A stretch of 64,000 nucleotides of DNA from Holdemania sp. Marseille-P2844. Lineage in GTDB: Bacteria; Bacillota_I; Bacilli_A; Erysipelotrichales; Erysipelotrichaceae. Below the pieces are notes generated by a model. It ran no database searches and had not been told where the DNA came from. It worked only from the letters and a program-made list of their open reading frames with translations. Positions 1-64,000 of the stretch are shown here, one piece after another. Both the position numbers and the translations under genes were made by a program. Each line of letters opens with the position of its first letter. Position 1 is the stretch's first letter. The stretch is taken from assembly GCF_900120005.1 (NCBI RefSeq), contig NZ_LT635452.1:62001-126000 (forward strand), in the 5' to 3' direction.

Positions 1-7
1 GAAATCC

Positions 8-31
8 CGAAATTTGTTTAAACAAATTTCG
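8..31. repeat. 24-bp perfect palindrome at the left edge
   Basis: Positions 8-31 form an uninterrupted perfect palindrome centred on GTTTAAAC with AT-rich arms. It has no loop, so it is a better candidate for a protein-binding dyad than for a transcription terminator. The neighbouring gene to the left is outside the window, so its target is unknown. Confidence 0.55.
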
Positions 32-84
32 TGTAAATTCAAATAAGTGTACTCAAGAATAGAACAAAAGAATAACCGGAACAA

Positions 85-112
85 AGGGCGCATTGATCAA
101 TGCGCTCTTTTG
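85..112 (+). terminator. Rho-independent terminator of a gene left of the window
   Basis: The arms GCGCATTGA/TCAATGCGC (88-105) are extended by an AAAG/CTTT pair and followed by TCTTTT. The T-rich side lies to the right, so it would stop transcription arriving from a plus-strand gene outside the window. Confidence 0.6.
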
Positions 113-195
113 GCTGATATTGGGATAACCTTTCGCCGGCTCAGGCTTATGCTGAAATGAGTGCGGCTACGATGCAGGATATTCAGTATTCCTTA

Positions 196-1404
196 TTATT
201 CCCATCCCTGCAGAAGCTCGGCAAGCCGCTGCAGGCACTGACTTTTTTTCACATATTTGTGCTTTTCGTCATAGTAATTGATCAAAAGCGTCAGATAGAA
301 ACGTTTCTGATTCAGATCAAGACAGCTTCGGCCATGTTTTAACAAGGTGATCAACAGCTTATCCCGATGTGGATCCTGATCGCCGACAGCATTCATGACT
401 CGCATCAGATCCTGAAACGGCTGAGAGCGAAATTCCTTCGCCGACGCCAAACGTTTCATGCTTGCGATATTCCCGGTTTTATAATGCAGAAAACATCGCA
501 GAAAATCCATTTCATCATTCGAATCGGAAACATCGGCGAAACGCGAAAGAAACGCACCGGCTTTTTCGTAGTGCCGATGGTTAACACAGCACCAGCAAAG
601 CGTACAGAGAATGGCGGAACGCATTTCGGGCGTCAGATTCAACATTTTGCTTTCCAGAATTGACGTCAATATTGCGGCTGGCCGATCAAACTCCTGCAGG
701 GAGAGAATCGCCGCGCTTTGAATATGACAAAAGATAAGAAACGGATAACAGTTTGCCTGCGTAAACAGGCGGGAAGCCGCGTCGCAATGTTCGCGGGCAA
801 GCAAGATTTTCCCTTTTTTTGAATAAAGAAGGGAAGTGTAGTAATGCCCCAATGCGCCCATCAGAGAAGTTGGATTGCGTTTCAGGCATTGCTTGAAATG
901 TGTTTCTGCTTCCGATAAATCCTGCTTTAGCGCGCTGATCCCGCAGACAAGCTCAAACAGGGCGCTTTGCGCCTCATCAAAGCGATCCTGCACGCTGATT
1001 AACAGGTGCTTCTGCTGAATCATCTGGCGCAGGTTTTTCGTCATGAGTGCATAAACAAAAAAGGCCAGATGATAATCGAGGGCCAGAGGCGAATTGAGAT
1101 ACCGTTTCCGGATTCGGCGTAAAGCCGGCGCCTGTTTCTGCGCCGCCTCCAAATCCAGAAGCAATGCATTGCGGACAAAATGTTCCAACTTTTGCTTCGC
1201 CGGGATCAGCCAGGCTTGATCTGTCGTATAATCCAAATCCAGCGCTTTCGCCAGCAGCTGCAGAATCTGCGGATCTGGCTGTGCTTTTCCTGTTTCAATC
1301 TGACTTAAATAGCTGGCGGAAATGTGGCATTGATATGCCAGAGCCGTCAGTTTTATCGCTTGGTCCATCCGATTGATCCGAATGATAGTTCCGGGAATTT
1401 GCAT
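196..1404 (-). CDS. XRE-family regulator with TPR-like C-terminal domain (Rgg/PlcR-like architecture)
   Basis: 402 residues. The first ~65 residues form a lambda-repressor-type helix-turn-helix (ISASYLSQIETGKAQPDP is the recognition region). The remainder is almost entirely alpha-helical with repeated bulky-aromatic and alanine-leucine spacing typical of TPR arrays, for example around LLYSKKGKILLAREHCDAA. This is the layout of the RRNPP regulators (Rgg, PlcR, PrgX), many of which bind short secreted peptides. No obvious peptide pheromone gene with a hydrophobic leader is seen beside it. It sits alone, convergent with whatever lies left of the window. The family-level call is secure, but the inducer and targets cannot be read from the sequence. 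The N-terminal methionine at 1404 is the only well-placed ATG before the HTH. Confidence 0.75.
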   Translation of the reverse strand: MQIPGTIIRINRMDQAIKLTALAYQCHISASYLSQIETGKAQPDPQILQLLAKALDLDYTTDQAWLIPAKQKLEHFVRNALLLDLEAAQKQAPALRRIRKRYLNSPLALDYHLAFFVYALMTKNLRQMIQQKHLLISVQDRFDEAQSALFELVCGISALKQDLSEAETHFKQCLKRNPTSLMGALGHYYTSLLYSKKGKILLAREHCDAASRLFTQANCYPFLIFCHIQSAAILSLQEFDRPAAILTSILESKMLNLTPEMRSAILCTLCWCCVNHRHYEKAGAFLSRFADVSDSNDEMDFLRCFLHYKTGNIASMKRLASAKEFRSQPFQDLMRVMNAVGDQDPHRDKLLITLLKHGRSCLDLNQKRFYLTLLINYYDEKHKYVKKSQCLQRLAELLQGWE

Positions 1405-1772
1405 GTAAATTCAGCTCTCTTTCCTTTTTAAAACGCCATTTTCAATGAACCTTTGACGCTGATTTTTAACGGTAATTTAATGAACAGCTTCAGGTTGCGG
1501 TTCACTCTCAGTCCCGTATAATGAAATCGGCGGCCGGCGGGGAGCGATAAAAGGAAAGCAAAAGGTAAAAATTCAGAAAATTTCATTACCCTCAAAGCTT
1601 TGACCCATTTTATCAGAGCTTAACGATGGAAATGAACGGATTGGAAGAAAGCAAAAGCAGCGTACAGGTTGGAACCGGCAAGGCAGAAATAAAAACCAGT
1701 GCGGGCAGCACGGTTGGAAAAGTTCGGACTGACAGGGGTGAAATGTCAGCGTGATGAAGCGGGAGAAAAGCG
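1405..1772. other. Intergenic region, no convincing gene
   Basis: This stretch of about 370 bases holds the promoter region of the leftward XRE-TPR gene and the tail beyond the 104-residue gene. A 42-codon plus-strand frame (1626-1754) is present but has a weak ribosome site and no signal-like segment, so it is not called. Confidence 0.5.
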
Positions 1773-2087
1773 TTACTGTTTTTTCTTTTCGTAAGCTTCG
1801 TAGACGGCCAGTTTTTCTTTTGTGGCGGCAATGACTTCCGTCAGATTTTCAAGAATGGTCTGTTCGCGGAACAACAGTTCCGTCATTTCCAGCCGATCCT
1901 CCTCGCCGTAACCGCCATATTTTAAATCGTTGGTCAGATTTTCGATCGACCGTTCTTTTTTGCCGACCTGTTTGGAGATCAGGCTTAGAAAATCAGCGAG
2001 ATCAGCGCTGGTAAAATCGCCGATCCCGACGATCTCATTTAACAGCGTGTAGGCTTCTTCAGCATTGGTTGCCGCGGTGACTAACAT
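1773..2087 (-). CDS. Small acidic, probably coiled-coil protein of unknown function
   Basis: 104 residues, not recognised. It is soluble and rich in Glu, Leu and Lys. The second half (from about residue 45, ERSIENLTNDLKYG onward to the C-terminal lysines) has heptad-like spacing and should form a long helix. It has no cysteines and no membrane segment. The start at 2087 is supported by AAAGGAGAT seven to eight bases upstream. It is transcribed away from the XRE regulator at 2226, and the shared 138-bp intergenic region has two dyads. It could therefore be a target or partner of that regulator, but nothing in the sequence shows a specific activity. Confidence 0.7.
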   Translation of the reverse strand: MLVTAATNAEEAYTLLNEIVGIGDFTSADLADFLSLISKQVGKKERSIENLTNDLKYGGYGEEDRLEMTELLFREQTILENLTEVIAATKEKLAVYEAYEKKKQ

Positions 2088-2109
2088 ATTTTATCTCCTT
2101 TATTAATTG

Positions 2110-2211
2110 ACTTAAATCGAATAAATTTAAGTATAAAGCAAATATTGCCTTTTATTTCATTATAATCGTTTTCGCATCCGGTTACAATATCATCAGAACA
2201 TGAAAACGATT
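2110..2211. promoter_or_regulatory. Divergent control region with two inverted repeats
   Basis: Two dyads lie between the 104-residue gene and the XRE gene. One is ACTTAAAT-N7-ATTTAAGT (2110-2132). The other is AATCGTTTTC (2164-2173) matched by GAAAACGATT (2202-2211), 10-bp perfect arms separated by 28 bases. The first lies just ahead of the leftward gene and the second just ahead of the XRE start. They are candidate binding sites for the XRE protein, by inference from position only. Confidence 0.5.
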
Positions 2212-2225
2212 TTTGCGAGGTAGTT

Positions 2226-2597
2226 ATGAGCGATGAAAAGAAGGATTGTGTCGATTATCAGCGGCTGGGGCAGCGGGTCCGGCGGGCGAGGATAAGATTA
2301 AATCTGACACAGGAGGTCCTGGCTGAAAAAGTCGGCGTATCCATTCCGACGATCAGCCATATTGAAACTGGAACAAACAAGGTCAGTCTGGAGTTGTTTA
2401 TCAAAATTGCCCGGGCGCTGAACGTGACGCCGGATGAATTGATCATGGACAGCGTACCGAAGCTGACTGCCTTTTATATGAAAGACATTCAGGAGGAATT
2501 GAAGGACTGTTCGCCGGCTGAATATCAGTTTCTGACGTCGATGCTTTCCAGCATGAAAGCGGCGCTGCGCCATTATCCGCGGGATGATGAGGAATAA
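2226..2597 (+). CDS. XRE-family transcriptional regulator
   Basis: 123 residues. Residues about 11-70 are a classic HTH_3 domain (LGQRVRRARIRLNLTQEVLA, then VSIPTISHIETGTNKVSLE). The C-terminal ~50 residues form a short helical segment (FYMKDIQEELKDCSPAEYQF) of the kind that mediates dimerisation in small Cro/C1-like repressors. The start follows GCGAGGTAGTT. It is divergent from the 104-residue gene and has a 10-bp inverted repeat immediately upstream, so autoregulation is plausible. No prophage or toxin-antitoxin partner is visible next to it. Confidence 0.85.
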   Translation: MSDEKKDCVDYQRLGQRVRRARIRLNLTQEVLAEKVGVSIPTISHIETGTNKVSLELFIKIARALNVTPDELIMDSVPKLTAFYMKDIQEELKDCSPAEYQFLTSMLSSMKAALRHYPRDDEE

Positions 2598-3385
2598 TCA
2601 GATTCTGTTTGGCAGCTGAAGCATAACCGATCTGTTGGGCATTGCCGTTGGTTGCCGAACTCGGCGGCTCAATCGGGTTTTTGAACATTTTGACTTCCCT
2701 TACGATCAGGGACAGGCAAAAGAATAACGAGAATTTCAAAGAAATCATGAAAAACAACTCTGCCAGGCGGCATGCCGTCCATTTTGGCATATCATGAAAT
2801 TGTCGCCCTGGCATGAAAATTAAAAACGCCAGGTCCGCCATTTTTGTAATTGGGGATAATCTTGTCGCCGCAACAAAGAAAAAGCTAAGCAGGCATGATA
2901 AATCGACGCGACTTGATCTTAACGAGAAATAGTTATCCAGAAATCAATCAAGGAATCCTTTTTCCATAGAAAGCGAAGGAGATGAGATTTTCAGGCTGGA
3001 TAAGCTGATCTTCAGTCTGTTTATTGACAGCTTCCAGAGGGAAGCAGAAGTTAAAGCGGAAGAAGCATAAACGAAAGCGGCGCAATACTTTCCTGAATGT
3101 TAAAAAGTTTGTTACATGGAATGCAACAGCGAACTGAAAGAGAACTAAAATATTGTATTTGTAAAATATTATAGCTTAAATGGTATAAAAACTAACAAGG
3201 TCAATAGTAAAAGTAAATGCAGGTAAAGAAGAAAATGTGTATCGGGGCAGAGCAAAAGGAGAAACAGAGTAAAAGGAAACAAAAAAAGAGCCAGATAATG
3301 AGGGAAAAGTGTTAAAATATCCGTAGAAACCAGATAAAAAAGGGTACAAGAAAAGATATTTAGCGAAATGCAATTTATTTCGTTG
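2598..3385. other. Gene-poor stretch left of the IS30 element
   Basis: About 790 bases without a credible gene. A plus-strand open stretch ending at the TAA near 3068 reads like a coherent C-terminal tail of about 30 residues (DEIFRLDKLIFSLF is its core) but has no start codon and is closed upstream by a stop, so it may be a remnant. An imperfect hairpin (TGCCAGGCG near 2760 with CGCCCTGGCA near 2808) is also present. The AT-rich part from 3150 shares short words with the far side of the insertion sequence. Confidence 0.45.
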
Positions 3386-4882
3386 AGTAAATGCAGGTGC
3401 TAAATTCGTTCTTAGGCTGGCTTGTCAATGGATCTCCCTGTGTCTATTCTTTATTTGTTGAACAAACCCCGGAGGGAAAGGCAAACGTTTTCAGGAGCGA
3501 TGGAAACAAGCCCTAATTTATCGAGCGTTTCGTTCCCGAAGAGAAGACTGAATAACTCAAGAGGCGAGTGATCATTCAGTCTTTTTCTTTTATAAGAATT
3601 GATATGGCTTGAAATGAGGTTCAATTCATCTTGTGTTAACTGATCGAAAGATGATCCTTTAGGATAGAATCTGCGCAACATTTCATGGTTATTCTCGCAA
3701 GTCCCTTTTTGATAGGAAGCAGCGGGATCACAGTAGAATAAACGAGACCTGGATTGATGGAAGGCATCGTTTTCAATCGCCGTCGGATTGGAGAATTCGG
3801 AGCCATTATCCGTCAGGATGACTTCAAATATTTTCTTGAATAACTCAGGACCGAATCGTTGTTCATAAAGTTGATCCATCTGTTGAATTGTAGCTTGAGA
3901 GGTATGGTGGTCGGCCAGGAAGTATAATTGAAGATTACAGGACTTGAAGAGAAACGTGAGAATCACCTTACCGCCTTTAATCCCTTCAACAGTATCCATC
4001 TCTACAACGGAGACATCCGGATGAGCTTGAACGAAGTCCAGGTAGTCTGCATAAGTTCGGTGAATCCGACATTGACTATCGACCTTATGTTCTTTCCGCC
4101 CTGATTTTCTAGGTTTTAAGCGGCACTTTCGAGGCAAATCTAAATTTTTGATACCGGGAAGCAGGTTGGCGTCAATGAGATTATAAATGGTTTTCTCATG
4201 ACAAGGGAGAATATCAGCTTTAACCAGACAAGCATGATGTACGGATTGTTTATTCTCTTTAATAAGCGGAGTAAGCTCCCGCTGAATCAAAGCCAATTCA
4301 GCTTCGGTTAAATTAAATCCAGAACGGGTTTCAACGAGCCTCTGCCGATATTCCTGGTGGGCTTCTGCTGCCTTATAATCACGTTGTTCCAGGGAGCAGC
4401 GCTGACGCTGCCGACAGCCATTACAAACATAAGGAGGATGAGAGAGAGAAGGACAGCACTCTTTTTCATAATCATGACAAACCCGGAAACAATGACCACA
4501 AAAACGACAATTCCCCTTTTGAAAATGGCACTGAGGCTGACAGACAAATTTTAGCCGGCATTCAAAGCGATGGAGGCAATCGTTCATCATGCGAGACTGA
4601 GGGTAAGAAGAACGATCGCGAATCAGCAGATGATTTCGAATCTCGCGGGAGAGCGTGGTAGGACTCTTGGAAATCAAACGAGCAATCGTGTTGAAAGAAG
4701 AACCCTGATTCAACTCGGATTGAATCGTAATCCGATCTTGCAAAGTTAAGTGGCTCATAATGGGGGACTCCTATCTGTACAGGGAGATACAAGATGACTA
4801 TAACTCATTTGCACGAGTAAATGCAGTCCGCGTCTTTGCAAAAGTAAATGCAATTCCTTTTAGTCTTAAGGCTGCGTTTACT
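3386..4882 (-). mobile_element. IS30-family insertion sequence
   Basis: The element carries one IS30-type transposase and is about 1.5 kb, normal for the family. Proposed ends are AGTAAATGCAG at 3386-3396 and its imperfect inverted copy, read on the minus strand as AGTAAACGCAG, finishing at 4882. The word AGTAAATGCA also occurs at 3212, 4816 and 4843 on the plus strand, so the exact termini are uncertain and no clear target duplication could be fixed. The neighbouring AT-rich DNA and lack of genes from 2600 to 3400 suggest a tolerant insertion site. Confidence 0.65.
3451..4758 (-). CDS. IS30-family transposase
   Basis: 435 residues, complete. The N-terminus has the IS30 helix-turn-helix (LTLQDRITIQSELNQG, then the SKSPTTLSREIRNH recognition helix). 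Residues about 60-125 form a cysteine-rich zinc-finger-like block with many CxxC pairs, typical of the longer clostridial IS30 members. The catalytic DDE core is present: Asp in VVEMDTVEG, Asp in VILTDNGSEF, Glu in KGTCENNHEM. It has no frameshift or internal stop, so the enzyme looks intact and the element may still be mobile. Its start at 4758 is followed by a normal family N-terminus (MSHLTLQDR). Confidence 0.93.
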   Translation of the reverse strand: MSHLTLQDRITIQSELNQGSSFNTIARLISKSPTTLSREIRNHLLIRDRSSYPQSRMMNDCLHRFECRLKFVCQPQCHFQKGNCRFCGHCFRVCHDYEKECCPSLSHPPYVCNGCRQRQRCSLEQRDYKAAEAHQEYRQRLVETRSGFNLTEAELALIQRELTPLIKENKQSVHHACLVKADILPCHEKTIYNLIDANLLPGIKNLDLPRKCRLKPRKSGRKEHKVDSQCRIHRTYADYLDFVQAHPDVSVVEMDTVEGIKGGKVILTFLFKSCNLQLYFLADHHTSQATIQQMDQLYEQRFGPELFKKIFEVILTDNGSEFSNPTAIENDAFHQSRSRLFYCDPAASYQKGTCENNHEMLRRFYPKGSSFDQLTQDELNLISSHINSYKRKRLNDHSPLELFSLLFGNETLDKLGLVSIAPENVCLSLRGLFNK

Positions 4883-5061
4883 TTTTCAATTCACTTAAAA
4901 ACTAACAATATCCGTAAAAACAGATGTTTTTTCAATATGGAATTGTTTTTTTCTTATTTTAATTTATAATGAATAGGATTGAAGAATTTTCGGCCATCGC
5001 ACTTAGAAAAAAGGCTAAAATGAACCTCAGGTGCTGATCAAACAAGTAAGGGAGAAAAAAG

Positions 5062-7674
5062 ATGAAGTCTAACTTTGCTTCCAGTAAAGCAACTGTGGCC
5101 AGTACGCTGGTTATTTGCGTCATTTCGATTATTTTTTCATTGAGTTGCATTTATTCCATACGGAACATGGAGGCCGCGGCTTCCCGCATTTATGATCATC
5201 CATATACAGTTTCCAATTCCTCCCGCGAAATGCGTTCGCGGCTTTTGGACATGAAACAGTTCATCAGTATTTTCCTGACGGACAGCTTCCATTCCATTGA
5301 AGAAACAGAAGACCTGCTGAACAGCCGGTATACGATGCAGCAGCAGTCGCTGGATCGGATTGCCGAAAATTATTTGGGGCCAGCGGCGGATACCGAACGC
5401 CTGCAGGAAAAAATGAACGCGCTGATCGAGGCGCAGGCGGTCTTGCTTCAACAGGTTCCCAACCTTACGAACGTTGAAATTAACGATTATTTGAATGAGA
5501 ATATCTATCCGATTTACGATGAAGTCAGCGACACGCTGACAACGATTATCACGTTTGCCAATCAGAAAATTTTATCGCTTGAAAAAGAGATGAAAAGAAC
5601 AAGTTCGCTGGCGATCATCACCGCGATCCTGCTTTCCCTTTTCATTATTGTATTAAGTATCAAAACGACGCGCAATCTCGAACGCCGCCGCGTTCATGAC
5701 GTCGCCGATCGGGAAAAAATGTTCGATTTACTGTCCACGAACGTCGATGACGTCTTCTTTATTTATAGTTTAAAGGACAAGCTGATGGAATATATCAGTC
5801 CCAACTGCACGCGGATTCTGGGATTGGATGAGGAACAGTTGGAAGACTATGATAATTTTATGTCGCGGCTTTCGGAAACGGACAGCGCCGCACTCTATCA
5901 ATTATTTCATTCCGGCGTTCTCCGCAGCCAGGCTGAGCTGAACCTCAAGCTGGAAGTCCATGGACAACGGGAGAGCTGGCTGTTATTAAAAGTTTATCCA
6001 ATTTTAGTTGACGATCAGGTTGTACGGTATATTATCAGCATCAGCGATCAGACTGAGGCGCTTCTGGCGCAGCAGAATCTGCGCGACGCTCTGGCTCTGG
6101 CGCAGAAAGCCAACGATGCGAAAAAAGACTTTTTATCGCGGATGAGCCATGAAATTCGCACGCCGATGAATGCGATTATCGGGATGGCGACGATCGCCGC
6201 GGCGAACATTCAGGATCAGCGGCGGGTAGAGGATTGTCTGACAAAGATCGGGTTCTCTTCCAAACACCTCCTTTCGCTGATCAACGACGTGCTGGATATG
6301 TCAAAAATTGAAGAAGGCAAGCTGACGATCAGCCGCGAACCGTTTGAATTCCGTCAGCTGATTCAGTCCATAACCGCGATCATTGATTCTCAGGCTCGTT
6401 CCCGCAATCAGAATTTTGAAGCGACGGTCGTTGATTTCACTGAAGAAGTCATTATCGGCGACGCAATGCGTGTGAATCAGATTTTATTGAATCTGTTGTC
6501 CAACGCCGTCAAGTTCACGCCGGAAAATGGAAAGATTCGCCTGGAAGTCCGGCAGATCGGTTTCCGCAACAATCAGGTGCGCCTGCGCTTTACCGTCAGC
6601 GATACGGGGATCGGCATGAACGAGAAATTTTTACAGAAGCTCTATATGCCGTTTGAACAGGCGGATGGATCAATTTCGCAGCGGTTTGGCGGAACGGGAT
6701 TGGGAATGTCGATCACGAAGAATCTGGTATCGCTTTTAGGCGGAACCATTCAGGTCTTCAGTAAAGAAAACGAAGGGACGACGTTTATCGTCGAGCTGGC
6801 GTTTGATCGGATGGAAGCTTCGGCGCACGTTTCTGAGACGCAGAAGCTGGAAACGCTGGGCGTTCTGGTTGTCGACGATGATCAGGACACCTGTATCCAT
6901 ACGTCGATCCTGTTGGAAAAAATGGGAATTCAGGCAAAGTGGGTTCTGACGGGCGAAGCCGCGGTGCAGGTCATTGCGGATGCGCATGGAACGGACGACG
7001 AATTTGACGTCTGCTTCATCGACTGGCAGATGCCGGATATGGACGGCATTGAAACGACACGCCAGATTCGCAAGCTTGTCGGGGCGGATACGTTGATTAT
7101 CATCATTTCAGCTTATGATTGGAGTCCGATCGAACAGGCGGCCCGGGAAGCGGGAGCGAACGCGTTCATTTCCAAGCCGATGTTTGCCTCAACGATTTAT
7201 AATACACTGATGGCGGTAACGCGCCGTCCGAATTTCGAGTCCGCACCGGCTCTGGACTTACCCAAGACAGTTACGCCGCATGATCTTTCCGGCCGGCGGG
7301 TCTTATTGGTTGAAGATAACGAATTGAATATGGAAATTGCGACGGAGATTTTAAGAATGGCAGATATGCAGGTGGAACATGCCCTCAATGGTCAGGATGC
7401 GGTGGATCAGATATTAAATTCTGAGGCGGATTACTTTGATCTGGTCCTGATGGATATCCAGATGCCGGTTATGAATGGCTATGAAGCGACTCAGGCTATC
7501 CGGAATTCGAATCATCCCAACGCTAAAACGCTGCCGATTCTGGCTATGACAGCGAATGCGTTTGTTGAGGATATCGCGCGGGCCAAGGAAGCGGGAATGA
7601 ACGCCCACATTGCCAAGCCGATCGACGTCAGCCAGCTGTATACGACGCTGACGGAAATCCTGAATCAGGCATAA
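5062..7674 (+). CDS. Hybrid sensor histidine kinase with PAS domain and two receiver domains
   Basis: 870 residues, membrane-bound. A first transmembrane helix (about 12-34) is followed by an extracytoplasmic helical sensor region (35-180), a second transmembrane helix (about 182-200), a PAS-like domain (about 215-335), HisKA with phospho-acceptor His363 in SRMSHEIRTP, and a HATPase domain with GTGLGMS. Two receiver domains follow, with acceptor aspartates in CFIDWQMPDMDG and LVLMDIQMPVMNG. It lacks an HPt or DNA-binding output domain, so the phosphate must pass to an unlinked partner. The ATG at 5062 has AGGGAGAAAAAAG ahead of it. It is monocistronic and followed by a strong hairpin. The stimulus is unknown. 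Confidence 0.92.
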   Translation: MKSNFASSKATVASTLVICVISIIFSLSCIYSIRNMEAAASRIYDHPYTVSNSSREMRSRLLDMKQFISIFLTDSFHSIEETEDLLNSRYTMQQQSLDRIAENYLGPAADTERLQEKMNALIEAQAVLLQQVPNLTNVEINDYLNENIYPIYDEVSDTLTTIITFANQKILSLEKEMKRTSSLAIITAILLSLFIIVLSIKTTRNLERRRVHDVADREKMFDLLSTNVDDVFFIYSLKDKLMEYISPNCTRILGLDEEQLEDYDNFMSRLSETDSAALYQLFHSGVLRSQAELNLKLEVHGQRESWLLLKVYPILVDDQVVRYIISISDQTEALLAQQNLRDALALAQKANDAKKDFLSRMSHEIRTPMNAIIGMATIAAANIQDQRRVEDCLTKIGFSSKHLLSLINDVLDMSKIEEGKLTISREPFEFRQLIQSITAIIDSQARSRNQNFEATVVDFTEEVIIGDAMRVNQILLNLLSNAVKFTPENGKIRLEVRQIGFRNNQVRLRFTVSDTGIGMNEKFLQKLYMPFEQADGSISQRFGGTGLGMSITKNLVSLLGGTIQVFSKENEGTTFIVELAFDRMEASAHVSETQKLETLGVLVVDDDQDTCIHTSILLEKMGIQAKWVLTGEAAVQVIADAHGTDDEFDVCFIDWQMPDMDGIETTRQIRKLVGADTLIIIISAYDWSPIEQAAREAGANAFISKPMFASTIYNTLMAVTRRPNFESAPALDLPKTVTPHDLSGRRVLLVEDNELNMEIATEILRMADMQVEHALNGQDAVDQILNSEADYFDLVLMDIQMPVMNGYEATQAIRNSNHPNAKTLPILAMTANAFVEDIARAKEAGMNAHIAKPIDVSQLYTTLTEILNQA

Positions 7675-7755
7675 AGACAAGAATGAACCGCTGAATCGGG
7701 AAAAATCCGGCTGGTAATGTAATTCCGGGTGAATTGCGCTGTCTAATCCAAAGTA

Positions 7756-7788
7756 AAAGAACTTGACTACTTTCCAGTCAAGTTCTTT
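7756..7788. terminator. Bidirectional Rho-independent terminator
   Basis: A 12-bp perfect stem (AAAGAACTTGAC with GTCAAGTTCTTT) surrounds a 9-base loop, with A-rich and T-rich flanks. It separates the rightward sensor kinase from the leftward DUF2871 gene. Confidence 0.85.
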
Positions 7789-7918
7789 ATTAATTTGTGC
7801 GCTCTTTTGCGCACCGGCGGGATCAGGCTTTGTTTTCAATTCCGGGAGAATCTGAACGAGAAGCTGAATAGCCGAAGATCACCGCCAAAGCGAAAGAGCA
7901 GCGCTTCTTAAGTGTCAA

Positions 7919-8314
7919 TTAAGCGCGGGAACGGATCAGATTCAGGATCCAGACTAACCCGACGCCCCATAAAATATGGCCTAAACCGGCGATCCCGGCG
8001 ATCATGGCGCCGACTGCCATTCCCTGCACTTCCATCCAACCGTGAACTAAGAACAAGGCGACAGTCCAGATCAGGCCGACGTTATAAACGATGAATGCCT
8101 TGCGGAAAGAAGCAGTTTCGGTGAAATCAATGAACTTGCTTAACAGCGCGACGATCAGGAAAAATAAGACGCCTAACAGAAACAGATGGCCATGAGCCAG
8201 CGACAGATAAGTCCGGCCTGTATAATTGAGCATCCGCGTAACTTCGCGGTAGAAGACGCCGGCGGCCATGGCGGCCAGGGCATAGATAAAAGCGGTATTG
8301 ATCAGTTTTTTCAT
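7919..8314 (-). CDS. DUF2871-family integral membrane protein
   Basis: 131 residues with four predicted membrane helices and very little soluble sequence. The conserved family features are visible: an N-terminal helix ending in GVFYREVTRM, a TYLSLAHGHLFLLG histidine-containing helix, FLVHGWMEVQGM, and a glycine-rich last helix (GIAGLGHILWGVG). The paired histidines in helices 2 and 3 would suit haem or metal binding, but that is inference because the family has no established function. It lies 21 bases downstream of the TetR gene and is transcribed with it, so it is probably under the same operator. Confidence 0.8.
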   Translation of the reverse strand: MKKLINTAFIYALAAMAAGVFYREVTRMLNYTGRTYLSLAHGHLFLLGVLFFLIVALLSKFIDFTETASFRKAFIVYNVGLIWTVALFLVHGWMEVQGMAVGAMIAGIAGLGHILWGVGLVWILNLIRSRA

Positions 8315-8335
8315 TCAATGAATTTCCTTTCTTTT

Positions 8336-8899
8336 TTATTGGTTTTGAGTTTGTTCAGCTGACGCCAGGACGACTTTTAGCCAGTCCCGCAGCGAAGCAT
8401 AGCAGTAACCGCGGTTTTCCAGACAACCCAGCAGGCTGTAAAACAGGAAAGCTGCCCGCTCGTTGAGCTGATCGTCAGTTTCATCAGGAAAGCTGTTCTT
8501 GAGCGCTAAGGCCAACTGATGGGTCAGATGTTTCTGGGCGTGCAGTTCCCGGCTCTTGGCTTCTTCTAAAGCCGCAGGAGATAACCCGGAGGCGGCATGC
8601 AGAAATTCTGCCGAGAATTCGTCGACACTTTCCTTCATTGTGGAATAAAGCCAGTCCAGCTTGACTAAAACGTCGCCCTCGGGAAACGTCTTCTGGTGAA
8701 AACAATTTTGCCAGAACTGCTGGACCACGTCCAGAACCAGACTGTCTTTCGTCGGATAATAGTTATACAATGTGCCTAACGCGATATTGCATTCGCGGGC
8801 TAAATCACGCAGCTTTAATCCGCTTAAGCCGCCGGTGCGCGACAGCTCGATTGCTTTTTCGATTAAAGTCTGCCTTAAATTCGGCAAGAGTTTAGGCAA
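8336..8899 (-). CDS. TetR-family transcriptional regulator
   Basis: 187 residues when started at the TTG at 8899, chosen because AAAGGAGG lies seven to eight bases upstream. A longer frame with an ATG at 8983 would begin inside the promoter. The N-terminal TetR HTH is clear (IEKAIELSRTGGLSGLKLRD, then CNIALGTLYNYYPTKDSLV). The helical ligand-binding domain follows. Its promoter has TTGACT-17-TATAAT with a dyad ATGAAC-TAT-GTTCAT directly after the -10 box. The same dyad covers the start of the divergent membrane gene, so it most likely represses both. Confidence 0.9.
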   Translation of the reverse strand: MPKLLPNLRQTLIEKAIELSRTGGLSGLKLRDLARECNIALGTLYNYYPTKDSLVLDVVQQFWQNCFHQKTFPEGDVLVKLDWLYSTMKESVDEFSAEFLHAASGLSPAALEEAKSRELHAQKHLTHQLALALKNSFPDETDDQLNERAAFLFYSLLGCLENRGYCYASLRDWLKVVLASAEQTQNQ

Positions 8900-8919
8900 A
8901 GAAATCCTCCTTTCATGAT

Positions 8920-8961
8920 ATGAACTATGTTCATTATAGGAAGAAGAAGCCTGAAAGTCAA
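8920..8961 (-). promoter_or_regulatory. Promoter and TetR operator for the tetR-DUF2871 operon
   Basis: Read leftward: TTGACT (8956-8961), 17-bp spacer, TATAAT (8933-8938), then the operator dyad ATGAAC-TAT-GTTCAT (8920-8934) overlapping the -10 box and start region. Near-consensus sigma-A elements with an overlapping operator imply a strong promoter held down by repression. Confidence 0.85.
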
Positions 8962-9015
8962 CGCTGACGCTCAAAATGAACAAAAAAAGAAAGGGATGAA
9001 AAAGCCGTAAAAGTG

Positions 9016-9057
9016 TTGACAGAAGCGATCTTGACGACTATAATGAACAATGTTCAT
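9016..9057 (+). promoter_or_regulatory. Promoter and TetR operator for the membrane gene at 9074
   Basis: Perfect TTGACA (9016-9021), 17-bp spacer, perfect TATAAT (9039-9044), and the dyad ATGAAC-AAT-GTTCAT (9043-9057) overlapping the -10 end. It has the same operator arms and geometry as the tetR promoter 80 bp away, pointing to coordinated repression. Confidence 0.88.
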
Positions 9058-9073
9058 AAAAGGAGGGAAAGTT

Positions 9074-9745
9074 ATGCAGGCTATTGTTGAAACTGTATTC
9101 GACATCGTTTATCTTTGTACGGTGATCACGCTCGGACTGATCATGATCCGCGCCGGGCGCGGGCATCGTCAGTATGTTTTGTTCGGCATCATGGCGGTGA
9201 CCTTAGGCGCAGGGGATGCATTCCATCTTGTGCCCCGGGCGCTTGCGTTGTGTACGACGGGATTGGAAAATTATACGTTCGCGTTGGGAATTGGAAAATT
9301 CATCACGTCCATCACGATGACGATTTTCTATGTTTTATTGTATTATGTCTGGCGTCAGCGGTATCAGGTGAGGGGAAAGCAGGGACTGACCAGGATTGTC
9401 TATCTGTTGGCGGCGCTGCGGATCGCGCTGTGTCTGTTCCCGCAGAATGGCTGGACCAGCGCCAACGCTCCGCTATCCTGGGGAATTTACCGCAACATCC
9501 CATTCGCTTTACTGGGATTGTTGATCATCGTGTTGTTTTATCAAAGCACAAAGGAGCATCACGACGCGGCGTTTCGCTTCATGAGCCTGACGATCATTCT
9601 CAGTTTCGGCTTTTATATTCCGGTTGTGCTGTGGGCGGATACCCTTCCGTTAATTGGAATGTTGATGATTCCGAAGACCTGCGCTTATGTGTGGACGGTG
9701 TGGATTGGCTATTCAGCCATGCGCAAAGAGCTTCAGGCAAAATAA
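9074..9745 (+). CDS. Multi-pass membrane protein of unknown function, TetR-controlled
   Basis: 223 residues with about seven hydrophobic helices and short loops. It is not recognised as a named family. Notable features are an Asp-His pair in GAGDAFHLVPRAL near residue 50 and aromatic-rich later helices. The start at 9074 (AGGAGGGAAAGTT) is preferred to the in-frame ATG at 9050, because 9050 lies inside the operator at the transcription start. It is divergent from tetR-DUF2871 and shares their operator, so the two membrane proteins are probably induced together by the same ligand. Transport or stress sensing are both possible. Confidence 0.75.
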   Translation: MQAIVETVFDIVYLCTVITLGLIMIRAGRGHRQYVLFGIMAVTLGAGDAFHLVPRALALCTTGLENYTFALGIGKFITSITMTIFYVLLYYVWRQRYQVRGKQGLTRIVYLLAALRIALCLFPQNGWTSANAPLSWGIYRNIPFALLGLLIIVLFYQSTKEHHDAAFRFMSLTIILSFGFYIPVVLWADTLPLIGMLMIPKTCAYVWTVWIGYSAMRKELQAK

Positions 9746-9770
9746 AGACGCAGCGCGTCTGAGAATACAA

Positions 9771-9809
9771 ACAGCCGCGGTCTGGAGAAATCCGGCCGCG
9801 GCTGTTTTG
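9771..9809 (+). terminator. Rho-independent terminator
   Basis: ACAGCCGCGG pairs with CCGCGGCTGT across a 15-base loop and is followed by TTTT. It ends the membrane protein transcript. Confidence 0.85.
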
Positions 9810-9865
9810 ATCGAATGAGATTTGGTTGGGCCGTTAAGAGTTAACGAAAATCCCGGCGGTATTCG

Positions 9866-10630
9866 TTATTGAAAATCGGCGAGGTGTTTTTCTAACCACC
9901 AGGCAACGCCGTCATCTTCATTGCTCAGTGTGTGCTGATCGGCAGACGCTGAGATTTCCCCAACGGCATTGGCCATCGCGACGCCGCAGCCCGCTTCTTG
10001 AAGCATTTCCAGATCGTTGTAATCATCCCCAAAAGCGACAACCTCGCTTAAATCCAGCCCCAGATGATCACATAGCGCCCGCAGCGCACTGCCTTTATTG
10101 ACCTGATCTGCCGTAATGACAAAGATGTCCGGATTTTCGGTTAACGGAACGGCTTTCATGCCATAACTGGAAAAGTCAATCGCCTCAACTGCCGCGTGAT
10201 TGGACGTTACGATGAAGATTTTCTGGATCTCATGCGTTTCAAAATGATCAAGATCCAGCCGCAGCGATTCGCCTTTGTTGATGTAATACTCGTTGGTCGT
10301 ATACCCTTGCGTCGGATAGAACAGCGTAATATGCACCGGCTCGATTTTCCGGACAACTTGAATCAGATCGATTACTTTCTGATTGTCAATTTCCGTGCGG
10401 TGAATGACCTCGCCTTGATGATAGACGATCGAACCATTGGTGCAGATCATCGAACGGGCGTGAATCAGATCGGCATAGCGCTGAGTCCGTATGATCGCCC
10501 GGCCGGTCGCCACGACAATTTCCGTTTCCGGCGGCAGTTTAGCGAAGGCGTCTATGGTTTTTTGAGACAATGATTTATCTTCGTGAAGCAGCGTCTGGTC
10601 GAGATCGACGACGACACATTTGTATTTCAT
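9866..10630 (-). CDS. HAD-superfamily hydrolase, Cof type
   Basis: 254 residues from the ATG at 10630, which follows AAGGGGGATTG. A longer frame to 10705 has no ribosome site. HAD motif I is VVDLDQTLL, motif II is in VVATGRAI, and motif IV is FGDDYNDLEML. The C2-type cap lies between about residues 85 and 190. Cof proteins dephosphorylate small sugar phosphates, flavin precursors or pyridoxal phosphate, and the exact substrate cannot be told from sequence. It stands alone on its strand, divergent from the acetyltransferase at 10764. Confidence 0.88.
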   Translation of the reverse strand: MKYKCVVVDLDQTLLHEDKSLSQKTIDAFAKLPPETEIVVATGRAIIRTQRYADLIHARSMICTNGSIVYHQGEVIHRTEIDNQKVIDLIQVVRKIEPVHITLFYPTQGYTTNEYYINKGESLRLDLDHFETHEIQKIFIVTSNHAAVEAIDFSSYGMKAVPLTENPDIFVITADQVNKGSALRALCDHLGLDLSEVVAFGDDYNDLEMLQEAGCGVAMANAVGEISASADQHTLSNEDDGVAWWLEKHLADFQ

Positions 10631-10763
10631 TAGAACAATCCCCCTTATAATCATTGAGTATAGCATTTCAAGCCTCAGGGAACAAGCGGCAAAAGGCGGT
10701 GTCATGCCCTAATCATGGTATAATGAATAAAACTGGAAATTTGCGGACAGGAGGGATATGTTC

Positions 10764-11288
10764 ATGATTGAAATTCGTAAGGCAGAAGCGGAAGATCGGG
10801 AAGCCGTTGCCCGGCTGATCGAACAGCTGGAGGAAGCGCCGATGGATCGGGAAGTTTTTAACGGTGTTTATCTGGAAAATTTGAATAACCCGCAGATTGT
10901 GTATCTGACCGCGCTGTCAGAAGGAAAAATTCGCGGCTTTGTGAGCGTGCACGTGCAGAAGCTGCTTCATCACATAGCGCCGATCGCGGAGATTCAGGAG
11001 CTGGTCGTCGACGAACAAGCCCGCGGTCAGGGCCTGGGAAAGTTGTTATTCGGGAAGGCGAAAGAAATCGCGGCGCAGGCAGGCTGTCCGCAGCTGGAAT
11101 GCGCGTGCAATCAACGCCGGACTTCCAGTCATGCCTTTTATAAAAAGCAGGGAATGACGTGCCGGCATTTTAAGTTTACGCTGCCGCTCAGACCGACCGA
11201 TGTGAAAGCAATATCAGACCCGAGTGAGTCATCGGATTGTTCGTTGACACGGGCTGATCGTGAAAGATCAGCGTCATCCATGCGATAG
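10764..11288 (+). CDS. GNAT acetyltransferase similar to PhnO (aminoalkylphosphonate N-acetyltransferase)
   Basis: 174 residues from the ATG at 10764; the ATG at 10758 is too close to AGGAGGG. The GNAT core is clear: the acetyl-CoA loop RGQGLGKLL, preceded by IAEIQELVVDEQA. From memory, the stretch EIQELVV, the LHH motif and the HAFYKKQGM end resemble E. coli PhnO, which acetylates aminoalkylphosphonates, more than other GNATs. A polar C-terminal tail of about 30 residues (after FKFTLPL) is extra. No phosphonate genes are nearby, so the substrate is open. The alpha/beta hydrolase follows after 17 bases, probably in one transcript. Confidence 0.75.
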   Translation: MIEIRKAEAEDREAVARLIEQLEEAPMDREVFNGVYLENLNNPQIVYLTALSEGKIRGFVSVHVQKLLHHIAPIAEIQELVVDEQARGQGLGKLLFGKAKEIAAQAGCPQLECACNQRRTSSHAFYKKQGMTCRHFKFTLPLRPTDVKAISDPSESSDCSLTRADRERSASSMR

Positions 11289-11305
11289 AAAGAGGGGAAG
11301 AAACG

Positions 11306-12097
11306 ATGCTTCAGGAGTTTTTCAGTCCTTCAGCGCAGGCGTTTTTGCGTTATGAGGAAAGGCCGGGAACCGGCCCGGCGCTGATTCTGATTCACGGAAT
11401 TGGGTGTACCGGCGGCCTGGATTATTCCCAGGTGGCTTCCGCACCGGCCTTGCGGGGAAAACATTGCGTCCTGATCGATTTAATCGGCGCGGGCGAAAGT
11501 GAGAAACCGCGGGAGTTTACCTATACCGTCGCGGCTCATGCGCAGGTTCTGACCGAGCTGATCCGCGAGCGGTTCAGCGGTTCTGTAATTCTGTATGGTC
11601 ACAGTCTCGGCGGGCCCATCGCATTAAGCGCCGCAGAAAACTGCCGTGCCCACGTCCGGGGCTTGATTCTCAGCGAAGCGAATCTCGATCCCAGTCCATC
11701 CGATCAGCCCAGCTACAAAACGGCGCAGTTCAGCGAAGCTGTATTTGTGGAAAAAGCCTATCCCCATCTGTTCGACACGGTAGGAAAACCCCATGGAATT
11801 CCGCCAACCTGGGCCCTCACGCTGCGGACCTGGCTGCCGGAAGCGATGCACCGGCTTTCCGTGGATGCGGTGCGGGGCGGAAAGCCGTCATGGCGGCAGC
11901 GTCTCTATGATCTGGATTGTCCGAAGACGTTTTTGTTCGGGGAGAAATCGCTGCCGGATCCGGATGTCGAGGAACTGGCTCATCATGGCATCAGCGTGCG
12001 CATTTTGTCCGGCGTCGGTCACAACATGGCGTATGAGGATCCATCGCTTCTGGCGCAGGCGCTGGCCGATTTTCTGATTCAGGTTGAAAGCGATTGA
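11306..12097 (+). CDS. Alpha/beta-fold hydrolase
   Basis: 263 residues. The nucleophile elbow GHSLGG (Ser near residue 99), the oxyanion HGIGCTGG strand after ALILI, and the C-terminal catalytic His in SGVGHNMAYE are present, with an acid residue expected in the GEKSLPDPD region. Esterase, thioesterase and C-C hydrolase activities all share this fold. AGAGGGGAAGAAACG precedes the start. It is likely co-transcribed with the upstream GNAT. Confidence 0.88.
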   Translation: MLQEFFSPSAQAFLRYEERPGTGPALILIHGIGCTGGLDYSQVASAPALRGKHCVLIDLIGAGESEKPREFTYTVAAHAQVLTELIRERFSGSVILYGHSLGGPIALSAAENCRAHVRGLILSEANLDPSPSDQPSYKTAQFSEAVFVEKAYPHLFDTVGKPHGIPPTWALTLRTWLPEAMHRLSVDAVRGGKPSWRQRLYDLDCPKTFLFGEKSLPDPDVEELAHHGISVRILSGVGHNMAYEDPSLLAQALADFLIQVESD

Positions 12098-12268
12098 GAA
12101 AATGCGCCTTGACGATAAAAACAATAGGCATTATTGAAGATGACTCCACGATCAGCGATCGGATCGCGGACCTTTGACCGGCCACGCCTGTCAGGGGATC
12201 TGTGCTATTTGTCTGTGCCTGGTGAATCGGTGAGAATTTCCGGATGGGAATAGCATAAAGAAGAAAAA

Positions 12269-12309
12269 AGACTGGAACGTTTCGGTTTTTACCTTTCACG
12301 TTACAGTCT
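12269..12309. terminator. Bidirectional terminator
   Basis: AGACTGGAACGT pairs with ACGTTACAGTCT (11 of 12) with T-rich tracts on both strands. It lies between the convergent hydrolase and FMN-binding lipoprotein genes. Confidence 0.8.
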
Positions 12310-12326
12310 CTTTCTTTATTTTCAGC

Positions 12327-13499
12327 CTATAAACTGTTGTAATATTCGATAGCGAACTGAACCGCTTTTACCAGTCCGTTGGATGTTTTTGTCGCCCCGG
12401 CAACCGCATCGACGGAATCCGGCGCTTCCTGATTGTCGATCAGCTTCTGAATGAATTCTGAACCTTCCGCAGTTAACAGGCCGCCGACCGTATCGGTTTC
12501 CTGATCGTCACGGACTGTGATCGCCGTGATTTTTTTCGTGCTGTCATCGAAGCTGACATGCGTTTCAATTTCTCCGGCATAGCCCTGCGTCACGACTTCC
12601 ACCGTAGTGACACCCTCCGCGGTGCTGTGATTGGTGACGCCTTCAAATAATTCGCCATGGATCGCCATGTAGACCATCCGCTGGAAATCGCCGACAAACG
12701 CGATGGTCGCGCCGGTGATCGTATCACGTTCCTCGATCGGCTCGCTCTGCTGGTTTACCGTTTTGAACATTTCATAGACGTCTTGAAGCGTCATGTTGTT
12801 AGCCAAGATGTAATCCGCGATCGCGTCGATCTGTTCGCCATAGCTGCGTCCGCCATGGAAGCCGGCGAAGGAAACACGCTTTGTGCCTTCCACAAACGCG
12901 CCGTCTTTATAGAGATCAAAAAGCGCAAGCAGATCCTTCAGCGGCGTATCCTCCGTCAGCTGAAGCTTGGCTTCGTTGGCCAGATATTGATAAATCATCA
13001 GCGAATCTTCCATGTTCAGCTGTTCGCCGGTGTAGTTGGTGATCGTCAGATCCTTAAACGTCGAAGCGTCGGTCAGATCCTTGCAGACGGCGGTGATCAT
13101 GTACTGTCCGAATTTCGTTTCATAGCCGTTCATGCCCAGATTTGTCAGCTCAAAGCCATCGCCGGTTTTAGTCACAGCGGCGTCGGAGACGTTCATCTGA
13201 TAGCCCATGATGTCTTTCTTGGAGTATTCTCCTTCCAGTCCCTTGTTGCGGATGATATCGAAGTTCAGTTCGGTGATGATGCCGTCGGTCGTTTTGCCTT
13301 CAAAGATAAACGTGTCGTTTTTCGGCTTGCCGGCCGAGGTGGTGCCGACCATTTCATATTCGGCGGAAAAGCTTTCGACCACAGGAGCGGTAGATTCCTC
13401 TGGCGTCGGCGTTGGCGTATCCTCCTTCGGCGTTGAAGCGCAGGCTGTCAGGCCCATGGCCATGGCGCAGGCAGCCAGGATCGCGAGCAGTTTTTTCAT
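12327..13499 (-). CDS. Secreted lipoprotein with two FMN-binding-type domains
   Basis: 390 residues. Signal peptide with lipobox LTACAS, so anchored at Cys20 on the outer face of the membrane, followed by a Thr/Pro/Glu-rich linker (to about residue 45). Two flavinylation-type motifs occur, DTITGAT near residue 262 and DAVAGAT near residue 367, resembling the D-x-x-(S/T)-G-A-T site where ApbE attaches FMN through threonine. This suggests a carrier of one or two covalent FMN groups in extracytoplasmic electron transfer. No ApbE or Rnf/Nqr subunit is in the window. The middle region (60-250) is not recognised. It is monocistronic, with hairpins on both sides. Confidence 0.78.
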   Translation of the reverse strand: MKKLLAILAACAMAMGLTACASTPKEDTPTPTPEESTAPVVESFSAEYEMVGTTSAGKPKNDTFIFEGKTTDGIITELNFDIIRNKGLEGEYSKKDIMGYQMNVSDAAVTKTGDGFELTNLGMNGYETKFGQYMITAVCKDLTDASTFKDLTITNYTGEQLNMEDSLMIYQYLANEAKLQLTEDTPLKDLLALFDLYKDGAFVEGTKRVSFAGFHGGRSYGEQIDAIADYILANNMTLQDVYEMFKTVNQQSEPIEERDTITGATIAFVGDFQRMVYMAIHGELFEGVTNHSTAEGVTTVEVVTQGYAGEIETHVSFDDSTKKITAITVRDDQETDTVGGLLTAEGSEFIQKLIDNQEAPDSVDAVAGATKTSNGLVKAVQFAIEYYNSL

Positions 13500-13718
13500 T
13501 TCTTAAATCCTCCCTTTGTTTAACTTTTATCATATTTGAAAAATAAAAACAACTTGTTAGCGGATGAACGAACTATTCTGAAGCAGGAACATAAATTTCT
13601 GGTTTAAAAGCTTAAACCGCGGGACCATCGTTTCCAGAATTTGTGATGACTCTTTATCAACGGTTTGTCCAGGCGAAGCGGAAACGCAAGGATCAGGTGA
13701 AATTGATGAATTAAAAAA

Positions 13719-13741
13719 GATCCTGCACTTCAGGCAGGATC
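13719..13741 (-). terminator. Terminator of the scrABK operon
   Basis: Read leftward, GATCCTGC-N7-GCAGGATC is followed by TTTTTT. It lies about 80 bases after the scrK stop. Confidence 0.85.
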
Positions 13742-13821
13742 CAGGTAAAAGGGAGGGGATTATTGGCCGTGACTGACTTTAAGGAGGGAAGCAGTGAGAG
13801 GATGAGCAGGAAAATTGGAAA

Positions 13822-14763
13822 TTATTCTGTCAGCGTGGTCGGATAGGAGGAAATTGCGCCTTTCTGCTGGATGCTGGCGGCGCAGAAAGCGGCGCTGGCC
13901 CGGAGGTAGCAGCGCAGCTGTTCTGGGGAACAGGCAGTCAGATCGCTGACCTGATCGCGGGCGCATTGATAGAGGAAGGAGCCGATAAAGCCATCCCCCG
14001 CCCCGGTCGTATCCAGCGCTTTTACGGATAAGGAAGGTTCGTAAATTTCCGCGCCGCGTGTCAGGGCATAAGCGCCCCGGCTGCCGCAGGTATACAGCAC
14101 CAGCTGCGTCCGCTCGGTAAACAGGAACGCCTTCGCTTTTCGCAGATCCGTCGTTCCGGTGATGAATTCCAGTTCTTCGTCGGATATCTTGATGATCTCC
14201 GCCTGCGGCAGAAATTCCCGCACCGCTTTCCGGCAGGCTTGGGCATCGGGCCACAAGGGCAGGCGGATGTTCGGATCGAAGCTGATCAGCGCGCCCTGTT
14301 CGCGAGCCATCGCGATGGCCTGCCTGTGAGCCTGACGCATTGGAAAATCGCCCAGGCTGACGCTGCAGAAATGCAGGAAGCCGCAATTCTGGAAGCCTTC
14401 TTTCCGGAGCTGGTCCGGCCGCATCAACATGTCTGCGCTAGGTTTGCGGTAGAAGCTGAATTCCCGGTTGCCATCCGCTTGCAGAGCGACGAAGGCCAGC
14501 GAGGTGTTGGCCGCGGATGTCCGCTCGATCATCGTCGTATCGACGCCATAAGTTTTTAATTCGCTGATGATTTTATCGCCGAAGCCGTCCTGACCCAGCT
14601 GCGTGATCATCGCACTGGTTCCGCCCAGGCGGGCAAACGCGCCGCAGACGTTGCACGGCGCTCCGCCGACATGCGGCTCAAACGACGCCACGTCCTGAAG
14701 CCGGCCGGTCTGGGCGGGGATGAAGTCGATCAGCGCTTCGCCGATCGCAATCAGTTTTTTCAT
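13822..14763 (-). CDS. scrK: Fructokinase (PfkB family)
   Basis: 313 residues. Phosphorylates fructose released by the sucrose-6-phosphate hydrolase, feeding glycolysis in the cytoplasm. The PfkB signature 1 region has GGAPCNVCGAFARLGG (residues 33-48), and signature 2 is DTTGAGDGF (251-259) with catalytic Asp257. The start codon overlaps the scrB stop by four bases (ATGA), indicating translational coupling. The substrate assignment rests on operon context, since PfkB proteins are hard to separate by motif alone. Confidence 0.9.
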   Translation of the reverse strand: MKKLIAIGEALIDFIPAQTGRLQDVASFEPHVGGAPCNVCGAFARLGGTSAMITQLGQDGFGDKIISELKTYGVDTTMIERTSAANTSLAFVALQADGNREFSFYRKPSADMLMRPDQLRKEGFQNCGFLHFCSVSLGDFPMRQAHRQAIAMAREQGALISFDPNIRLPLWPDAQACRKAVREFLPQAEIIKISDEELEFITGTTDLRKAKAFLFTERTQLVLYTCGSRGAYALTRGAEIYEPSLSVKALDTTGAGDGFIGSFLYQCARDQVSDLTACSPEQLRCYLRASAAFCAASIQQKGAISSYPTTLTE

Positions 14764-16076
14764 TCGGAATCCCTGCTTTCTATTTCAATTCGCGGCGCCT
14801 GATACAGCGTGAAGTCACAGCTGGCGGTGACATTGCGGACGGAACCGTCAAAGAAACAGCGCGAGGTCAGGCTGACATCGCCGTCATTGATGAAAATTTC
14901 AACACTGGAGACGTCCAGATACAATTCCAGACTGTCCAGTTTGTCCAGCTCGACATGCCGCTGAGTCCGGCCGCAGCCGCATTGCGAACAATCCAGCGTC
15001 AGTAAGCCGTTTTCATAAACAAGTTTCAGGCCGTCGATCGTTAAGGTCAGCGCCCCGTGTGGACAAGCTTTTAAAACGAAGGTTTCCGGTGCTTTCGTCT
15101 GCCTGAGGGCTTCTGTCAATGCTGGCCCGGGCTGCAGTTCTTCAATGACCCGCTGCTTCAGCCGGCCGTCTTCAAAGCGCAGCTCGCGCGGTAAGGTCAG
15201 CGCATGCATCCAGGTTTTTGTCGGTATCGTATAGTCCGTGTCCGGCAAGCCCATCCAGCCGATCAGAATCCGCCGGCCGCGAGGATCCAGAAACGTCTGC
15301 GGCGCGTAGAAATCAAAGCCATGATCGAGTGTGCGGTATGTTCGTGCTTCATCGCCATGGAGGATGAAATAGCCGTTGTCGTAGACGTTTTCATAGCGGT
15401 AACCCTGGCGCTCTAATCCCTGCGGGCAGCAGAGCAGCACATCGGCTTGATCAAAATGAAGCAGATCCGGGCATTCCCACATATAGCCCATCTTCGCGGC
15501 GGAACGCAGCACGGCACTCAGCTGCCATCGTTGTAAATCACGGCTGCGGTAAAGCAGGGCGCAGCCTTCGTCGTCCAGCGTGCGCGCCCCCAGAACCATT
15601 TCATAGCCGTCGGCGGTTGGATTGACCTTCGGATCGCGGACATGGCACGAGCAGAAATCCGGATAATCGGCATTGGTCAGCACGACCTGTTTCTGATCAA
15701 AGCGCAGCCCGTCTTGACTGACGGCGTGGATTGTATTGTGCTGGCGGCCGGAGCGGATGTAATCATGATCACCCGGTTCCTTGACGTTGCCGGTGTAGAA
15801 GAGGTGCAGCTGCCCGTCCAGCGAAATCGCGCTGCCGGAATAAGCGCCGTGCGATTCAAAGCGTTCCACCGGTTCGACCGCCAGACCGCAGTCGGTGTAA
15901 TGGCGGAAATCGGTCGTTGTGAAGTGTCCCCAGCACTTGCGGCAGCCGCCGGTCAGGCTGTCAGGATCCGCTTGATAATAGATCTGGATTTTCCCGTCAT
16001 GGACGCACAGCCCGTTGGGATCGTTCAGCCATCCCCGCCGGGGCGACAGATGATAAGTTAAGCGGTAATCGGTCAT
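14760..16076 (-). CDS. scrB: Sucrose-6-phosphate hydrolase (GH32)
   Basis: 438 residues. Cleaves sucrose-6-phosphate to glucose-6-phosphate and fructose. The GH32 nucleophile motif WLNDPNG (residues 16-22, Asp19), the RDPK transition-state motif (in SCHVRDPKVN) and the acid/base Glu in WECPDL are all present. The N-terminal beta-propeller is followed by a C-terminal beta-sandwich from about residue 320. No signal peptide, consistent with a cytoplasmic enzyme acting on PTS product. It overlaps scrA by four bases at its start and scrK by four at its end, so the three genes form one tightly coupled transcript. Confidence 0.94.
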   Translation of the reverse strand: MTDYRLTYHLSPRRGWLNDPNGLCVHDGKIQIYYQADPDSLTGGCRKCWGHFTTTDFRHYTDCGLAVEPVERFESHGAYSGSAISLDGQLHLFYTGNVKEPGDHDYIRSGRQHNTIHAVSQDGLRFDQKQVVLTNADYPDFCSCHVRDPKVNPTADGYEMVLGARTLDDEGCALLYRSRDLQRWQLSAVLRSAAKMGYMWECPDLLHFDQADVLLCCPQGLERQGYRYENVYDNGYFILHGDEARTYRTLDHGFDFYAPQTFLDPRGRRILIGWMGLPDTDYTIPTKTWMHALTLPRELRFEDGRLKQRVIEELQPGPALTEALRQTKAPETFVLKACPHGALTLTIDGLKLVYENGLLTLDCSQCGCGRTQRHVELDKLDSLELYLDVSSVEIFINDGDVSLTSRCFFDGSVRNVTASCDFTLYQAPRIEIESRDSE

Positions 16077-17974
16077 TGTTTGTCTCCTAAGGTGATGATT
16101 GGCTGGGCTTGCGCTGCTTCGCCCTCAAAGGTCCAGTGAAACGGTGTCGGTGCGGTGAAGATGCAGCAGATTTCCGTCGAACAGCCCTCGTCTTCGATCT
16201 GTTTCAGATTCATGATTGCCAACGGTTCCCCGGCGCGGACGTTCTGGCCTTCCTGAACGAGAATCGTGAACGGTTCGCCGTTTAAGCTGACGGTATTGAT
16301 GCCCATGTGGATCAACATCTCCACGCCGTCCTCGTTGACCAGTCCGATTGCGTGTTTGGTCGGAAAGATGAATTTCACGGTGCCGTTGATCGGCGCGCAG
16401 ACTTCTCCGCAGGTTGGGAAAACCACGAAGCCGTCGCCCATCAGCTTTTCACTGAATGTCCCATCAGTGGACTGCTCGATCGGTTTTACCATACCGGCAG
16501 CCGGTGCTAAGAGCGTCTGGTTGTCCACCGCGGGAAGCGCGTTCCGTTTGTCTGTCTGCGGTTTTGTATTTCCAGTTGGGTTCTGTTGCTTTTTCGTGAA
16601 GACCAGCGTCAGGATGAAGGCGGTGACCATGCTTAACGCCAGCCCGATCGCAAAGTGCAGCCAGTCGGCCGGACGGATTGAGATGAAGCCCGGCAGGCCC
16701 GCGGCGCCCAGCGCGACGGCTAAGACATGGTGGAAGGCGACGTAGGCCGAACCCACAGCGGAACCGATGATCGCCGCGTAAAACGGCGTTTTCAGCTTCA
16801 GGTTGACGCCGAACATTGCCGGTTCGGTGATCCCCAGCAGCGCGCTGATTCCGGAAGCCGAACACAGACTTTTCAGCTTGGAATCTTTAGTTGTTGCCAG
16901 AACAGCCAGCACGGCCGCACCCTGCGCAACGTTGTTCATGGAGGCGGTGACAAAGATGAAGCTGCCGCCGGTGACTGCGGTTTCCGCCAACAGCTGCGTT
17001 TCAATCGCGATGAAGCTGTGGTGCATGCCGGTTAAAACGATCGGAGCGTAGAACAAACCGAACAAACCGCCGCCGATGAAGCCCAGCGAATGATACAGCC
17101 ACGAAATCCCGAAGGCCAACAGGTTGCCGGCGGTGCGCATGATTGGTCCGACCGCAAGGAAGGTGACAAAGCCGCAGACGAGAATTGAAATTAGCGGCGT
17201 CGTCAGATTATCCAGCCAGCTCGGTGTGATTTTATGCAGCGAGGTTTCCAGTTTGGCGAGGAAGAACGACATCACCAGAACCGGCAGCACCGTGCCCTGG
17301 TAGCCGACCGCTTCGATCGACAAACCAAACAGATTCCATGTCGGAACGAGCGCGCCGGTACCATAGCTGTACGCGTTCATCAGTTCCGGATGAACCATGA
17401 TCATGCCCAGGACTGCGCCCAGGTAAGGATTGCCGCCGAATTTCTTCGTTGCGCTGAAACCGATCAGCACCGGCAGAAAAGTAAAGGCGGCGTTGGAAAA
17501 CAGGTTGATCATGGCCGCCAGATCAGCGAACTGCGGAGCCAGCTCGATTAAGGTTTTTCCACTGACAAATAAGCCTTCGGCGGTGAAGATATTGTTGATG
17601 CCCATCAACAGGCCGCCGGCGACAATCGCCGGAATGATCGGTACGAAGATATCGCTGAGCATCTTGATGAAGCGGTTGATCACGCTGCCCCCGGCTTCCG
17701 CTTTGGGCTGCGGCTGGACAGGCTGGCTGCCGGTCAGCTTCAGGACTTCGTCACAGACCTGATTGACGGTGCCGGAACCGAAGATGATCTGAAACTGCCC
17801 TTTGGCGTTGAAGACGCCCTTGACGCCTTCAATTTCGGCGATCGTGTCGGCGTCGATTTTGGATTCGTCCAGGCAGGTTAAACGCAGCCGGGTCGCGCAG
17901 TGCATGACGTTGCTCAGGTTTTCCCGGCCGCCGACGGCGGCGACGATCTGAGCGGCGATGGATGGATAATTCAT
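16073..17974 (-). CDS. scrA: Sucrose-specific PTS transporter, EIIBCA
   Basis: 633 residues. Imports and phosphorylates sucrose. The EIIB domain (1-85) has phospho-Cys26 in MHCATRLRL. EIIC (about 105-460) has around ten membrane helices with the GITEPAMFG motif. The EIIA domain (about 490-633) has its active His in LIHMGINTV. The full BCA fusion means no separate EIIA is needed. The start at 17974 has AAGGAGG 8 bases upstream. The promoter is flanked by two identical inverted operators bound most likely by the LacI-family protein encoded at 18215. Sucrose specificity is inferred from the scrB/scrK context. Confidence 0.93.
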   Translation of the reverse strand: MNYPSIAAQIVAAVGGRENLSNVMHCATRLRLTCLDESKIDADTIAEIEGVKGVFNAKGQFQIIFGSGTVNQVCDEVLKLTGSQPVQPQPKAEAGGSVINRFIKMLSDIFVPIIPAIVAGGLLMGINNIFTAEGLFVSGKTLIELAPQFADLAAMINLFSNAAFTFLPVLIGFSATKKFGGNPYLGAVLGMIMVHPELMNAYSYGTGALVPTWNLFGLSIEAVGYQGTVLPVLVMSFFLAKLETSLHKITPSWLDNLTTPLISILVCGFVTFLAVGPIMRTAGNLLAFGISWLYHSLGFIGGGLFGLFYAPIVLTGMHHSFIAIETQLLAETAVTGGSFIFVTASMNNVAQGAAVLAVLATTKDSKLKSLCSASGISALLGITEPAMFGVNLKLKTPFYAAIIGSAVGSAYVAFHHVLAVALGAAGLPGFISIRPADWLHFAIGLALSMVTAFILTLVFTKKQQNPTGNTKPQTDKRNALPAVDNQTLLAPAAGMVKPIEQSTDGTFSEKLMGDGFVVFPTCGEVCAPINGTVKFIFPTKHAIGLVNEDGVEMLIHMGINTVSLNGEPFTILVQEGQNVRAGEPLAIMNLKQIEDEGCSTEICCIFTAPTPFHWTFEGEAAQAQPIITLGDKQ

Positions 17975-17990
17975 AGTTTCTTCCTCCTTG

Positions 17991-18061
17991 TGGTACCGTT
18001 CCCATAATTAATATAGACCTGTCATTCGGAAATGTCAACAGGAAATATGGGAACGGTACCA
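17991..18061 (-). promoter_or_regulatory. scrA promoter between two operator copies
   Basis: Leftward promoter TTGACA (18033-18038), 17-bp spacer, TATATT (18010-18015). TGGTACCGTTCCCATA lies at 17991-18006, and its exact reverse complement at 18046-18061. Each copy holds an imperfect dyad GGTAC-C-GTTCC, typical of LacI-family operators. The spacing (55 bp centre to centre) would allow a repressor dimer at each side of the promoter, or looping. Confidence 0.85.
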
Positions 18062-18210
18062 TATTTTTTAATAATCGTTTATTTTTATCGTTTTCCCTTT
18101 CTTTCAACTTGGCTTTTCTCCCATTTTCGGCGTTGATTTTTTTATCATGATCTGAAGGACGGTGAAAAAAAGCGGGCTGTGCCCTTCATAGCGACAGGGG
18201 AAAACAAAAA

Positions 18211-18232
18211 AGCGCTATCGGTCGATAACGCT
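18211..18232 (-). terminator. Terminator overlapping the end of scrR
   Basis: Read leftward, AGCGTTATCG pairs with CGATAGCGCT (one G-U pair) and is followed by TTTTTTG. The scrR stop codon (18215-18217) lies inside the 3' arm, so the ribosome finishing scrR would cover the hairpin. Confidence 0.75.
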
Positions 18233-19198
18233 TTCGCCTTCGATTAAAGTATACCCGATCTTAACGGATTCCACCGGATTGCCCGCGATCAGTTCGAGAA
18301 TCAGCTCGGCGGCGGTGCGGCCTTCCAGCTCATAGTCGAAACGCACCGTGGTTAACGCCGGAGTCAGGACTTCAGAGACATCGTAGCCGCCAAAACCGAC
18401 TAACGATACATCCTGCGGAATCCGCAGCCCTGCGCTGTGCAGTTCCTTAAATGCGGCCAGCGCCAGATTGTCCGTTGCGCAGATCAGACAGTCCGGGCGG
18501 TGCGTTTTGAGGTATTCCCGCACAACCTGACGGGAGGTCGCAAAACTGAAATCGGTTTCCAGAAAATCAATCCGGGAAAGTCCGGTTTCCTGTAAGCCGT
18601 CCAGAATTCCCTGCTTGCGCGTGATCCCGACGGCCTTATCCGTTTCGCTGACGCCCAGCAGGCAGACCGCTTGATGATGAGTCTGTCCGATCCGCAGTCC
18701 AACCTCGCGGCCGGCTTCGTAATCGTTCAGTGTGATCGTGACGACGTCCGCCATTTCCTGCGCCAGCACGATCACCGGCAGGCGCAGCTTATGGATGATC
18801 CGTTCATGTTCCGGCGTGATCTGCGTGGCTAACAAAATAATTCCCTCGACGTTCATCCGGCTGAAGCTTTCCAGACTCGACAGCTCGCGGATTTCATTGT
18901 GATTTGTGTTGATCAGCAGCGGCGTATAACCCGATAAGCGCAGCTGCTCGTCCAATGCCGTCAGCACCCGCGCACTGGTGCGGGAATCAATCGAGGGCGT
19001 GATCACCCCGATCTGATAGGAATGCCGGGCTTTCAGCGTCTTCGCTACGGAATTGGGCTGATAGTGATATTCCCGGCAGACCGCTTCAATCCGCAGCCGC
19101 GTTTCTTCTTTGACATAACCGCCGTTAAAGTAGCGGGATACTGTGCTTTTGCCTACGCCCGCAAACTCGGCGATTTCCTTCATCGTTATTTTCGTCAT
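18215..19198 (-). CDS. scrR: LacI-family sucrose operon repressor
   Basis: 327 residues from the ATG at 19198 (AAAGGAAGACAGA upstream); a longer frame reaches 19228. The N-terminal LacI HTH is clear (MKEIAEFAGVGKSTVSRYFN). The periplasmic-binding-like effector domain spans 60-327 with the usual ends (VVTITLNDYEAGREV, ISLVGFGGYDVSE-type strand). It is encoded just upstream of scrA on the same strand, and the twin operators at the scrA promoter are its natural target. No comparable copy was seen in front of scrR itself. Confidence 0.88.
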   Translation of the reverse strand: MTKITMKEIAEFAGVGKSTVSRYFNGGYVKEETRLRIEAVCREYHYQPNSVAKTLKARHSYQIGVITPSIDSRTSARVLTALDEQLRLSGYTPLLINTNHNEIRELSSLESFSRMNVEGIILLATQITPEHERIIHKLRLPVIVLAQEMADVVTITLNDYEAGREVGLRIGQTHHQAVCLLGVSETDKAVGITRKQGILDGLQETGLSRIDFLETDFSFATSRQVVREYLKTHRPDCLICATDNLALAAFKELHSAGLRIPQDVSLVGFGGYDVSEVLTPALTTVRFDYELEGRTAAELILELIAGNPVESVKIGYTLIEGESVIDR

Positions 19199-19228
19199 TC
19201 TGTCGTCTTCCTTTATGCGTTTCATCAT

Positions 19229-19872
19229 AGCATAACCGCCGGGCCGGATTCAAGGCATGTGGGTTAAACCTGCGGCGAAGAGCCGATCTATATTGATCAA
19301 TTTCTAAACTGAGGGCAAAGGTATGATCGTCTTGTTTTCAAGCGGCATAAGGGTAAAAATGTGATGCTGCATCAGAATCGAAGGGAAAATCAGGGTTTTG
19401 TCATTTCGCCCTGGATTCACACTTCCCCTTCACTTTGCAGCGTCGTGACTAATTCTGGGTGTCTTAGCGGACGTCTTTTCCTTGTTGCCTGTTCGCTGAA
19501 GCGTATAGAAAGTTTTGGCGCCTGTTTGCGGTTTAAAAGATAAAAAAACGGGAAGAAGCTCAGAACAGAAGAAAAGCGGGTTCGGGTTGCCATGGGAAGC
19601 AAGTGGACGGAAGCGGCCTGTGCAGGCAGGGGAGCATCGCCATGGGAAAGAATAAAAAAGGACTCGATCCGCAGAGAGTCTTGCTTGACAATGCAGGATA
19701 AATTGGCTATTCTACCATTGTTAGAATAACCTAACATATTTTTTAAACTTGTAACCGATTACAATGGAAAATGATGTTTCCGACCTCTGTTTTTTTATTC
19801 TCAAACACGGTAAAATAAAACGGTCTTGTCCCCTGCGACAGGAAATCTTACAAACAGTTATAGGAGGATACT
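19229..19872. other. Long upstream region of the pfl locus
   Basis: About 640 bases without a credible gene. The last 130 bases are the pfl control region with a cre site. A 6-bp inverted repeat (ATTCTA/TAGAAT, around 19713-19731) and a hairpin CCTGCGACAGG-like word near 19835 are also present. The rest, including minus-strand open frames from 19417, has no ribosome site or recognisable protein. Confidence 0.5.
19749..19764. promoter_or_regulatory. cre (CcpA) site upstream of pfl
   Basis: TTGTAACCGATTACAA is a perfect dyad and matches the Bacillus cre consensus TGWNANCGNTNWCA at every position. It lies 109 bases upstream of the pfl start, so CcpA could activate or repress pfl according to sugar supply. 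A Rex-type site is less likely because the central CG fits cre. Confidence 0.75.
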
Positions 19873-21930
19873 ATGGAAGACTGCTACAAGGGATTTGTTG
19901 AAGGCGTCTGGTCCCGCGAGATCAACGTCCGCGACTTCATCCAGAAGAACTACACCCCGTATGACGGCGACGATTCGTTTCTGGCGGGGCCGACGGAAGC
20001 CACGCTGAAACTGTGGGATCAGGTCATGGAGCTGAGCCGCCAGGAGCGCGAAGCCGGCGGCGTCCTGGATATGGATACCAAGATCATCTCGACGATTACT
20101 TCCCACGGCCCGGGTTATCTGAACAAGGATCTGGAAAAGATCGTCGGCTTTCAGACCGACAAACCGTTCAAGCGTTCCCTGCAGCCTTACGGCGGCATCC
20201 GCATGGCGCAGAAAGCCTGCTCGGACAACGGCTATGAAGTCGACCCGGAGATTGTCGATTTCTTCACCGTCCACCGCAAAACTCACAATGCGGGCGTGTT
20301 CGACGCCTATACCCCGGAGATGCGGGCCTGCCGTTCCAGCCATGTTATCACCGGTCTGCCGGATGCTTACGGCCGCGGCCGGATTGTCGGCGACTATCGC
20401 CGGATTGCGCTGTATGGCGTTGATCGTCTGATTGAAGACAAGCAGCATCAGAAGGATTCGACGCGCGTCATCATGTATTCCAACGTCATCCGTGAACGGG
20501 AGGAACTGTCGGAACAGATCCGCGCGTTACAGGAGCTGAAAAAACTCGGTGAAATCTACGGCTATGATATTTCCCGGCCGGCCAAGGATACCAGGGAAGC
20601 GATCCAGTGGCTGTATTTCGGCTATCTGGCGGCCGTTAAGGAACAAAACGGCGCGGCGATGTCGCTGGGCCGGACCTCGACCTTCATTGATATCTACGCT
20701 CAGCGCGACCTGGACAACGGCGTTTACACCGAGGAAGAAATCCAGGAATTCATTGATCATTTCATCATGAAGCTGCGGCTGGTCAAGTTTGCCCGTACCC
20801 CGGAATACAACGAACTGTTCTCCGGCGATCCGACCTGGGTCACGGAATCGATCGGCGGCGTCGGCATCGACGGCCGGCATCTGGTCACCAAGTCTTCCTT
20901 CCGTTACCTCCATACCTTAAAGAATCTGGGCACCGCGCCGGAACCGAACCTGACGGTGCTGTGGTCGACGCGGCTGCCGCAGAACTTCAAGCGATTCTGT
21001 GCCAAGACCTCGATCGAGTCCTCGTCCATCCAGTATGAAAACGACGATCTGATGCGCGTTACCCATGGCGACGATTACACGATCGCCTGCTGCGTCTCCT
21101 CGATGCGCATCGGCAAGGAAATGCAGTTCTTCGGCGCCCGCGCGAATCTGGCGAAGTGCCTGTTGTACGCGATCAACGGCGGCGTCGATGAAATTTCCGG
21201 CAAGCAGGTCGGACCGGAATACCGGCCGATCACTTCGGAATATCTGGATTACGACGAAGTTATGCACAAATACAAGCAGATGATGAAGTGGCTGGCGCAG
21301 GTCTATGTTAACGCGCTGAACATCATCCATTATATGCACGATAAATATTGTTACGAAAAGCTGCAGATGGCGCTGCATGACAAGGACGTCAAGCGCTGGT
21401 TTGCCACCGGCATCGCGGGTCTGTCCGTCGTTGCCGATTCACTCTCCGCGATCAAATATGCCAAGGTCAAGGCGATCCGGGATGAACGCGGCATCGTCGT
21501 CGATTATGAAGTCGAGGGCGACTTCCCGAAATACGGCAACGACGACGACCGCGTCGACGCGGTTGCCAGCGAGATCGTCCACACCTTCATGACTTACATC
21601 AAGGGCAACCACACCTACCGCGGCGGCATCCCGACGACCTCGATCTTAACGATCACCTCCAACGTCGTCTATGGCAAGAACACCGGTTCCACCCCGGATG
21701 GCCGTAAGAAGGGCGAGCCGTTTGCGCCGGGCGCCAATCCGATGCACAAGCGCGACAGCCATGGCGCCGTCGCTTCACTGGCTTCGGTTTCCAAGCTGCC
21801 GTTTGCGGATGCGCAGGACGGTATCTCCAACACCTTCTCGATCATTCCCAACGCGCTGGGTAAGGAGATCGTCACCAGCGGCGATCTGGAAGTCGAGCTG
21901 GAGCTGGATGAAATTGAAAGCAACGAATAA
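19873..21930 (+). CDS. pflB: Pyruvate formate-lyase large subunit lacking the glycyl radical domain
   Basis: 685 residues; ordinary PflB is about 745-760. Converts pyruvate and CoA to acetyl-CoA and formate. It follows the family closely from the N-terminus ([17 protein letters not shown]) through the active-site pair Cys406-Cys407 in [19 protein letters not shown] to the ending [10 protein letters not shown] near residue 660. After this it diverges into an acidic tail ([14 protein letters not shown]) and stops. The C-terminal part with the radical glycine is missing here and is supplied by the gene at 22188. The start has AGGAGGATACT. It is the first gene of pflB-79aa-glycyl domain-pflA, all on one strand. 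The stop is followed in the same frame, after one codon, by the next ATG. Confidence 0.93.
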
Positions 21931-21933
21931 ACG

Positions 21934-22173
21934 ATGAAGCAGGAACAGCTGATCGACGATTTGATCGCGCAGCTGGACCAGTCCTTCGCCGCCGGCGTGG
22001 GCCATGTCAACGTCAGCGTCGAGGGATCGACGGTTCAGCTGGAGAAGATCGACAAAAATGAAGAAAGCCTGGTCAAAGAAGTGGAAACGCTGGGCTGTCT
22101 GGATTGTGAAAAACAGAATCTCGCGTGCAAGACCCCGACGTTAATGGAGGGGCTGGACCGGAACGAAGAATAA
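21934..22173 (+). CDS. 79-residue protein resembling a diverged half glycyl radical domain, with CxxC motif
   Basis: Residues 4-31 ([15 protein letters not shown], then [10 protein letters not shown]) align with residues 5-32 of the 80-residue glycyl radical protein ([19 protein letters not shown], then HHLNVNVF), sharing the ID-L--LD spacing, a G-H pair and the NV-V strand. The second half is unrelated: it has no RVSGYAV glycine loop and instead carries Cys55, Cys58 and Cys65 (GCLDCEK, LACKTP). It begins four bases after the pflB stop in the same reading frame, with a weak ribosome site, so translation is probably coupled. Function unknown. It may cap the open PFL subunit, help assembly, or bind a metal. 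It is not found in ordinary pfl operons as far as I recall. Confidence 0.75.
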
Positions 22174-22187
22174 AGGAGGAAACGAAT

Positions 22188-22430
22188 ATGAGTACGATGG
22201 ATCAACAGATCGACAACCTGGTATCGCTTTTGGACGGTTATGCCGAAAAGGGCGGACATCATCTGAACGTCAACGTTTTCAACCGGGAAACGCTGCTGGA
22301 CGCTCAGGCACATCCGGAAAAATATCCGCAGCTGACCGTGCGCGTCAGCGGTTATGCGGTCAACTTCAACAAGCTGACGAAGGCGCAGCAGGACGAAGTC
22401 ATTTCGCGGACCTTCCACGAACAGATTTAA
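22188..22430 (+). CDS. Stand-alone glycyl radical domain of pyruvate formate-lyase (GrcA/YfiD-like)
   Basis: 80 residues from the ATG at 22188, preceded by a strong AAAGGAGG. The whole protein matches the C-terminus of Pfl[21 protein letters not shown], then [12 protein letters not shown] and the radical loop RVSGYAV with Gly55, ending in [10 protein letters not shown]. coli YfiD/GrcA has this domain too, but there it repairs an otherwise complete PflB. Here the large subunit has no glycine of its own, so this polypeptide must carry the radical for any activity. The strong ribosome site would allow excess over the large subunit. Six bases separate it from pflA. Confidence 0.93.
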
Positions 22431-22436
22431 CGGCGT

Positions 22437-23186
22437 ATGAGCGAAGGCCGGATTCATTCGCTGGAAAGCTTCGGCACCGTCGACGGGCCGGGCGTCCGGC
22501 TGGTTGTGTTTGTCCAGGGCTGTCCAATGCGCTGCCGGTATTGTCATAATCCTGATACCTGGCGGCGCGAGGGTGGTCAAATGATGAGCGCGGCGGAAAT
22601 TCTTCGGACATACAAACGCAACGAAGCGTTTTACCGCGGCGGCGGAATCACGGTGAGCGGCGGGGAACCGCTGGGACAGAAGGAATTTGTCAGGGAGCTG
22701 TTTGCGGCGGCGAAGCAGGCTGGAATTCACACGTGTCTGGATACGTCGGGGATTTTATTTGATCCGTCCCATCCGGAAGCGTTCGATTCCCTGCTTGCGG
22801 TCACGGATCTGGTGCTGTTGGACATCAAGCAGATCGATCCGGCTCAGCACCGCTGGCTGACCGGGCAGGACAATGAGCGGATTCTGGCCTTCGCCAGGTA
22901 TTTGAACGCGAAGCAGGTTCCGGTCTGGATCCGGCACGTCTATGTCAACGCGTCCCTGAACCCGCCTGAGCAGTTATTCGCGCTGGGTGAGTTTTTAGGC
23001 ACACTGCACAATGTCAAAGCGGTCGACGTTCTGCCTTATCATACGATGGGCAAGGTCAAGTATGAGCAGCTGGGGCTGGCCTACCCGCTGGAAGGGATTC
23101 CGCAGGCGACGATGGAACAGGCCCGCCAGGCCCGCTCAACCATTCTTCAAGGCATGCGGAAAGCGCGGCGTCAGACTGTGTCCTGA
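22437..23186 (+). CDS. pflA: Pyruvate formate-lyase activating enzyme (radical SAM)
   Basis: 249 residues. Generates the glycyl radical by hydrogen abstraction with a 5'-deoxyadenosyl radical. The [4Fe-4S] cysteines are Cys29, Cys33 and Cys36 in GCPMRCRYCHNPD. The SAM-binding GGE motif is TVSGGEPLGQ. The family C-terminal LLPYHTMGKVKYEQLG is present. Length and domain match ordinary PflA (about 245). It has no strong ribosome site, starts six bases after the glycyl domain stop, and so is probably translated by coupling. Its substrate here should be the separate 80-residue domain, probably bound to the large subunit. Confidence 0.94.
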   Translation: MSEGRIHSLESFGTVDGPGVRLVVFVQGCPMRCRYCHNPDTWRREGGQMMSAAEILRTYKRNEAFYRGGGITVSGGEPLGQKEFVRELFAAAKQAGIHTCLDTSGILFDPSHPEAFDSLLAVTDLVLLDIKQIDPAQHRWLTGQDNERILAFARYLNAKQVPVWIRHVYVNASLNPPEQLFALGEFLGTLHNVKAVDVLPYHTMGKVKYEQLGLAYPLEGIPQATMEQARQARSTILQGMRKARRQTVS

Positions 23187-23220
23187 TAGGAACAATCTGA
23201 AAGCTGACTGGCATAAAAAA

Positions 23221-23277
23221 ACAACGCTGATGGAATTCCTGACTTCGGAGATTCTATGCAGCGTTGTTTTTGTGTGA
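23221..23277. terminator. Terminator after the pfl operon
   Basis: ACAACGCTG pairs with CAGCGTTGT, with T-rich sequence on both strands. It ends the pfl transcript and also the convergent flavoprotein transcript. Confidence 0.75.
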
Positions 23278-23357
23278 GTCCGGCGAAGATCAGCATGAGA
23301 TCTTCGCGGTTTAATCCCTTATCAGATACGCAAACCCGATGTAGGCAATTTCGGCGG

Positions 23358-24067
23358 TTAGTCCTGTGCGGTATAAATCGTTTTTCCAAACGTATAAGCG
23401 GTATCCAGATAGCCGGTATCCTCAATGTGCTTCGGACCCCCGCAGCCCCCGCAGCCGCCGGCCAGGACATGACCTTTGTCATGCCAGCTCAGATAATTTG
23501 AAATCACGTGCTGATAATAGGATAACGCCTGCTCGAAGGTCCACCAGTTGTCATCCGCCGCGCTCATCAGTAAAGCACAGTCCAGATCCGGGTATTTTTC
23601 ATACCGGCCGAAGGCGGATTCGGATCTTCGCTGCAGGTCGCGTACAACCGTTCCAGAACATTTTTGATGACACCGGTCAACGTCCAGTAACGCAGCGCTG
23701 AAGCGAAGACGACAAGATCGGTGTTTTTGATCGCTTCATAAATTTCTGTCATGTCATCCTGCTGCACGCAGCCTTTGCCATACCGGCATTGATCACACCC
23801 CAGACAACAGCGGATATCCCGGCTGCCAAGAAAAATCGAAGTGACTTCGTGACCTTGCGAAGCGGCGCCCTCGGCAAAACTGTCGGCCAGCTTCACCGTG
23901 TTTCCTTCCGGCGACGCGCCGATCAGAATCAAAATCCGGCGCGGCGTGATATCCGCGGCCGAGCCGATTTCCTGTGCCGCACAGCCGGGCAGGATACTCA
24001 TTGTCGCAACGCCGCAGGCGCCGGCGGCCGCGCTTTTAAGAAAAGTTCTTCGAGACATAATTTCCAT
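23358..24067 (-). pseudogene. Tat-exported flavodoxin-like reductase, frameshifted
   Basis: Two overlapping frames read as one NADPH-dependent FMN reductase-like protein of about 235 residues. The first (from 24067) has a twin-arginine leader (MSRRTFLKS) with a lipobox-like LPGCAA, the flavin loop GASPEGNTVKLADSF, and CCLGCDQCRYGKGC, the CxxC signature of iron-sulfur flavoproteins. It runs to NPPS near 23612 and then goes out of frame. The second frame resumes with FGRYEKYPDLDCALLMSA and ends in GHVLAGGCGGCGGPKH. One extra T in the TT run at 23611-23612 would rejoin them. Either a real disruption or a sequencing error. Confidence 0.8.
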
Positions 24068-24136
24068 GATTATTCTCCTCCTTGTCTCTCATCATAAAGT
24101 CTGGAATAACTCGAGAGTCAAGGCTTTTCTGGAAAT

Positions 24137-24859
24137 TTATTGAACTTCGGCCGGAATCCAGAGTTCATATCTACGGGTTTGTTTTCCCTGGTCATAGTCC
24201 AGGCTTAATACCCGGCAGATCCAATCTCCTTTTAATTGAATCCGCCTCTGTTTGAGCTGAGTCAGAACCGGAAGCAGGTCTGAGGATTGAATGACAGCCT
24301 CCGTTTGAATGATCGTTCTAAGACATTTTTGACCCGGCAGACTGCGGATCGGATTCTGAATTTGAAATCCATGCCGGGCTGCCGCCTCCGCTGTGACAAT
24401 AAAACCAAAATCGAAATCACTTCTCTGCGCTTCAAGGAGATCGACAGGAGCGAGAACGGCACAGGTAAATAAGTTCCGGTATTGCATGACCGGCTGATAG
24501 AGCGGACTGAAAATCATCGCTTCATTCAATTCGTCATGATGGCTGTAACAATAGAAATAACTGAGTGGCGCATCAATCCAATCCCATCGCATCAGCATTG
24601 ATGGAGAAAGCGCGCGGGCTTGCTTATAGCCGCTCAATTTATTTAGGGCCAGCTGTGTATCCTCTAATTGATGCTGGAGCGCTTGTTCCCGTTCTTCCAG
24701 CAGCCGACTCATTTTGGTTTCCGTCAGGGTATGCATCAGGATTTCGACTTCCCGGATTGTAAAACCCAATGCTGTCCAGTTCGCGCAGTCGTAGAGCCGG
24801 CGGATTTCACTGGCGGAATATTCTCGGTAGCGGCTTTCCGGATCCCGCGGCGGATTGAC
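24137..24859 (-). pseudogene. MerR-family regulator missing its N-terminal helix-turn-helix
   Basis: The open frame from 24859 reads RDPESRYREYSASEIRRLY followed by DCANWTALGFTIREVE, which is the wing and second half of a MerR DNA-binding domain. It then continues through a coiled-coil (SRLLEEREQALQHQLEDTQ) and a GyrI-like effector-binding domain ending at 24137. The first ~35 residues of MerR proteins (the helix-turn-helix ending in RTLRYYDEIGLL-type sequence) are absent: the frame is closed by a TGA at 24860-24862 and nothing clearly matching lies beyond. A TTG at 24769 could start a 210-residue product, but it could not bind DNA in the normal way. Likely decayed, with expression as a ligand-binding fragment possible. 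Confidence 0.7.
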
Positions 24860-24862
24860 TCA

Positions 24863-25213
24863 GGGAATTAAGATTATGGAATAAGCAGCTGTGGTTAAGC
24901 TTTCCCAGATTAGTAATTAAACGAAAGAGAAGGCAGAGAACGAGCAAAAAGCTGTGTTATTTCTATTACGCAAAAGGGGAGATTACCGCTTCAGAAAAAG
25001 ATGAAAGAAAGGATCATGAAGGAAAGAAGAACATTGATGGCTCATTTTTGAAAAAGGGATTCATTTTATTCGCTTTCTTGTGCGTTTGGCAAAATTGTAG
25101 ATTGTCATTCGTCTCAAAAAGCGTTCTGTGCAAACTTTCGCGGCGTGATCTTCTTTCTTCACACGGGAAAAGTGCGGCTTGGGTTCGATTGCTTGTCAGG
25201 CTGAATATAAAAG
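24863..25213. other. Intergenic, possible MerR N-terminal debris
   Basis: About 350 bases without a gene. The part just upstream of the headless MerR frame should have held its missing HTH. The translated frames there show only weak resemblance (LGKL-type word near 24915), consistent with decay. Confidence 0.4.
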
Positions 25214-25242
25214 AAAAGAGCGATCCGAACGGAGGCTCTTTT
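25214..25242 (-). terminator. Terminator of the secreted reductase gene
   Basis: Read leftward, AAAAGAGC pairs with GCTCTTTT across a 13-base loop and is followed by CTTTTAT. It lies 14 bases after the stop. Confidence 0.8.
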
Positions 25243-25255
25243 CGTTATTGATTGG

Positions 25256-27103
25256 TTATTTTAAGGCTGCGGCGATCGCTTCCGCGGCCAGTTTGCCGGA
25301 GGTCAGCGCCCAGCCGTTGTTGGCGCCGGATGGGGAATCGTCGCCCATGACGCCGCCGACGGTTTCACCCGCGGCGTACAGCCCTGGAATAACCGTGTCG
25401 GAAGTATTCTTTACTTCCAAATTTGTCGTCACAACCAGACCGCCCATGGTTGTCGCAAAGCGCGGTTTCTGTTCGACTAAATAATACGGGCCTTCACCGA
25501 TCTCTTTTGTCAGATACTCGGCAGCGCGTCCGAATTCTTCATCCTTGCCGTTTTGCACAAAGGTGTTGTACGTCGTAACGGTATTTTCCAGCGCTTGGGC
25601 GTCCATGCCGACGATTCCGGCCAGTTCCGCCAAAGAATCCGCATGCGCGAAGACTGGCGTCGTCTTGCCGTTATTGTCCAGCCAGCCGTTGATATCGCCT
25701 TCGGAGATTCCGCCGGTAGCCAGCTTGCTTTTAAAGAGATCGAAGGTGGAGGCGTCCATCAACAGGTATAACATGCCGTCCGTCTGCTTCAATTCGGTTT
25801 CCAGAATCGTCCGGTTCGACGCTTTTTCATTGACGACGCGCTGACCTTCCTTGTTGATCAGAATTGCGCTTTCGCTGAAGGCCGCGATGTTGCCGGCGAT
25901 CGTGGACTTCGCGATGCCTTCGGAGACTTCGATGCCGTTGGGATAACGTTTGCCGTATTCCATCAATCGGGTTGCCGCGTTAACGTTTTCCGCCGTGGCC
26001 ATCACGATGCCGTCGCCCGTGGAGGACGCCGGTCCATAATACAGCGCGCTTTTCATCTCGTCATTTAACAGATCCTTGTTATTGCCATAACCGCCGGTCG
26101 CTAACAGCACGGCTTTGGCGTTGATCGTATACTCTGTTTTCTCATCCGCCGCTTTGACCCCGACAACTGCGCCGGTCTGGTCAATGATCAGCTCGCTGGC
26201 GCGTGTACTCAACAGAACTTCCGCGCCGCTGGCTTCGACGGCTTCCCGCAGCACTTTCGCGGCTCCCGCGCCGCCGCCTTCATACGCTAATTCGCGGTCG
26301 TGCGAATATTCCGCCAGCTTGTGCAGTCCGCCGTCCAGATCAAAGTTCAGCTTAACACTGTCATGCAGCCAGTCGGTCGTTGCGCCGACATTCTCTGCGT
26401 ACAGCTGGATCAGTTCCCCAACGTTCAGGTTTGCGCCGTTGGCCATGAAATCCTCAACCATGCTTTCGACTGAATCGTCGCTCACGCCGGCCTGCTTCTG
26501 CAGGTCGCTGCCCATCACGACCTGATTGCCGCCGCTGATCGAAATCGCGCCGCCCATAAACGACATCTTTTCCACCAAGACGACGTTTAAGCCTGATTCT
26601 TCAGCCCGGATTGTCGCAGCCATGCCCGCTGCGCCGCCTCCGACAACGACCAGATCGGTATCCAAGGTTTTGGCTTCTTTTTCTGCCGCCGTTTTGTTTC
26701 CGGCCGTCTTCAAGGCTTCCACATCGCCTCCAGCCTGCGTGACGCAGTCTTCCACCGCGGCTAAAATCGCTTCGCTGGTATGCGTGGCGCCGGATACGAC
26801 GTCGACCGCCAAGGTCTGTCCGTCAACGATCGCCTGCGGAATCGAGGTCAGCGGCGCGGATGCGATCGCTTCGGTTTCCTGCTGATTTTTGACGACGACG
26901 CTGCTGATCGCGTCGGCGGTGAAGGTGACTTCCAGTTCTACCGGGCCGTTATTGCCCTGGGCGGAAGCCGTGTAGGTTCCCGCTTTGTACTGCCCGGATG
27001 CCGGTTCTTCGTTCTTCGGCGTTCCGGAACACGCCGCTAACGAGAATGCAAGCAGACAGGCGGCCAGCGCTTTGCCGGTCTTGATTGTCCAATTCTTTTT
27101 CAT
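25256..27103 (-). CDS. Secreted FAD-dependent reductase lipoprotein with covalent-FMN domain (fumarate/urocanate reductase type)
   Basis: 615 residues. Lipoprotein signal with lipobox SLAACSG. The FMN-binding domain (about 40-125) has DVVSGATHTS, the canonical ApbE flavinylation site. The flavocytochrome c-type FAD domain (about 150-615) starts with the Rossmann motif LVVVGGGAAGMAA and ends with GLYAAGETVGG. Such enzymes sit outside the membrane and use fumarate, urocanate, cinnamate-type or related acceptors as electron sinks in anaerobic gut Firmicutes. The substrate here cannot be told. Divergent from the LysR gene at 27235, with a shared dyad. It is the last gene before its terminator, so monocistronic, and no cytochrome or quinol partner is adjacent. 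Confidence 0.9.
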   Translation of the reverse strand: MKKNWTIKTGKALAACLLAFSLAACSGTPKNEEPASGQYKAGTYTASAQGNNGPVELEVTFTADAISSVVVKNQQETEAIASAPLTSIPQAIVDGQTLAVDVVSGATHTSEAILAAVEDCVTQAGGDVEALKTAGNKTAAEKEAKTLDTDLVVVGGGAAGMAATIRAEESGLNVVLVEKMSFMGGAISISGGNQVVMGSDLQKQAGVSDDSVESMVEDFMANGANLNVGELIQLYAENVGATTDWLHDSVKLNFDLDGGLHKLAEYSHDRELAYEGGGAGAAKVLREAVEASGAEVLLSTRASELIIDQTGAVVGVKAADEKTEYTINAKAVLLATGGYGNNKDLLNDEMKSALYYGPASSTGDGIVMATAENVNAATRLMEYGKRYPNGIEVSEGIAKSTIAGNIAAFSESAILINKEGQRVVNEKASNRTILETELKQTDGMLYLLMDASTFDLFKSKLATGGISEGDINGWLDNNGKTTPVFAHADSLAELAGIVGMDAQALENTVTTYNTFVQNGKDEEFGRAAEYLTKEIGEGPYYLVEQKPRFATTMGGLVVTTNLEVKNTSDTVIPGLYAAGETVGGVMGDDSPSGANNGWALTSGKLAAEAIAAALK

Positions 27104-27183
27104 TGCTTTTCTTTCCTCCTGAGTTGCCTTTTTATTGTAAGCATATCAATTTTGTGAATAAAGAAATAAAATAGAAAATATTC

Positions 27184-27213
27184 ATAGCTGGAAGCTATAA
27201 ATTTAAGTATAAT
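27184..27213. promoter_or_regulatory. LysR-type dyad and lysR promoter
   Basis: ATAGC-N5-GCTAT (27184-27198) is a perfect dyad of LysR-box size. It overlaps the position of the -35 box for a rightward promoter whose -10 is TATAAT (27208-27213). Its place in the divergent region suits autorepression plus activation of the reductase. Confidence 0.65.
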
Positions 27214-27234
27214 AAAGAAAAAGAGGAATTCGTT

Positions 27235-28128
27235 ATGAACCTGAATCAGCTGATTTATTTTGAAACGCTGGCTCAGCTTGAACATGTAAGCCGGGCCAGT
27301 GAAAAACTGAATATCGCTCAGCCCAGTCTGTCCAAAGCGATCGCCAATCTGGAACAGGAGTTAGGCGTCGATTTGTTTGAGAAACAAGGCCGCAACGTCG
27401 TGCTGACCCGGCAGGGGAAGCTTTATCTGGACTATGTTCAGAAAGCGCTCAAAAGTCTGGAGGAAGGGCGCTCTGCTTTACAGCGGATGCAGTCGGAGCT
27501 GAATCTGCGGATTGATATCGGGTTTGTGTCTTCTTTACAGGCGCGGATGATGCCGCAGCTGTTGGTAGACTATCGTCAGGCGACCGGTTCGCAGACGCGC
27601 TTTGCCTGTTATGAAGGAACGACGGTCACCTTGTTGGAACAGCTGGAGGAAGGAACATTGGATCTGGCTTTGGGCTCTGAGCCCCGGGATCCCGTACGGT
27701 TTGGATCGGATCCGGTGTTCCGTCAGGAGCTGGTCGTGCTGACGCCGAAAACAGCGCGCTGGCAGGGCGTTTCATCTTTATCGTTAGAGCAGGTTGCGGC
27801 GCAGCCGCTGATCCTGCATACCCGCAATACCGGGATGCGGAAGATTGTGCTCGATTTGTTTGAGGAAGCAGACTTAAAACCGGAGGTGGCTGAAGAAGCA
27901 ACGGAAGAAAGCATGATCGCTTCACTGGTCGCGATGGATCTGGGAATCGCGATCGTGTCGCTGTCGCCCGCCGTGCAGCTGCCGACGGTGAATATCCTGC
28001 GGCTGGATCATCCGAAAAATTACCGGTATATCCATTTGATTTATTTGCGTCATCATTATTTAAGTCCGGCGGTCCGGCATTTTCAGAACTATGTCCTGAA
28101 GTGGGCGCAGACTCCTGCCGCTGCCTGA
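27235..28128 (+). CDS. LysR-family regulator, probable controller of the divergent reductase
   Basis: 297 residues. N-terminal winged HTH (MNLNQLIYFETLAQLEHVSR, then LNIAQPSLSKAIANLEQELG), linker helix, then the two-lobed substrate-binding domain from about residue 90 with the usual LDLALGSEP-type strand. The start follows AAAGAGGAATTCGTT. LysR regulators commonly control a divergent gene and respond to its substrate, so the effector is probably the electron acceptor reduced by the 25256 enzyme. Confidence 0.9.
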   Translation: MNLNQLIYFETLAQLEHVSRASEKLNIAQPSLSKAIANLEQELGVDLFEKQGRNVVLTRQGKLYLDYVQKALKSLEEGRSALQRMQSELNLRIDIGFVSSLQARMMPQLLVDYRQATGSQTRFACYEGTTVTLLEQLEEGTLDLALGSEPRDPVRFGSDPVFRQELVVLTPKTARWQGVSSLSLEQVAAQPLILHTRNTGMRKIVLDLFEEADLKPEVAEEATEESMIASLVAMDLGIAIVSLSPAVQLPTVNILRLDHPKNYRYIHLIYLRHHYLSPAVRHFQNYVLKWAQTPAAA

Positions 28129-28460
28129 GACAGGCTGTTTTAAAATCGGTTCACGCGGCTGATTCTTTTGATCGGCCGTTTTTTTATGGATGACAGACCG
28201 GCGGTAGTCTTTGAAACCGGAAGATTCTGGATTGTACAGAAGTTGGATATTCCTGCTAAAATGACCGTAATAAAAGTGTAAGAGTCGGGTTGTTCGGATA
28301 ATGGTAAAATAAAGGTGAAACCGGAAGACCGGTTTGGAATAAAACGTCGGCTTGCAAGCTGCGCAGCGAAGATGTGATATGTTCAGGAATTTATGACGAT
28401 CAATCCGTTTTACGGAAAAGCCGCGGGGCAGATCGGAAAACGTTCAATTAGAAGGTAGGG
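28129..28460. other. Intergenic leader with hairpins
   Basis: Holds a weak terminator for lysR near 28155-28185 and a compact hairpin AAACCGG-AAGA-CCGGTTT (28318-28335) about 125 bases ahead of the next start. The leader of the 28461 gene is therefore probably structured, but it does not match a riboswitch I know. Confidence 0.45.
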
Positions 28461-29999
28461 ATGGCTATGGCGCAACCTTGGAAACGACTGTACTGCTTTC
28501 TCATAACCGGACTTCTGCTTTTAGGCGGCTGCGCTCCGGCGATGAGGAAAGCGATGCAGAATGAGGAAAATAAACCGGGTGAGGAAGTTTTGAAGCGGCC
28601 GGAAGAAGAGAATTTAAGCTTAACGGAACAGGCGCGCGTGTATCCGATTGAACTGACGCCGGGGCGGATCTGGCTGGTGAACCGCGATGGCGAAACGGTC
28701 GGCGCGCAGTCCCAATCAGCATTGATTTACGATCAGCTGACACGCCAGCCGCAATACAAAGTAAAAACGAGGCGGTATCTGGACGGGGAAACGGACGAAT
28801 ATGGGCAGCCTGTTTATACCAACCAGTCGGCGTTGTTCTCGCTGGAGGATGAGTGTCTGGCTGATTGGGATGATGTGATTTACGAGGGCGGCGCCGGCCG
28901 TCTGGTCATTCGGCGCGACTACGCCGACGAATTTGATTCGATGATGGATCTTCCGGAAACCTACCGGACTGCGCTGGTGGACGGCGTGACGCAGACGGTG
29001 GTGCAGGAGGCGATCTTTCAGCTGAAAGCGATTGACGAGGAACATCTGATCGCGCTGGACAAAGACCGCCGGCTGTTGGGCGTCGTCGATCGTGAAGGCC
29101 GGGCGGTATCGGGATTTCCGGCCGCAGAAACGTATTATGATCCGGAAGCGGCGTTGGGACGGATTGTCGCCAGCTCGGTCAGCTTTCTGGACAATGAGGC
29201 GCGCCGGACCGATACGCTGCTGGACGTCAACCTGAATCCGCTGTTCAGCGCGCCGCGCATCAATATGGTTTATAAGGGGCTGCATGGTCCGTATTTTATT
29301 ACCTATCAGAAAAACCGGACTGAAATCATCAGCGCGGATACGCTCAAACCGGTCTATGTCGTCGATCCGGAACAGGAGTTTACGTATTTTGACGGCGAAG
29401 TGCTGATCGTCTATGGTGAAAACGCGCAGACCGGCGAAGAAACCATGCGCCTGCTTGATGTGGATGGCAACGAACTGTTTTGCGCCGAAGATCTGATCAG
29501 CGCCCAGCCGCAGTCGTCGAAGGCCCGGGCCGAACAGTTTCTGGCGGTCGAAGCGGAAACCGCGATGGTGATCGACCGGAACGGGCAGGTCTTAAAGTCT
29601 CAGACGATTCCAGGATTGTCAGGATTGTATTGCGATCGGGAAGGTTTTTATTTCTACGAGGCTTATAATCCGGAAGGCAAGATCCGGACAGGGATGCTCG
29701 ATGCAACTCTGCAGATCGTAATCCCGGCCGAAACTTATGAAACGCTGGCGATCGCAACGCTGCAGGACTATCTGATCGAACCGATGGATTATTTATTGGC
29801 ATCGCGCAGCGTTAAGAACGCGGAGCTGACGGATATTCTGGATTTAAACGGAAATGTGATCTTTGCCGGGGCGAGTCGGATTTTCAGCCGTGGGCAGGAT
29901 CGCTTCGCCGTCTTGCGGGGTGAGGAAGCCGGTCTGATCAACGGGCAGGGCGAGTGGCTTGTAAAGCGGTCGGTTTACAGTCTGGGTTGGGATGATTAA
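28461..29999 (+). CDS. Secreted lipoprotein with WG-like beta repeats, function unknown
   Basis: 512 residues. Signal peptide with lipobox LLGGCAP, so membrane-anchored outside the cell. The rest is beta-rich with recurring units of about 40-50 residues around phrases such as DREGRAVSGF, VDGNELFCAE, LNGNVIFAGA and NGQGEWLV. These resemble the WG/KWG-type repeats that end in a short hydrophobic-Gly-aromatic motif. No catalytic motif is visible. It is followed after 13 bases by a PstS-like lipoprotein gene with a strong ribosome site, so both are probably co-expressed on the surface. Confidence 0.65.
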   Translation: MAMAQPWKRLYCFLITGLLLLGGCAPAMRKAMQNEENKPGEEVLKRPEEENLSLTEQARVYPIELTPGRIWLVNRDGETVGAQSQSALIYDQLTRQPQYKVKTRRYLDGETDEYGQPVYTNQSALFSLEDECLADWDDVIYEGGAGRLVIRRDYADEFDSMMDLPETYRTALVDGVTQTVVQEAIFQLKAIDEEHLIALDKDRRLLGVVDREGRAVSGFPAAETYYDPEAALGRIVASSVSFLDNEARRTDTLLDVNLNPLFSAPRINMVYKGLHGPYFITYQKNRTEIISADTLKPVYVVDPEQEFTYFDGEVLIVYGENAQTGEETMRLLDVDGNELFCAEDLISAQPQSSKARAEQFLAVEAETAMVIDRNGQVLKSQTIPGLSGLYCDREGFYFYEAYNPEGKIRTGMLDATLQIVIPAETYETLAIATLQDYLIEPMDYLLASRSVKNAELTDILDLNGNVIFAGASRIFSRGQDRFAVLRGEEAGLINGQGEWLVKRSVYSLGWDD

Positions 30000-30012
30000 G
30001 GAGGAATGCGGG

Positions 30013-30882
30013 ATGAAACGAATAGCGGGATTGTTGATCGCAGCCGGTCTGGTATTGAATGGCTGCGTGGCAAAGTCTGAACCCGAGCCGGCATATCAGG
30101 CCGAAAGTTTTCCGCTGGCGGCGGCTTCCTGGCCGCTGCAGTCCTTACTTCAGAATTTGCATCGGCAGCTGAGTCCGGATCCAGACTGGCTTCCGCCCGA
30201 GGCCAGCGGCAGTACGCAGGCGGCCTGGCGCAGCCTGATTCAGGTGGTCAATCCGCAGCCGCGGATGATTTTGGCCTATGAGCCTTCCGCCGCGATGCGT
30301 CGGGAATTACAGGATTATGATACGCTGTGGCAGGCGCAGACGATCGGCTATGACGCGCTGGTGTTGATCACCGGCAGCGAAAATCCCGTCGATTCGCTGA
30401 GTCTGGACCAGATCCGCGATATTTACGCGGGGAAGATTACCAACTGGAAGCAGGTCGGCGGACTGGACCAGCCGATCCGGATTTACGCACAGGATGAAAA
30501 CAGCGGTCTGCAGACGGCGTTTGAACGTCAGGTCATGCAGGGCGTTTCGATTGTCAATCCAACGCTGGACTGGTTCTATGAGCGGGCCGGCGTCGTGCGT
30601 CAGGCGGTTGCGGCTTTCACTCCCACCTCAGACGCGCTGGGCTTTTCCAGCCGGCTTCTGGTCAGTCAGGTCAATCCGTCGCCCGATCTCAAGCTCCTTC
30701 GCGTCAACGGCGCATCGGCAAATGCGAAAACGTTGGAAAACGGGAAATATCCGCTGAAACTCCCCGTCTTGCTGGCAAGCAACACCGCCTCGGACGCAAC
30801 GATTGCGGGAATTACCGACTGGCTGTTAAGTGTACCAGGGAAGCGGTGGTTAAGCGATCAGGGGCTGTTTCCCACTCAATAA
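30013..30882 (+). CDS. PstS-like periplasmic-binding lipoprotein
   Basis: 289 residues from the ATG at 30013 (AAGGAGGAATGCGGG upstream). Lipobox VLNGCVA. The binding-protein fold is recognisable by SGSTQAAWRSL near residue 65, the strand IGYDALVLITGSENPVDSLS followed by LDQIRDIYAGKITNWKQVGG, and YAQDENSGLQTAFER. These are the hallmark features of phosphate-binding PstS proteins. However, no pstC, pstA or pstB follows, and the neighbour is a WG-like lipoprotein. It might be a sensor or scavenger rather than part of a transporter. Confidence 0.8.
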   Translation: MKRIAGLLIAAGLVLNGCVAKSEPEPAYQAESFPLAAASWPLQSLLQNLHRQLSPDPDWLPPEASGSTQAAWRSLIQVVNPQPRMILAYEPSAAMRRELQDYDTLWQAQTIGYDALVLITGSENPVDSLSLDQIRDIYAGKITNWKQVGGLDQPIRIYAQDENSGLQTAFERQVMQGVSIVNPTLDWFYERAGVVRQAVAAFTPTSDALGFSSRLLVSQVNPSPDLKLLRVNGASANAKTLENGKYPLKLPVLLASNTASDATIAGITDWLLSVPGKRWLSDQGLFPTQ

Positions 30883-31516
30883 AAGAAGATGAAAATCATG
30901 CTTGGTTTGAAGTCAGCGTCGGCTGTGCTGACGACCCGGCTGTTTTTGACAGCAGTCAGACGGCTTCCGCTCCCATTCGGGAAGAAACCGCAGCGCCTGC
31001 CGCGATTTCCGGCATAGAACCAGCCGCGGTGTCCATTTCATTTTTCAGGAAGAACTTCGTTCTCAAAGTCAATCCCACAGGTGTTCACTCTTTAAGAAAG
31101 GATGGATCATTCCGACGTCAAGCTGTTGGCTGCAGACGGCGTGAGACCGGATTCTGATTCTATCGCCAGGGATCAATATTCACTGATCCATGAATTTAAC
31201 GCGGTGATCCGGGCGGACGAGGCGCTGGACTGTCCGGCGTGGATTTTGCCTGAATGGCTGAAAACGGACGACGCCCGCCAGCGGATCCGGGATGAAGGCG
31301 ATGTCCTGGCGAATTAATGGAGTTTGTAAGCTGTCCCTTCCAGTTTTGATCACAGGTGTAAAAATCCGTTTCCGATGGCTTCCGGCGCGGATTTTTTTAT
31401 CGTGAAATTTTTATTCATCTACCCTTTACAAATGCAGGAAATTCTTACCGGAAACGGGTGACTTTTTCAGACTGATATGCTACACTGAATTCTGTTTTCG
31501 GGATAAGGAGAAGGTT
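30883..31516. other. Intergenic region, one weak small frame
   Basis: About 630 bases. A 71-codon plus-strand frame (31102-31317) reads as a soluble acidic peptide (its core is AVIRADEALDCPAWILPEW), but its ATG has no correctly spaced ribosome site. It could be a gene fragment. A terminator is at 31361-31395. Confidence 0.45.
31361..31395 (+). terminator. Rho-independent terminator
   Basis: AAAATCCG pairs with CGGATTTT across a GC-containing loop and runs into a T tract. Confidence 0.75.
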
Positions 31517-32863
31517 ATGGAGAAAGAAGAAACTTTATTATCGGGGGATATTAAAAAGACGTATGTTTCCTATCTGATTCCGACGATCGTGGGGATGCTG
31601 ACAAATTCGGTCTACTGCATCGTCGACGTCATGTTCGTCGGTTTGTGCATCGGCGCGCAGGGCTTGGCGGCATTTAACATCGCGATGCCGGTCTATACGA
31701 TTTATTCTTCGTTAGGCTTAATGCTGGGGGTTGGCGGCGCGGTGACCATTTCCGTGCTGATCGGCAAGGGGCAAAAGGAACAGGTCGACAAGGTGTTTAC
31801 GCTGACTGTTTTGTGCTGCATGCTGATCGGCATGGTGATGAGCGCCTACGGTTTGCTTTTTCCAGACGCCTTCGCGCGGATGCTCGGCGCCAGTCCGCAG
31901 CTGATGCAGGGAGTGAAAGATTATTTACAGCCCCTGCATTGTGTCGCGCTGATCTATATTCTCAACTGTACGATGCAGGTCATCATTCGCGCGGATTACA
32001 ACCCGAAGCTGGTCATGTTAGCGGCGGTATGCGGCAACGCGACCAACATTATCTTTGACTGGCTGTTTGTTTCCGTCTTTCAATGGGGGCTGTTCGGCGC
32101 GGCGGCCGCGACGGCGCTGGGCCCCTGCGTCGCCATGAGTATCTGGATTTTCCATTACCTGTTAAAGAAAAATACATTTACGTTTACAAGGCGTTTCTGG
32201 GATTTCTCACTGCTGCAGCGGATCTTCAAAAACGGCGTCGGTACGTTTATTCTGGAATTGAGCCTGGGCTGCGTCGTGATTTTCTTCAACATCGTGCTGC
32301 TGGATGTCAGCGGTCAGGACGCCGTGGCGGTATTCGCGATCATCTCAAATATCGCGTATGTCGGAAAAGGCATTTTTAACGGAATTTCCCAAGCGGCCCA
32401 GCCGATGCTTTCCGTCAACTACGGCGCGCGGAAGATCAAGCGCGTGCAGGCCACGCTGAGAACGGCGTTAGTCTGCGCGTTAATTTTCTCCTTGGGCTGT
32501 TATCTGTTGATTCTGATTTTCCCGCAGCCGATCATCGGTTTCTTCATCAGTTCCTCCGATGCCGGCTTGATCGGCCACGGCGTCTGGGCGGCGCGGATTT
32601 ACTTTATTTCGTTTGTATTTACGGCGGTGAATACAGTTCTGATGTATTACTTTCAATCGGTGGAAAGTATTAAGGTAACGACGATGATCGCGCTGATGCG
32701 GGGATTGATCTTCATCCTGCTCGGTCTGGCGGTGTTCCCAAAATTTTTAGGCGAGCTGGGCGTATGGCTGACGATCACCTTCGCGGAGGTGGCGACGTTA
32801 TTGATCGCGCTGCCAATCAAGCGGAAGCTGGATCGGCTGTTGGCGGGCGAAGCGGTTGAATAG
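31517..32863 (+). CDS. MATE-family efflux transporter
   Basis: 448 residues, twelve membrane helices in two halves. The N-terminal TIVGMLTNSVYCIVDVMFVG and internal repeats (AAFNIAMPVYTIYS, GISQAAQPMLSVNYGA) match the DinF/NorM-like MATE group. These proteins use Na+ or H+ gradients to expel organic cations and drugs. The start has AAGGAGAAGGTT. It is monocistronic between two hairpins, so no substrate clue comes from neighbours. Confidence 0.93.
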   Translation: MEKEETLLSGDIKKTYVSYLIPTIVGMLTNSVYCIVDVMFVGLCIGAQGLAAFNIAMPVYTIYSSLGLMLGVGGAVTISVLIGKGQKEQVDKVFTLTVLCCMLIGMVMSAYGLLFPDAFARMLGASPQLMQGVKDYLQPLHCVALIYILNCTMQVIIRADYNPKLVMLAAVCGNATNIIFDWLFVSVFQWGLFGAAAATALGPCVAMSIWIFHYLLKKNTFTFTRRFWDFSLLQRIFKNGVGTFILELSLGCVVIFFNIVLLDVSGQDAVAVFAIISNIAYVGKGIFNGISQAAQPMLSVNYGARKIKRVQATLRTALVCALIFSLGCYLLILIFPQPIIGFFISSSDAGLIGHGVWAARIYFISFVFTAVNTVLMYYFQSVESIKVTTMIALMRGLIFILLGLAVFPKFLGELGVWLTITFAEVATLLIALPIKRKLDRLLAGEAVE

Positions 32864-32886
32864 CGGCTGGCGGCGATGAGTGTGAA

Positions 32887-32920
32887 AAGATCGGATTTCC
32901 TGAAACGGAGCTCCGATCTT
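32887..32920. terminator. Bidirectional terminator
   Basis: AAGATCGGA pairs with TCCGATCTT. It lies between the convergent MATE and YdcF-like genes. Confidence 0.8.
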
Positions 32921-33007
32921 TATTTATATTCTTAATTTATACTCCGCAAAGACCGCTGCCCTCCTTCGACATTAGAGAAAAGCTTTGGAGCACGTTGAAT
33001 AAAAGCG

Positions 33008-34099
33008 CTAAAGCAGCCGGAGGATCAGGGCTGCCAGAAGCACCAGCGCCGAACAGATCCAGGGCAGACATAGAATTCCGGCAGCGATCAGATGAAATTT
33101 TTTATGCATCATCATCGCCGCGACATACTCCCGGATAAACGCGTTATAGGAAAAATAAGCGACGGTGCGCGAGCCGATTCCGCTGCATCGGCGAATCCCG
33201 GCCTTGCGGGATAACAAACCCGCGCGGAAGACGTGATAATCGCTCGTGCAGAACAGACATTTATAACGCTTTTTCTGTTGATCCATGATTTTCTTGGAAA
33301 AGACCATGTTTTCGTACGTGTTGACCGACTGGTTTTCCACCATAATCCGCGTTTCCGGTACACCCTGTTCCAACAAATAGTCTTTCATCACTTCCGCTTC
33401 CGCCCGCGGCTCGTCCGGTCCCTGACCGCCGGAGGGGATCAGAATCAGTTCTTTTTTTCTTCCCGGGAAAAAGCGGTGCTTTCTGGCTTCCTGCCGCCAA
33501 TAGAAGGCTAACGCCCGATCGCAGCGCTGCTTTAACAACGGCGTCAAACCCTGATCGGTCACCTTGCAGCCGAGGATGATCAGAAAATCCTGATTCAGCA
33601 GCGGCCGGTTGAGCTTGAACAGCCAGCTGGACACCAGATAACAGACAAAGGTGAAGATCAGATAGAAGTACAACACCGCGCCGGCTAAAAACGTCAGATT
33701 GAGAATCCAGGGCAGGGATTGGGAATGGGAGAGTCCTATCGGAATAATAAACCAGCCGAGCAGAAATGCCAGACCGAAGATCAGCGACAGGCTGTGCTGG
33801 ACACTGACGCCCTCCTTTGCCCATAGCTGCGGCGAACGCATCAAAAGGACCGCCCCCAGAATCAGCGACAGGATCGGAAAGAGAAACAAGGCGAACAGAA
33901 ACAGCCCGATCCCGGCTAACAGCCAGAATGAATTCTGGGCATTCAGTGCCAGCAGCGTCAGATCACCCAGAATCAGAAACAGTCCGAATGTCAGCAGCAC
34001 CCCGTTAAAAATCCGCCGCTTATCGCTGAGATAAAAAATTAAAAATAATCCGAAATAAATGGCTGTCGCCAAAATGGCGAAATTCAGAAGTTCTCCCAT
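33008..34099 (-). CDS. YdcF-family (DUF218) membrane protein
   Basis: 363 residues. Five or six membrane helices occupy residues 1-160, the DUF218 domain spans about 165-320, and there are two helices at the end. The DUF218 motifs are present: FLIILGCKVTDQG (start of fold), IPSGGQGPDEPRAEAEVMKD and VENQSVNTYENMVFS. In E. coli, ElyC/SanA relatives act in envelope integrity, and YdcF binds SAM. The exact activity here is open. Start at 34099 with GAGGA upstream. Divergent from the isoaspartyl dipeptidase. Confidence 0.88.
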   Translation of the reverse strand: MGELLNFAILATAIYFGLFLIFYLSDKRRIFNGVLLTFGLFLILGDLTLLALNAQNSFWLLAGIGLFLFALFLFPILSLILGAVLLMRSPQLWAKEGVSVQHSLSLIFGLAFLLGWFIIPIGLSHSQSLPWILNLTFLAGAVLYFYLIFTFVCYLVSSWLFKLNRPLLNQDFLIILGCKVTDQGLTPLLKQRCDRALAFYWRQEARKHRFFPGRKKELILIPSGGQGPDEPRAEAEVMKDYLLEQGVPETRIMVENQSVNTYENMVFSKKIMDQQKKRYKCLFCTSDYHVFRAGLLSRKAGIRRCSGIGSRTVAYFSYNAFIREYVAAMMMHKKFHLIAAGILCLPWICSALVLLAALILRLL

Positions 34100-34198
34100 T
34101 TGTTCGATTCCTCGCTTTATTCTGATTCCATTATACCCTTTCCGCTCTGTTCCGACACGTCTTGTCGTGATAAAATGAAAGAAAAACAGGAGGCATTT

Positions 34199-35332
34199 AT
34201 GATTGTTTTACGACAGGCAGAGGTTTATGCCCCGCAGTTTGCGGGACGTCAGGATATTTTGATCGCCGGCGGCGAAATTGTGAAGATGGCAGAACATCTG
34301 GATTGCGGGCAGGTGCAGGAGATCGACGCGTCCGGGAAGATTGCGGTTCCCGGCTTGATCGACCAGCACATTCACATCACCGGCGGAGGCGGCGAAGGCA
34401 GCTTTCATACGAAAACGCCGGAAGTTCAGCTTTCTTCTCTGATTGAAGGCGGCATCACAACCCTGGTCGGCTTGTTGGGCACCGATGGTTTTTCACGATC
34501 CGTGGAAAATCTGGTTTCCAAAGCCAAGGCGCTGAAAGAGGAAGGACTGAGCGTCTATTGCCTGACTGGTTCGTACAGTTATCCCAGCGTAACGCTGACG
34601 GGCGATGTGAAAAAAGACATTCTGTTTATCGACGAGGTGATTGGCGTGAAGCTGGCGCTGGCCGATCACCGCAGCTCCAATGTGACGCTGGATGAGCTGA
34701 TCCGGCTGGCTTCCGACGCTCGTGTCGCGGGCATGCTTTCCGGCAAGGCGGGAATTGTGACGCTGCACATGGGCGATGATCCGCAGGGGTTGAACAAGGT
34801 GTTCGACGCGATAAAGCAGACGGCGATCCCGGCGAAGGTTTTCCATCCGACGCATGTGACGCGCAACCCGATGCTGTTTGAACAGGCGCTGGATTTTCTG
34901 GAGCTGGGCGGCTGGATCGATCTGACCGCCGGCTCGCGCAAAGAAAAGAGCTGCGGGGATTATATTGAGGCTGCCAAACAACGGGGACTGGATACATGCC
35001 GGATCACGGTGAGCTCGGATGGTCAAGGCAGCTGGTCTACTTATGACGCGCGCGGCAATTTGACTCAGATCGGGGTGTCCAGCGTCAAAGCGCTGCACGA
35101 ACAGCTTGTACGGATGGTCAAGGAGAACGAGTTTGATTTAGCCGAGGCGCTGAGCTATGTCACAAGCAATCCGGCTGACGCGCTGCAGTTAAGCCGCAAG
35201 GGCCGGCTTCAGGAAGGGATGGACGCGGATATCGTGCTGCTGGACAAGGATCTGGCGATCGACACCGTGATCGCCCGCGGTCAGCTGATGATGAAGGACA
35301 AGCAGCTGCGGGTGCGGGGAACCTACGAATAA
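34199..35332 (+). CDS. iadA: Isoaspartyl dipeptidase
   Basis: 377 residues from the ATG at 34199 (ACAGGAGGCATTT upstream); an ATG at 34100 overlaps the divergent gene. Cleaves beta-aspartyl dipeptides from damaged or modified proteins. Amidohydrolase fold: His57 and His59 in IDQHIHI, the bridging Lys in IGVKLALADHR, further metal ligands in LHMGDD and HPTHVTR, and the catalytic Asp in VSSDGQGSW. The metal-binding and EGGITTLVGLLGTDG motifs match IadA well, and its length is similar to E. coli (about 390). Confidence 0.92.
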   Translation: MIVLRQAEVYAPQFAGRQDILIAGGEIVKMAEHLDCGQVQEIDASGKIAVPGLIDQHIHITGGGGEGSFHTKTPEVQLSSLIEGGITTLVGLLGTDGFSRSVENLVSKAKALKEEGLSVYCLTGSYSYPSVTLTGDVKKDILFIDEVIGVKLALADHRSSNVTLDELIRLASDARVAGMLSGKAGIVTLHMGDDPQGLNKVFDAIKQTAIPAKVFHPTHVTRNPMLFEQALDFLELGGWIDLTAGSRKEKSCGDYIEAAKQRGLDTCRITVSSDGQGSWSTYDARGNLTQIGVSSVKALHEQLVRMVKENEFDLAEALSYVTSNPADALQLSRKGRLQEGMDADIVLLDKDLAIDTVIARGQLMMKDKQLRVRGTYE

Positions 35333-35465
35333 AGATTCAAACCCTGAAGTTCACGGTGGAATCGACCGGAAATCCATGATTCGTGGACAAAGTCAAGCAG
35401 GCATGGATTGCGCTCATCCCCCGGGTTAATCGTACAATGAAGGCGAGGAAAAGGAGGGATTGAGA

Positions 35466-36668
35466 ATGGATGCGGAAACCATGGGAAAACGCATCGCACA
35501 GCTGCGCAAAGCGCGGAATCTGACACAGCAGCAGCTGGCCGATCAGCTCAACGTCACCAACCGCGCCATTTCCCGATGGGAACGGGGCGAGGGTTATCCG
35601 GAAATTACGCTGCTGCCCAAGCTGGCGGACAGTCTGGGCGTCACGACGGATGAAATTTTAGGTCATAGAACAAGGAAACAGCCGGGGATGCGGTTTGCTC
35701 AGCAGCCGCAGGTCATCATCGGAATCGGTCTGGTGCTGATTTTCGCTGCGGAAATCGGACGCCGGCTGCAGCCTCAGCAGAGCAATCTTCTGGCTTTGGC
35801 GGGGCTGACGGTGTTTTTGATTCTGGGGATGATCGTTGTGATGCTGCGGCTGCCGATGAACAGACTCAGCGGTATGATTTACAGCGGCTCCGGATTCTTT
35901 TTCGTGACGCAGCTTGCGGCCCAGTGGATTTATCTGTCACTGCTGCGGTATGTAGGACCAGTGCCGTTTACTGGAGCAGTGAACCCCTATTATTTTGCTT
36001 TGCAGGAGAAGATGCAGTATCCGGTTGCTTTACAAGTTCAATCGCTGCTGACGCAGGCGATGTGGCTGCCGGGGATGCTGGTGTCGCTGACGGTGTTTCT
36101 GCTTCTGAATTGGAAAGTGAACTGGTACGCGAGCACTTCCGGTTGGATCAAACTGATCAAGTCGATGATCTGGCTGGGACTGAGCATTCTGATTCTATCC
36201 GTGATTGTATTCAGACAATCGTTGCAATGGGATTGGACGGAACTGCCGCCGCAAAGCTACGCGCGTCTGTCGCAGCTCTATCCGGCCGTGATTTCAGTCT
36301 TGATCGTGACGGCGCTGGCAGGTCTGTTGTTTATCTGGCGGTGGCGCCGGCAGGATCGTACCGCCGGAGTCTTGATCCTTTTATTACTGGGCTTTTACGG
36401 CAGCGTGCTTCCTGTGCAGAAATTGGATTATTATTTCTTTAAGGCGGAAAAGTTGATTCCGGATATTGCCAAAATTACTGAGGGATGGGACCGGATTCAT
36501 CTGGTGGTGCAGTGGGACCGTCCGTTCTGGTTTGCGGGCATCGTCTGTCTGGGGATGAGTTTATTTTTGATTTATCGTCAGGAGAACACGGGTTCCGGGA
36601 AACTTTCCGTTAAAAACCTTGCGTCGCTGCGGCTGAGGCCGGAAATCTGGAAACGGAAGGCCGATTGA
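35466..36668 (+). CDS. XRE-family regulator fused to a membrane domain
   Basis: 400 residues from the ATG at 35466, with AAAAGGAGG upstream; a TTG at 35460 is an alternative. Residues 1-65 form the HTH_3 domain (LRKARNLTQQQLADQLNVTN, then RAISRWERGEGYPE). From residue 80 there are seven or eight membrane helices with little soluble sequence between. Membrane-tethered XRE proteins of this type occur widely in Firmicutes, and their signal is usually unknown. It overlaps nothing and is followed by DNA repair genes on the same strand. Confidence 0.88.
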   Translation: MDAETMGKRIAQLRKARNLTQQQLADQLNVTNRAISRWERGEGYPEITLLPKLADSLGVTTDEILGHRTRKQPGMRFAQQPQVIIGIGLVLIFAAEIGRRLQPQQSNLLALAGLTVFLILGMIVVMLRLPMNRLSGMIYSGSGFFFVTQLAAQWIYLSLLRYVGPVPFTGAVNPYYFALQEKMQYPVALQVQSLLTQAMWLPGMLVSLTVFLLLNWKVNWYASTSGWIKLIKSMIWLGLSILILSVIVFRQSLQWDWTELPPQSYARLSQLYPAVISVLIVTALAGLLFIWRWRRQDRTAGVLILLLLGFYGSVLPVQKLDYYFFKAEKLIPDIAKITEGWDRIHLVVQWDRPFWFAGIVCLGMSLFLIYRQENTGSGKLSVKNLASLRLRPEIWKRKAD

Positions 36669-36742
36669 TCGGACAGCCATTTGATATGAATTCCAGAATG
36701 AACTTCAAAGTTCAATGCAAAGAAAAGGACAGGAATCGCAGG

Positions 36743-37444
36743 ATGAGTGAAACCAAAGAACCGATTTTCCGTTATGGGAAAACGGAAATTGAATATTTAA
36801 AGCAGCGGGATCCGAAGCTGGGCGCGCTGATCGATCAGATCGGTCCGATTGAACGGGCTGTCGATACCGATCTGTTTTCGGCAATCGTGCATCATATCGT
36901 CGGGCAGCAGATTTCTACGAAGGCTCAGCAGACAATCTGGCAGCGGATGCGGGACGGCTTGGGCGAAATCAGAGCGGAAACGATATTGGCGGCCGGGATT
37001 GAGCGACTGCAGGCGTTTGGCATGACGTATAAAAAAGCGGCGTATATCGAGGATTGCGCGCGGAAAGTAACCACCGGCGAGCTGGATCTGGACCAGCTGC
37101 CGCGGCTGCCTGATGCGGAAGTGATCCGGCAGCTTGTTTCGCTGAACGGGATCGGCGTGTGGACTGCAGAAATGATTCTTCTGTTCTGTCTGCAGCGGCC
37201 GGACGTATTCAGCTATGGCGATCTGGCGATCCTGCGCGGATTGCGGATGGTGTATCATCATCGGAAAATCGACCGCAAGTTGTTTGCGAAATACCGCCGC
37301 CGGTTCAGTCCGTACGGCAGCGTAGCCAGTCTGTATTTGTGGGTGATTGCGGGCGGAGCGGTGGAAGGCATGAAGGATTACGCGCCGAAACCGGTTCAGT
37401 CCAAACCCGTAAAACGCAAATCGCTGGTGCGGGTGCAGGAATGA
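36743..37444 (+). CDS. DNA-3-methyladenine glycosylase, AlkA-like (HhH-GPD)
   Basis: 233 residues from the ATG at 36743. An upstream frame start at 36665 overlaps the previous gene and has no ribosome site. Removes alkylated purines from DNA. The helix-hairpin-helix is LNGIGVWTAEMILLF, and the catalytic Asp lies in FSYGDLAILRG. The N-terminal IVHHIVGQQISTKAQQTIW region is typical. The Ogt gene follows 58 bases downstream, so the two form an alkylation-repair pair. No Ada-type regulator is present. Confidence 0.9.
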   Translation: MSETKEPIFRYGKTEIEYLKQRDPKLGALIDQIGPIERAVDTDLFSAIVHHIVGQQISTKAQQTIWQRMRDGLGEIRAETILAAGIERLQAFGMTYKKAAYIEDCARKVTTGELDLDQLPRLPDAEVIRQLVSLNGIGVWTAEMILLFCLQRPDVFSYGDLAILRGLRMVYHHRKIDRKLFAKYRRRFSPYGSVASLYLWVIAGGAVEGMKDYAPKPVQSKPVKRKSLVRVQE

Positions 37445-37502
37445 ACGACGTTCATTCTGTCATTGGCTAGGATAAGAAAGAGGTTTGAAAAGGAGGCTCA
37501 CG

Positions 37503-38042
37503 ATGATTTATACGACGCATTACGCTTCCCCGCTCGGCGATCTGCTTCTGGCAGAGAATGAGAATCAGCTGATCGGGTTGTGGCTGGAAGGCCAGAAATA
37601 TTATCGCAGTACGCTGCGGGAAGCGGCGCAGGAACAAGCTGACCGTGCCGTCTTCATTCAGACGTCAGCCTGGCTCGACCGTTATTTTGCGGGGGAACAA
37701 CCCGCGATCAGCGAATTAAGACTGGCGCCCCGGGGAAGTAAATTCCGGCAGGCGGTGTGGAAAAGCTTGTGTGAAATTCCCTATGGTCAGGTCACGACGT
37801 ATGGGAAAATCGCCGGGAAGCTGGCCCGGCAGTTCGGCTTGGCGTCGATGTCGGCTCAGGCGGTCGGGGGCGCGGTCGGGCACAATCCGATTTCGATCAT
37901 CATCCCTTGTCATCGGGTTGTCGGCACTCACGGAAGTCTGACGGGATATGCCGGCGGGCTGGATAAAAAAATTTTCCTGTTGCAGCGGGAAGGCGTCGAC
38001 GTCAGCCGTTTCTCAATCCCTGAAAAGGGTACCGCACTGTAA
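37503..38042 (+). CDS. ogt: Methylated-DNA-protein-cysteine methyltransferase
   Basis: 179 residues from the ATG at 37503 (AAAAGGAGGCTCACG). Transfers alkyl groups from O6-alkylguanine to its own cysteine. The acceptor Cys136 lies in IIPCHRVVG, with the DNA-binding arginine finger region in MSAQAVGGAVGHNP. A second, diverged homologue is encoded at 56126. Co-oriented with the AlkA-like glycosylase. Confidence 0.93.
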   Translation: MIYTTHYASPLGDLLLAENENQLIGLWLEGQKYYRSTLREAAQEQADRAVFIQTSAWLDRYFAGEQPAISELRLAPRGSKFRQAVWKSLCEIPYGQVTTYGKIAGKLARQFGLASMSAQAVGGAVGHNPISIIIPCHRVVGTHGSLTGYAGGLDKKIFLLQREGVDVSRFSIPEKGTAL

Positions 38043-38333
38043 ACCGTTGACGAGGGAGCGGACGTGATCTATTCGGGAGAAATTGTTCAAGTCAGTCAGG
38101 GAGGAGCCGCAGTCAATCCGGCCTCAATGTGGAATCATAGATTAAGGAAGCAGAAGCAGAATGACAGAGAAGCGTTCTGCTTTTCTTGTGGCCCTCCGAC
38201 TCCGGGAGAATTTGTTTTCCAGCCGGATTGGGTTTAAAACCGGAATCATCGGCGATAACAAAAGCGAAGACATCCAGATTCTGTTTGGATAATCGAACAT
38301 CGGAATTCCATGACGAAATTGAATTTAAAGTAG
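38043..38333. other. Intergenic, no gene seen
   Basis: About 290 bases downstream of ogt, containing no hairpin with a clear T tract. The promoter at its end serves the flavin reductase-rubredoxin gene. Confidence 0.4.
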
Positions 38334-38389
38334 TTGACAAACAGAACTTATTGGAAGATAATACTAATAGAAAGTGATAATCATTATCA
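38334..38389 (+). promoter_or_regulatory. Sigma-A promoter with a Fur-type box
   Basis: TTGACA (38334-38339), 17-bp spacer, GATAAT (38357-38362), then TGATAATCATTATCA (38375-38389), a perfect 7-1-7 Fur-family dyad, overlapping the transcription start. Fur (iron) fits the sequence better than PerR, whose boxes end in TATAA. Confidence 0.88.
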
Positions 38390-38405
38390 ATTAAGGAGGA
38401 GAACA

Positions 38406-39032
38406 ATGGATCCGAAAGCATTTTTCAAGCTCAGCTATGGTTTATATATCATCAGCACTGAAAGCGAAGGCAAACAGGCTGGCTGTATCGCAAATACATT
38501 CAATCAGGTGACCAGTTCGCCGGCGCAGGTCAGCGTAACTTTGAATAAAAACAACGCGACGGAACAAATGATCGAAAAGAGCGGAAAGTTTGCGGTTTCC
38601 GTTCTGGAACAGAGCGCCGGGATGGAATTGATCGGCCGGTTCGGTTTTCACTGCAGCCGCGATACCGATAAGTTCGCCGGGCTGGATTGCGGTATCGACG
38701 AACAGGGCCTGCCATTTGTGAAAGAAAACGCCGCTTCCCGCTTTTCCTGCAAAGTTGTAAAAACGGTGGATCTGGGAACGCACGTCATGTTTATTGCCGA
38801 AGTGATCGGCTGTGAAGTCCTGGATAACCAACCGGTTATGACTTACGAATATTATCATCAGGTCAAAAACGGCAAGACGCCGAAGAATGCGCCGAGCTAT
38901 CAGGAAGAACCAAAGAAAACCGGAGGATGGCGCTGCTTGTTGTGCGGCTATGTCTATGAAGGCGAAATTCTGCCGCCGGATTTTATCTGCCCGATTTGCA
39001 GTGCTCCGGCTTCCGCGTTTGAAAAAATCTGA
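38406..39032 (+). CDS. Flavin reductase-rubredoxin fusion (high-molecular-weight rubredoxin type)
   Basis: 208 residues from the ATG at 38406 (TTAAGGAGGAGAACA). Residues 1-160 are a FMN-binding split-barrel flavin reductase domain (GLYIISTESEGKQAGCIANT, then VSVTLNKNNATEQMIEKSG). After a Lys/Pro linker, residues 172-208 form a rubredoxin: CLLCGYVYEG and CPICSAPASAFEKI provide the four iron-binding cysteines. In acetogens such proteins (Hrb) pass electrons from NADH to flavodiiron NO/O2 reductases. Here the Fur box suggests induction by low iron or oxidative stress. The SDR gene follows 59 bases downstream. Confidence 0.92.
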   Translation: MDPKAFFKLSYGLYIISTESEGKQAGCIANTFNQVTSSPAQVSVTLNKNNATEQMIEKSGKFAVSVLEQSAGMELIGRFGFHCSRDTDKFAGLDCGIDEQGLPFVKENAASRFSCKVVKTVDLGTHVMFIAEVIGCEVLDNQPVMTYEYYHQVKNGKTPKNAPSYQEEPKKTGGWRCLLCGYVYEGEILPPDFICPICSAPASAFEKI

Positions 39033-39091
39033 CGCGCTTGGAAAACGAGTTATTTAAAACAGAATAGAAAAACAACAGAAGGAGAATTTCG

Positions 39092-39850
39092 ATGAGAATG
39101 AAATCTAAAACCGTCATCATCACCGGCGGAGGAAAAGGCATCGGCTTCGGCGTTGCAACAGCTTTTGCGAAGGAGGGAGCCGATATTGTCATTACCGGCC
39201 GTCAGGAATCCGCGCTGCTCAGCGCCAGGGAAAAGCTGGAATCGGCTTATGGTATCCGCGTCGGTTATGTTGCGGGCGATCTGGGGCAGGAGGAAACAGC
39301 GGCGAAGGTTGTCGCCAAAGCGATCGAAATGACAGGCCGGCTGGATGTGCTGATCAACAATGCTCAGGCTTCCAAATCCGGCGTCATGCTTGCGGATCAT
39401 ACCCGGGAGGATTTCGATTTGGCGATTAATTCGGGTTTGTACGCGACTTTCTTCATGATGCGTGCGGCATTCCCTTATTTGAAGGAAACGCGAGGCAGTG
39501 TGATTAATTTTGCTTCCGGCGCAGGTCTGGCCGGCCGTTTGGGGCAAGCTTCCTATGCCGCGGCAAAAGAAGGCATCCGCGGTTTATCGCGGGTAGCGGC
39601 GACTGAATGGGGCGAATTCGGCATCAGTGTCAATGTCGTTTGTCCGCTGGTGGAAACGGAACAGCTGCGGAAATGGAAAGAAGAATATCCGGATGTCTAT
39701 GCCAAAACGATCAAGGGAGTTCCGTTAGGCCGGTTCGGCGATGCGGAGAAAGATATCGGCAGGACATGCGTCTTTCTGGCAAGCGAGGATGCTTCCTATA
39801 TCAGCGGCGAAACGATCACGCTGCAGGGCGGCTCCGGCCTGCGGCCCTGA
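39092..39850 (+). CDS. Short-chain dehydrogenase/reductase (SDR)
   Basis: 252 residues. NAD(P)-binding TITGGGKGIGFGVA-like motif at residue 9-18, NNAQ motif (VLINNAQASKS), catalytic Ser in INFASGAG, and Tyr/Lys in ASYAAAKEG. The end FLASEDASYISGETITLQGG matches classical SDRs. The Asn-Asn-Ala-Gln variant is slightly unusual (normally NNAG). Substrate unknown. The ribosome site is AGAAGGAGAATTTCG, and it lies downstream of the rubredoxin fusion, possibly in its transcript. Confidence 0.9.
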   Translation: MRMKSKTVIITGGGKGIGFGVATAFAKEGADIVITGRQESALLSAREKLESAYGIRVGYVAGDLGQEETAAKVVAKAIEMTGRLDVLINNAQASKSGVMLADHTREDFDLAINSGLYATFFMMRAAFPYLKETRGSVINFASGAGLAGRLGQASYAAAKEGIRGLSRVAATEWGEFGISVNVVCPLVETEQLRKWKEEYPDVYAKTIKGVPLGRFGDAEKDIGRTCVFLASEDASYISGETITLQGGSGLRP

Positions 39851-39908
39851 AACAGGCGCCTTACGCTGCGTAAGAATTCTTATTCTAATTTGGGCAAAGA
39901 GAAAAAAG

Positions 39909-39952
39909 ACAGGCTGGACAAAGCATGATAACAACGCTTTGTCTCAGCCTGT
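39909..39952 (+). terminator. Strong terminator after the SDR gene
   Basis: ACAGGCTG-GACAAAGC pairs with GCTTTGT-CTCAGCCTGT, followed by TTTC. Confidence 0.8.
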
Positions 39953-39991
39953 TTCTTTGCAGGAGAAATTCTGCCTTGCCGCAAGTAAGAA

Positions 39992-40019
39992 GCTGCGGAA
40001 TTCCGCAGCATTTTTTTTC
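39992..40019 (+). terminator. Second terminator-like hairpin
   Basis: The perfect palindrome GCTGCGGAATTCCGCAGC is followed by eight T residues. It gives a second stop signal 40 bases after the first. Confidence 0.75.
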
Positions 40020-40474
40020 CTGCGCCATTCTTTTTTTCGCAAGGAAGCAGGCTGTTCGGATTTGAAATTGATAAAGCGCTGATGCAAAAGCTGAAAAAAC
40101 AAACAAATTCAAACCGCAGGCAAGGACTTTCAGAGAAATTCACGCTTCGCGAAACGAACAGGACGGAACCATGACGCCTGAATGAAGCAGTGATCAGGAA
40201 AGTCTGAACTTTGCGGAACACAAAGCGGGAAAACGGGCAGAATTCAGGCGAAGTCTTTTCCGCTAAAACGCAGCCGAAGTTGTGAAAAACTGCCCTTCAG
40301 AAGGGAATCGTATTATTTTCCTGTGGAAAAAACGTAAATTCAGGCAGAAAGAAGTAAGCCGGAAATTTTGTGTTTTCAAATCGTTAGGAATGCTCTAAAA
40401 TATAACCGTCGGCAGAGCTGCCGGACCACTCCGCAGCTCAGGTTTAAACGCTGAATTTCAGCCGGAGGTTGCGT
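40020..40474. other. Long upstream region of the first BvgS-like kinase
   Basis: About 455 bases without a gene. AT-rich first half, then a GC-richer leader with short inverted words (GGCAGAGCTGCC near 40410). The paralogous gene at 43749 also has a long untranslated upstream region of about 400 bases. Confidence 0.4.
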
Positions 40475-43243
40475 ATGATTTCAAGGTTAAAGAAAATAAG
40501 CTGTTTGTTCGCCGTCGTCTTCCTGACGGTGTTTTGTTTTGTTCCCTCAGCGGCCAAAGCCCAGTCCTCAGAAGACGATGGGGAAGTATTAAAAGTTGCT
40601 TTCCCTGAAAACACCGGGATCAGTGAAATTTATGAAGACGGCACCTATGGCGGGGCGGTGTATGACTGGCTGCATGAAATTGCCAAGTATACCGGATGGA
40701 AATACGAATTCATCACCGGTTCTGCCAACGATCTTTTAAAAGGCATGGCGGATGGCGAGTATGATCTGATGGGCGGCATGTATAAAATCGAGGGAATTCG
40801 TGATTTGTACTGCTACCCGGAATACATCATGGGCTCCAATTATATCTTGCTGATTTATCCGCAAAGCGATTCGACGATCAAGAGCTTTGATTATTCCACG
40901 CTCAACGGCAAGAAGATCGGCGTTTTCAGCAGGGCGACGGCTAAAATCGAGCGGCTGAACAAATTTCTGTCGTTCAACAAACTGGATTGTGAACTGGTCT
41001 ATTATTCCGACGCGCAGGCTTATGTTAATTGTCTGGACAATCAGGAAGTGGATCTGATGCTGGGCAACGACGTTTATCTGGAAGAAGATTATAATGTTGC
41101 CGCAAAATTTGAAGCCGATCCTTATTATCTGGTGACTTCGCTTAACCGGCCGGATTTGTGCGAGCAGCTCTCCGCGGCCATGAATGCGATTTATTCAGCG
41201 AATCCCAACTTTGCGGACGAATTGTATCAAAAATATTTTCCGCAGGATTACGTGAACAGGATTGATTTTACAGCGGAGGAAAAAGCTTACCTTGCCCAGT
41301 CGCCAACCCTGCGGGTCGCGGCGCTGAAAGAAAACTATCCGCTGTTGTATCAGGAGGGCGGTCAGCTCAAGGGCATTCTGCCCTCCTGTCTTCAGCTGAT
41401 CACGCAGCGGACAAATTTGAATTTCGAATATGTATACGGCGAAACGATGACAGAACTGGAAACGCTGGTCCGTGAAGGAAAGGCGGATTTGATCGGCATG
41501 TATCTCAACGACGACCAGGCTGCCGATCAGTCCGGCTGGACGCGGACTCCGAGCTATGCCCGACTGGATCTGGTCGTGCTGATGAATAAGCGCACCTCAG
41601 CTTCGGCCAGTATGACGATGGCTGTGCCGGAAGGCATCACGATGAAGCCGACTCAGCCGGAGGATAAGATTCGCTTTTATAAGACTTATCTGGACTGCAT
41701 TCGGGCGGTCAATGAAGGCCGGGCAGATTATGTGCGGATGCCGGCTGCCTTTGCGGAGGATTTTTACTCCCGTGATTATTATGCCAATATCAACCTGATC
41801 ACGCTCAACAACGATCATGAGGAAGTGACGCTGGCGATGCCGCAGCCTGCCGATGTGCTGCTTTACTCGATCTTCAGCAAGGCTATTCATAATTTCTCAC
41901 AAATGGAAAAAGAATGTCTGGTGTCGCAGAACCTGCTTCAGATTCGAAAGAGCGCAGTGACGATCAAATCGCTGCTGTATTCAAATCCGCTGATGATGCT
42001 GAGCGTATGCGTCGGGGGGATCGGCCTGATCTTTGCGGCGCTGCTGGTTTATTACCGCTCGCAGATGAAGACCCGGATGATGCGGCTGCAGCTGGAAAAA
42101 GCGGTTGAAACCGGCCGGGCGAAGTCGGATTTCCTCTCGCGGATGTCGCATGAGATCCGCACGCCGATGAATGCGATTATCGGTTTGACGAACCTCGCGC
42201 TGCTTTCCGGCGAGGCGACGCCGGCGATTGAGGAAAAGCTGACGAAAATTGATGCGTCCTCTCAATTTCTGCTTTCGCTGCTGAATGATACGCTGGATAT
42301 GTCGAAAATCGAAAATCAGAAGATGAAAATCGAGGCCCGGCCGCTGGATCTGTCACGGATCTTAAAGCAGATGCAGGATATCTTTGAAATGCAGGCCCGG
42401 GAGAAAGGCAATCAACTGGAATTTGACATCGCTTTGGAAGATACCTGGTTTATCGGCGACGAACTGCGGTTAAGTCAGATCCTGACCAATCTGTTATCGA
42501 ATGCCTGCAAATATACTGAGCGGGGACGGATCAAGCTGAGCGTTGCCGAGAAACGGCTGACCGATCAGTCCGGCGAGCTGTATTTCAGCGTAAAGGATAC
42601 GGGCATCGGCATCGGCAAGGCTGAGCAGGAGAAGATTTTTCTGTCATTTGAACAGGCGGACAACCGCAATCAACAGACGCCGGGAACCGGATTGGGTCTG
42701 GCGATCAGCCGCAGTCTCGTTCAGCTGATGGGCGGCGAATTGAAAGTGAACAGTAAGCTGGGCGCAGGTTCTGACTTTTACTTTACAATCAAGCTGCCGC
42801 TGAGCGAAGCGCCGCAGGTTTGCGAGCCGGAAGTCCCGGAAACGGAACTGGATCTGGATGGGATGCGGATCCTTCTGGCGGAAGATAACGACATTAACGC
42901 CGAGATCACGATCCAGCTGCTGGAATTGAAAAATGTGATCGTGGAACGGGCGGAAAACGGGCAGCAGGCGCTTGATCTGTTTCAGGCCCGGCCGCAGGGA
43001 TATTTCGATCTGATTTTAATGGATGTCAACATGCCGGTGAAAGACGGGATGACGGCGGTTCGCGAACTGCGCGGGCTGGATCGGGAAGATGCCCGTTCCG
43101 TGTTGATTTTTGCGATGACGGCCAATACATTCCAGGAAGATCGGGAAGCGGCGGTGCAGGCGGGCATGGATGATTTTCTGCCGAAACCTTTTGAAGTGGA
43201 TCAACTTTATAACGCTCTGCGCAGCACCTTGCGGAAAAGATGA
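40475..43243 (+). CDS. BvgS-like hybrid histidine kinase with two extracellular solute-binding domains
   Basis: 922 residues from the ATG at 40475 (GGAGGTTGCGT upstream). Signal-like hydrophobic N-terminus (CLFAVVFLTVFCFVPSAAKA), two tandem SBP_bac_3 domains outside the membrane (about 38-265 and 275-490), one membrane helix (about 507-529), HisKA (SRMSHEIRTPMNAIIGL), HATPase with GTGLGLAIS, and one receiver domain with acceptor in LILMDVNMPVKDG. Each SBP domain is of the type that binds amino acids or similar small polar molecules, so the protein probably senses such a ligand directly. No output regulator or transporter is adjacent. A near-identical paralogue follows at 43749. Confidence 0.92.
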   Translation: MISRLKKISCLFAVVFLTVFCFVPSAAKAQSSEDDGEVLKVAFPENTGISEIYEDGTYGGAVYDWLHEIAKYTGWKYEFITGSANDLLKGMADGEYDLMGGMYKIEGIRDLYCYPEYIMGSNYILLIYPQSDSTIKSFDYSTLNGKKIGVFSRATAKIERLNKFLSFNKLDCELVYYSDAQAYVNCLDNQEVDLMLGNDVYLEEDYNVAAKFEADPYYLVTSLNRPDLCEQLSAAMNAIYSANPNFADELYQKYFPQDYVNRIDFTAEEKAYLAQSPTLRVAALKENYPLLYQEGGQLKGILPSCLQLITQRTNLNFEYVYGETMTELETLVREGKADLIGMYLNDDQAADQSGWTRTPSYARLDLVVLMNKRTSASASMTMAVPEGITMKPTQPEDKIRFYKTYLDCIRAVNEGRADYVRMPAAFAEDFYSRDYYANINLITLNNDHEEVTLAMPQPADVLLYSIFSKAIHNFSQMEKECLVSQNLLQIRKSAVTIKSLLYSNPLMMLSVCVGGIGLIFAALLVYYRSQMKTRMMRLQLEKAVETGRAKSDFLSRMSHEIRTPMNAIIGLTNLALLSGEATPAIEEKLTKIDASSQFLLSLLNDTLDMSKIENQKMKIEARPLDLSRILKQMQDIFEMQAREKGNQLEFDIALEDTWFIGDELRLSQILTNLLSNACKYTERGRIKLSVAEKRLTDQSGELYFSVKDTGIGIGKAEQEKIFLSFEQADNRNQQTPGTGLGLAISRSLVQLMGGELKVNSKLGAGSDFYFTIKLPLSEAPQVCEPEVPETELDLDGMRILLAEDNDINAEITIQLLELKNVIVERAENGQQALDLFQARPQGYFDLILMDVNMPVKDGMTAVRELRGLDREDARSVLIFAMTANTFQEDREAAVQAGMDDFLPKPFEVDQLYNALRSTLRKR

Positions 43244-43297
43244 GCCACGAAGGACCTCTTACGCCGTTTCAAGGAAATTTAAAATTCAATAACAGGA

Positions 43298-43347
43298 AGC
43301 GGATTGCCCAAAGCTCAACAAACAGCGCCGGCAATCCGCTGTTTTTT
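43298..43347 (+). terminator. Terminator between the two kinases
   Basis: AGCGGATTGCC (43298-43308) pairs with GGCAATCCGCT (43330-43340), followed by GTTTTTTT. It separates the tandem kinase genes into independent transcripts. Confidence 0.85.
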
Positions 43348-43748
43348 TATTTCCCATTCTTGCTTAAGGATTGGAGAATACAAATCCATTTTCAGGATGG
43401 ACTTTCCTCGCAGATCGTGAGGAAATAAGACGCCGATGCCATAAAAGAACGCTTTTCTCAGAAATAATCAAGATTATTCGGAATACGGAAATTGGTTTAA
43501 CAGCGAACAAAGAGAAAAAATACTGAACTTTGCGCAGCGGCAGCGCTTCGCAAAGTATGTTTGCTTTTTTGCATCTTCGCCAGCGGCAGGACAGAAAAGG
43601 CAGCGTCTTTGGTAATTTTACTCATGAAATAGAATTGAAAGTCGCTTTTGCTATTTCAAATTGATCGGGAATGGCATAAAATAAGGGTTAAATAGGACCA
43701 TGCGGAAAACCGTTTGATTGAAGGCAGAGGATGCAAGAGGAGAAAATT
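43348..43748. other. Upstream region of the second kinase
   Basis: About 400 bases. Contains a hairpin CTTTGCG/CGCAAAG near 43530-43557. No gene is supported. Confidence 0.4.
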
Positions 43749-46562
43749 ATGCGAAATTGGCGGAAATTATTTGTTTTGGGAATCCTCGCTCTGACGTTAA
43801 GCGGCTTAAGCTGGACGCCGCTGAGCATTCAGGCGGAGGCTGCGGAGGGCAGTCAGGCCGGCGAAAATCCAGAAGGCGAAGTATTGAAAGTATCATTTCC
43901 GATCAGTCCGGGATTAAACGAGGTTTATGAAGACGGCACTTATGGCGGTCTGGTTTATGACTGGCTGCATGAAATCGCTAAATATACCGGTTGGCAATAT
44001 GAATTCATTACGGGCGATCCTGATACGCTGCTCAGCTCGTTCATCGCCGGGGAAAATGATATCATGGGCGGCATGTATTACTATGACGGCTATGAAAAAA
44101 TGTTTAACTATCCTGAATACGTGATGGGCTCCAACTATAATTTACTGATTTATCCGCAAAGCGATACGTCGATCAAGAGTTTTGACTATACGACGCTCAA
44201 TGGAAAACGAATCGGCGTTTTGCGTAAAGCGACAAGCAAAATCGAGCGGCTGCAGAAATTCCTGAATTTTAATAATCTGCAATGCGAGCTGGTTTATTTT
44301 GAAGACGCAAAGACCTATACGCAGTGCCTGGAAACGAAAGAAGCCGATTTGCTTTTGGGCAGCGACGTTTATCTGAAAGAAAATTACAATGTTGCGGCCC
44401 GCTTTGAAGCCGATTCCTACTATATGGTCACCACGCTGAGCCGGCCTGATCTGTGCGAACAGCTCAACGAGGCGATGAATGCGATTTATTCCGCGGACCC
44501 CAACTTTGCCGACAAACTGTATGAGAAATATTTTACGGCGGATTATGCCAACGCCATTGATTTTACAAGTGAGGAAAAAGCTTATTTAAGTCAGTCGCCG
44601 ACGCTGCGGGTGGCGGTTCTGAAGAATAACTATCCTTTGTTTTATGAGGAAAACGGAGAAAACCGCGGAATCGTTCCGGCTTGTCTTGAACTCATCCGGC
44701 AACGCACCTCGCTGCAATTTGAATATGTGTATGCTCAGACGTATGCGGAACTGGCGGAAAAAGTAAAAGCGGGAGAAGCGGATCTGATCGGCGCTTATCT
44801 GGACAATGATCAGGCCGCTGATCAAACAGGCTGGACGCGAACCCCGGCTTATGCAAAGCTGGATCAGGTCGTGCTGATGAACAAGCAGACCGGCGCTTCT
44901 CAGCCGATGCGCATGGCCGTGCCTTTCGGATTGACCGGAATGCCTTTGCAGGCGGACGACGAGATTCTTTATTATGACTCTTATGAAAAATGCCTGGATG
45001 CCGTCAATCATGGAAAAGCGGATTACGTTCGGCTGCCGGCTTCGTTTGTCGAGGATCTTTATTCACGCAGATACTATGCCAATCTGAATCTGATCACAAT
45101 GAACAATGTTCAGGAGGAAATCGCTTTCGCTCTGCCTTTGCCGCCGAATGTGCTGCTTTATTCCATCTTCAGCAAGTCGATTCATAATTTTTCAGCGACG
45201 GAAAGCGAAACCCTGATTTCTGAGAATTTGTTAAAGGTCCGCCAGAGCGCGGCGACGTTGGAATCGTTGATTTATTCCAATCCAATGATGGCGGTTTTGT
45301 TCTGTGCCGGTCTGATCGCTCTGATTGCTTTGTGCGTGCTGATTTATTATCGGATTCAGCTCAAAACCCGGATGATGCGGCTGCAGTTGGAAAAAGCGAT
45401 GGAAACCAGTCAGGCCAAATCGGATTTTCTTTCCCGGATGTCGCATGAAATTCGTACGCCGATGAACGCCATCATCGGTCTGACGCATTTGGCGCTGATG
45501 TCTCAGGAGGCGACGCCGGCGCTAAAAGAAAATCTGAAAAAAATTGAAACGTCGTCGCAGTTTCTATTGACCTTGCTGAATGACACGCTGGACATGTCAA
45601 AAATTGAAAATGAAAAAATGCAGATCCTGTCGCAGCCGTTTGAATTGGGAGCGCTGCTGGATCACATGCAGGATATCTTCGAAATGCAGGCGCAGATCCA
45701 TGGCAACTCACTGACTTTTGACATACAGTTGAAGCATGTTTGTTTCAGCGGCGATGCCATGCGGATATCTCAGGTCTTGACCAACCTGTTGTCCAATGCG
45801 TGCAAGTTCACAAAGCAAGGCGCAATTACGCTGAGCGTTCGTGAATCCGCGGGGCAGGAAGGTCGGGCAGCGCTGTTTTTCAGCGTTCAGGATACCGGAA
45901 TCGGCATTGACGAGACGGACTTGAAGAAGATTTTCCTGTCTTTTGAACAAGGTGGAAATCGGGATCAGCACACCCCGGGAACTGGCTTGGGACTGGCGAT
46001 CAGCCGCAGTTTAGTGCAGCTGATGGGGGGCGAGCTGGAAGTGCGCAGCGAAGTCGGGAAGGGTTCCAATTTCTACTTTACGATCGAGCTGCCGCTCAGT
46101 GAAGAAACGGAATTGAATAAACCGAAACATTCTGCTGCGCAGCAGGCCAAGCTGGAAGGTCTGCGGATTTTACTGGTTGAGGACAACGACATCAATGCCG
46201 AGATCGCGATCGAGTTATTGGAACGCCGGAAAATTCAGGTGGATCGGGCAGAGAATGGACAGGTCGCTCTGGACTTGTTTACAGGCCATGAGGAAGGGTA
46301 TTATGATCTGATCCTGATGGATATCAACATGCCGGTGATGGATGGTTTAACGGCAGCCCGACGGCTGCGGGAATTGCCGCGGAGCGACGCACAGAGCGTA
46401 TTTATTATCGCGATGACGGCGAACACCTTCCAGGAAGATCGCGATCGTGCCCGGGCGGCAGGCATGAACGACTTTTTGCCGAAGCCCTTTGAGGTTGATC
46501 AACTGTACGCCGTGCTGGAAAAAAACAATTCAAAAAATGACCAGCCGGGATGTTCAGATTAA
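43749..46562 (+). CDS. Second BvgS-like hybrid histidine kinase, paralogue of the previous gene
   Basis: 937 residues from the ATG at 43749 (AGAGGAGAAAATT). Same order as its neighbour: signal-like helix, two SBP_bac_3 domains, one membrane helix (about 520-545), HisKA, HATPase and one receiver. Long stretches match almost residue for residue (EDGTYGGLVYDWLHEIAKYT in the first SBP domain, RMMRLQLEKAMETSQAKSDF before HisKA). Differences cluster in the ligand-binding lobes (for example MKAQ/DLKKE positions and the second SBP domain), as expected if the two copies sense different but related ligands. Ends before a terminator. No partner is encoded in the window. Confidence 0.92.
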   Translation: MRNWRKLFVLGILALTLSGLSWTPLSIQAEAAEGSQAGENPEGEVLKVSFPISPGLNEVYEDGTYGGLVYDWLHEIAKYTGWQYEFITGDPDTLLSSFIAGENDIMGGMYYYDGYEKMFNYPEYVMGSNYNLLIYPQSDTSIKSFDYTTLNGKRIGVLRKATSKIERLQKFLNFNNLQCELVYFEDAKTYTQCLETKEADLLLGSDVYLKENYNVAARFEADSYYMVTTLSRPDLCEQLNEAMNAIYSADPNFADKLYEKYFTADYANAIDFTSEEKAYLSQSPTLRVAVLKNNYPLFYEENGENRGIVPACLELIRQRTSLQFEYVYAQTYAELAEKVKAGEADLIGAYLDNDQAADQTGWTRTPAYAKLDQVVLMNKQTGASQPMRMAVPFGLTGMPLQADDEILYYDSYEKCLDAVNHGKADYVRLPASFVEDLYSRRYYANLNLITMNNVQEEIAFALPLPPNVLLYSIFSKSIHNFSATESETLISENLLKVRQSAATLESLIYSNPMMAVLFCAGLIALIALCVLIYYRIQLKTRMMRLQLEKAMETSQAKSDFLSRMSHEIRTPMNAIIGLTHLALMSQEATPALKENLKKIETSSQFLLTLLNDTLDMSKIENEKMQILSQPFELGALLDHMQDIFEMQAQIHGNSLTFDIQLKHVCFSGDAMRISQVLTNLLSNACKFTKQGAITLSVRESAGQEGRAALFFSVQDTGIGIDETDLKKIFLSFEQGGNRDQHTPGTGLGLAISRSLVQLMGGELEVRSEVGKGSNFYFTIELPLSEETELNKPKHSAAQQAKLEGLRILLVEDNDINAEIAIELLERRKIQVDRAENGQVALDLFTGHEEGYYDLILMDINMPVMDGLTAARRLRELPRSDAQSVFIIAMTANTFQEDRDRARAAGMNDFLPKPFEVDQLYAVLEKNNSKNDQPGCSD

Positions 46563-46599
46563 GAAAAGCAGGCGGCTGCAACGCAGACGATACGATAAA

Positions 46600-46629
46600 A
46601 AAATCCGGATTGCAGAAACTCCGGATTTT
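46600..46629 (+). terminator. Terminator after the second kinase
   Basis: AAAATCCGGA pairs with TCCGGATTTT. A perfect 10-bp stem with a T-rich end. Confidence 0.85.
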
Positions 46630-46760
46630 CATTTTATCAGAAAGTATCTTTCAAAGGCATGAACAATAGGAAGCTCTTTAGAGCTTTAGGCTGCCAAAGC
46701 GCTTCAAAGCTCTGAGTTCCTCTCTTTTTAGTTATGCAATGAAAAGAAAGAGAAGAAGAG

Positions 46761-47154
46761 TTATTCAGTTTTGAATACTTTCTCCAGGACATCCGCAGGA
46801 AGCATGAAATGCGGGACTGTATGGTGTATATGGCCTCGATTGTGATAGCGCAGCGAGGAATGGAATACCAGAATTAAAAGAAAGAACGCAGGTCTTGAAT
46901 CCTTCGAAGATCGCCATTCTCCCAGGAAAGCTGTTTAAGGCAGAACATTTTTACAGCACCGCGAGGCAATGAAGATGCCTGAGCGAAGCAATCTTGATCA
47001 AGCCTTCAGCTGTGGAAACAGAAGAGAAAGGAGGAAGCGATCTGACTTCAGGAATTCGCTTCAGGCTGGAAATTAACGAGTGTTCTGGCTGGCCTTGTCT
47101 TTTTAAAGGGCGCGCAGCTTTTTCCTGATCGCCGCTTTGTTTAAATTCTTCCAA
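46761..47154 (-). pseudogene. Decayed coding remnant, frames broken
   Basis: Minus-strand reading in two frames gives protein-like stretches without intact starts. Upstream is a 67-codon frame (47154 to 46951, core GLIKIASLRHLHCLAVL). Downstream is a 50-residue tail (core SLRYHNRGHIHHTVP) ending at a TAA at 46761-46763. The second resembles the C-terminus of a transposase or similar short conserved protein, but I cannot name it. Frameshifts and stops separate the pieces. Confidence 0.4.
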
Positions 47155-47251
47155 GGAGCGCAGGCTGAAATTGATCGCCGGTTAATCTGACAAAAGCATT
47201 CTGGCTGAATTCGCTGAATTGCAGAGTGTTGTTTGTTTAGGGGGCCGGCCG

Positions 47252-48283
<1,032 letters not shown>

Positions 48284-48365
48284 TTACTTACTCTAACGAA
48301 TTTAAGTGAACAAGTCAAAATAATTTACTAAATCAGCTGATCAGAACTCGAAGTTTTACTAAAAG

Positions 48366-48379
48366 TGATAACGCTTACA
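48366..48379. promoter_or_regulatory. Operator or cre site in the mgl control region
   Basis: TGATAACGCTTACA fits the cre consensus TGWNANCGNTNWCA exactly. Read on the other strand it is TGTAAGCGTTATCA, close to the site at 48539. It could be bound by CcpA, by the adjacent LacI-family protein, or both. Confidence 0.65.
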
Positions 48380-48510
48380 TTTTGTTTACATCAGGTAAAA
48401 ATTGGTAAAAACACATTAAATCAGCCATTTTTAAGCCATAAATTCAATATTTTCACAAAATGAAGTTTACTAAAACTAGTTAAAACCACCGCAAAGTTTA
48501 TCTCAGTTTG

Positions 48511-48552
48511 TTGACACCGACACTTGAACCGTCATAGAATGTAAGCGTATAC
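48511..48552 (+). promoter_or_regulatory. mglB promoter with overlapping operator
   Basis: TTGACA (48511-48516), 18-bp spacer, TAGAAT (48535-48540), then TGTAAGCGTATACA (48539-48552) overlapping the start region, which matches the opposite-strand reading of the 48366 site at 12 of 14 positions. A typical LacI-family repressor position. Confidence 0.75.
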
Positions 48553-48575
48553 AGAAGCTATACGGAGGGAAAAAG

Positions 48576-49610
48576 ATGAAAAAACTATTTGCTTTTCTTG
48601 CATCAGCATTGATGGTATTATCCCTTGCTGCATGCTCCAACAACGGCGGCGGAAATAATGACAAGCCGGCGGATGACGGCGCAGCCGGTACCGACAAGAA
48701 GGTTTATAATGTCGGTGTTTCCATCTACAAATTCGACGATAACTTCATGACGCTTTACCGTAAGGAAATCGAAAGCTATTTCAAGACGCTGAATACGGAC
48801 GAAGTTGAATACAAAGTTACGATTCAGGATGGCAAAGGCGACATGGCTGAACAGACTAACCAGATTGACAACTTCATCGCGCAGGACTATGACGCGCTGA
48901 TCATTAACTTAGTCCAGGCGACATCCGCAGCCACCGTTATCGACAAGTGCGAAGCGGCGAACAAGCCTTGTATCTTCATCAACCGTGAACCAAGTGAAGA
49001 AGATATGAAGAAGGATCCGGGGATGATCACGTATGTCGGCGCTGACGCTCGTCAGTCCGGTAAATTCCAGGGTGAACTGATCGCGGATCTGCCGAACAAG
49101 GGCGACCTGAACGGCGACGGCGTCTTACAGTATGTCATGGTTGTCGGCGATCCGGAAAACGTCGATGCGAAATACCGCACGGAATTCTCCATTTCCCAGT
49201 ATCAGGAAGTTTCCGGCCTGAAAGTTGAAAAATTAGACGAACAGCGCGGCGATTGGGATCAGGCGAAGGGCCAGGAAATCGTAGCGAACGCTTTAACACA
49301 GTACGGCGATAAGATCGAAGCTGTCTTCTGCAACAACGACGCAATGGCGTTAGGTGCAGCGCAGGCGATCACCGCGGCAGGCCGTAAGGTCGGCGAAGAC
49401 ATCTATCTGGTTGGGGTTGACGCTCTGGCAGAAGCGATGGATTTAGTTTCTACCGGCGGCATGACCGGCACCGTTCTGAATGACCACATCAATCAGTCGC
49501 ACAAAGCGGTTGACTGCACAGTCCAGGCGATCAATGGCGAAAAGCTGGACGCTTACTACTGGATTGACTACATTAAGGTTACTCCGGAAAACGTAGCAGA
49601 ATACAAATAA
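48576..49610 (+). CDS. mglB: Galactose/methyl-galactoside ABC transporter, substrate-binding lipoprotein
   Basis: 344 residues. Signal with lipobox LAACSNN, then a Gly/Asn linker, then the periplasmic-binding fold: VYNVGVSIYKFDDNFMTLYR at the start, aromatic sugar-stacking positions, and the NNDAMALGAAQAI motif. MglB-type calcium site (DLNGDGVLQY) is present. The start follows TACGGAGGGAAAAAG. A hairpin separates it from mglA and probably gives mglB more transcript than the membrane subunits. Confidence 0.92.
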   Translation: MKKLFAFLASALMVLSLAACSNNGGGNNDKPADDGAAGTDKKVYNVGVSIYKFDDNFMTLYRKEIESYFKTLNTDEVEYKVTIQDGKGDMAEQTNQIDNFIAQDYDALIINLVQATSAATVIDKCEAANKPCIFINREPSEEDMKKDPGMITYVGADARQSGKFQGELIADLPNKGDLNGDGVLQYVMVVGDPENVDAKYRTEFSISQYQEVSGLKVEKLDEQRGDWDQAKGQEIVANALTQYGDKIEAVFCNNDAMALGAAQAITAAGRKVGEDIYLVGVDALAEAMDLVSTGGMTGTVLNDHINQSHKAVDCTVQAINGEKLDAYYWIDYIKVTPENVAEYK

Positions 49611-49625
49611 GCAGAAAGAATCCGA

Positions 49626-49662
49626 AAATTAAGTGTGCCTCCGCGCACACTTAATTTTTCTG
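49626..49662 (+). terminator. Partial terminator between mglB and mglA
   Basis: AAATTAAGTGTGC pairs with GCACACTTAATTT and is followed by TTC. An intra-operon hairpin usually acts as an attenuator that raises mglB relative to mglA and mglC, or stabilises the mglB message. Confidence 0.75.
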
Positions 49663-49689
49663 GATTATTAAGAGGAAGGGGATTTACGA

Positions 49690-51198
49690 ATGAGCGATTA
49701 TATTTTACAGATGAAAAATATAAGTAAAAGCTTCCCTGGCGTCAAAGCGCTCGATCATGTCTGTCTGAATGTCCGGCCGGGAACCGTGCACGCATTAATG
49801 GGTGAAAACGGCGCCGGGAAATCCACGCTGATGAAATGTCTGTTCGGCATCTACAAAAAGGATGAAGGACAGGTTATTTTCAACGATGAAGAAGTGGATA
49901 TCAAGGACACCAACGACGCGCTGCATCGGGGCATCGCGATGGTTCATCAGGAACTGCAGCCGATTCCGGACCGCAGCATCGCCGAGAATATTTTCTGCGG
50001 CCGCTATCCGATGAAAAAGTTCGGGCCGGTGCAGGTGGTGGATCACGCGCGGATGTATAAGGAAACCGAAGAGCTGCTGAAAGAGGTCAACCTGGACTTC
50101 AATCCGAAGGTGAAATTGGGAACATTGTCCGTTTCGCAGATGCAGTCGGTTGAAATTGCCAAAGCGGTTTCCGTCAACGCCAAGATCGTCATCATGGACG
50201 AACCGACATCGTCGCTGACCGAAAATGAGGTCGAGGGATTGTTCGATATCATTAATAAGCTCCGTTCTAAGGGCGTATCGATTATTTATATTTCTCATAA
50301 GATGGAAGAAATTCTGAAAATCTCCGATGAAGTGACGATCATGCGCGATGGCACTTATGTCGGCACCTGGCCGGCGAATGAGCTGACGACGGATCTGATC
50401 ATCCAGCGGATGGTCGGCCGCGAACTGACCAACCGGTTCCCGCCGCGGTTTAACGAACCGGGCGAAGTCGTCCTGAAGGTGGAAAACTTTACTTCGATTG
50501 ACTCACGCAGCTTCCGCGACGTGACCTTTGAATTAAAGAAGGGCGAAATTCTGGGCATCGGCGGTCTGGTCGGCGCGCAGCGGACCGAGCTGATGGAAGG
50601 TCTGTTCGGCGTGCGGCATATTGAAAAAGGCACGGTTACTTATAAGGGCGAAACGATCAAGATTCATCATCCGCGGGACGCGATTAAAAAGGGTATCGCG
50701 CTGCTGACGGAGGATCGCCGGGCGACCGGAATCTTCGGTGTCCTGTCGATTTCCGACAATGTTGGCGTCGCTTCGTTGGATAAGTATATTGATTACGGCG
50801 TCGTCCTGAACAATAAAAAGTTGGAAAGTCTGGTCAAGGATAACATTGACAAGATGAGCATTAAAACGCCGAGCACGAAAACCCAGATTCAGTCGCTGTC
50901 GGGCGGCAACCAGCAGAAAGTCATCATCGCCCGCTGGCTTGCTAATGACCCGGAAATCCTGATCCTGGACGAACCAACCCGCGGCATTGACGTCGGCGCG
51001 AAGTATGAAATTTATACGATCATCGCCGATCTGGCCAAACAGGGGAAATCAATAATCATGATCTCCAGCGAAATGCCGGAACTGATCGGTATGAGCGACC
51101 GGATCATGGTCATGTGCGAAGGCCGCGTCACCGGTTTCGTTGACAGTAAAACCACGACTCAGGAGGAAATCATGAGTCTGGCGACTAAATATATGTAA
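49690..51198 (+). CDS. mglA: Galactose/methyl-galactoside ABC transporter, ATPase subunit
   Basis: 502 residues, two tandem ABC domains as usual for sugar importers. First half: Walker A GENGAGKST and Walker B VIMDEPTSSL. Second half: degenerate Walker A (GGLVGAQRTE), signature LSGGNQQKV, Walker B ILDEPTRGID. Both halves match MglA/RbsA-type proteins. Start with AGAGGAAGGGGATTTACGA upstream, stop 14 bases before mglC. Confidence 0.94.
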   Translation: MSDYILQMKNISKSFPGVKALDHVCLNVRPGTVHALMGENGAGKSTLMKCLFGIYKKDEGQVIFNDEEVDIKDTNDALHRGIAMVHQELQPIPDRSIAENIFCGRYPMKKFGPVQVVDHARMYKETEELLKEVNLDFNPKVKLGTLSVSQMQSVEIAKAVSVNAKIVIMDEPTSSLTENEVEGLFDIINKLRSKGVSIIYISHKMEEILKISDEVTIMRDGTYVGTWPANELTTDLIIQRMVGRELTNRFPPRFNEPGEVVLKVENFTSIDSRSFRDVTFELKKGEILGIGGLVGAQRTELMEGLFGVRHIEKGTVTYKGETIKIHHPRDAIKKGIALLTEDRRATGIFGVLSISDNVGVASLDKYIDYGVVLNNKKLESLVKDNIDKMSIKTPSTKTQIQSLSGGNQQKVIIARWLANDPEILILDEPTRGIDVGAKYEIYTIIADLAKQGKSIIMISSEMPELIGMSDRIMVMCEGRVTGFVDSKTTTQEEIMSLATKYM

Positions 51199-51212
51199 GG
51201 AGAGGGACTGTT

Positions 51213-52214
51213 ATGGAATTCAATAAGAAAAAAGTCACCGATTTTCTAAGCAATAATGCGATTGTCATACTCCTGGTCCTGTTGGTTCTCTTTGTCGGCT
51301 TTACCCGCAAGGGATTCTTCAGCGGCCCGAATTACAGCAATATTATCACCAATGTTACACCGCGGTTCATCATCGCGCTGGGCGTCAGCGGCTGTCTGAT
51401 CACCAAGGGCACGGACCTGTCGGCTGGCCGAATGGTCGGTTTCGGCGGCGTTATCGCCTGTACGCTGCTGCAGCGTCCGGATTATACTGCGAAATTCTTT
51501 GCGAATCTGCCGCAGATGCCGTTAGTCGTCGTCCTGTTGATCGTCATGTTGATCACGGCGTTCTTCGGTCTGCTTAATGGCTGCGTCGTCGCGTATCTGA
51601 AAGTTCCGCCGTTTCTGGCGACGCTGGGCATGCAGACGATCGTTTATGGCATTAACCTTGTTTATTCGGGCGCGGATCCGATCGGCGGTCTGCGTTCAGA
51701 TTTCACCGGCGTGGCGACCAACGCCATGTTTACGGTCGGGAAGTTCAGCTTTAAATGGTTATTCTTGATCGCGATCGCCGCAGGTCTGATCTTCTGGTTT
51801 CTTTATAACAAGACCCGCTATGGCAAATACATGTATGCGATCGGCGGCAATGAAAACGCGGCGGAAGTTTCCGGCGTGAACGTCAACCGTTCCAAACTGA
51901 AAATCTATACGCTGGCGGGGCTGATGTATGGTCTGGCAGGCTTCCTGTTAGCGGCGAAGTCCGGCGGCGCTTCGGTCAACCTCGGCTTGGGCTATGAACT
52001 GGAAGCGATCGCCGCTTGTACGATCGGCGGTGTTTCCACCAACGGCGGCGTCGGCAAGGTTTCCGGAATTCTGTTAGGCGTCCTTGTCTTTGAATTATTG
52101 AAGACGTCGATGCAGTATCTGCGGATTGATACGTCGTATCAGTTCATCGTGCAGGGCATCGTTATTATCGTGGCGGTGGCGCTGGATATCCGCAAATATA
52201 CAGCGAAGAAATAA
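51213..52214 (+). CDS. mglC: Galactose/methyl-galactoside ABC transporter, permease subunit
   Basis: 333 residues with eight to ten membrane helices. The family features ISGTDLSAG-type (here ITKGTDLSAGRMVGF), NGCVVAYLKVPPFLATLG and the cytoplasmic ATPase-contact loop GGNENAAEVSGVNV are present. A single permease implies a homodimer, as in the E. coli mgl system. Followed by a bidirectional terminator. Confidence 0.94.
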   Translation: MEFNKKKVTDFLSNNAIVILLVLLVLFVGFTRKGFFSGPNYSNIITNVTPRFIIALGVSGCLITKGTDLSAGRMVGFGGVIACTLLQRPDYTAKFFANLPQMPLVVVLLIVMLITAFFGLLNGCVVAYLKVPPFLATLGMQTIVYGINLVYSGADPIGGLRSDFTGVATNAMFTVGKFSFKWLFLIAIAAGLIFWFLYNKTRYGKYMYAIGGNENAAEVSGVNVNRSKLKIYTLAGLMYGLAGFLLAAKSGGASVNLGLGYELEAIAACTIGGVSTNGGVGKVSGILLGVLVFELLKTSMQYLRIDTSYQFIVQGIVIIVAVALDIRKYTAKK

Positions 52215-52250
52215 GCTGAGATTCAGTCGCTAAATTCAATATCAAATAAA

Positions 52251-52280
52251 AAAGAGTCCGGAATTACTTCTGGGCTCTTT
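52251..52280. terminator. Bidirectional terminator
   Basis: AAAGAGTCC pairs with GGGCTCTTT with one G-T mismatch. It lies where mglC and the leftward zinc-ribbon gene converge; the 3' end of the latter overlaps it. Confidence 0.75.
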
Positions 52281-52788
52281 CATTGCGTATCGCTAAGCGA
52301 ACTTTAATTACGGTCAGCATGAGGAAGGCGGTGATCAGGATGAAGAAGAAGGGGATGAATTCCGGCTGAGTACCGAACATGAACGCCACCAGCATAAACA
52401 GAATGAATTGCGTTTTGAGGCGTTTGCGCACGGTGTTGACGTCCTCCTGAATGACTTTATTTTTGATGTCCGCTTTGAAATAAGCTTTTTCATACAACAT
52501 CGCACTGCCATATTTCATCGCAAAATAGGTGGCGACAAACAGGCCGACCGCCAGGATCAGAATCCAGACCTGCATCTTCCAATTTAATAAGAAGAAGATG
52601 AAGACCAGCACGATCGAATACAGAACGGCGCTGAAGCAGAAATAGATCAACAGATCCGCTTCGCTGATATAACGCTTTTGTTTATGACCGCAATGCGGGC
52701 AGACGACACGGCCGGGTTCGAATTGTTCAAAGCGGGAATTAACCTGAGATGTAATTGGTTTTCCACAGCTTTCACAGTTAATTTTCAT
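52264..52788 (-). CDS. Zinc-ribbon membrane protein of unknown function
   Basis: 174 residues from the ATG at 52788 (AAGGTGAT upstream). Residues 1-36 hold a zinc ribbon with CESCG and CPHCGHK, followed by four membrane helices in two pairs (about 48-95 and 122-165) joined by a cytoplasmic helix. Such N-terminal ribbon plus membrane hairpin proteins occur in Firmicutes without known role. A broken homologue is next to it at 52955. Confidence 0.78.
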   Translation of the reverse strand: MKINCESCGKPITSQVNSRFEQFEPGRVVCPHCGHKQKRYISEADLLIYFCFSAVLYSIVLVFIFFLLNWKMQVWILILAVGLFVATYFAMKYGSAMLYEKAYFKADIKNKVIQEDVNTVRKRLKTQFILFMLVAFMFGTQPEFIPFFFILITAFLMLTVIKVRLAIRNERAQK

Positions 52789-52954
52789 GAATATCACCTT
52801 ATCTTATTGTACCATATTCTGAGGTGCGAATATAGCGTAAAATCAGGACTGAAGCATAGTGGAAAACGGGCGGACAAGTCCGGGAAATGAAGGGGGGGAG
52901 CAAGGCTTTAAGGAGGCGCTGAAGGGGAAGTTAAGAATTCAGAAGGGGAAAGCT

Positions 52955-53456
52955 TCAGTAAAAGCGCAGAAGAAGCAGACGGAAAACGACAACGATCAGG
53001 CTGACGGTTAAAACTAAAATTACTGACGAACGCGTGTTGAAATAGATTAACGTTAGAATCAACCCGCCGAAGCAGATCAGCTGCAGTCCGTTGGCTCGGT
53101 TTTTTACATTGCATTGTTCCTGTGCCGATTGGAAGTCGTTGGTGAAACGCGGTACAGCAGAAACCGGAATTGATCCAGAAACAGAATGCCGCTGCCCAGA
53201 AACAGAAGGTTTAGGAATGAGCGAAGTTCGGTCCGGATCCCGACAAAAACAGGCAGGAGTAAAACCAGAGCCAGAAGTAAGCTCAGCATGACCCCCAGAT
53301 CAATTAAAAAGTCAACCTGCGTCAGGCGGCGCGATTGCAGCGCATGGCAATCAGGACATTCAATCGGTCCGGCGTCATAGCGGGCGAGCGGGCGAAAGCA
53401 GTCCTGACCGTTTTTGTGAGGTCGCCGCCGCAATGTTCACATCGGATTTTCATCAT
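52955..53456 (-). pseudogene. Frameshifted paralogue of the zinc-ribbon membrane protein
   Basis: Three consecutive frames read as one homologue of the 52264 protein. The first has MKIRCEHCGGDLTKT (start at 53456 or 53453). A shift in the A-run near 53415-53419 leads to CFRPLARYDAGPIECPDCHA, then two membrane helices. A second shift near 53145-53150 leads to FTNDFQSAQEQCNVKNRA and the last helices, ending at 52955. Adding one A in the first run would restore the frame. Two shifts in one gene favour true decay, but homopolymer sequencing error remains possible. Confidence 0.75.
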
Positions 53457-53665
53457 TGCCACCTCTTTCTTATTTAAATTAAGTATAGCATAGACGGATG
53501 AGGAAGGAAAATTTGGTCAACAATGGAAACTGAGCAGGCAGAAGCCTGTCATTTCCAAGCGGAAAGTGCTAAAATAAGGAACACAGACCAGTCGGATCCT
53601 AACGAAAGTTTCGGCTGAATCAAAGATCGCGGATCTGCGGATAAAAAAGGAAAGAAGGATAAATC

Positions 53666-54880
53666 GTGACACAAATTGATATTATTTCAGGATTTCTCGG
53701 CGCCGGAAAAACAACGCTGATAAAAAAACTCTTGCAGGAAGGTTTCCCAAAAGAGAAAACCGTGCTGATTGAAAATGAATTTGGCGAGATTGGCATCGAC
53801 GGCGGCTTCTTAAAGGAAGCTGGGGTTGAGATTAAGGAAATGAATTCCGGATGCATCTGCTGCAGTCTGGTCGGCGACTTTGCGGAAGCTTTGAAAAAGT
53901 GTGCGGAACAATTCCAGCCTGATCGGATCATCATTGAACCGTCCGGCGTGGGTAAACTGTCGGATGTCATCGGCGCCGTTCAGGGAGTTCAGGCAGAAAC
54001 AGGAATGGAACTGCACAGCTTTACCACGGTAGCGGACGCGACAAAATGTAAGATGTATATGAAGAATTTCGGCGAGTTTTTCAACAATCAGATCGAACAC
54101 GCCAACACGATCGTTTTAAGCCGGACACAGAAGCTGGGTGAAGAAAAACTGGCGGAATGCCTGGCGCTGATCCGGGAAAAGAACCCGAAAGCGGTCGTCA
54201 TTACGACCCCATGGGATGCGATCAGCGGCGCGCAGATTCTGGAAGCGATGGAACAGAAGGAACTGATGGAACAGCTGATGAAGGAAGATGAATGTCTGCC
54301 GCATCACCATGATCACGACGAGGAATGCGAATGCGGACATCATCATGACCACGATGAGGAATGCGAATGCGGACATCATCATGACCACGATGAGGAATGT
54401 GAATGCGGACATCACCATGATCACGACGAGGAATGCGAATGCGGACATCATCATGATCACGACGAGGAATGCGAATGCGGACATCACCATGATCACGATG
54501 AGGAATGCGAATGCGGACATCATCATGACCACGACGAGGAATGTGAATGCGGGCATCACCATCATCATCACCATCATCACCATCATGGCCATGATGCGGA
54601 TGAGGTTTTCACCAGCTGGGGTGTTCAGACAGCCCATGTCTATGATGAATCCGAGCTGCAGCAGGCTTTAAATCAGATCGCTGAGGGCGCGGCAGCCGGC
54701 ACGATTCTGCGCGCGAAGGGGATTGTTCCATGCACAGATGGAACCTGGCTGCATTTCGATATGGTACCGGGCGAATGCGAAATCCGCCGGGGCGCGGCAG
54801 CGGTAGCGGGTATGTTGTGCGTCATTGGCGCACAGCTTGACGAAGCTCAGCTGGCCGGACTGTTTCATGTAAAGGGGTAA
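53666..54880 (+). CDS. CobW-family GTPase (metallochaperone) with a long metal-binding repeat
   Basis: 404 residues from the GTG at 53666. Delivers or stores a metal using GTP hydrolysis (family role). P-loop FLGAGKTT (residues 10-17), the metal-binding CxCC motif Cys63-Ile-Cys65-Cys66 in GCICC, and IIEPSGVG. The usual NKxD specificity loop appears altered to SRTQK. Residues 213-296 are seven 12-residue repeats of HHHDHDEECECG, then a run of eleven histidines, then a C-terminal CobW domain (about 315-404). The repeat gives nearly fifty His and many Cys ligands, far more than usual. Its stop is four bases before the next GTPase gene. Confidence 0.9.
   Translation: MTQIDIISGFLGAGKTTLIKKLLQEGFPKEKTVLIENEFGEIGIDGGFLKEAGVEIKEMNSGCICCSLVGDFAEALKKCAEQFQPDRIIIEPSGVGKLSDVIGAVQGVQAETGMELHSFTTVADATKCKMYMKNFGEFFNNQIEHANTIVLSRTQKLGEEKLAECLALIREKNPKAVVITTPWDAISGAQILEAMEQKELMEQLMKEDECLPHHHDHDEECECGHHHDHDEECECGHHHDHDEECECGHHHDHDEECECGHHHDHDEECECGHHHDHDEECECGHHHDHDEECECGHHHHHHHHHHHGHDADEVFTSWGVQTAHVYDESELQQALNQIAEGAAAGTILRAKGIVPCTDGTWLHFDMVPGECEIRRGAAAVAGMLCVIGAQLDEAQLAGLFHVKG
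54302..54553 (+). repeat. Seven tandem 36-bp copies inside the CobW gene
   Basis: Seven direct repeats of 36 bp, each encoding HHHDHDEECECG, contiguous from 54302. Copies differ only at third positions (CAT/CAC, GAT/GAC, TGC/TGT), which points to repeat growth by slippage or unequal exchange with selection for the protein sequence. Confidence 0.9.
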
Positions 54881-54883
54881 ACT

Positions 54884-55822
54884 ATGGACGTTCCTGTATA
54901 TTTATTTACCGGTTTTCTGGAGAGCGGAAAATCATCCATGATGAAGGAAACGCTGTCCGATCCGGAATTCAACGACGGGTCAAAAACCTTGATTCTGGCA
55001 TGCGAACAAGGCGAAGTGGAATTTGACAAGCCCTTTTTAAAACAAACTCACTCTGTTTTGGTGAATGTGGAAGAGAAGGAAGAACTGACAGCTGATTATC
55101 TGGAAAAACTGGAGCACGAATACCGGCCGAAACAGGTATTCATCGAGTTTAACGGTATGTGGAGCGTGACGGAATTTCTGGATATGGAATTTCCCATCAA
55201 CTGGATGCTGGTTCAGATCATTTCCACTGTGGACGCCCAGACATTTATGATGTATGTCAACAATATGCGTTCGCTGATGTATGATCAGCTGGTGCATTCG
55301 GAGATGATCCTGATCAACCGCTGCGACTCCAATACGAAGAAGTCTTTTCTGCGAAGCAATATCAAAGCCATCAACAAAGGCGCGCAGATTATTTATGAAT
55401 CGGTCGACGGCGGAATTAACGATCTGCCGGAGGATGATCTGCCTTTCGATCTCAACGCCGAGGTGATCGACATTCAGGATGACGATTACGGCCTGTGGTA
55501 CATGGACGCTCTGGATCATCCATACAAATATGACGGCAAGGTCGTGCGGTTTAAGGGAAAAGTCGTGCATGTGGAAAAGGATAAGCGGTCTTTTGTGATG
55601 GGACGTTATGCGATGGTCTGCTGCGCGGAGGATACATCGTTAATCGGTTACCTGTGCAAGTGCGCCAAACCTGTCAACCTGGCGGTGAATGAATGGATTA
55701 CCGTCACCGCCCGGATTGAAGTCGAATACGATGAGGAATATCAGCGCAATCTGGTCGTTCCGCATGTTCAGGCGCTGAGGATGGAAGATGAATTAAAAGA
55801 GGATCTGGTTTATTTCAGCTGA
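54884..55822 (+). CDS. Second CobW-like GTPase, divergent, with a C-terminal OB-like domain
   Basis: 312 residues. The first ~200 residues follow the CobW fold, with P-loop FLESGKSS and a INRCD specificity loop, but the CxCC metal motif of the neighbour is replaced (ACEQGEVEFD). The C-terminal ~100 residues (YKYDGKVVRFKGKVVHVEKD, then FVMGRYAMVCCAEDTSL, YLCKCAKP) resemble the TIGR03943/YcgQ domain with its paired cysteines, normally a separate protein. Four bases after the previous stop, so co-translated with it. Probably acts with it in metal trafficking; metal not known. Confidence 0.8.
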   Translation: MDVPVYLFTGFLESGKSSMMKETLSDPEFNDGSKTLILACEQGEVEFDKPFLKQTHSVLVNVEEKEELTADYLEKLEHEYRPKQVFIEFNGMWSVTEFLDMEFPINWMLVQIISTVDAQTFMMYVNNMRSLMYDQLVHSEMILINRCDSNTKKSFLRSNIKAINKGAQIIYESVDGGINDLPEDDLPFDLNAEVIDIQDDDYGLWYMDALDHPYKYDGKVVRFKGKVVHVEKDKRSFVMGRYAMVCCAEDTSLIGYLCKCAKPVNLAVNEWITVTARIEVEYDEEYQRNLVVPHVQALRMEDELKEDLVYFS

Positions 55823-55834
55823 ATAAACAAAACG

Positions 55835-55868
55835 ACGTCCGGAAGCACCATGCTTTCAGACGTTTTCT
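55835..55868 (+). terminator. Terminator of the CobW pair
   Basis: ACGTC-CGG-AAGCA pairs with TGCTT-TCA-GACGT and is followed by TTTTC. Confidence 0.75.
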
Positions 55869-56125
55869 TAAAGAAACGGGACAGTTTTTTAACTGCAAAG
55901 CTGTTTTGCATAGCTGATACAGAAACTCAATGATTTTAAAGGGAAAAGGCTTCAGTCTGATCAGGTTGAACGGATGGGCGCTGAAGCTTGCGCACAAGCC
56001 TTTTCTTTTCGGCACAGCGAGAGTAAAATGAATACAGCAATACAGTGAGAACAGGCCGGGGATGCTGATGAAGCAAAGCGCAGCCGCCGGTGAAAAATGG
56101 AATTGAAAAGTTAGGGAGGAGCCTT

Positions 56126-56635
56126 ATGCGCGCATGTTTTTATCGCCGGACAACACTGGGCATGATCCGGATCGAGGAAAAGGACGAACGGATTGTACGC
56201 GTTGATTTTGAACAGGAGTTTCCTGAGGACGAGGAATGTGAAGTAGCGGAAACGGCTTGTTTATGGCAGGCGTTCACGCAGCTGCAGGAATATCTGGAAG
56301 GCCGGCGGCAAACTTTTGAGCTGATTCTGCATCCGGACGGAACCGCGTTTCAGAAAGCCGCCTGGCAGGCGCTGATGGAAATTCCGTATGGGGAAACCCG
56401 CACCTATAAGCAGCAGGCGGAAAGCATTGGCAAGCCGAAAGCGCTGCGGGCGATCGGCATGGCGAATCATCGGAATCCGATTCCGATTTTTATCCCCTGC
56501 CACCGGGTAATCGGGGCGGATGGCTCGTTGACTGGTTATGGCGGCGGATTGGATATCAAGCGCACATTATTGGCACTGGAACGCCGGACATTGGAAAAGA
56601 AACGGGAAGATGAGCTGAAAAAAGCGGCGCAGTAA
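56126..56635 (+). CDS. Second methylated-DNA-protein-cysteine methyltransferase homologue
   Basis: 169 residues from the ATG at 56126 (AGGGAGGAGCCTT). Acceptor Cys125 in IFIPCHRVIG, with the recognition helix region YKQQAESIGKPKALRAIGMA intact. Shorter and diverged from the copy at 37503, and with a charged C-terminal helix (EKKREDELKK). Either a second O6-alkylguanine transferase or an alkyltransferase of different specificity. A GNAT gene follows. Confidence 0.88.
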   Translation: MRACFYRRTTLGMIRIEEKDERIVRVDFEQEFPEDEECEVAETACLWQAFTQLQEYLEGRRQTFELILHPDGTAFQKAAWQALMEIPYGETRTYKQQAESIGKPKALRAIGMANHRNPIPIFIPCHRVIGADGSLTGYGGGLDIKRTLLALERRTLEKKREDELKKAAQ

Positions 56636-56677
56636 CCGCGGACAGCTGTGGAAAATCAAAGAAAAGAGGAAAATTTG

Positions 56678-57175
56678 ATGGAATCATTTGAATTGCGCGA
56701 CGCTGACGCCGCTTTATTGGAACAAATTGCGGCACTTGCGGAAATCATCTGGCATGAACATTATGAATCTATTCTGGGCGTGGATCAGGTTAATTATATG
56801 GTCGAACATTTCCAATCGCTGCCTGCGATGAAGGCGCAGATTGCCAATCAGGGTTATCGGTACCGCGGCGTTTTCCATCAAGGCCAGCTTTGCGGTTACG
56901 TTGCGACGGCATTGAATCCGGAATATCTGTTTCTAAGCAAACTGTATCTGGCCGCCGATGCGCGAGGGCTGGGGTTGGCGTCAAAGGTATTGGCGGTTCT
57001 CAAAGAAGAAGCAAAAGCGGGAAGCGGCCGGATTCAGCTTACCGTCAACCGCTTCAACGCAAATTCCATTGCGGTTTATCAGAAATGGGGCTTCGTCACA
57101 CTGCGGGAAGAAAAAACGCCGATTGGCGGCGGTTATTTTATGGACGATTATATCATGGAGCTGGATTGCCGCTAG
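56678..57175 (+). CDS. GNAT-family acetyltransferase
   Basis: 165 residues from the ATG at 56678 (AAAAGAGGAAAATTTG). Acetyl-CoA site region DARGLGLASKVLAVL, then LTVNRFNANSIAVYQKWGFV, the usual GNAT end. N-terminal IIWHEHYESILGVDQVNYMV suggests the group that acetylates small amines or amino acids, but the substrate is not evident. Likely in one transcript with the Ogt homologue. Confidence 0.88.
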   Translation: MESFELRDADAALLEQIAALAEIIWHEHYESILGVDQVNYMVEHFQSLPAMKAQIANQGYRYRGVFHQGQLCGYVATALNPEYLFLSKLYLAADARGLGLASKVLAVLKEEAKAGSGRIQLTVNRFNANSIAVYQKWGFVTLREEKTPIGGGYFMDDYIMELDCR

Positions 57176-57294
57176 CAAAGCGGTTCAGGTCAAAAAATCA
57201 GGAAAAGCGTCGGAAAAGGTAGAGTCCGTGGCATTTCAATGGTATAATAACGAAGACTGTCTGCTAAGATGTTAACAGTGAAGGAGTGAATTCC

Positions 57295-58134
57295 GTGAAT
57301 CTGATGATAGAGATGTTGAAGGCAATCCTATTGGGGATTGTCCAGGGGATTACCGAATGGCTGCCGATCAGCAGCACCGGACACATGATTCTGGTTAATG
57401 AGCTGATGCCGCTGACCGTGCTGGCGGATGCGGCCGCGAATAAAGAATTTGTCGATATGTTTATGGTCGTCATCCAGTTTGGGTCCATTCTGGCGGTCCT
57501 GCTGCTGTATTTCCATAAACTGAATCCGTTTTCTCCACGTAAGAACGCTTACGAAAAACGCAGTACGATTGATCTGTGGCTGAAAGTGATCGTCGCGGTG
57601 GTGCCGGCAGGCATCATCGGCGTGCTGTTCGACGATCTGATCGACGCATATTTCTACAATCCGGTCACGGTAGCCTCGATGTTAATCATTTACGGCGTGG
57701 CGTTTCTGGCGATTGAAAGCCGGCATCGCCGCCCAAGCGTGACTTCGTTTGAAAAGATGAGCTACAAGACGGCGCTGGCAATCGGTGTTTTCCAGGTCTT
57801 GGCCTTGATCCCGGGAACCTCCCGTTCCGGTGCAACGATTTTAGGCGCGGTGCTGCTGGGCTGCTCGCGCGGGATTGCGGCTGAGTTCTCGTTCTTCCTG
57901 GCGGTTCCGGTGATGTTCGGGGCCAGCCTGCTGAAGCTGATCAAAATGAAAATCGCGTTCTCTCTGGCGACGGCTTCGGTGCTGATCGTCGGCATGATCG
58001 CCGCGTTCATCGTTTCCGTGTTTGCGATCCGCTTTTTAATGGGGTATATCCGCAAGCACGACTTCAAGGCGTTCGGCGTGTATCGGATCGCCTTGGGAAT
58101 TTTGGTATTCGCTTACTTTTTCTTCATGAAGTAA
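57295..58134 (+). CDS. uppP: Undecaprenyl-diphosphatase (UppP/BacA)
   Basis: 279 residues from the GTG at 57295, eight bases after AAGGAG; an upstream GTG overlaps the ribosome site. Recycles the undecaprenyl lipid carrier for cell wall synthesis and gives bacitracin resistance. Eight membrane helices. The catalytic regions are EWLPISSTGH (residue 20-29) and PGTSRSGATI (about 173). Length normal for the family. Confidence 0.95.
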   Translation: MNLMIEMLKAILLGIVQGITEWLPISSTGHMILVNELMPLTVLADAAANKEFVDMFMVVIQFGSILAVLLLYFHKLNPFSPRKNAYEKRSTIDLWLKVIVAVVPAGIIGVLFDDLIDAYFYNPVTVASMLIIYGVAFLAIESRHRRPSVTSFEKMSYKTALAIGVFQVLALIPGTSRSGATILGAVLLGCSRGIAAEFSFFLAVPVMFGASLLKLIKMKIAFSLATASVLIVGMIAAFIVSVFAIRFLMGYIRKHDFKAFGVYRIALGILVFAYFFFMK

Positions 58135-58147
58135 GAGTTCAATAAGG

Positions 58148-58176
58148 GGGAAATGCTGCGAAGGCATTTTCCTTTA
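58148..58176 (+). terminator. Terminator after uppP
   Basis: GGAAATGC pairs with GCATTTTCC, followed by TTTATTTTA. Confidence 0.7.
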
Positions 58177-58208
58177 TTTTATTGAGAGTAAAAGAAAGGA
58201 TTTGATGT

Positions 58209-59411
58209 ATGAATAATCAAGCATGGCTTGTACTGACGGAGGGGTTCCTGTCGTTTTTCTCCCCCTGCGTTCTGCCGATTTTACCTGTCTACATGGCGTA
58301 TCTGAGTCAGGATGCGCTGAAAAAGGATTTAACAGGCTGGCGGAAACGATTGCATATCTTTGGCTTTACGCTGGCGTTTGTGCTCGGCATCTGCACGGTA
58401 TTCTTCATCGCGGCGATGTCGGCGAAGGGATTGAGCGGCTGGTTAAATGAGAACCGGTTGTTAATCTCGCTGCTGGGCGGGATTCTCATCGTTTTCTTTG
58501 GTCTGGTGCAGTTAGGCTGGATTCAGATTCCGTTTCTGATGCGGGAATTCCGGTTTACACAGAAGCAGGCTGGAAAAGAGGCCGGCAGCCTGCTTCAGGC
58601 TTACGCGATGGGGTTCTTATTCAGCTTTGCGTGGACGCCCTGCATCGGACCGATGCTTTCCTCAGTGCTGGTCGCCGCGGCGGCTTCATCCAGCAGCACG
58701 CTGCTGATCTTCTGTTACGGTCTGGGTTTCGTCGTTCCATTTTTAATCCTGGGATTATTTACGGAGGAAGCGCTGAACTGGCTGCAGAAGAAAAAGAGCT
58801 GGCTGCCGAAAGCGATGAAGCTGGGCGGAATTTTGTTGATCGTGATGGGCCTGTGGATGAGCGTTCCGGCGGTGGGGGCGATTTCCGAACAACTGCGCCG
58901 ACAGCCGGCGAACTCAACGGCGGCTTCCAGCCAACCGCAGCCGACGGCGACCCCGTCCGTGGATGAAAACGGCCGCGAGATCATTCCGGCCTATGATTTC
59001 ACCTTGACGGATCAGTATGGCAATACCCATACGCTTTCAGACTATAAAGGGAAGATTGTGATGCTGCAATTTTTTGCCACCTGGTGTACTTATTGCAAGG
59101 CGGAATTGCCTTCGGTGCAGGAGTTGTATGAAGAATTACCAGACGATCTGGTCATTCTGGTCGTCAATCAGCCGGGCGGAAGGGAAACCGACAAGCAGGG
59201 CGTCATCGACTTCCTGAATAAAAACGGATATACGTTCCCGACAGTCTTTGATGAGGACGGACAGGTCAATTATAACTATGGCGTGACCGGACTGCCGACG
59301 ACGTATCTGATCAATACGGAAGGCAATGTATATGGCTATATGCCGGGGGCCATGGATAAGCAGACGATGCTGCAAATCATTGATATGGCGCGCAACAACG
59401 AAGCATATTGA
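58209..59411 (+). CDS. CcdA-type thiol-disulfide transporter fused to a TlpA-like thioredoxin
   Basis: 400 residues. N-terminal ~230 residues have six membrane helices with the two CcdA cysteines (FFSPCVLPILP and AWTPCIGPML), which carry electrons from cytoplasmic thioredoxin. A Ser/Gln/Pro/Thr-rich linker (about 235-258) leads to an extracellular thioredoxin domain with CTYC active site in FFATWCTYCKAEL and the cis-Pro loop GLPTTYLI. A fused electron-relay keeps the two parts together; in most bacteria they are separate genes. Probably reduces exported thiol proteins. Confidence 0.92.
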   Translation: MNNQAWLVLTEGFLSFFSPCVLPILPVYMAYLSQDALKKDLTGWRKRLHIFGFTLAFVLGICTVFFIAAMSAKGLSGWLNENRLLISLLGGILIVFFGLVQLGWIQIPFLMREFRFTQKQAGKEAGSLLQAYAMGFLFSFAWTPCIGPMLSSVLVAAAASSSSTLLIFCYGLGFVVPFLILGLFTEEALNWLQKKKSWLPKAMKLGGILLIVMGLWMSVPAVGAISEQLRRQPANSTAASSQPQPTATPSVDENGREIIPAYDFTLTDQYGNTHTLSDYKGKIVMLQFFATWCTYCKAELPSVQELYEELPDDLVILVVNQPGGRETDKQGVIDFLNKNGYTFPTVFDEDGQVNYNYGVTGLPTTYLINTEGNVYGYMPGAMDKQTMLQIIDMARNNEAY

Positions 59412-59962
59412 GCGTGAGATTGAGCGAATTTTCAAAGGTCGGCAGTCGGGAAACGGGGAAGCGGCTGCTTGCTGAGGCCGTGAACTCAGGACGGATTTGC
59501 CGCAGATTTGAAAAGAGATAGAAAAGGAAACAGAAAAGGTAAATTTCAGAAATTGAAGTTTATCTTTTTTTTCATAGAAGTTGAATGGGATTGCAAACTG
59601 CAGAAGAAATGAAAAACAGGGCTAAAAATAAAAAAGTCGGAGCCACCGACTTTTCCAGGAATCAGGGTCTGCGAAAGGAAGCGCAGGACCCACGGGTTAA
59701 GTAAAATGAAAGAGAGGAAAAAGAGGAAACTTTTCATAAGGTTAAATTCATTTTACTTAGATCTAAACAGGAATTTGATCAGGACCATCAAGTTTCTGTT
59801 TATGGTTAGTAGTTTAAACTGGTTGGTAAAGATTGTCAAGCAATTTTCAACTTTGATTGTAAAAATTTCATCATTCATGAAAATAGTTTCTTTCGTGAAA
59901 CTTACAAATAAGGAATGCATGACAATGTATTGAAAACTTCGGGACGCCAAGAAAGAACGGGA
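59412..59962. other. AT-rich intergenic region
   Basis: About 550 bases. Very AT-rich from 59700 to 59940, with only short frames without ribosome sites. Contains the minus-strand terminator at 59632-59654. Confidence 0.5.
59632..59654 (-). terminator. Terminator of the cutC transcript
   Basis: AAAAGTCGG pairs with CCGACTTTT; the T-rich tract lies on the leftward side. It is about 310 bases after the cutC stop, so that message has a long 3' tail if this is its only terminator. Confidence 0.6.
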
Positions 59963-60748
59963 TCATCCCGGAAACAGGGTAACGAGGGGATCTGGCTCTG
60001 CTTCGTCAAAGCTCCGGATTTGTTCCATGATCTTTTTCAGATTCATTTCCCCAACGGCCAGATATTCCAGCCCGGAGCGATCGCCGGCAGTATGATAATG
60101 GCCGGTGGATTCGTCGATCATCGTATTTTTGGCTGTCAGATGAATTTGTCCGGTATGCGCGAGCTTGAGAACCTGCCGGGCATTGTATTCCCGCACTCCG
60201 CCCCCAGGCAGAATCTGAATCTGATCGCCATAGAGATCCTGCAGGCGGCCTAATTCTTTGCAGCCTTCCACGATATTCGGATAGACTGCGCCGCCGCTGG
60301 TCAGCACACGTGTGATGCCGCAGCGGATCAGAGTCTTCAGCGAGTCTTCCATATTTTCTGTGCTGTCGTAAGCTTTGTGGAAAATGGCTTCCTTGCCCCG
60401 GGCAGCCTTAACCATTTGACAGGTCCGGTCTTCGTTAATGCTGCCATCCTCATTCAGAAAGCCGAAAACCAGACCGTCGGCGCCATGATCCATAAAGATC
60501 TCAGCATCCTTCAGCATAGCCTGAAACTGCGGCTCAGTATAATCGAAGCCGGCGCCCCGCGGCCGGATCATCACGCAGATCGGCAGGCTGACCCGACGTT
60601 TCGCTTCCAGGAATGTACCCAGCGACGGTGTCAGGCCACCCAGCTCCAGCGCGTGGTTCAATTCGATCCGATCTGCCCCCAGCTTTTCCGCCAGCAGGCA
60701 GTCGTCGACGCTGCCGCAGCAGACCTCGACAATAATGTGTTTTTTCAT
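59963..60748 (-). CDS. cutC: CutC-family protein
   Basis: 261 residues from the ATG at 60748 (GGAAGGAGATCGTT); a longer frame to 60952 lacks a ribosome site. TIM-barrel CutC family, first linked to copper tolerance in E. coli; that role is disputed in some bacteria. Conserved motifs: VCCGSVDDCLLAEKLGADRI at the N-terminus, MIRPRGAGFDYT, and the VLTSGGA strand. Monocistronic. Confidence 0.92.
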   Translation of the reverse strand: MKKHIIVEVCCGSVDDCLLAEKLGADRIELNHALELGGLTPSLGTFLEAKRRVSLPICVMIRPRGAGFDYTEPQFQAMLKDAEIFMDHGADGLVFGFLNEDGSINEDRTCQMVKAARGKEAIFHKAYDSTENMEDSLKTLIRCGITRVLTSGGAVYPNIVEGCKELGRLQDLYGDQIQILPGGGVREYNARQVLKLAHTGQIHLTAKNTMIDESTGHYHTAGDRSGLEYLAVGEMNLKKIMEQIRSFDEAEPDPLVTLFPG

Positions 60749-60952
60749 AACGATCTCCTTCCTTGAAATGACCTGGTTACCACCATGGATCATTTCCGGT
60801 GATTTGATTTCATTGTAGCCTTCATGTTTGGAAAGTGCAATCAGAAGTGATGCCGGAGATGGCATTTCCCCTTTTGATTTCGATTTTGTTTCCAATCCGG
60901 AATGTTTTCTTTCTTGATTTCCGTAGAAAATCGTTAAAACGCAGGAAAACAC

Positions 60953-60981
60953 TGGTCACTGTCAGGAACCTCTGCTATAAT
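60953..60981 (+). promoter_or_regulatory. Promoter for the riboswitch-controlled permease
   Basis: TGGTCA (60953-60958), 17-bp spacer, perfect TATAAT (60976-60981), about ten bases before the aptamer. Confidence 0.65.
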
Positions 60982-60994
60982 GACAAACGTAAAA

Positions 60995-61104
60995 GTTCAC
61001 CGTATATTCCTGAGGATCGGGCACAGGAGTTTCTACATGGCGGCCGTAACCGTCATTCTACGATGGAAGCCTTTCTTCATGCTTCTGTCCTCGGGAAGCT
61101 TTTT
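60995..61104 (+). ncRNA. Purine (guanine-type) riboswitch with transcription terminator
   Basis: The aptamer has the purine three-way junction: P2 TCCTG/CAGGA around an AGGATCGGG-type loop, GTTTCTAC joining region, P3 ATGGCGG-CCGTAA-CCGTCAT, and the specificity region ATTCTACG. The base aligned with position 74 is C, which indicates guanine rather than adenine. Downstream, GAAGC (61066-61070) can pair with GCTTC (61081-61085) as an antiterminator, or GCTTC can pair with GAAGC (61095-61099) next to TTTTTC as a terminator. Ligand binding would stop transcription of the permease gene. Confidence 0.85.
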
Positions 61105-61141
61105 CTTTTACGGCGAAGCTTTTTAGAAAGTAAGGGGAATT

Positions 61142-62455
61142 ATGTTAGAAAAGTTATTTAAGCTGTCTTCTCACAAAACGACGGTCAAAACGGAAATATT
61201 GGCCGGTCTGACCACCTTCTTAGCCATGGCGTATATTCTGGCGGTTAATCCGGGTATGCTGGGGGCCACGGGCATGCCGGTACAGTCCGTCTTCCTGGCG
61301 ACGGCGATTGCGTCTGGCATCGCCTCCATTCTGATGGGCGTGCTGGCGAACTATCCGGTTTCCTTAGCTCCGGGCATGGGCGTCAATGCGTTCTTCACTT
61401 ATACCGTCTGCATGCAGTTCGGCTACAGCTGGCAGGCGGCTCTGGCCGCGGTCTTTGTTTCTGGAATAATCTTCATCGTTATTTCGGTCACAGGCTTGCG
61501 TAAAATGATCATCAACGCAATTCCGCAGCAGCTGAAACTGGCCATCGGCGCGGGCATCGGCTTCTTCATCGCGTTTATCGGCTTGAAGAATGCCGGCATC
61601 ATCGTCGCCAATGAATCGACGTTCGTCGCTTTGGGAAAACTGACGGATCCGGTGGTTCTGCTTGCGATCTTCGGGTTGGCGCTGACGCTGATCCTGTTGG
61701 CAAAGAAAGTCACGGCGGCCGTGTTCTGGGGCTTGATCGGCACCGCGGTGGTCGGGGTCATCGCGGGATTGTGCGGAGTAGCGAATATGCCGCAGCTGCC
61801 GACGGCGATCATGCAGTTCAACTTTGAAATGCCGACGCTGGGTGCGTTTATGAGCGGCTTCGGCGAACTGTTTTCACATAAAGATTTCATCGTCGTCATC
61901 TTCTCCTTCCTGTTTGTTGACTTCTTTGATACGGCGGGAACGCTGGTTGCAGTGGCAAACCGGGCAGGGTTGGTCAATGAAAAAGGTGAACTGGAAAATA
62001 TTGAAAAAGCACTGCTTTCGGACTCCGTCGGCACCTGTGTGGGCGCTGTCTTGGGGACTTCGACGGTAACGTCGTTTGTAGAATCGACCTCGGGTGTTGA
62101 GGTAGGCGGACGGACGGGCTTAACCGCGGTGACGACCGGCGTTCTGTTCTTGTTGTCGATTGTCTTCTTCCCGCTGCTTTCCGTCGTGACCAGCGCGGTT
62201 ACGGCGCCGGCTCTGATCGTCGTCGGAATTCTGATGGCGCAGCAGCTGGGCGGCATCGAATGGGATAACTTCATCTTCGCGTCGACCGGCTTCATGGCGA
62301 TCATTATGATGATTCTGTGCTATTCGATTTCCGACGGTATCGCGTTAGGGTTTATCACCTATGGCGCGGTGATGCTGGGCAGCGGCAAGGCGAAGGAAGT
62401 CCGGCCGATTATCTGGATTCTGGATATCGTCTTTATCCTGTATTTCATCATCTGA
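61142..62455 (+). CDS. pbuG: Guanine/hypoxanthine permease (NCS2/AzgA family)
   Basis: 437 residues with twelve to fourteen membrane helices. AzgA-group motifs are present: AGLTTFLAMAYILAVNPGML near the start, NAFFTYTVC, FLFVDFFDTAGTLV, and the SFVESTSGVEVGGRTGLTAV segment. The guanine-type riboswitch in its leader and guaA next door support guanine or hypoxanthine transport; the assignment is at family level. AAGGGGAATT precedes the start. Confidence 0.93.
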   Translation: MLEKLFKLSSHKTTVKTEILAGLTTFLAMAYILAVNPGMLGATGMPVQSVFLATAIASGIASILMGVLANYPVSLAPGMGVNAFFTYTVCMQFGYSWQAALAAVFVSGIIFIVISVTGLRKMIINAIPQQLKLAIGAGIGFFIAFIGLKNAGIIVANESTFVALGKLTDPVVLLAIFGLALTLILLAKKVTAAVFWGLIGTAVVGVIAGLCGVANMPQLPTAIMQFNFEMPTLGAFMSGFGELFSHKDFIVVIFSFLFVDFFDTAGTLVAVANRAGLVNEKGELENIEKALLSDSVGTCVGAVLGTSTVTSFVESTSGVEVGGRTGLTAVTTGVLFLLSIVFFPLLSVVTSAVTAPALIVVGILMAQQLGGIEWDNFIFASTGFMAIIMMILCYSISDGIALGFITYGAVMLGSGKAKEVRPIIWILDIVFILYFII

Positions 62456-62512
62456 TTCATCCATCATTTTCTGTGGTAATCCGCCACTTTCGATGGTAAA
62501 ATAAACAAAGGA

Positions 62513-62551
62513 AAAAGTGAATTAGAATACTCGTTATTTTAATTCACTTTT
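62513..62551 (+). terminator. Hairpin between pbuG and guaA
   Basis: AAAAGTGAATTA pairs perfectly with TAATTCACTTTT across a 15-base loop. No long T tract follows, so it may be a weak terminator, a processing site or a leader structure of guaA. guaA starts 28 bases later. Confidence 0.55.
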
Positions 62552-62578
62552 CAATTCCAAAACAAAGGAGGCAACACG

Positions 62579-64000
62579 ATGGCTGATAAAATTATCGTTC
62601 TCGATTTCGGCAGTCAATATAACCAGCTGATCGCCCGGCGGATCCGGGAGTTCGGCGTCTACAGTGAGCTGCATCCCAATACGATGACGCTGGCGGAGAT
62701 CCAGGCCCTGGGGGATGTGAAAGGCATTATTTTCAGCGGCGGACCGAACAGCGTCTATGATGAGAATGCGTTCAAATGTGATCCGGCAATCTTTACGAGC
62801 GGTCTGCCGATTCTGGGAATTTGTTACGGCATGCAGATGACGCATTTCATGAACGGCGGCGACGTGCGTTCGTGCAACAGTAAGGAATATGGGCGGACTG
62901 AGATTGAGATTGAATCGGATTCTCTGTTGTTCAAGGGGCTGCCAAAGAAGCAGACCGTCTGGATGAGCCATGGCGATCAGGTGTCCAGGCTGGCTCCGGG
63001 GTTTGTGAAGGACGCTTCCAGCTCTACTTGTGAATTTGCTTCGACGAGCAATCCGGAAAAGCGGATATATACGGTACAATTCCATCCGGAAGTGCGGCAC
63101 AGCGAATATGGCAACGAGATGCTGAAAAACTTTGTATTTGAAATCTGCCATGCGCAAAATAACTGGTCAATGCACAATTACATCGACATGCAGATTGAGA
63201 AGATCCGCGCTCAGGTCGGTTCGGACAAGGTTCTGCTGGCCTTATCGGGCGGGGTGGATTCCTCTGTCGTGGCGGCGTTATTGCACAAGGCGATCGGATC
63301 GCAGCTGTATTGCATGTTCATTGATCATGGCCTGCTTCGCAAAGGTGAGGCAGAGAGTGTCATGGAGACGTTCGGTCGGAATATGAAGCTGAATCTGAGG
63401 AAGATCGACGCGTCGAAGAAATTTCTGGATAAGCTCAAAGGGGTATCGGATCCGGAACAGAAGCGGAAAATCATTGGCAATGAGTTTGTCTATACGTTTG
63501 ATGAGGAAGTCAAGAAGCTGGCAGAGGGTGAGAATATCCACTGGCTGGCGCAGGGTACGCTGTATACAGATGTGATCGAAAGTGGTACGCAGACCGCCCA
63601 GACGATCAAGTCGCATCACAATGTCGGCGGTCTGCCCAAGGATATGCAGTTCCAGTTGATCGAACCGCTGAACACGTTGTTCAAGGATGAAGTGCGGCAG
63701 TTGGGCAAGGAGCTGGGCCTGCCGGACGAAATGGTATGGCGGCAGCCGTTCCCGGGGCCGGGATTGGGAATTCGTGTTTTAGGCGAGATCACGGAAGAAA
63801 AATTAATGATGGTTCGTGAATCGGATGCGATTTTGCGCGAAGAAATAGCGAAGGCAGGACTTGAACGGGACATCTGGCAGTATTTCACCGCGCTGACGAA
63901 TATGAAGTCGGTGGGTGTCATGGGCGATCAGCGGACGTATGATTACGCCATCGCGATCCGGGCGGTCACTTCGATCGACGGGATGACCGCGGATTGGGCA
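62579..64000 (+). CDS. guaA: GMP synthase (glutamine-hydrolysing), partial at right edge
   Basis: 474 residues seen; the gene continues beyond the window (family length about 510). Converts XMP to GMP with glutamine as ammonia donor. N-terminal glutamine amidotransferase (about 1-195): GICYGMQ holds the nucleophile Cys and [12 protein letters not shown] the catalytic His. Then the ATP pyrophosphatase with P-loop [11 protein letters not shown], and the C-terminal dimerisation domain with [11 protein letters not shown]. The ATG at 62579 follows AAAGGAGGCAACACG. The guanine permease just upstream gives a purine salvage and synthesis neighbourhood. Confidence 0.97.

Follow-up and report, generated by a model that had tools for sequence, protein, structure and literature searches.

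The window analysed here, 64,000 nucleotides of a contig of Holdemania sp. Marseille-P2844 (NZ_LT635452.1), carries an operon for pyruvate formate-lyase (PFL), a central fermentation enzyme of the gut that oxygen destroys at its glycyl radical. The operon is of the split kind: the large subunit ends before the glycyl radical domain (GRD), which is supplied in trans by the stand-alone protein GrcA3, with the PflA activase encoded next; an extra ORF of 79 residues lies between large subunit and GrcA3 (Table 1). In an NCBIfam search the large subunit's match to TIGR01255 stops at position 662 of the 744 in the model. Its terminal GDLxIDL-type segment is kept in the split PFLs of the window's clade, and in relatives this segment bears a fused cysteine tail. 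GrcA3 has its radical glycine at Gly55 (codon at 22350), contains no cysteine and is preceded by a strong Shine-Dalgarno sequence, AAAGGAGG. The extra ORF, as the first-pass annotation had said, begins in frame one codon behind the pflB stop (TAA at 21928-21930, then ACG, then ATG), and the cysteines reported for its product, Cys55, Cys58 and Cys65, were verified at those positions. Downstream of the operon, on the opposite strand, the ORF translations read as an oxidoreductase of flavodoxin-like type that seems to have a Tat signal, RRTFLKSA (23567-24067), and as an FMN-binding/fumarate-reductase-like flavoprotein (25256-27103).

Table 1. The split pfl operon and the parts of its extra ORF (positions in the window)
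Feature	Position	Strand	Basis
PFL large subunit, 685 aa; core complete, GRD absent	19873..21930	+	TIGR01255, 1104 bits
Active-site Cys-Cys of the large subunit	residues 406-407, codons from 21088	+	position of the Cys pair
C-terminal extension of the large subunit, GDLxIDL-type segment	21868..21927	+	comparison of C-termini
79-aa ORF ('mid'): half-GRD and cysteine tail	21934..22173	+	ORF list, homologues, dN/dS
Half glycyl radical domain, mid residues 3-32: helix IDDLIAQLD, turn GVGH, strand VNVSV	21940..22029	+	GRD profile, NF038360
Cysteine tail with C55, C58, C65	22093..22158	+	alignment of 34 relatives; equivalent tail fused to the large subunit elsewhere
GrcA3, stand-alone GRD, 80 aa	22188..22430	+	NF038360, 170.5 bits (cut-off 158)
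PflA, radical SAM activase, motif CPMRCRYC	22437..23186	+	TIGR02493, 288.9 bits (over cut-off)

The solved chains nearest the large subunit are two PDB entries named 'Formate acetyltransferase'. One (38la, 687 residues) ends in LGKE, as split PFLs do; the other (38lb, 739 residues) has a tail starting SGNVMFGECDMCEMKELD that gives no match to the GRD. This indicates that split-type large subunits have already been solved, and the likeness to the window is confined to the large-subunit chains: for the ORF and its tail the PDB offers no match. A literature search found no paper on either entry.

The ORF encodes a real, conserved protein under purifying selection. Across Holdemania and a neighbouring genus its dN/dS is about 0.09 (range 0.08-0.15); within the genus grcA3 comes out at about 0.03, and the large subunit at 0.02-0.05. 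The protein is undescribed: it has no Pfam or NCBIfam model, the window's copy has no NCBIfam match at E<=1 and no meaningful Pfam match, and a literature search on split PFL and GrcA3 turned up work on YfiD but none that deals with the operon or the ORF. Among named genomes, Holdemania filiformis DSM 12042 comes closest (97% identity), followed by H. massiliensis AP2 (86%). In H. filiformis (L084, L175) the match to pflA is interrupted at residues 143-156, with some 210 extra nucleotides.

Relatives of the ORF occur in the window's genus, scattered through its family, widely in the second family of the order Erysipelotrichales, in a single further genome of the class (G320) and in hundreds of genomes of Lachnospiraceae; the viral contigs searched held none. 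Genome scans, with E-values counted per genome, gave 325 candidate stretches encoding a relative at E<=1e-3. Among the best 80 of these 325, which were fetched, the order large subunit-ORF holds in all 80, and GrcA3 comes next wherever the contig is long enough. In one evenly drawn sample of 200 Lachnospiraceae genomes, taken without completeness figures, 51 of 53 ORF matches have grcA3 on their own strand less than 600 nt downstream. One homologue (L265, in G478) is stopped right after its first CxxC, possibly as a pseudogene or by an assembly error. On this record of position and conservation, the ORF is very probably an accessory subunit of the split enzyme.

A lack of conservation in relatives with the same split had been named as grounds for refuting the first-pass reading, and the result goes the other way: the ORF stands beside split PFLs in hundreds of genomes, although many split PFLs of other Bacilli do without it. 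The idea that it accompanies every split PFL is rejected, since there are Bacilli types, with a large subunit ending in LGKD, that have no such ORF. As there are split PFLs in other Bacilli with neither the ORF nor the cysteine tail, the module is not required for a trans-acting GRD as such.

The proposed likeness of the first half to the start of the GRD is greater than chance would give. Against a profile built from 234 GRD sequences, 113 of 121 ORF homologues outscore every one of 2420 shuffled copies; the window's own protein aligns only in part, residues 3-32 to GRD positions 9-38, and with a modest score (11.0 bits; taken as a single sequence, E 1.6e-5). Of 34 homologues, 24 are matched by NF038360, the curated model of GrcA3 (best E 8.5e-5), and a reciprocal search with an ORF profile retrieves the N-terminal halves of GrcA3 and of the GRDs of intact PFLs. 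What is shared is the N-terminal helix and the HxNV strand, which corresponds to beta10 of PFL; after that strand the homology stops. The RVSGYA glycine is absent from the window's ORF and from all aligned relatives, and the cysteine tail stands in its place, again as first described. AlphaFold models, built from shallow alignments of similar sequences, cover the window's PFL-ORF chain, with Gly in place of the stop, and L212, where PFL, ORF and GrcA3 naturally form one in-frame chain; both models are poor (mean pLDDT 63 and 57). Both have a helix near the ORF N-terminus and a tail mostly below pLDDT 40; one also has a short strand at the GH-NV segment of the half-GRD.

The ORF product thus resembles GrcA3 and YfiD (GrcA; NF038360, TIGR04365, PDB 6owr) in its N-terminal half, with its helix and GxHxNV strand, and in being encoded with PFL and PflA, but it differs in the tail and falls far under the GrcA3 cut-off of 158 bits. 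Without the glycine loop it is unable to carry the radical. Duplication of the domain followed by loss of the loop is a plausible origin, the alternative being a remnant of the original in-cis GRD. One might then regard the ORF simply as a degenerate duplicate with no function: it is half a domain, the catalytic loop is gone, and it sits in frame after pflB. This is scarcely credible, for it is contradicted by the purifying selection, by conservation over two classes and by the appearance of a new conserved motif in the tail.

That motif has the consensus [K/R]xVxTxGCxDCxxxxxxACxVPTLxxGLD, with the spacing C-x2-C-x6-C, and in its wider form reads GCxDC-x6-C-x-[VI]-P-[TN]-L-x2-G-[LI]-D. Over 34 relatives from Erysipelotrichaceae and Lachnospiraceae, C58, A64, C65, P68 and T69 are invariant and C55 nearly so; in the order's second family the C58-C65 pair is usually all that is retained. 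Conservation of the cysteines in homologues, proposed as a check, is borne out for C58 and C65, which are nearly universal, and must be qualified for C55, which is usual but not universal: of 112 distinct homologues, 83 have three tail cysteines and 29 have two. The region after the last cysteine is acidic, with a mean net charge of -2.8 in the ORF form and -2.7 in tails fused to the large subunit. Profile searches bring out little else. Matches of single members to IpaC_SipC, PE-PPE and TIGR04118 (Pfam, NCBIfam) are at chance level, as is the sole match in a PDB profile search, a de novo TIM barrel. For TIGR04118, a family of Cys-rich RiPPs modified by radical SAM enzymes, this means a weak match in one of 34 relatives (E 0.019) and none for the window's ORF.

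One way to understand a small protein with such cysteines is as a metal or Fe-S accessory subunit, in which CxxC-x6-C, alone or across a dimer, would bind zinc or an iron-sulfur cluster. There are precedents: small metal-binding subunits control radical transfer in other glycyl radical enzymes, and the beta and gamma subunits of benzylsuccinate synthase are small, HiPIP-like [4Fe-4S] accessory subunits (PMC12590467). Both these and the ORF product are small, cysteine-containing companions of a radical enzyme, and the CX2CX6C spacing is constant in most ORF forms. The ORF, however, has no sequence match to the benzylsuccinate synthase subunits and lacks their four fixed cysteines; with two or three cysteines, and no family or PDB match, it falls short of the four Cys ligands that mark these proteins and the HPD small subunit. 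No metal-binding family of Pfam, NCBIfam or the PDB matches the ORF or its relatives, and the near-invariant cysteines number only two. The ORFs of the order's second family and 24 of 34 fused tails have just two cysteines, and in the fused tails the cysteines are anywhere between 0 and 9 residues apart, a variation easier to reconcile with thiol chemistry than with a fixed metal site. A metal-binding role is accordingly rather improbable.

The fused tails show that the tail is a portable module, present either in trans, as the ORF, or in cis, as a C-terminal part of the large subunit. The 200 sampled Lachnospiraceae genomes contain 91 stand-alone grcA3 genes, in 80 genomes (about 40% of the sample). 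The ORF lies just upstream of 51; the other 40 have no ORF there. Among these 40 are 28 loci with an examinable large subunit, and in 26 of the 28 the cysteine tail is fused to the large-subunit C-terminus, as in ...GDLDLDRIEDCKDLACNIPNIEDSIDNE; the remaining 2 have a large subunit with no tail in reach. The rest are 10 orphans with no PFL upstream and 2 genes at contig ends. The exchange can be seen between neighbours in the tree: L286 has the ORF (...NMACSVPTLHKGFDD) and L302 the fused form (...DMACKVPTLHKGIDD), with the same tail and the half-GRD missing from the latter. Fused tails occur also in the window's own family and class (L064, L077, L079, L138, L155).

Some features of gene content and order may be recorded alongside. 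Orphan second copies of grcA3, with no PFL subunit upstream, are found in the Lachnospiraceae loci L283, L298, L300, L304, L305, L306 and L308-L311; a thioredoxin gene adjoins the orphan in L306 and L311, and genes for Crp/Fnr-type regulators, judged by eye, lie near it in L283, L304, L306 and L310. Within the window's family (L061-L099, L136-L174), most split PFLs that lack the cysteine module end in LGKD and have pflA ahead of the large-subunit gene; where the module is present, pflA usually follows grcA3; in a third type (f5) the tail is free of cysteine and pflA lies downstream.

In a tree built on 348 columns of the PFL core (short-search trees), the ORF-bearing and tail-bearing PFLs come together in one fork of 89 rows (SH-aLRT 95); split PFLs of other Bacilli, lacking both, fall outside it. 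ORF and fused forms are intermixed within the fork, and the AU test rejects the grouping of every ORF form in a single clade (p 1e-4), so that a single switch between the two arrangements is rejected as well. The fork also contains six full-length PFLs whose GRD is GrcA3-like and has apparently been re-fused; a grouping of all module-bearing rows apart from full-length PFLs is rejected (p 0.011). Five of the six form one group (support 99) and have neither ORF nor cysteine tail. The sixth (L312, in G562) is an open frame of 774 aa with a GrcA3-like GRD and three cysteines in its linker (TCGCEEVTC), as if large subunit, cysteine tail and GrcA3 had been fused together.

These arrangements bear on what each half of the protein does. 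That a trans-acting GRD needs an element of the GRD half is already known from oxygen-cleaved E. coli PFL: there, residues 696-733 must remain for YfiD to bind and be activated, yet they must also move aside (PMC8683613). This segment overlaps the GRD half found in the ORF, and in both cases a pre-glycine piece of GRD stands alongside a GRD in trans. A second perspective thus supposes that the ORF is the counterpart of that stub with no redox role: the half-GRD, together with its tail, would recruit GrcA3 and orient it for PflA, while the cysteines merely stabilise the structure. The homology of the ORF to the first part of segment 696-733 and the requirement for the stub in YfiD binding and activation (PMC8683613) both speak for this. 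The ORF differs from the stub, however, in being separately encoded, in losing its likeness to the GRD after the strand and in having cysteines; above all, the fused tails always lack the half-GRD yet keep the cysteines, so that what stays constant is the cysteines and not the half-GRD. A pure recognition role is thus unlikely, if worth keeping in mind.

The same fused forms weigh on another proposal, that the half-GRD is a dummy that fills the GRD site of the radical-free protomer in a half-of-sites dimer. The ORF's homology to half of the GRD would suit this, and in vitro work is reported to have found PFL with radical at half of its sites, but the review that covers those reports argues against half-site reactivity in vivo (PMC12338860), and the fused forms have no half-GRD; the proposal is very improbable.

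If the tail occurs fused to the large subunit, with no need there of a half-GRD, then the tail is the functional core and the half-GRD is probably its tether. The reading preferred here, to which a probability of about 0.4 may be given as a whole, is that the half-GRD docks a Cys-pair tail at the entrance of the GRD and that the tail gates GrcA3 by its redox state. On this reading the half-GRD would bring the tail to that part of the large subunit where the mobile GRD must enter, presumably the edge where beta10 of PFL and the GRD normally sit, and there the tail would gate or mark the entrance. With its thiols reduced, GrcA3 could dock and be activated by PflA; with the thiols oxidised, most simply as a C58-C65 disulfide, a folded acidic tail would block or alter the site. 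In the oxidised state, for as long as oxygen persists, GrcA3 would then be neither loaded nor activated, and the vacant active site would be shielded.

A thiol gate is proposed because the Cys pair and the acidic end are the constant features, and because CP12 and GapB offer the closest working parallel. For the half-GRD the precedent is segment 696-733 of E. coli PFL, and the loss of both ORF and tail in the five re-fused PFLs also speaks for the reading. CP12 is a free protein of some 80 residues whose C-terminal Cys pair, when oxidised, inserts an acidic end into the active site of GAPDH; in GapB a CP12-type tail is fused to the C-terminus of the enzyme (PMC4436894). The ORF matches this scheme in its size, in its acid-ended Cys-pair tail and in the fusion of that tail, in relatives, to the C-terminus of the target enzyme. 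It differs in having no sequence homology and a different enzyme, and for the ORF redox switching is a prediction. Neither the ORF nor any of 34 relatives matches the CP12 family in Pfam, and the comparison would extend to the way of working, not to family membership.

Several observations count against the redox gate: other Bacilli have split PFLs with neither ORF nor tail, L312 keeps three linker cysteines even though its GRD has been re-fused, and the three cysteines of 83 of the 112 ORF forms would fit metal binding too. Thiols at the entrance would also allow a sacrificial role, in which, on exposure to oxygen or when substrate runs short, the tail quenches the glycyl or thiyl radical by giving up a hydrogen atom and so spares the GRD from cleavage. 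Conserved thiols placed, by inference, near the entrance, together with a GrcA3 that lacks cysteine, would suit such quenching; nothing, however, suggests that Gly55 or the Cys pair of the active site lies within reach of the tail, and the role has no need of homology to half a GRD. It is decidedly unlikely.

The redox gate has implications beyond this operon, as nearly all split PFLs of the sampled Lachnospiraceae that hold GrcA3 bear the cysteine module, as ORF or as fused tail. In its most general form, which is speculative and for now doubtful, the proposal would make the module a thiol redox latch in the split PFLs of gut Firmicutes, swappable between a free subunit, composed of a half-GRD adaptor and the Cys tail, and a C-terminal extension of the enzyme, that controls the loading of a replaceable radical domain: a switch like that of CP12 and GapB, evolved independently in the glycyl radical enzymes, within a natural and constitutive version of 'cleaved enzyme plus spare part'. 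If true, a dedicated subunit or tail that governs docking of the radical domain would account for the ability of strict anaerobes to keep a replaceable radical part that does not fire at the wrong time, and it would offer a handle on formate output and on the engineering of oxygen-tolerant radical enzymes.
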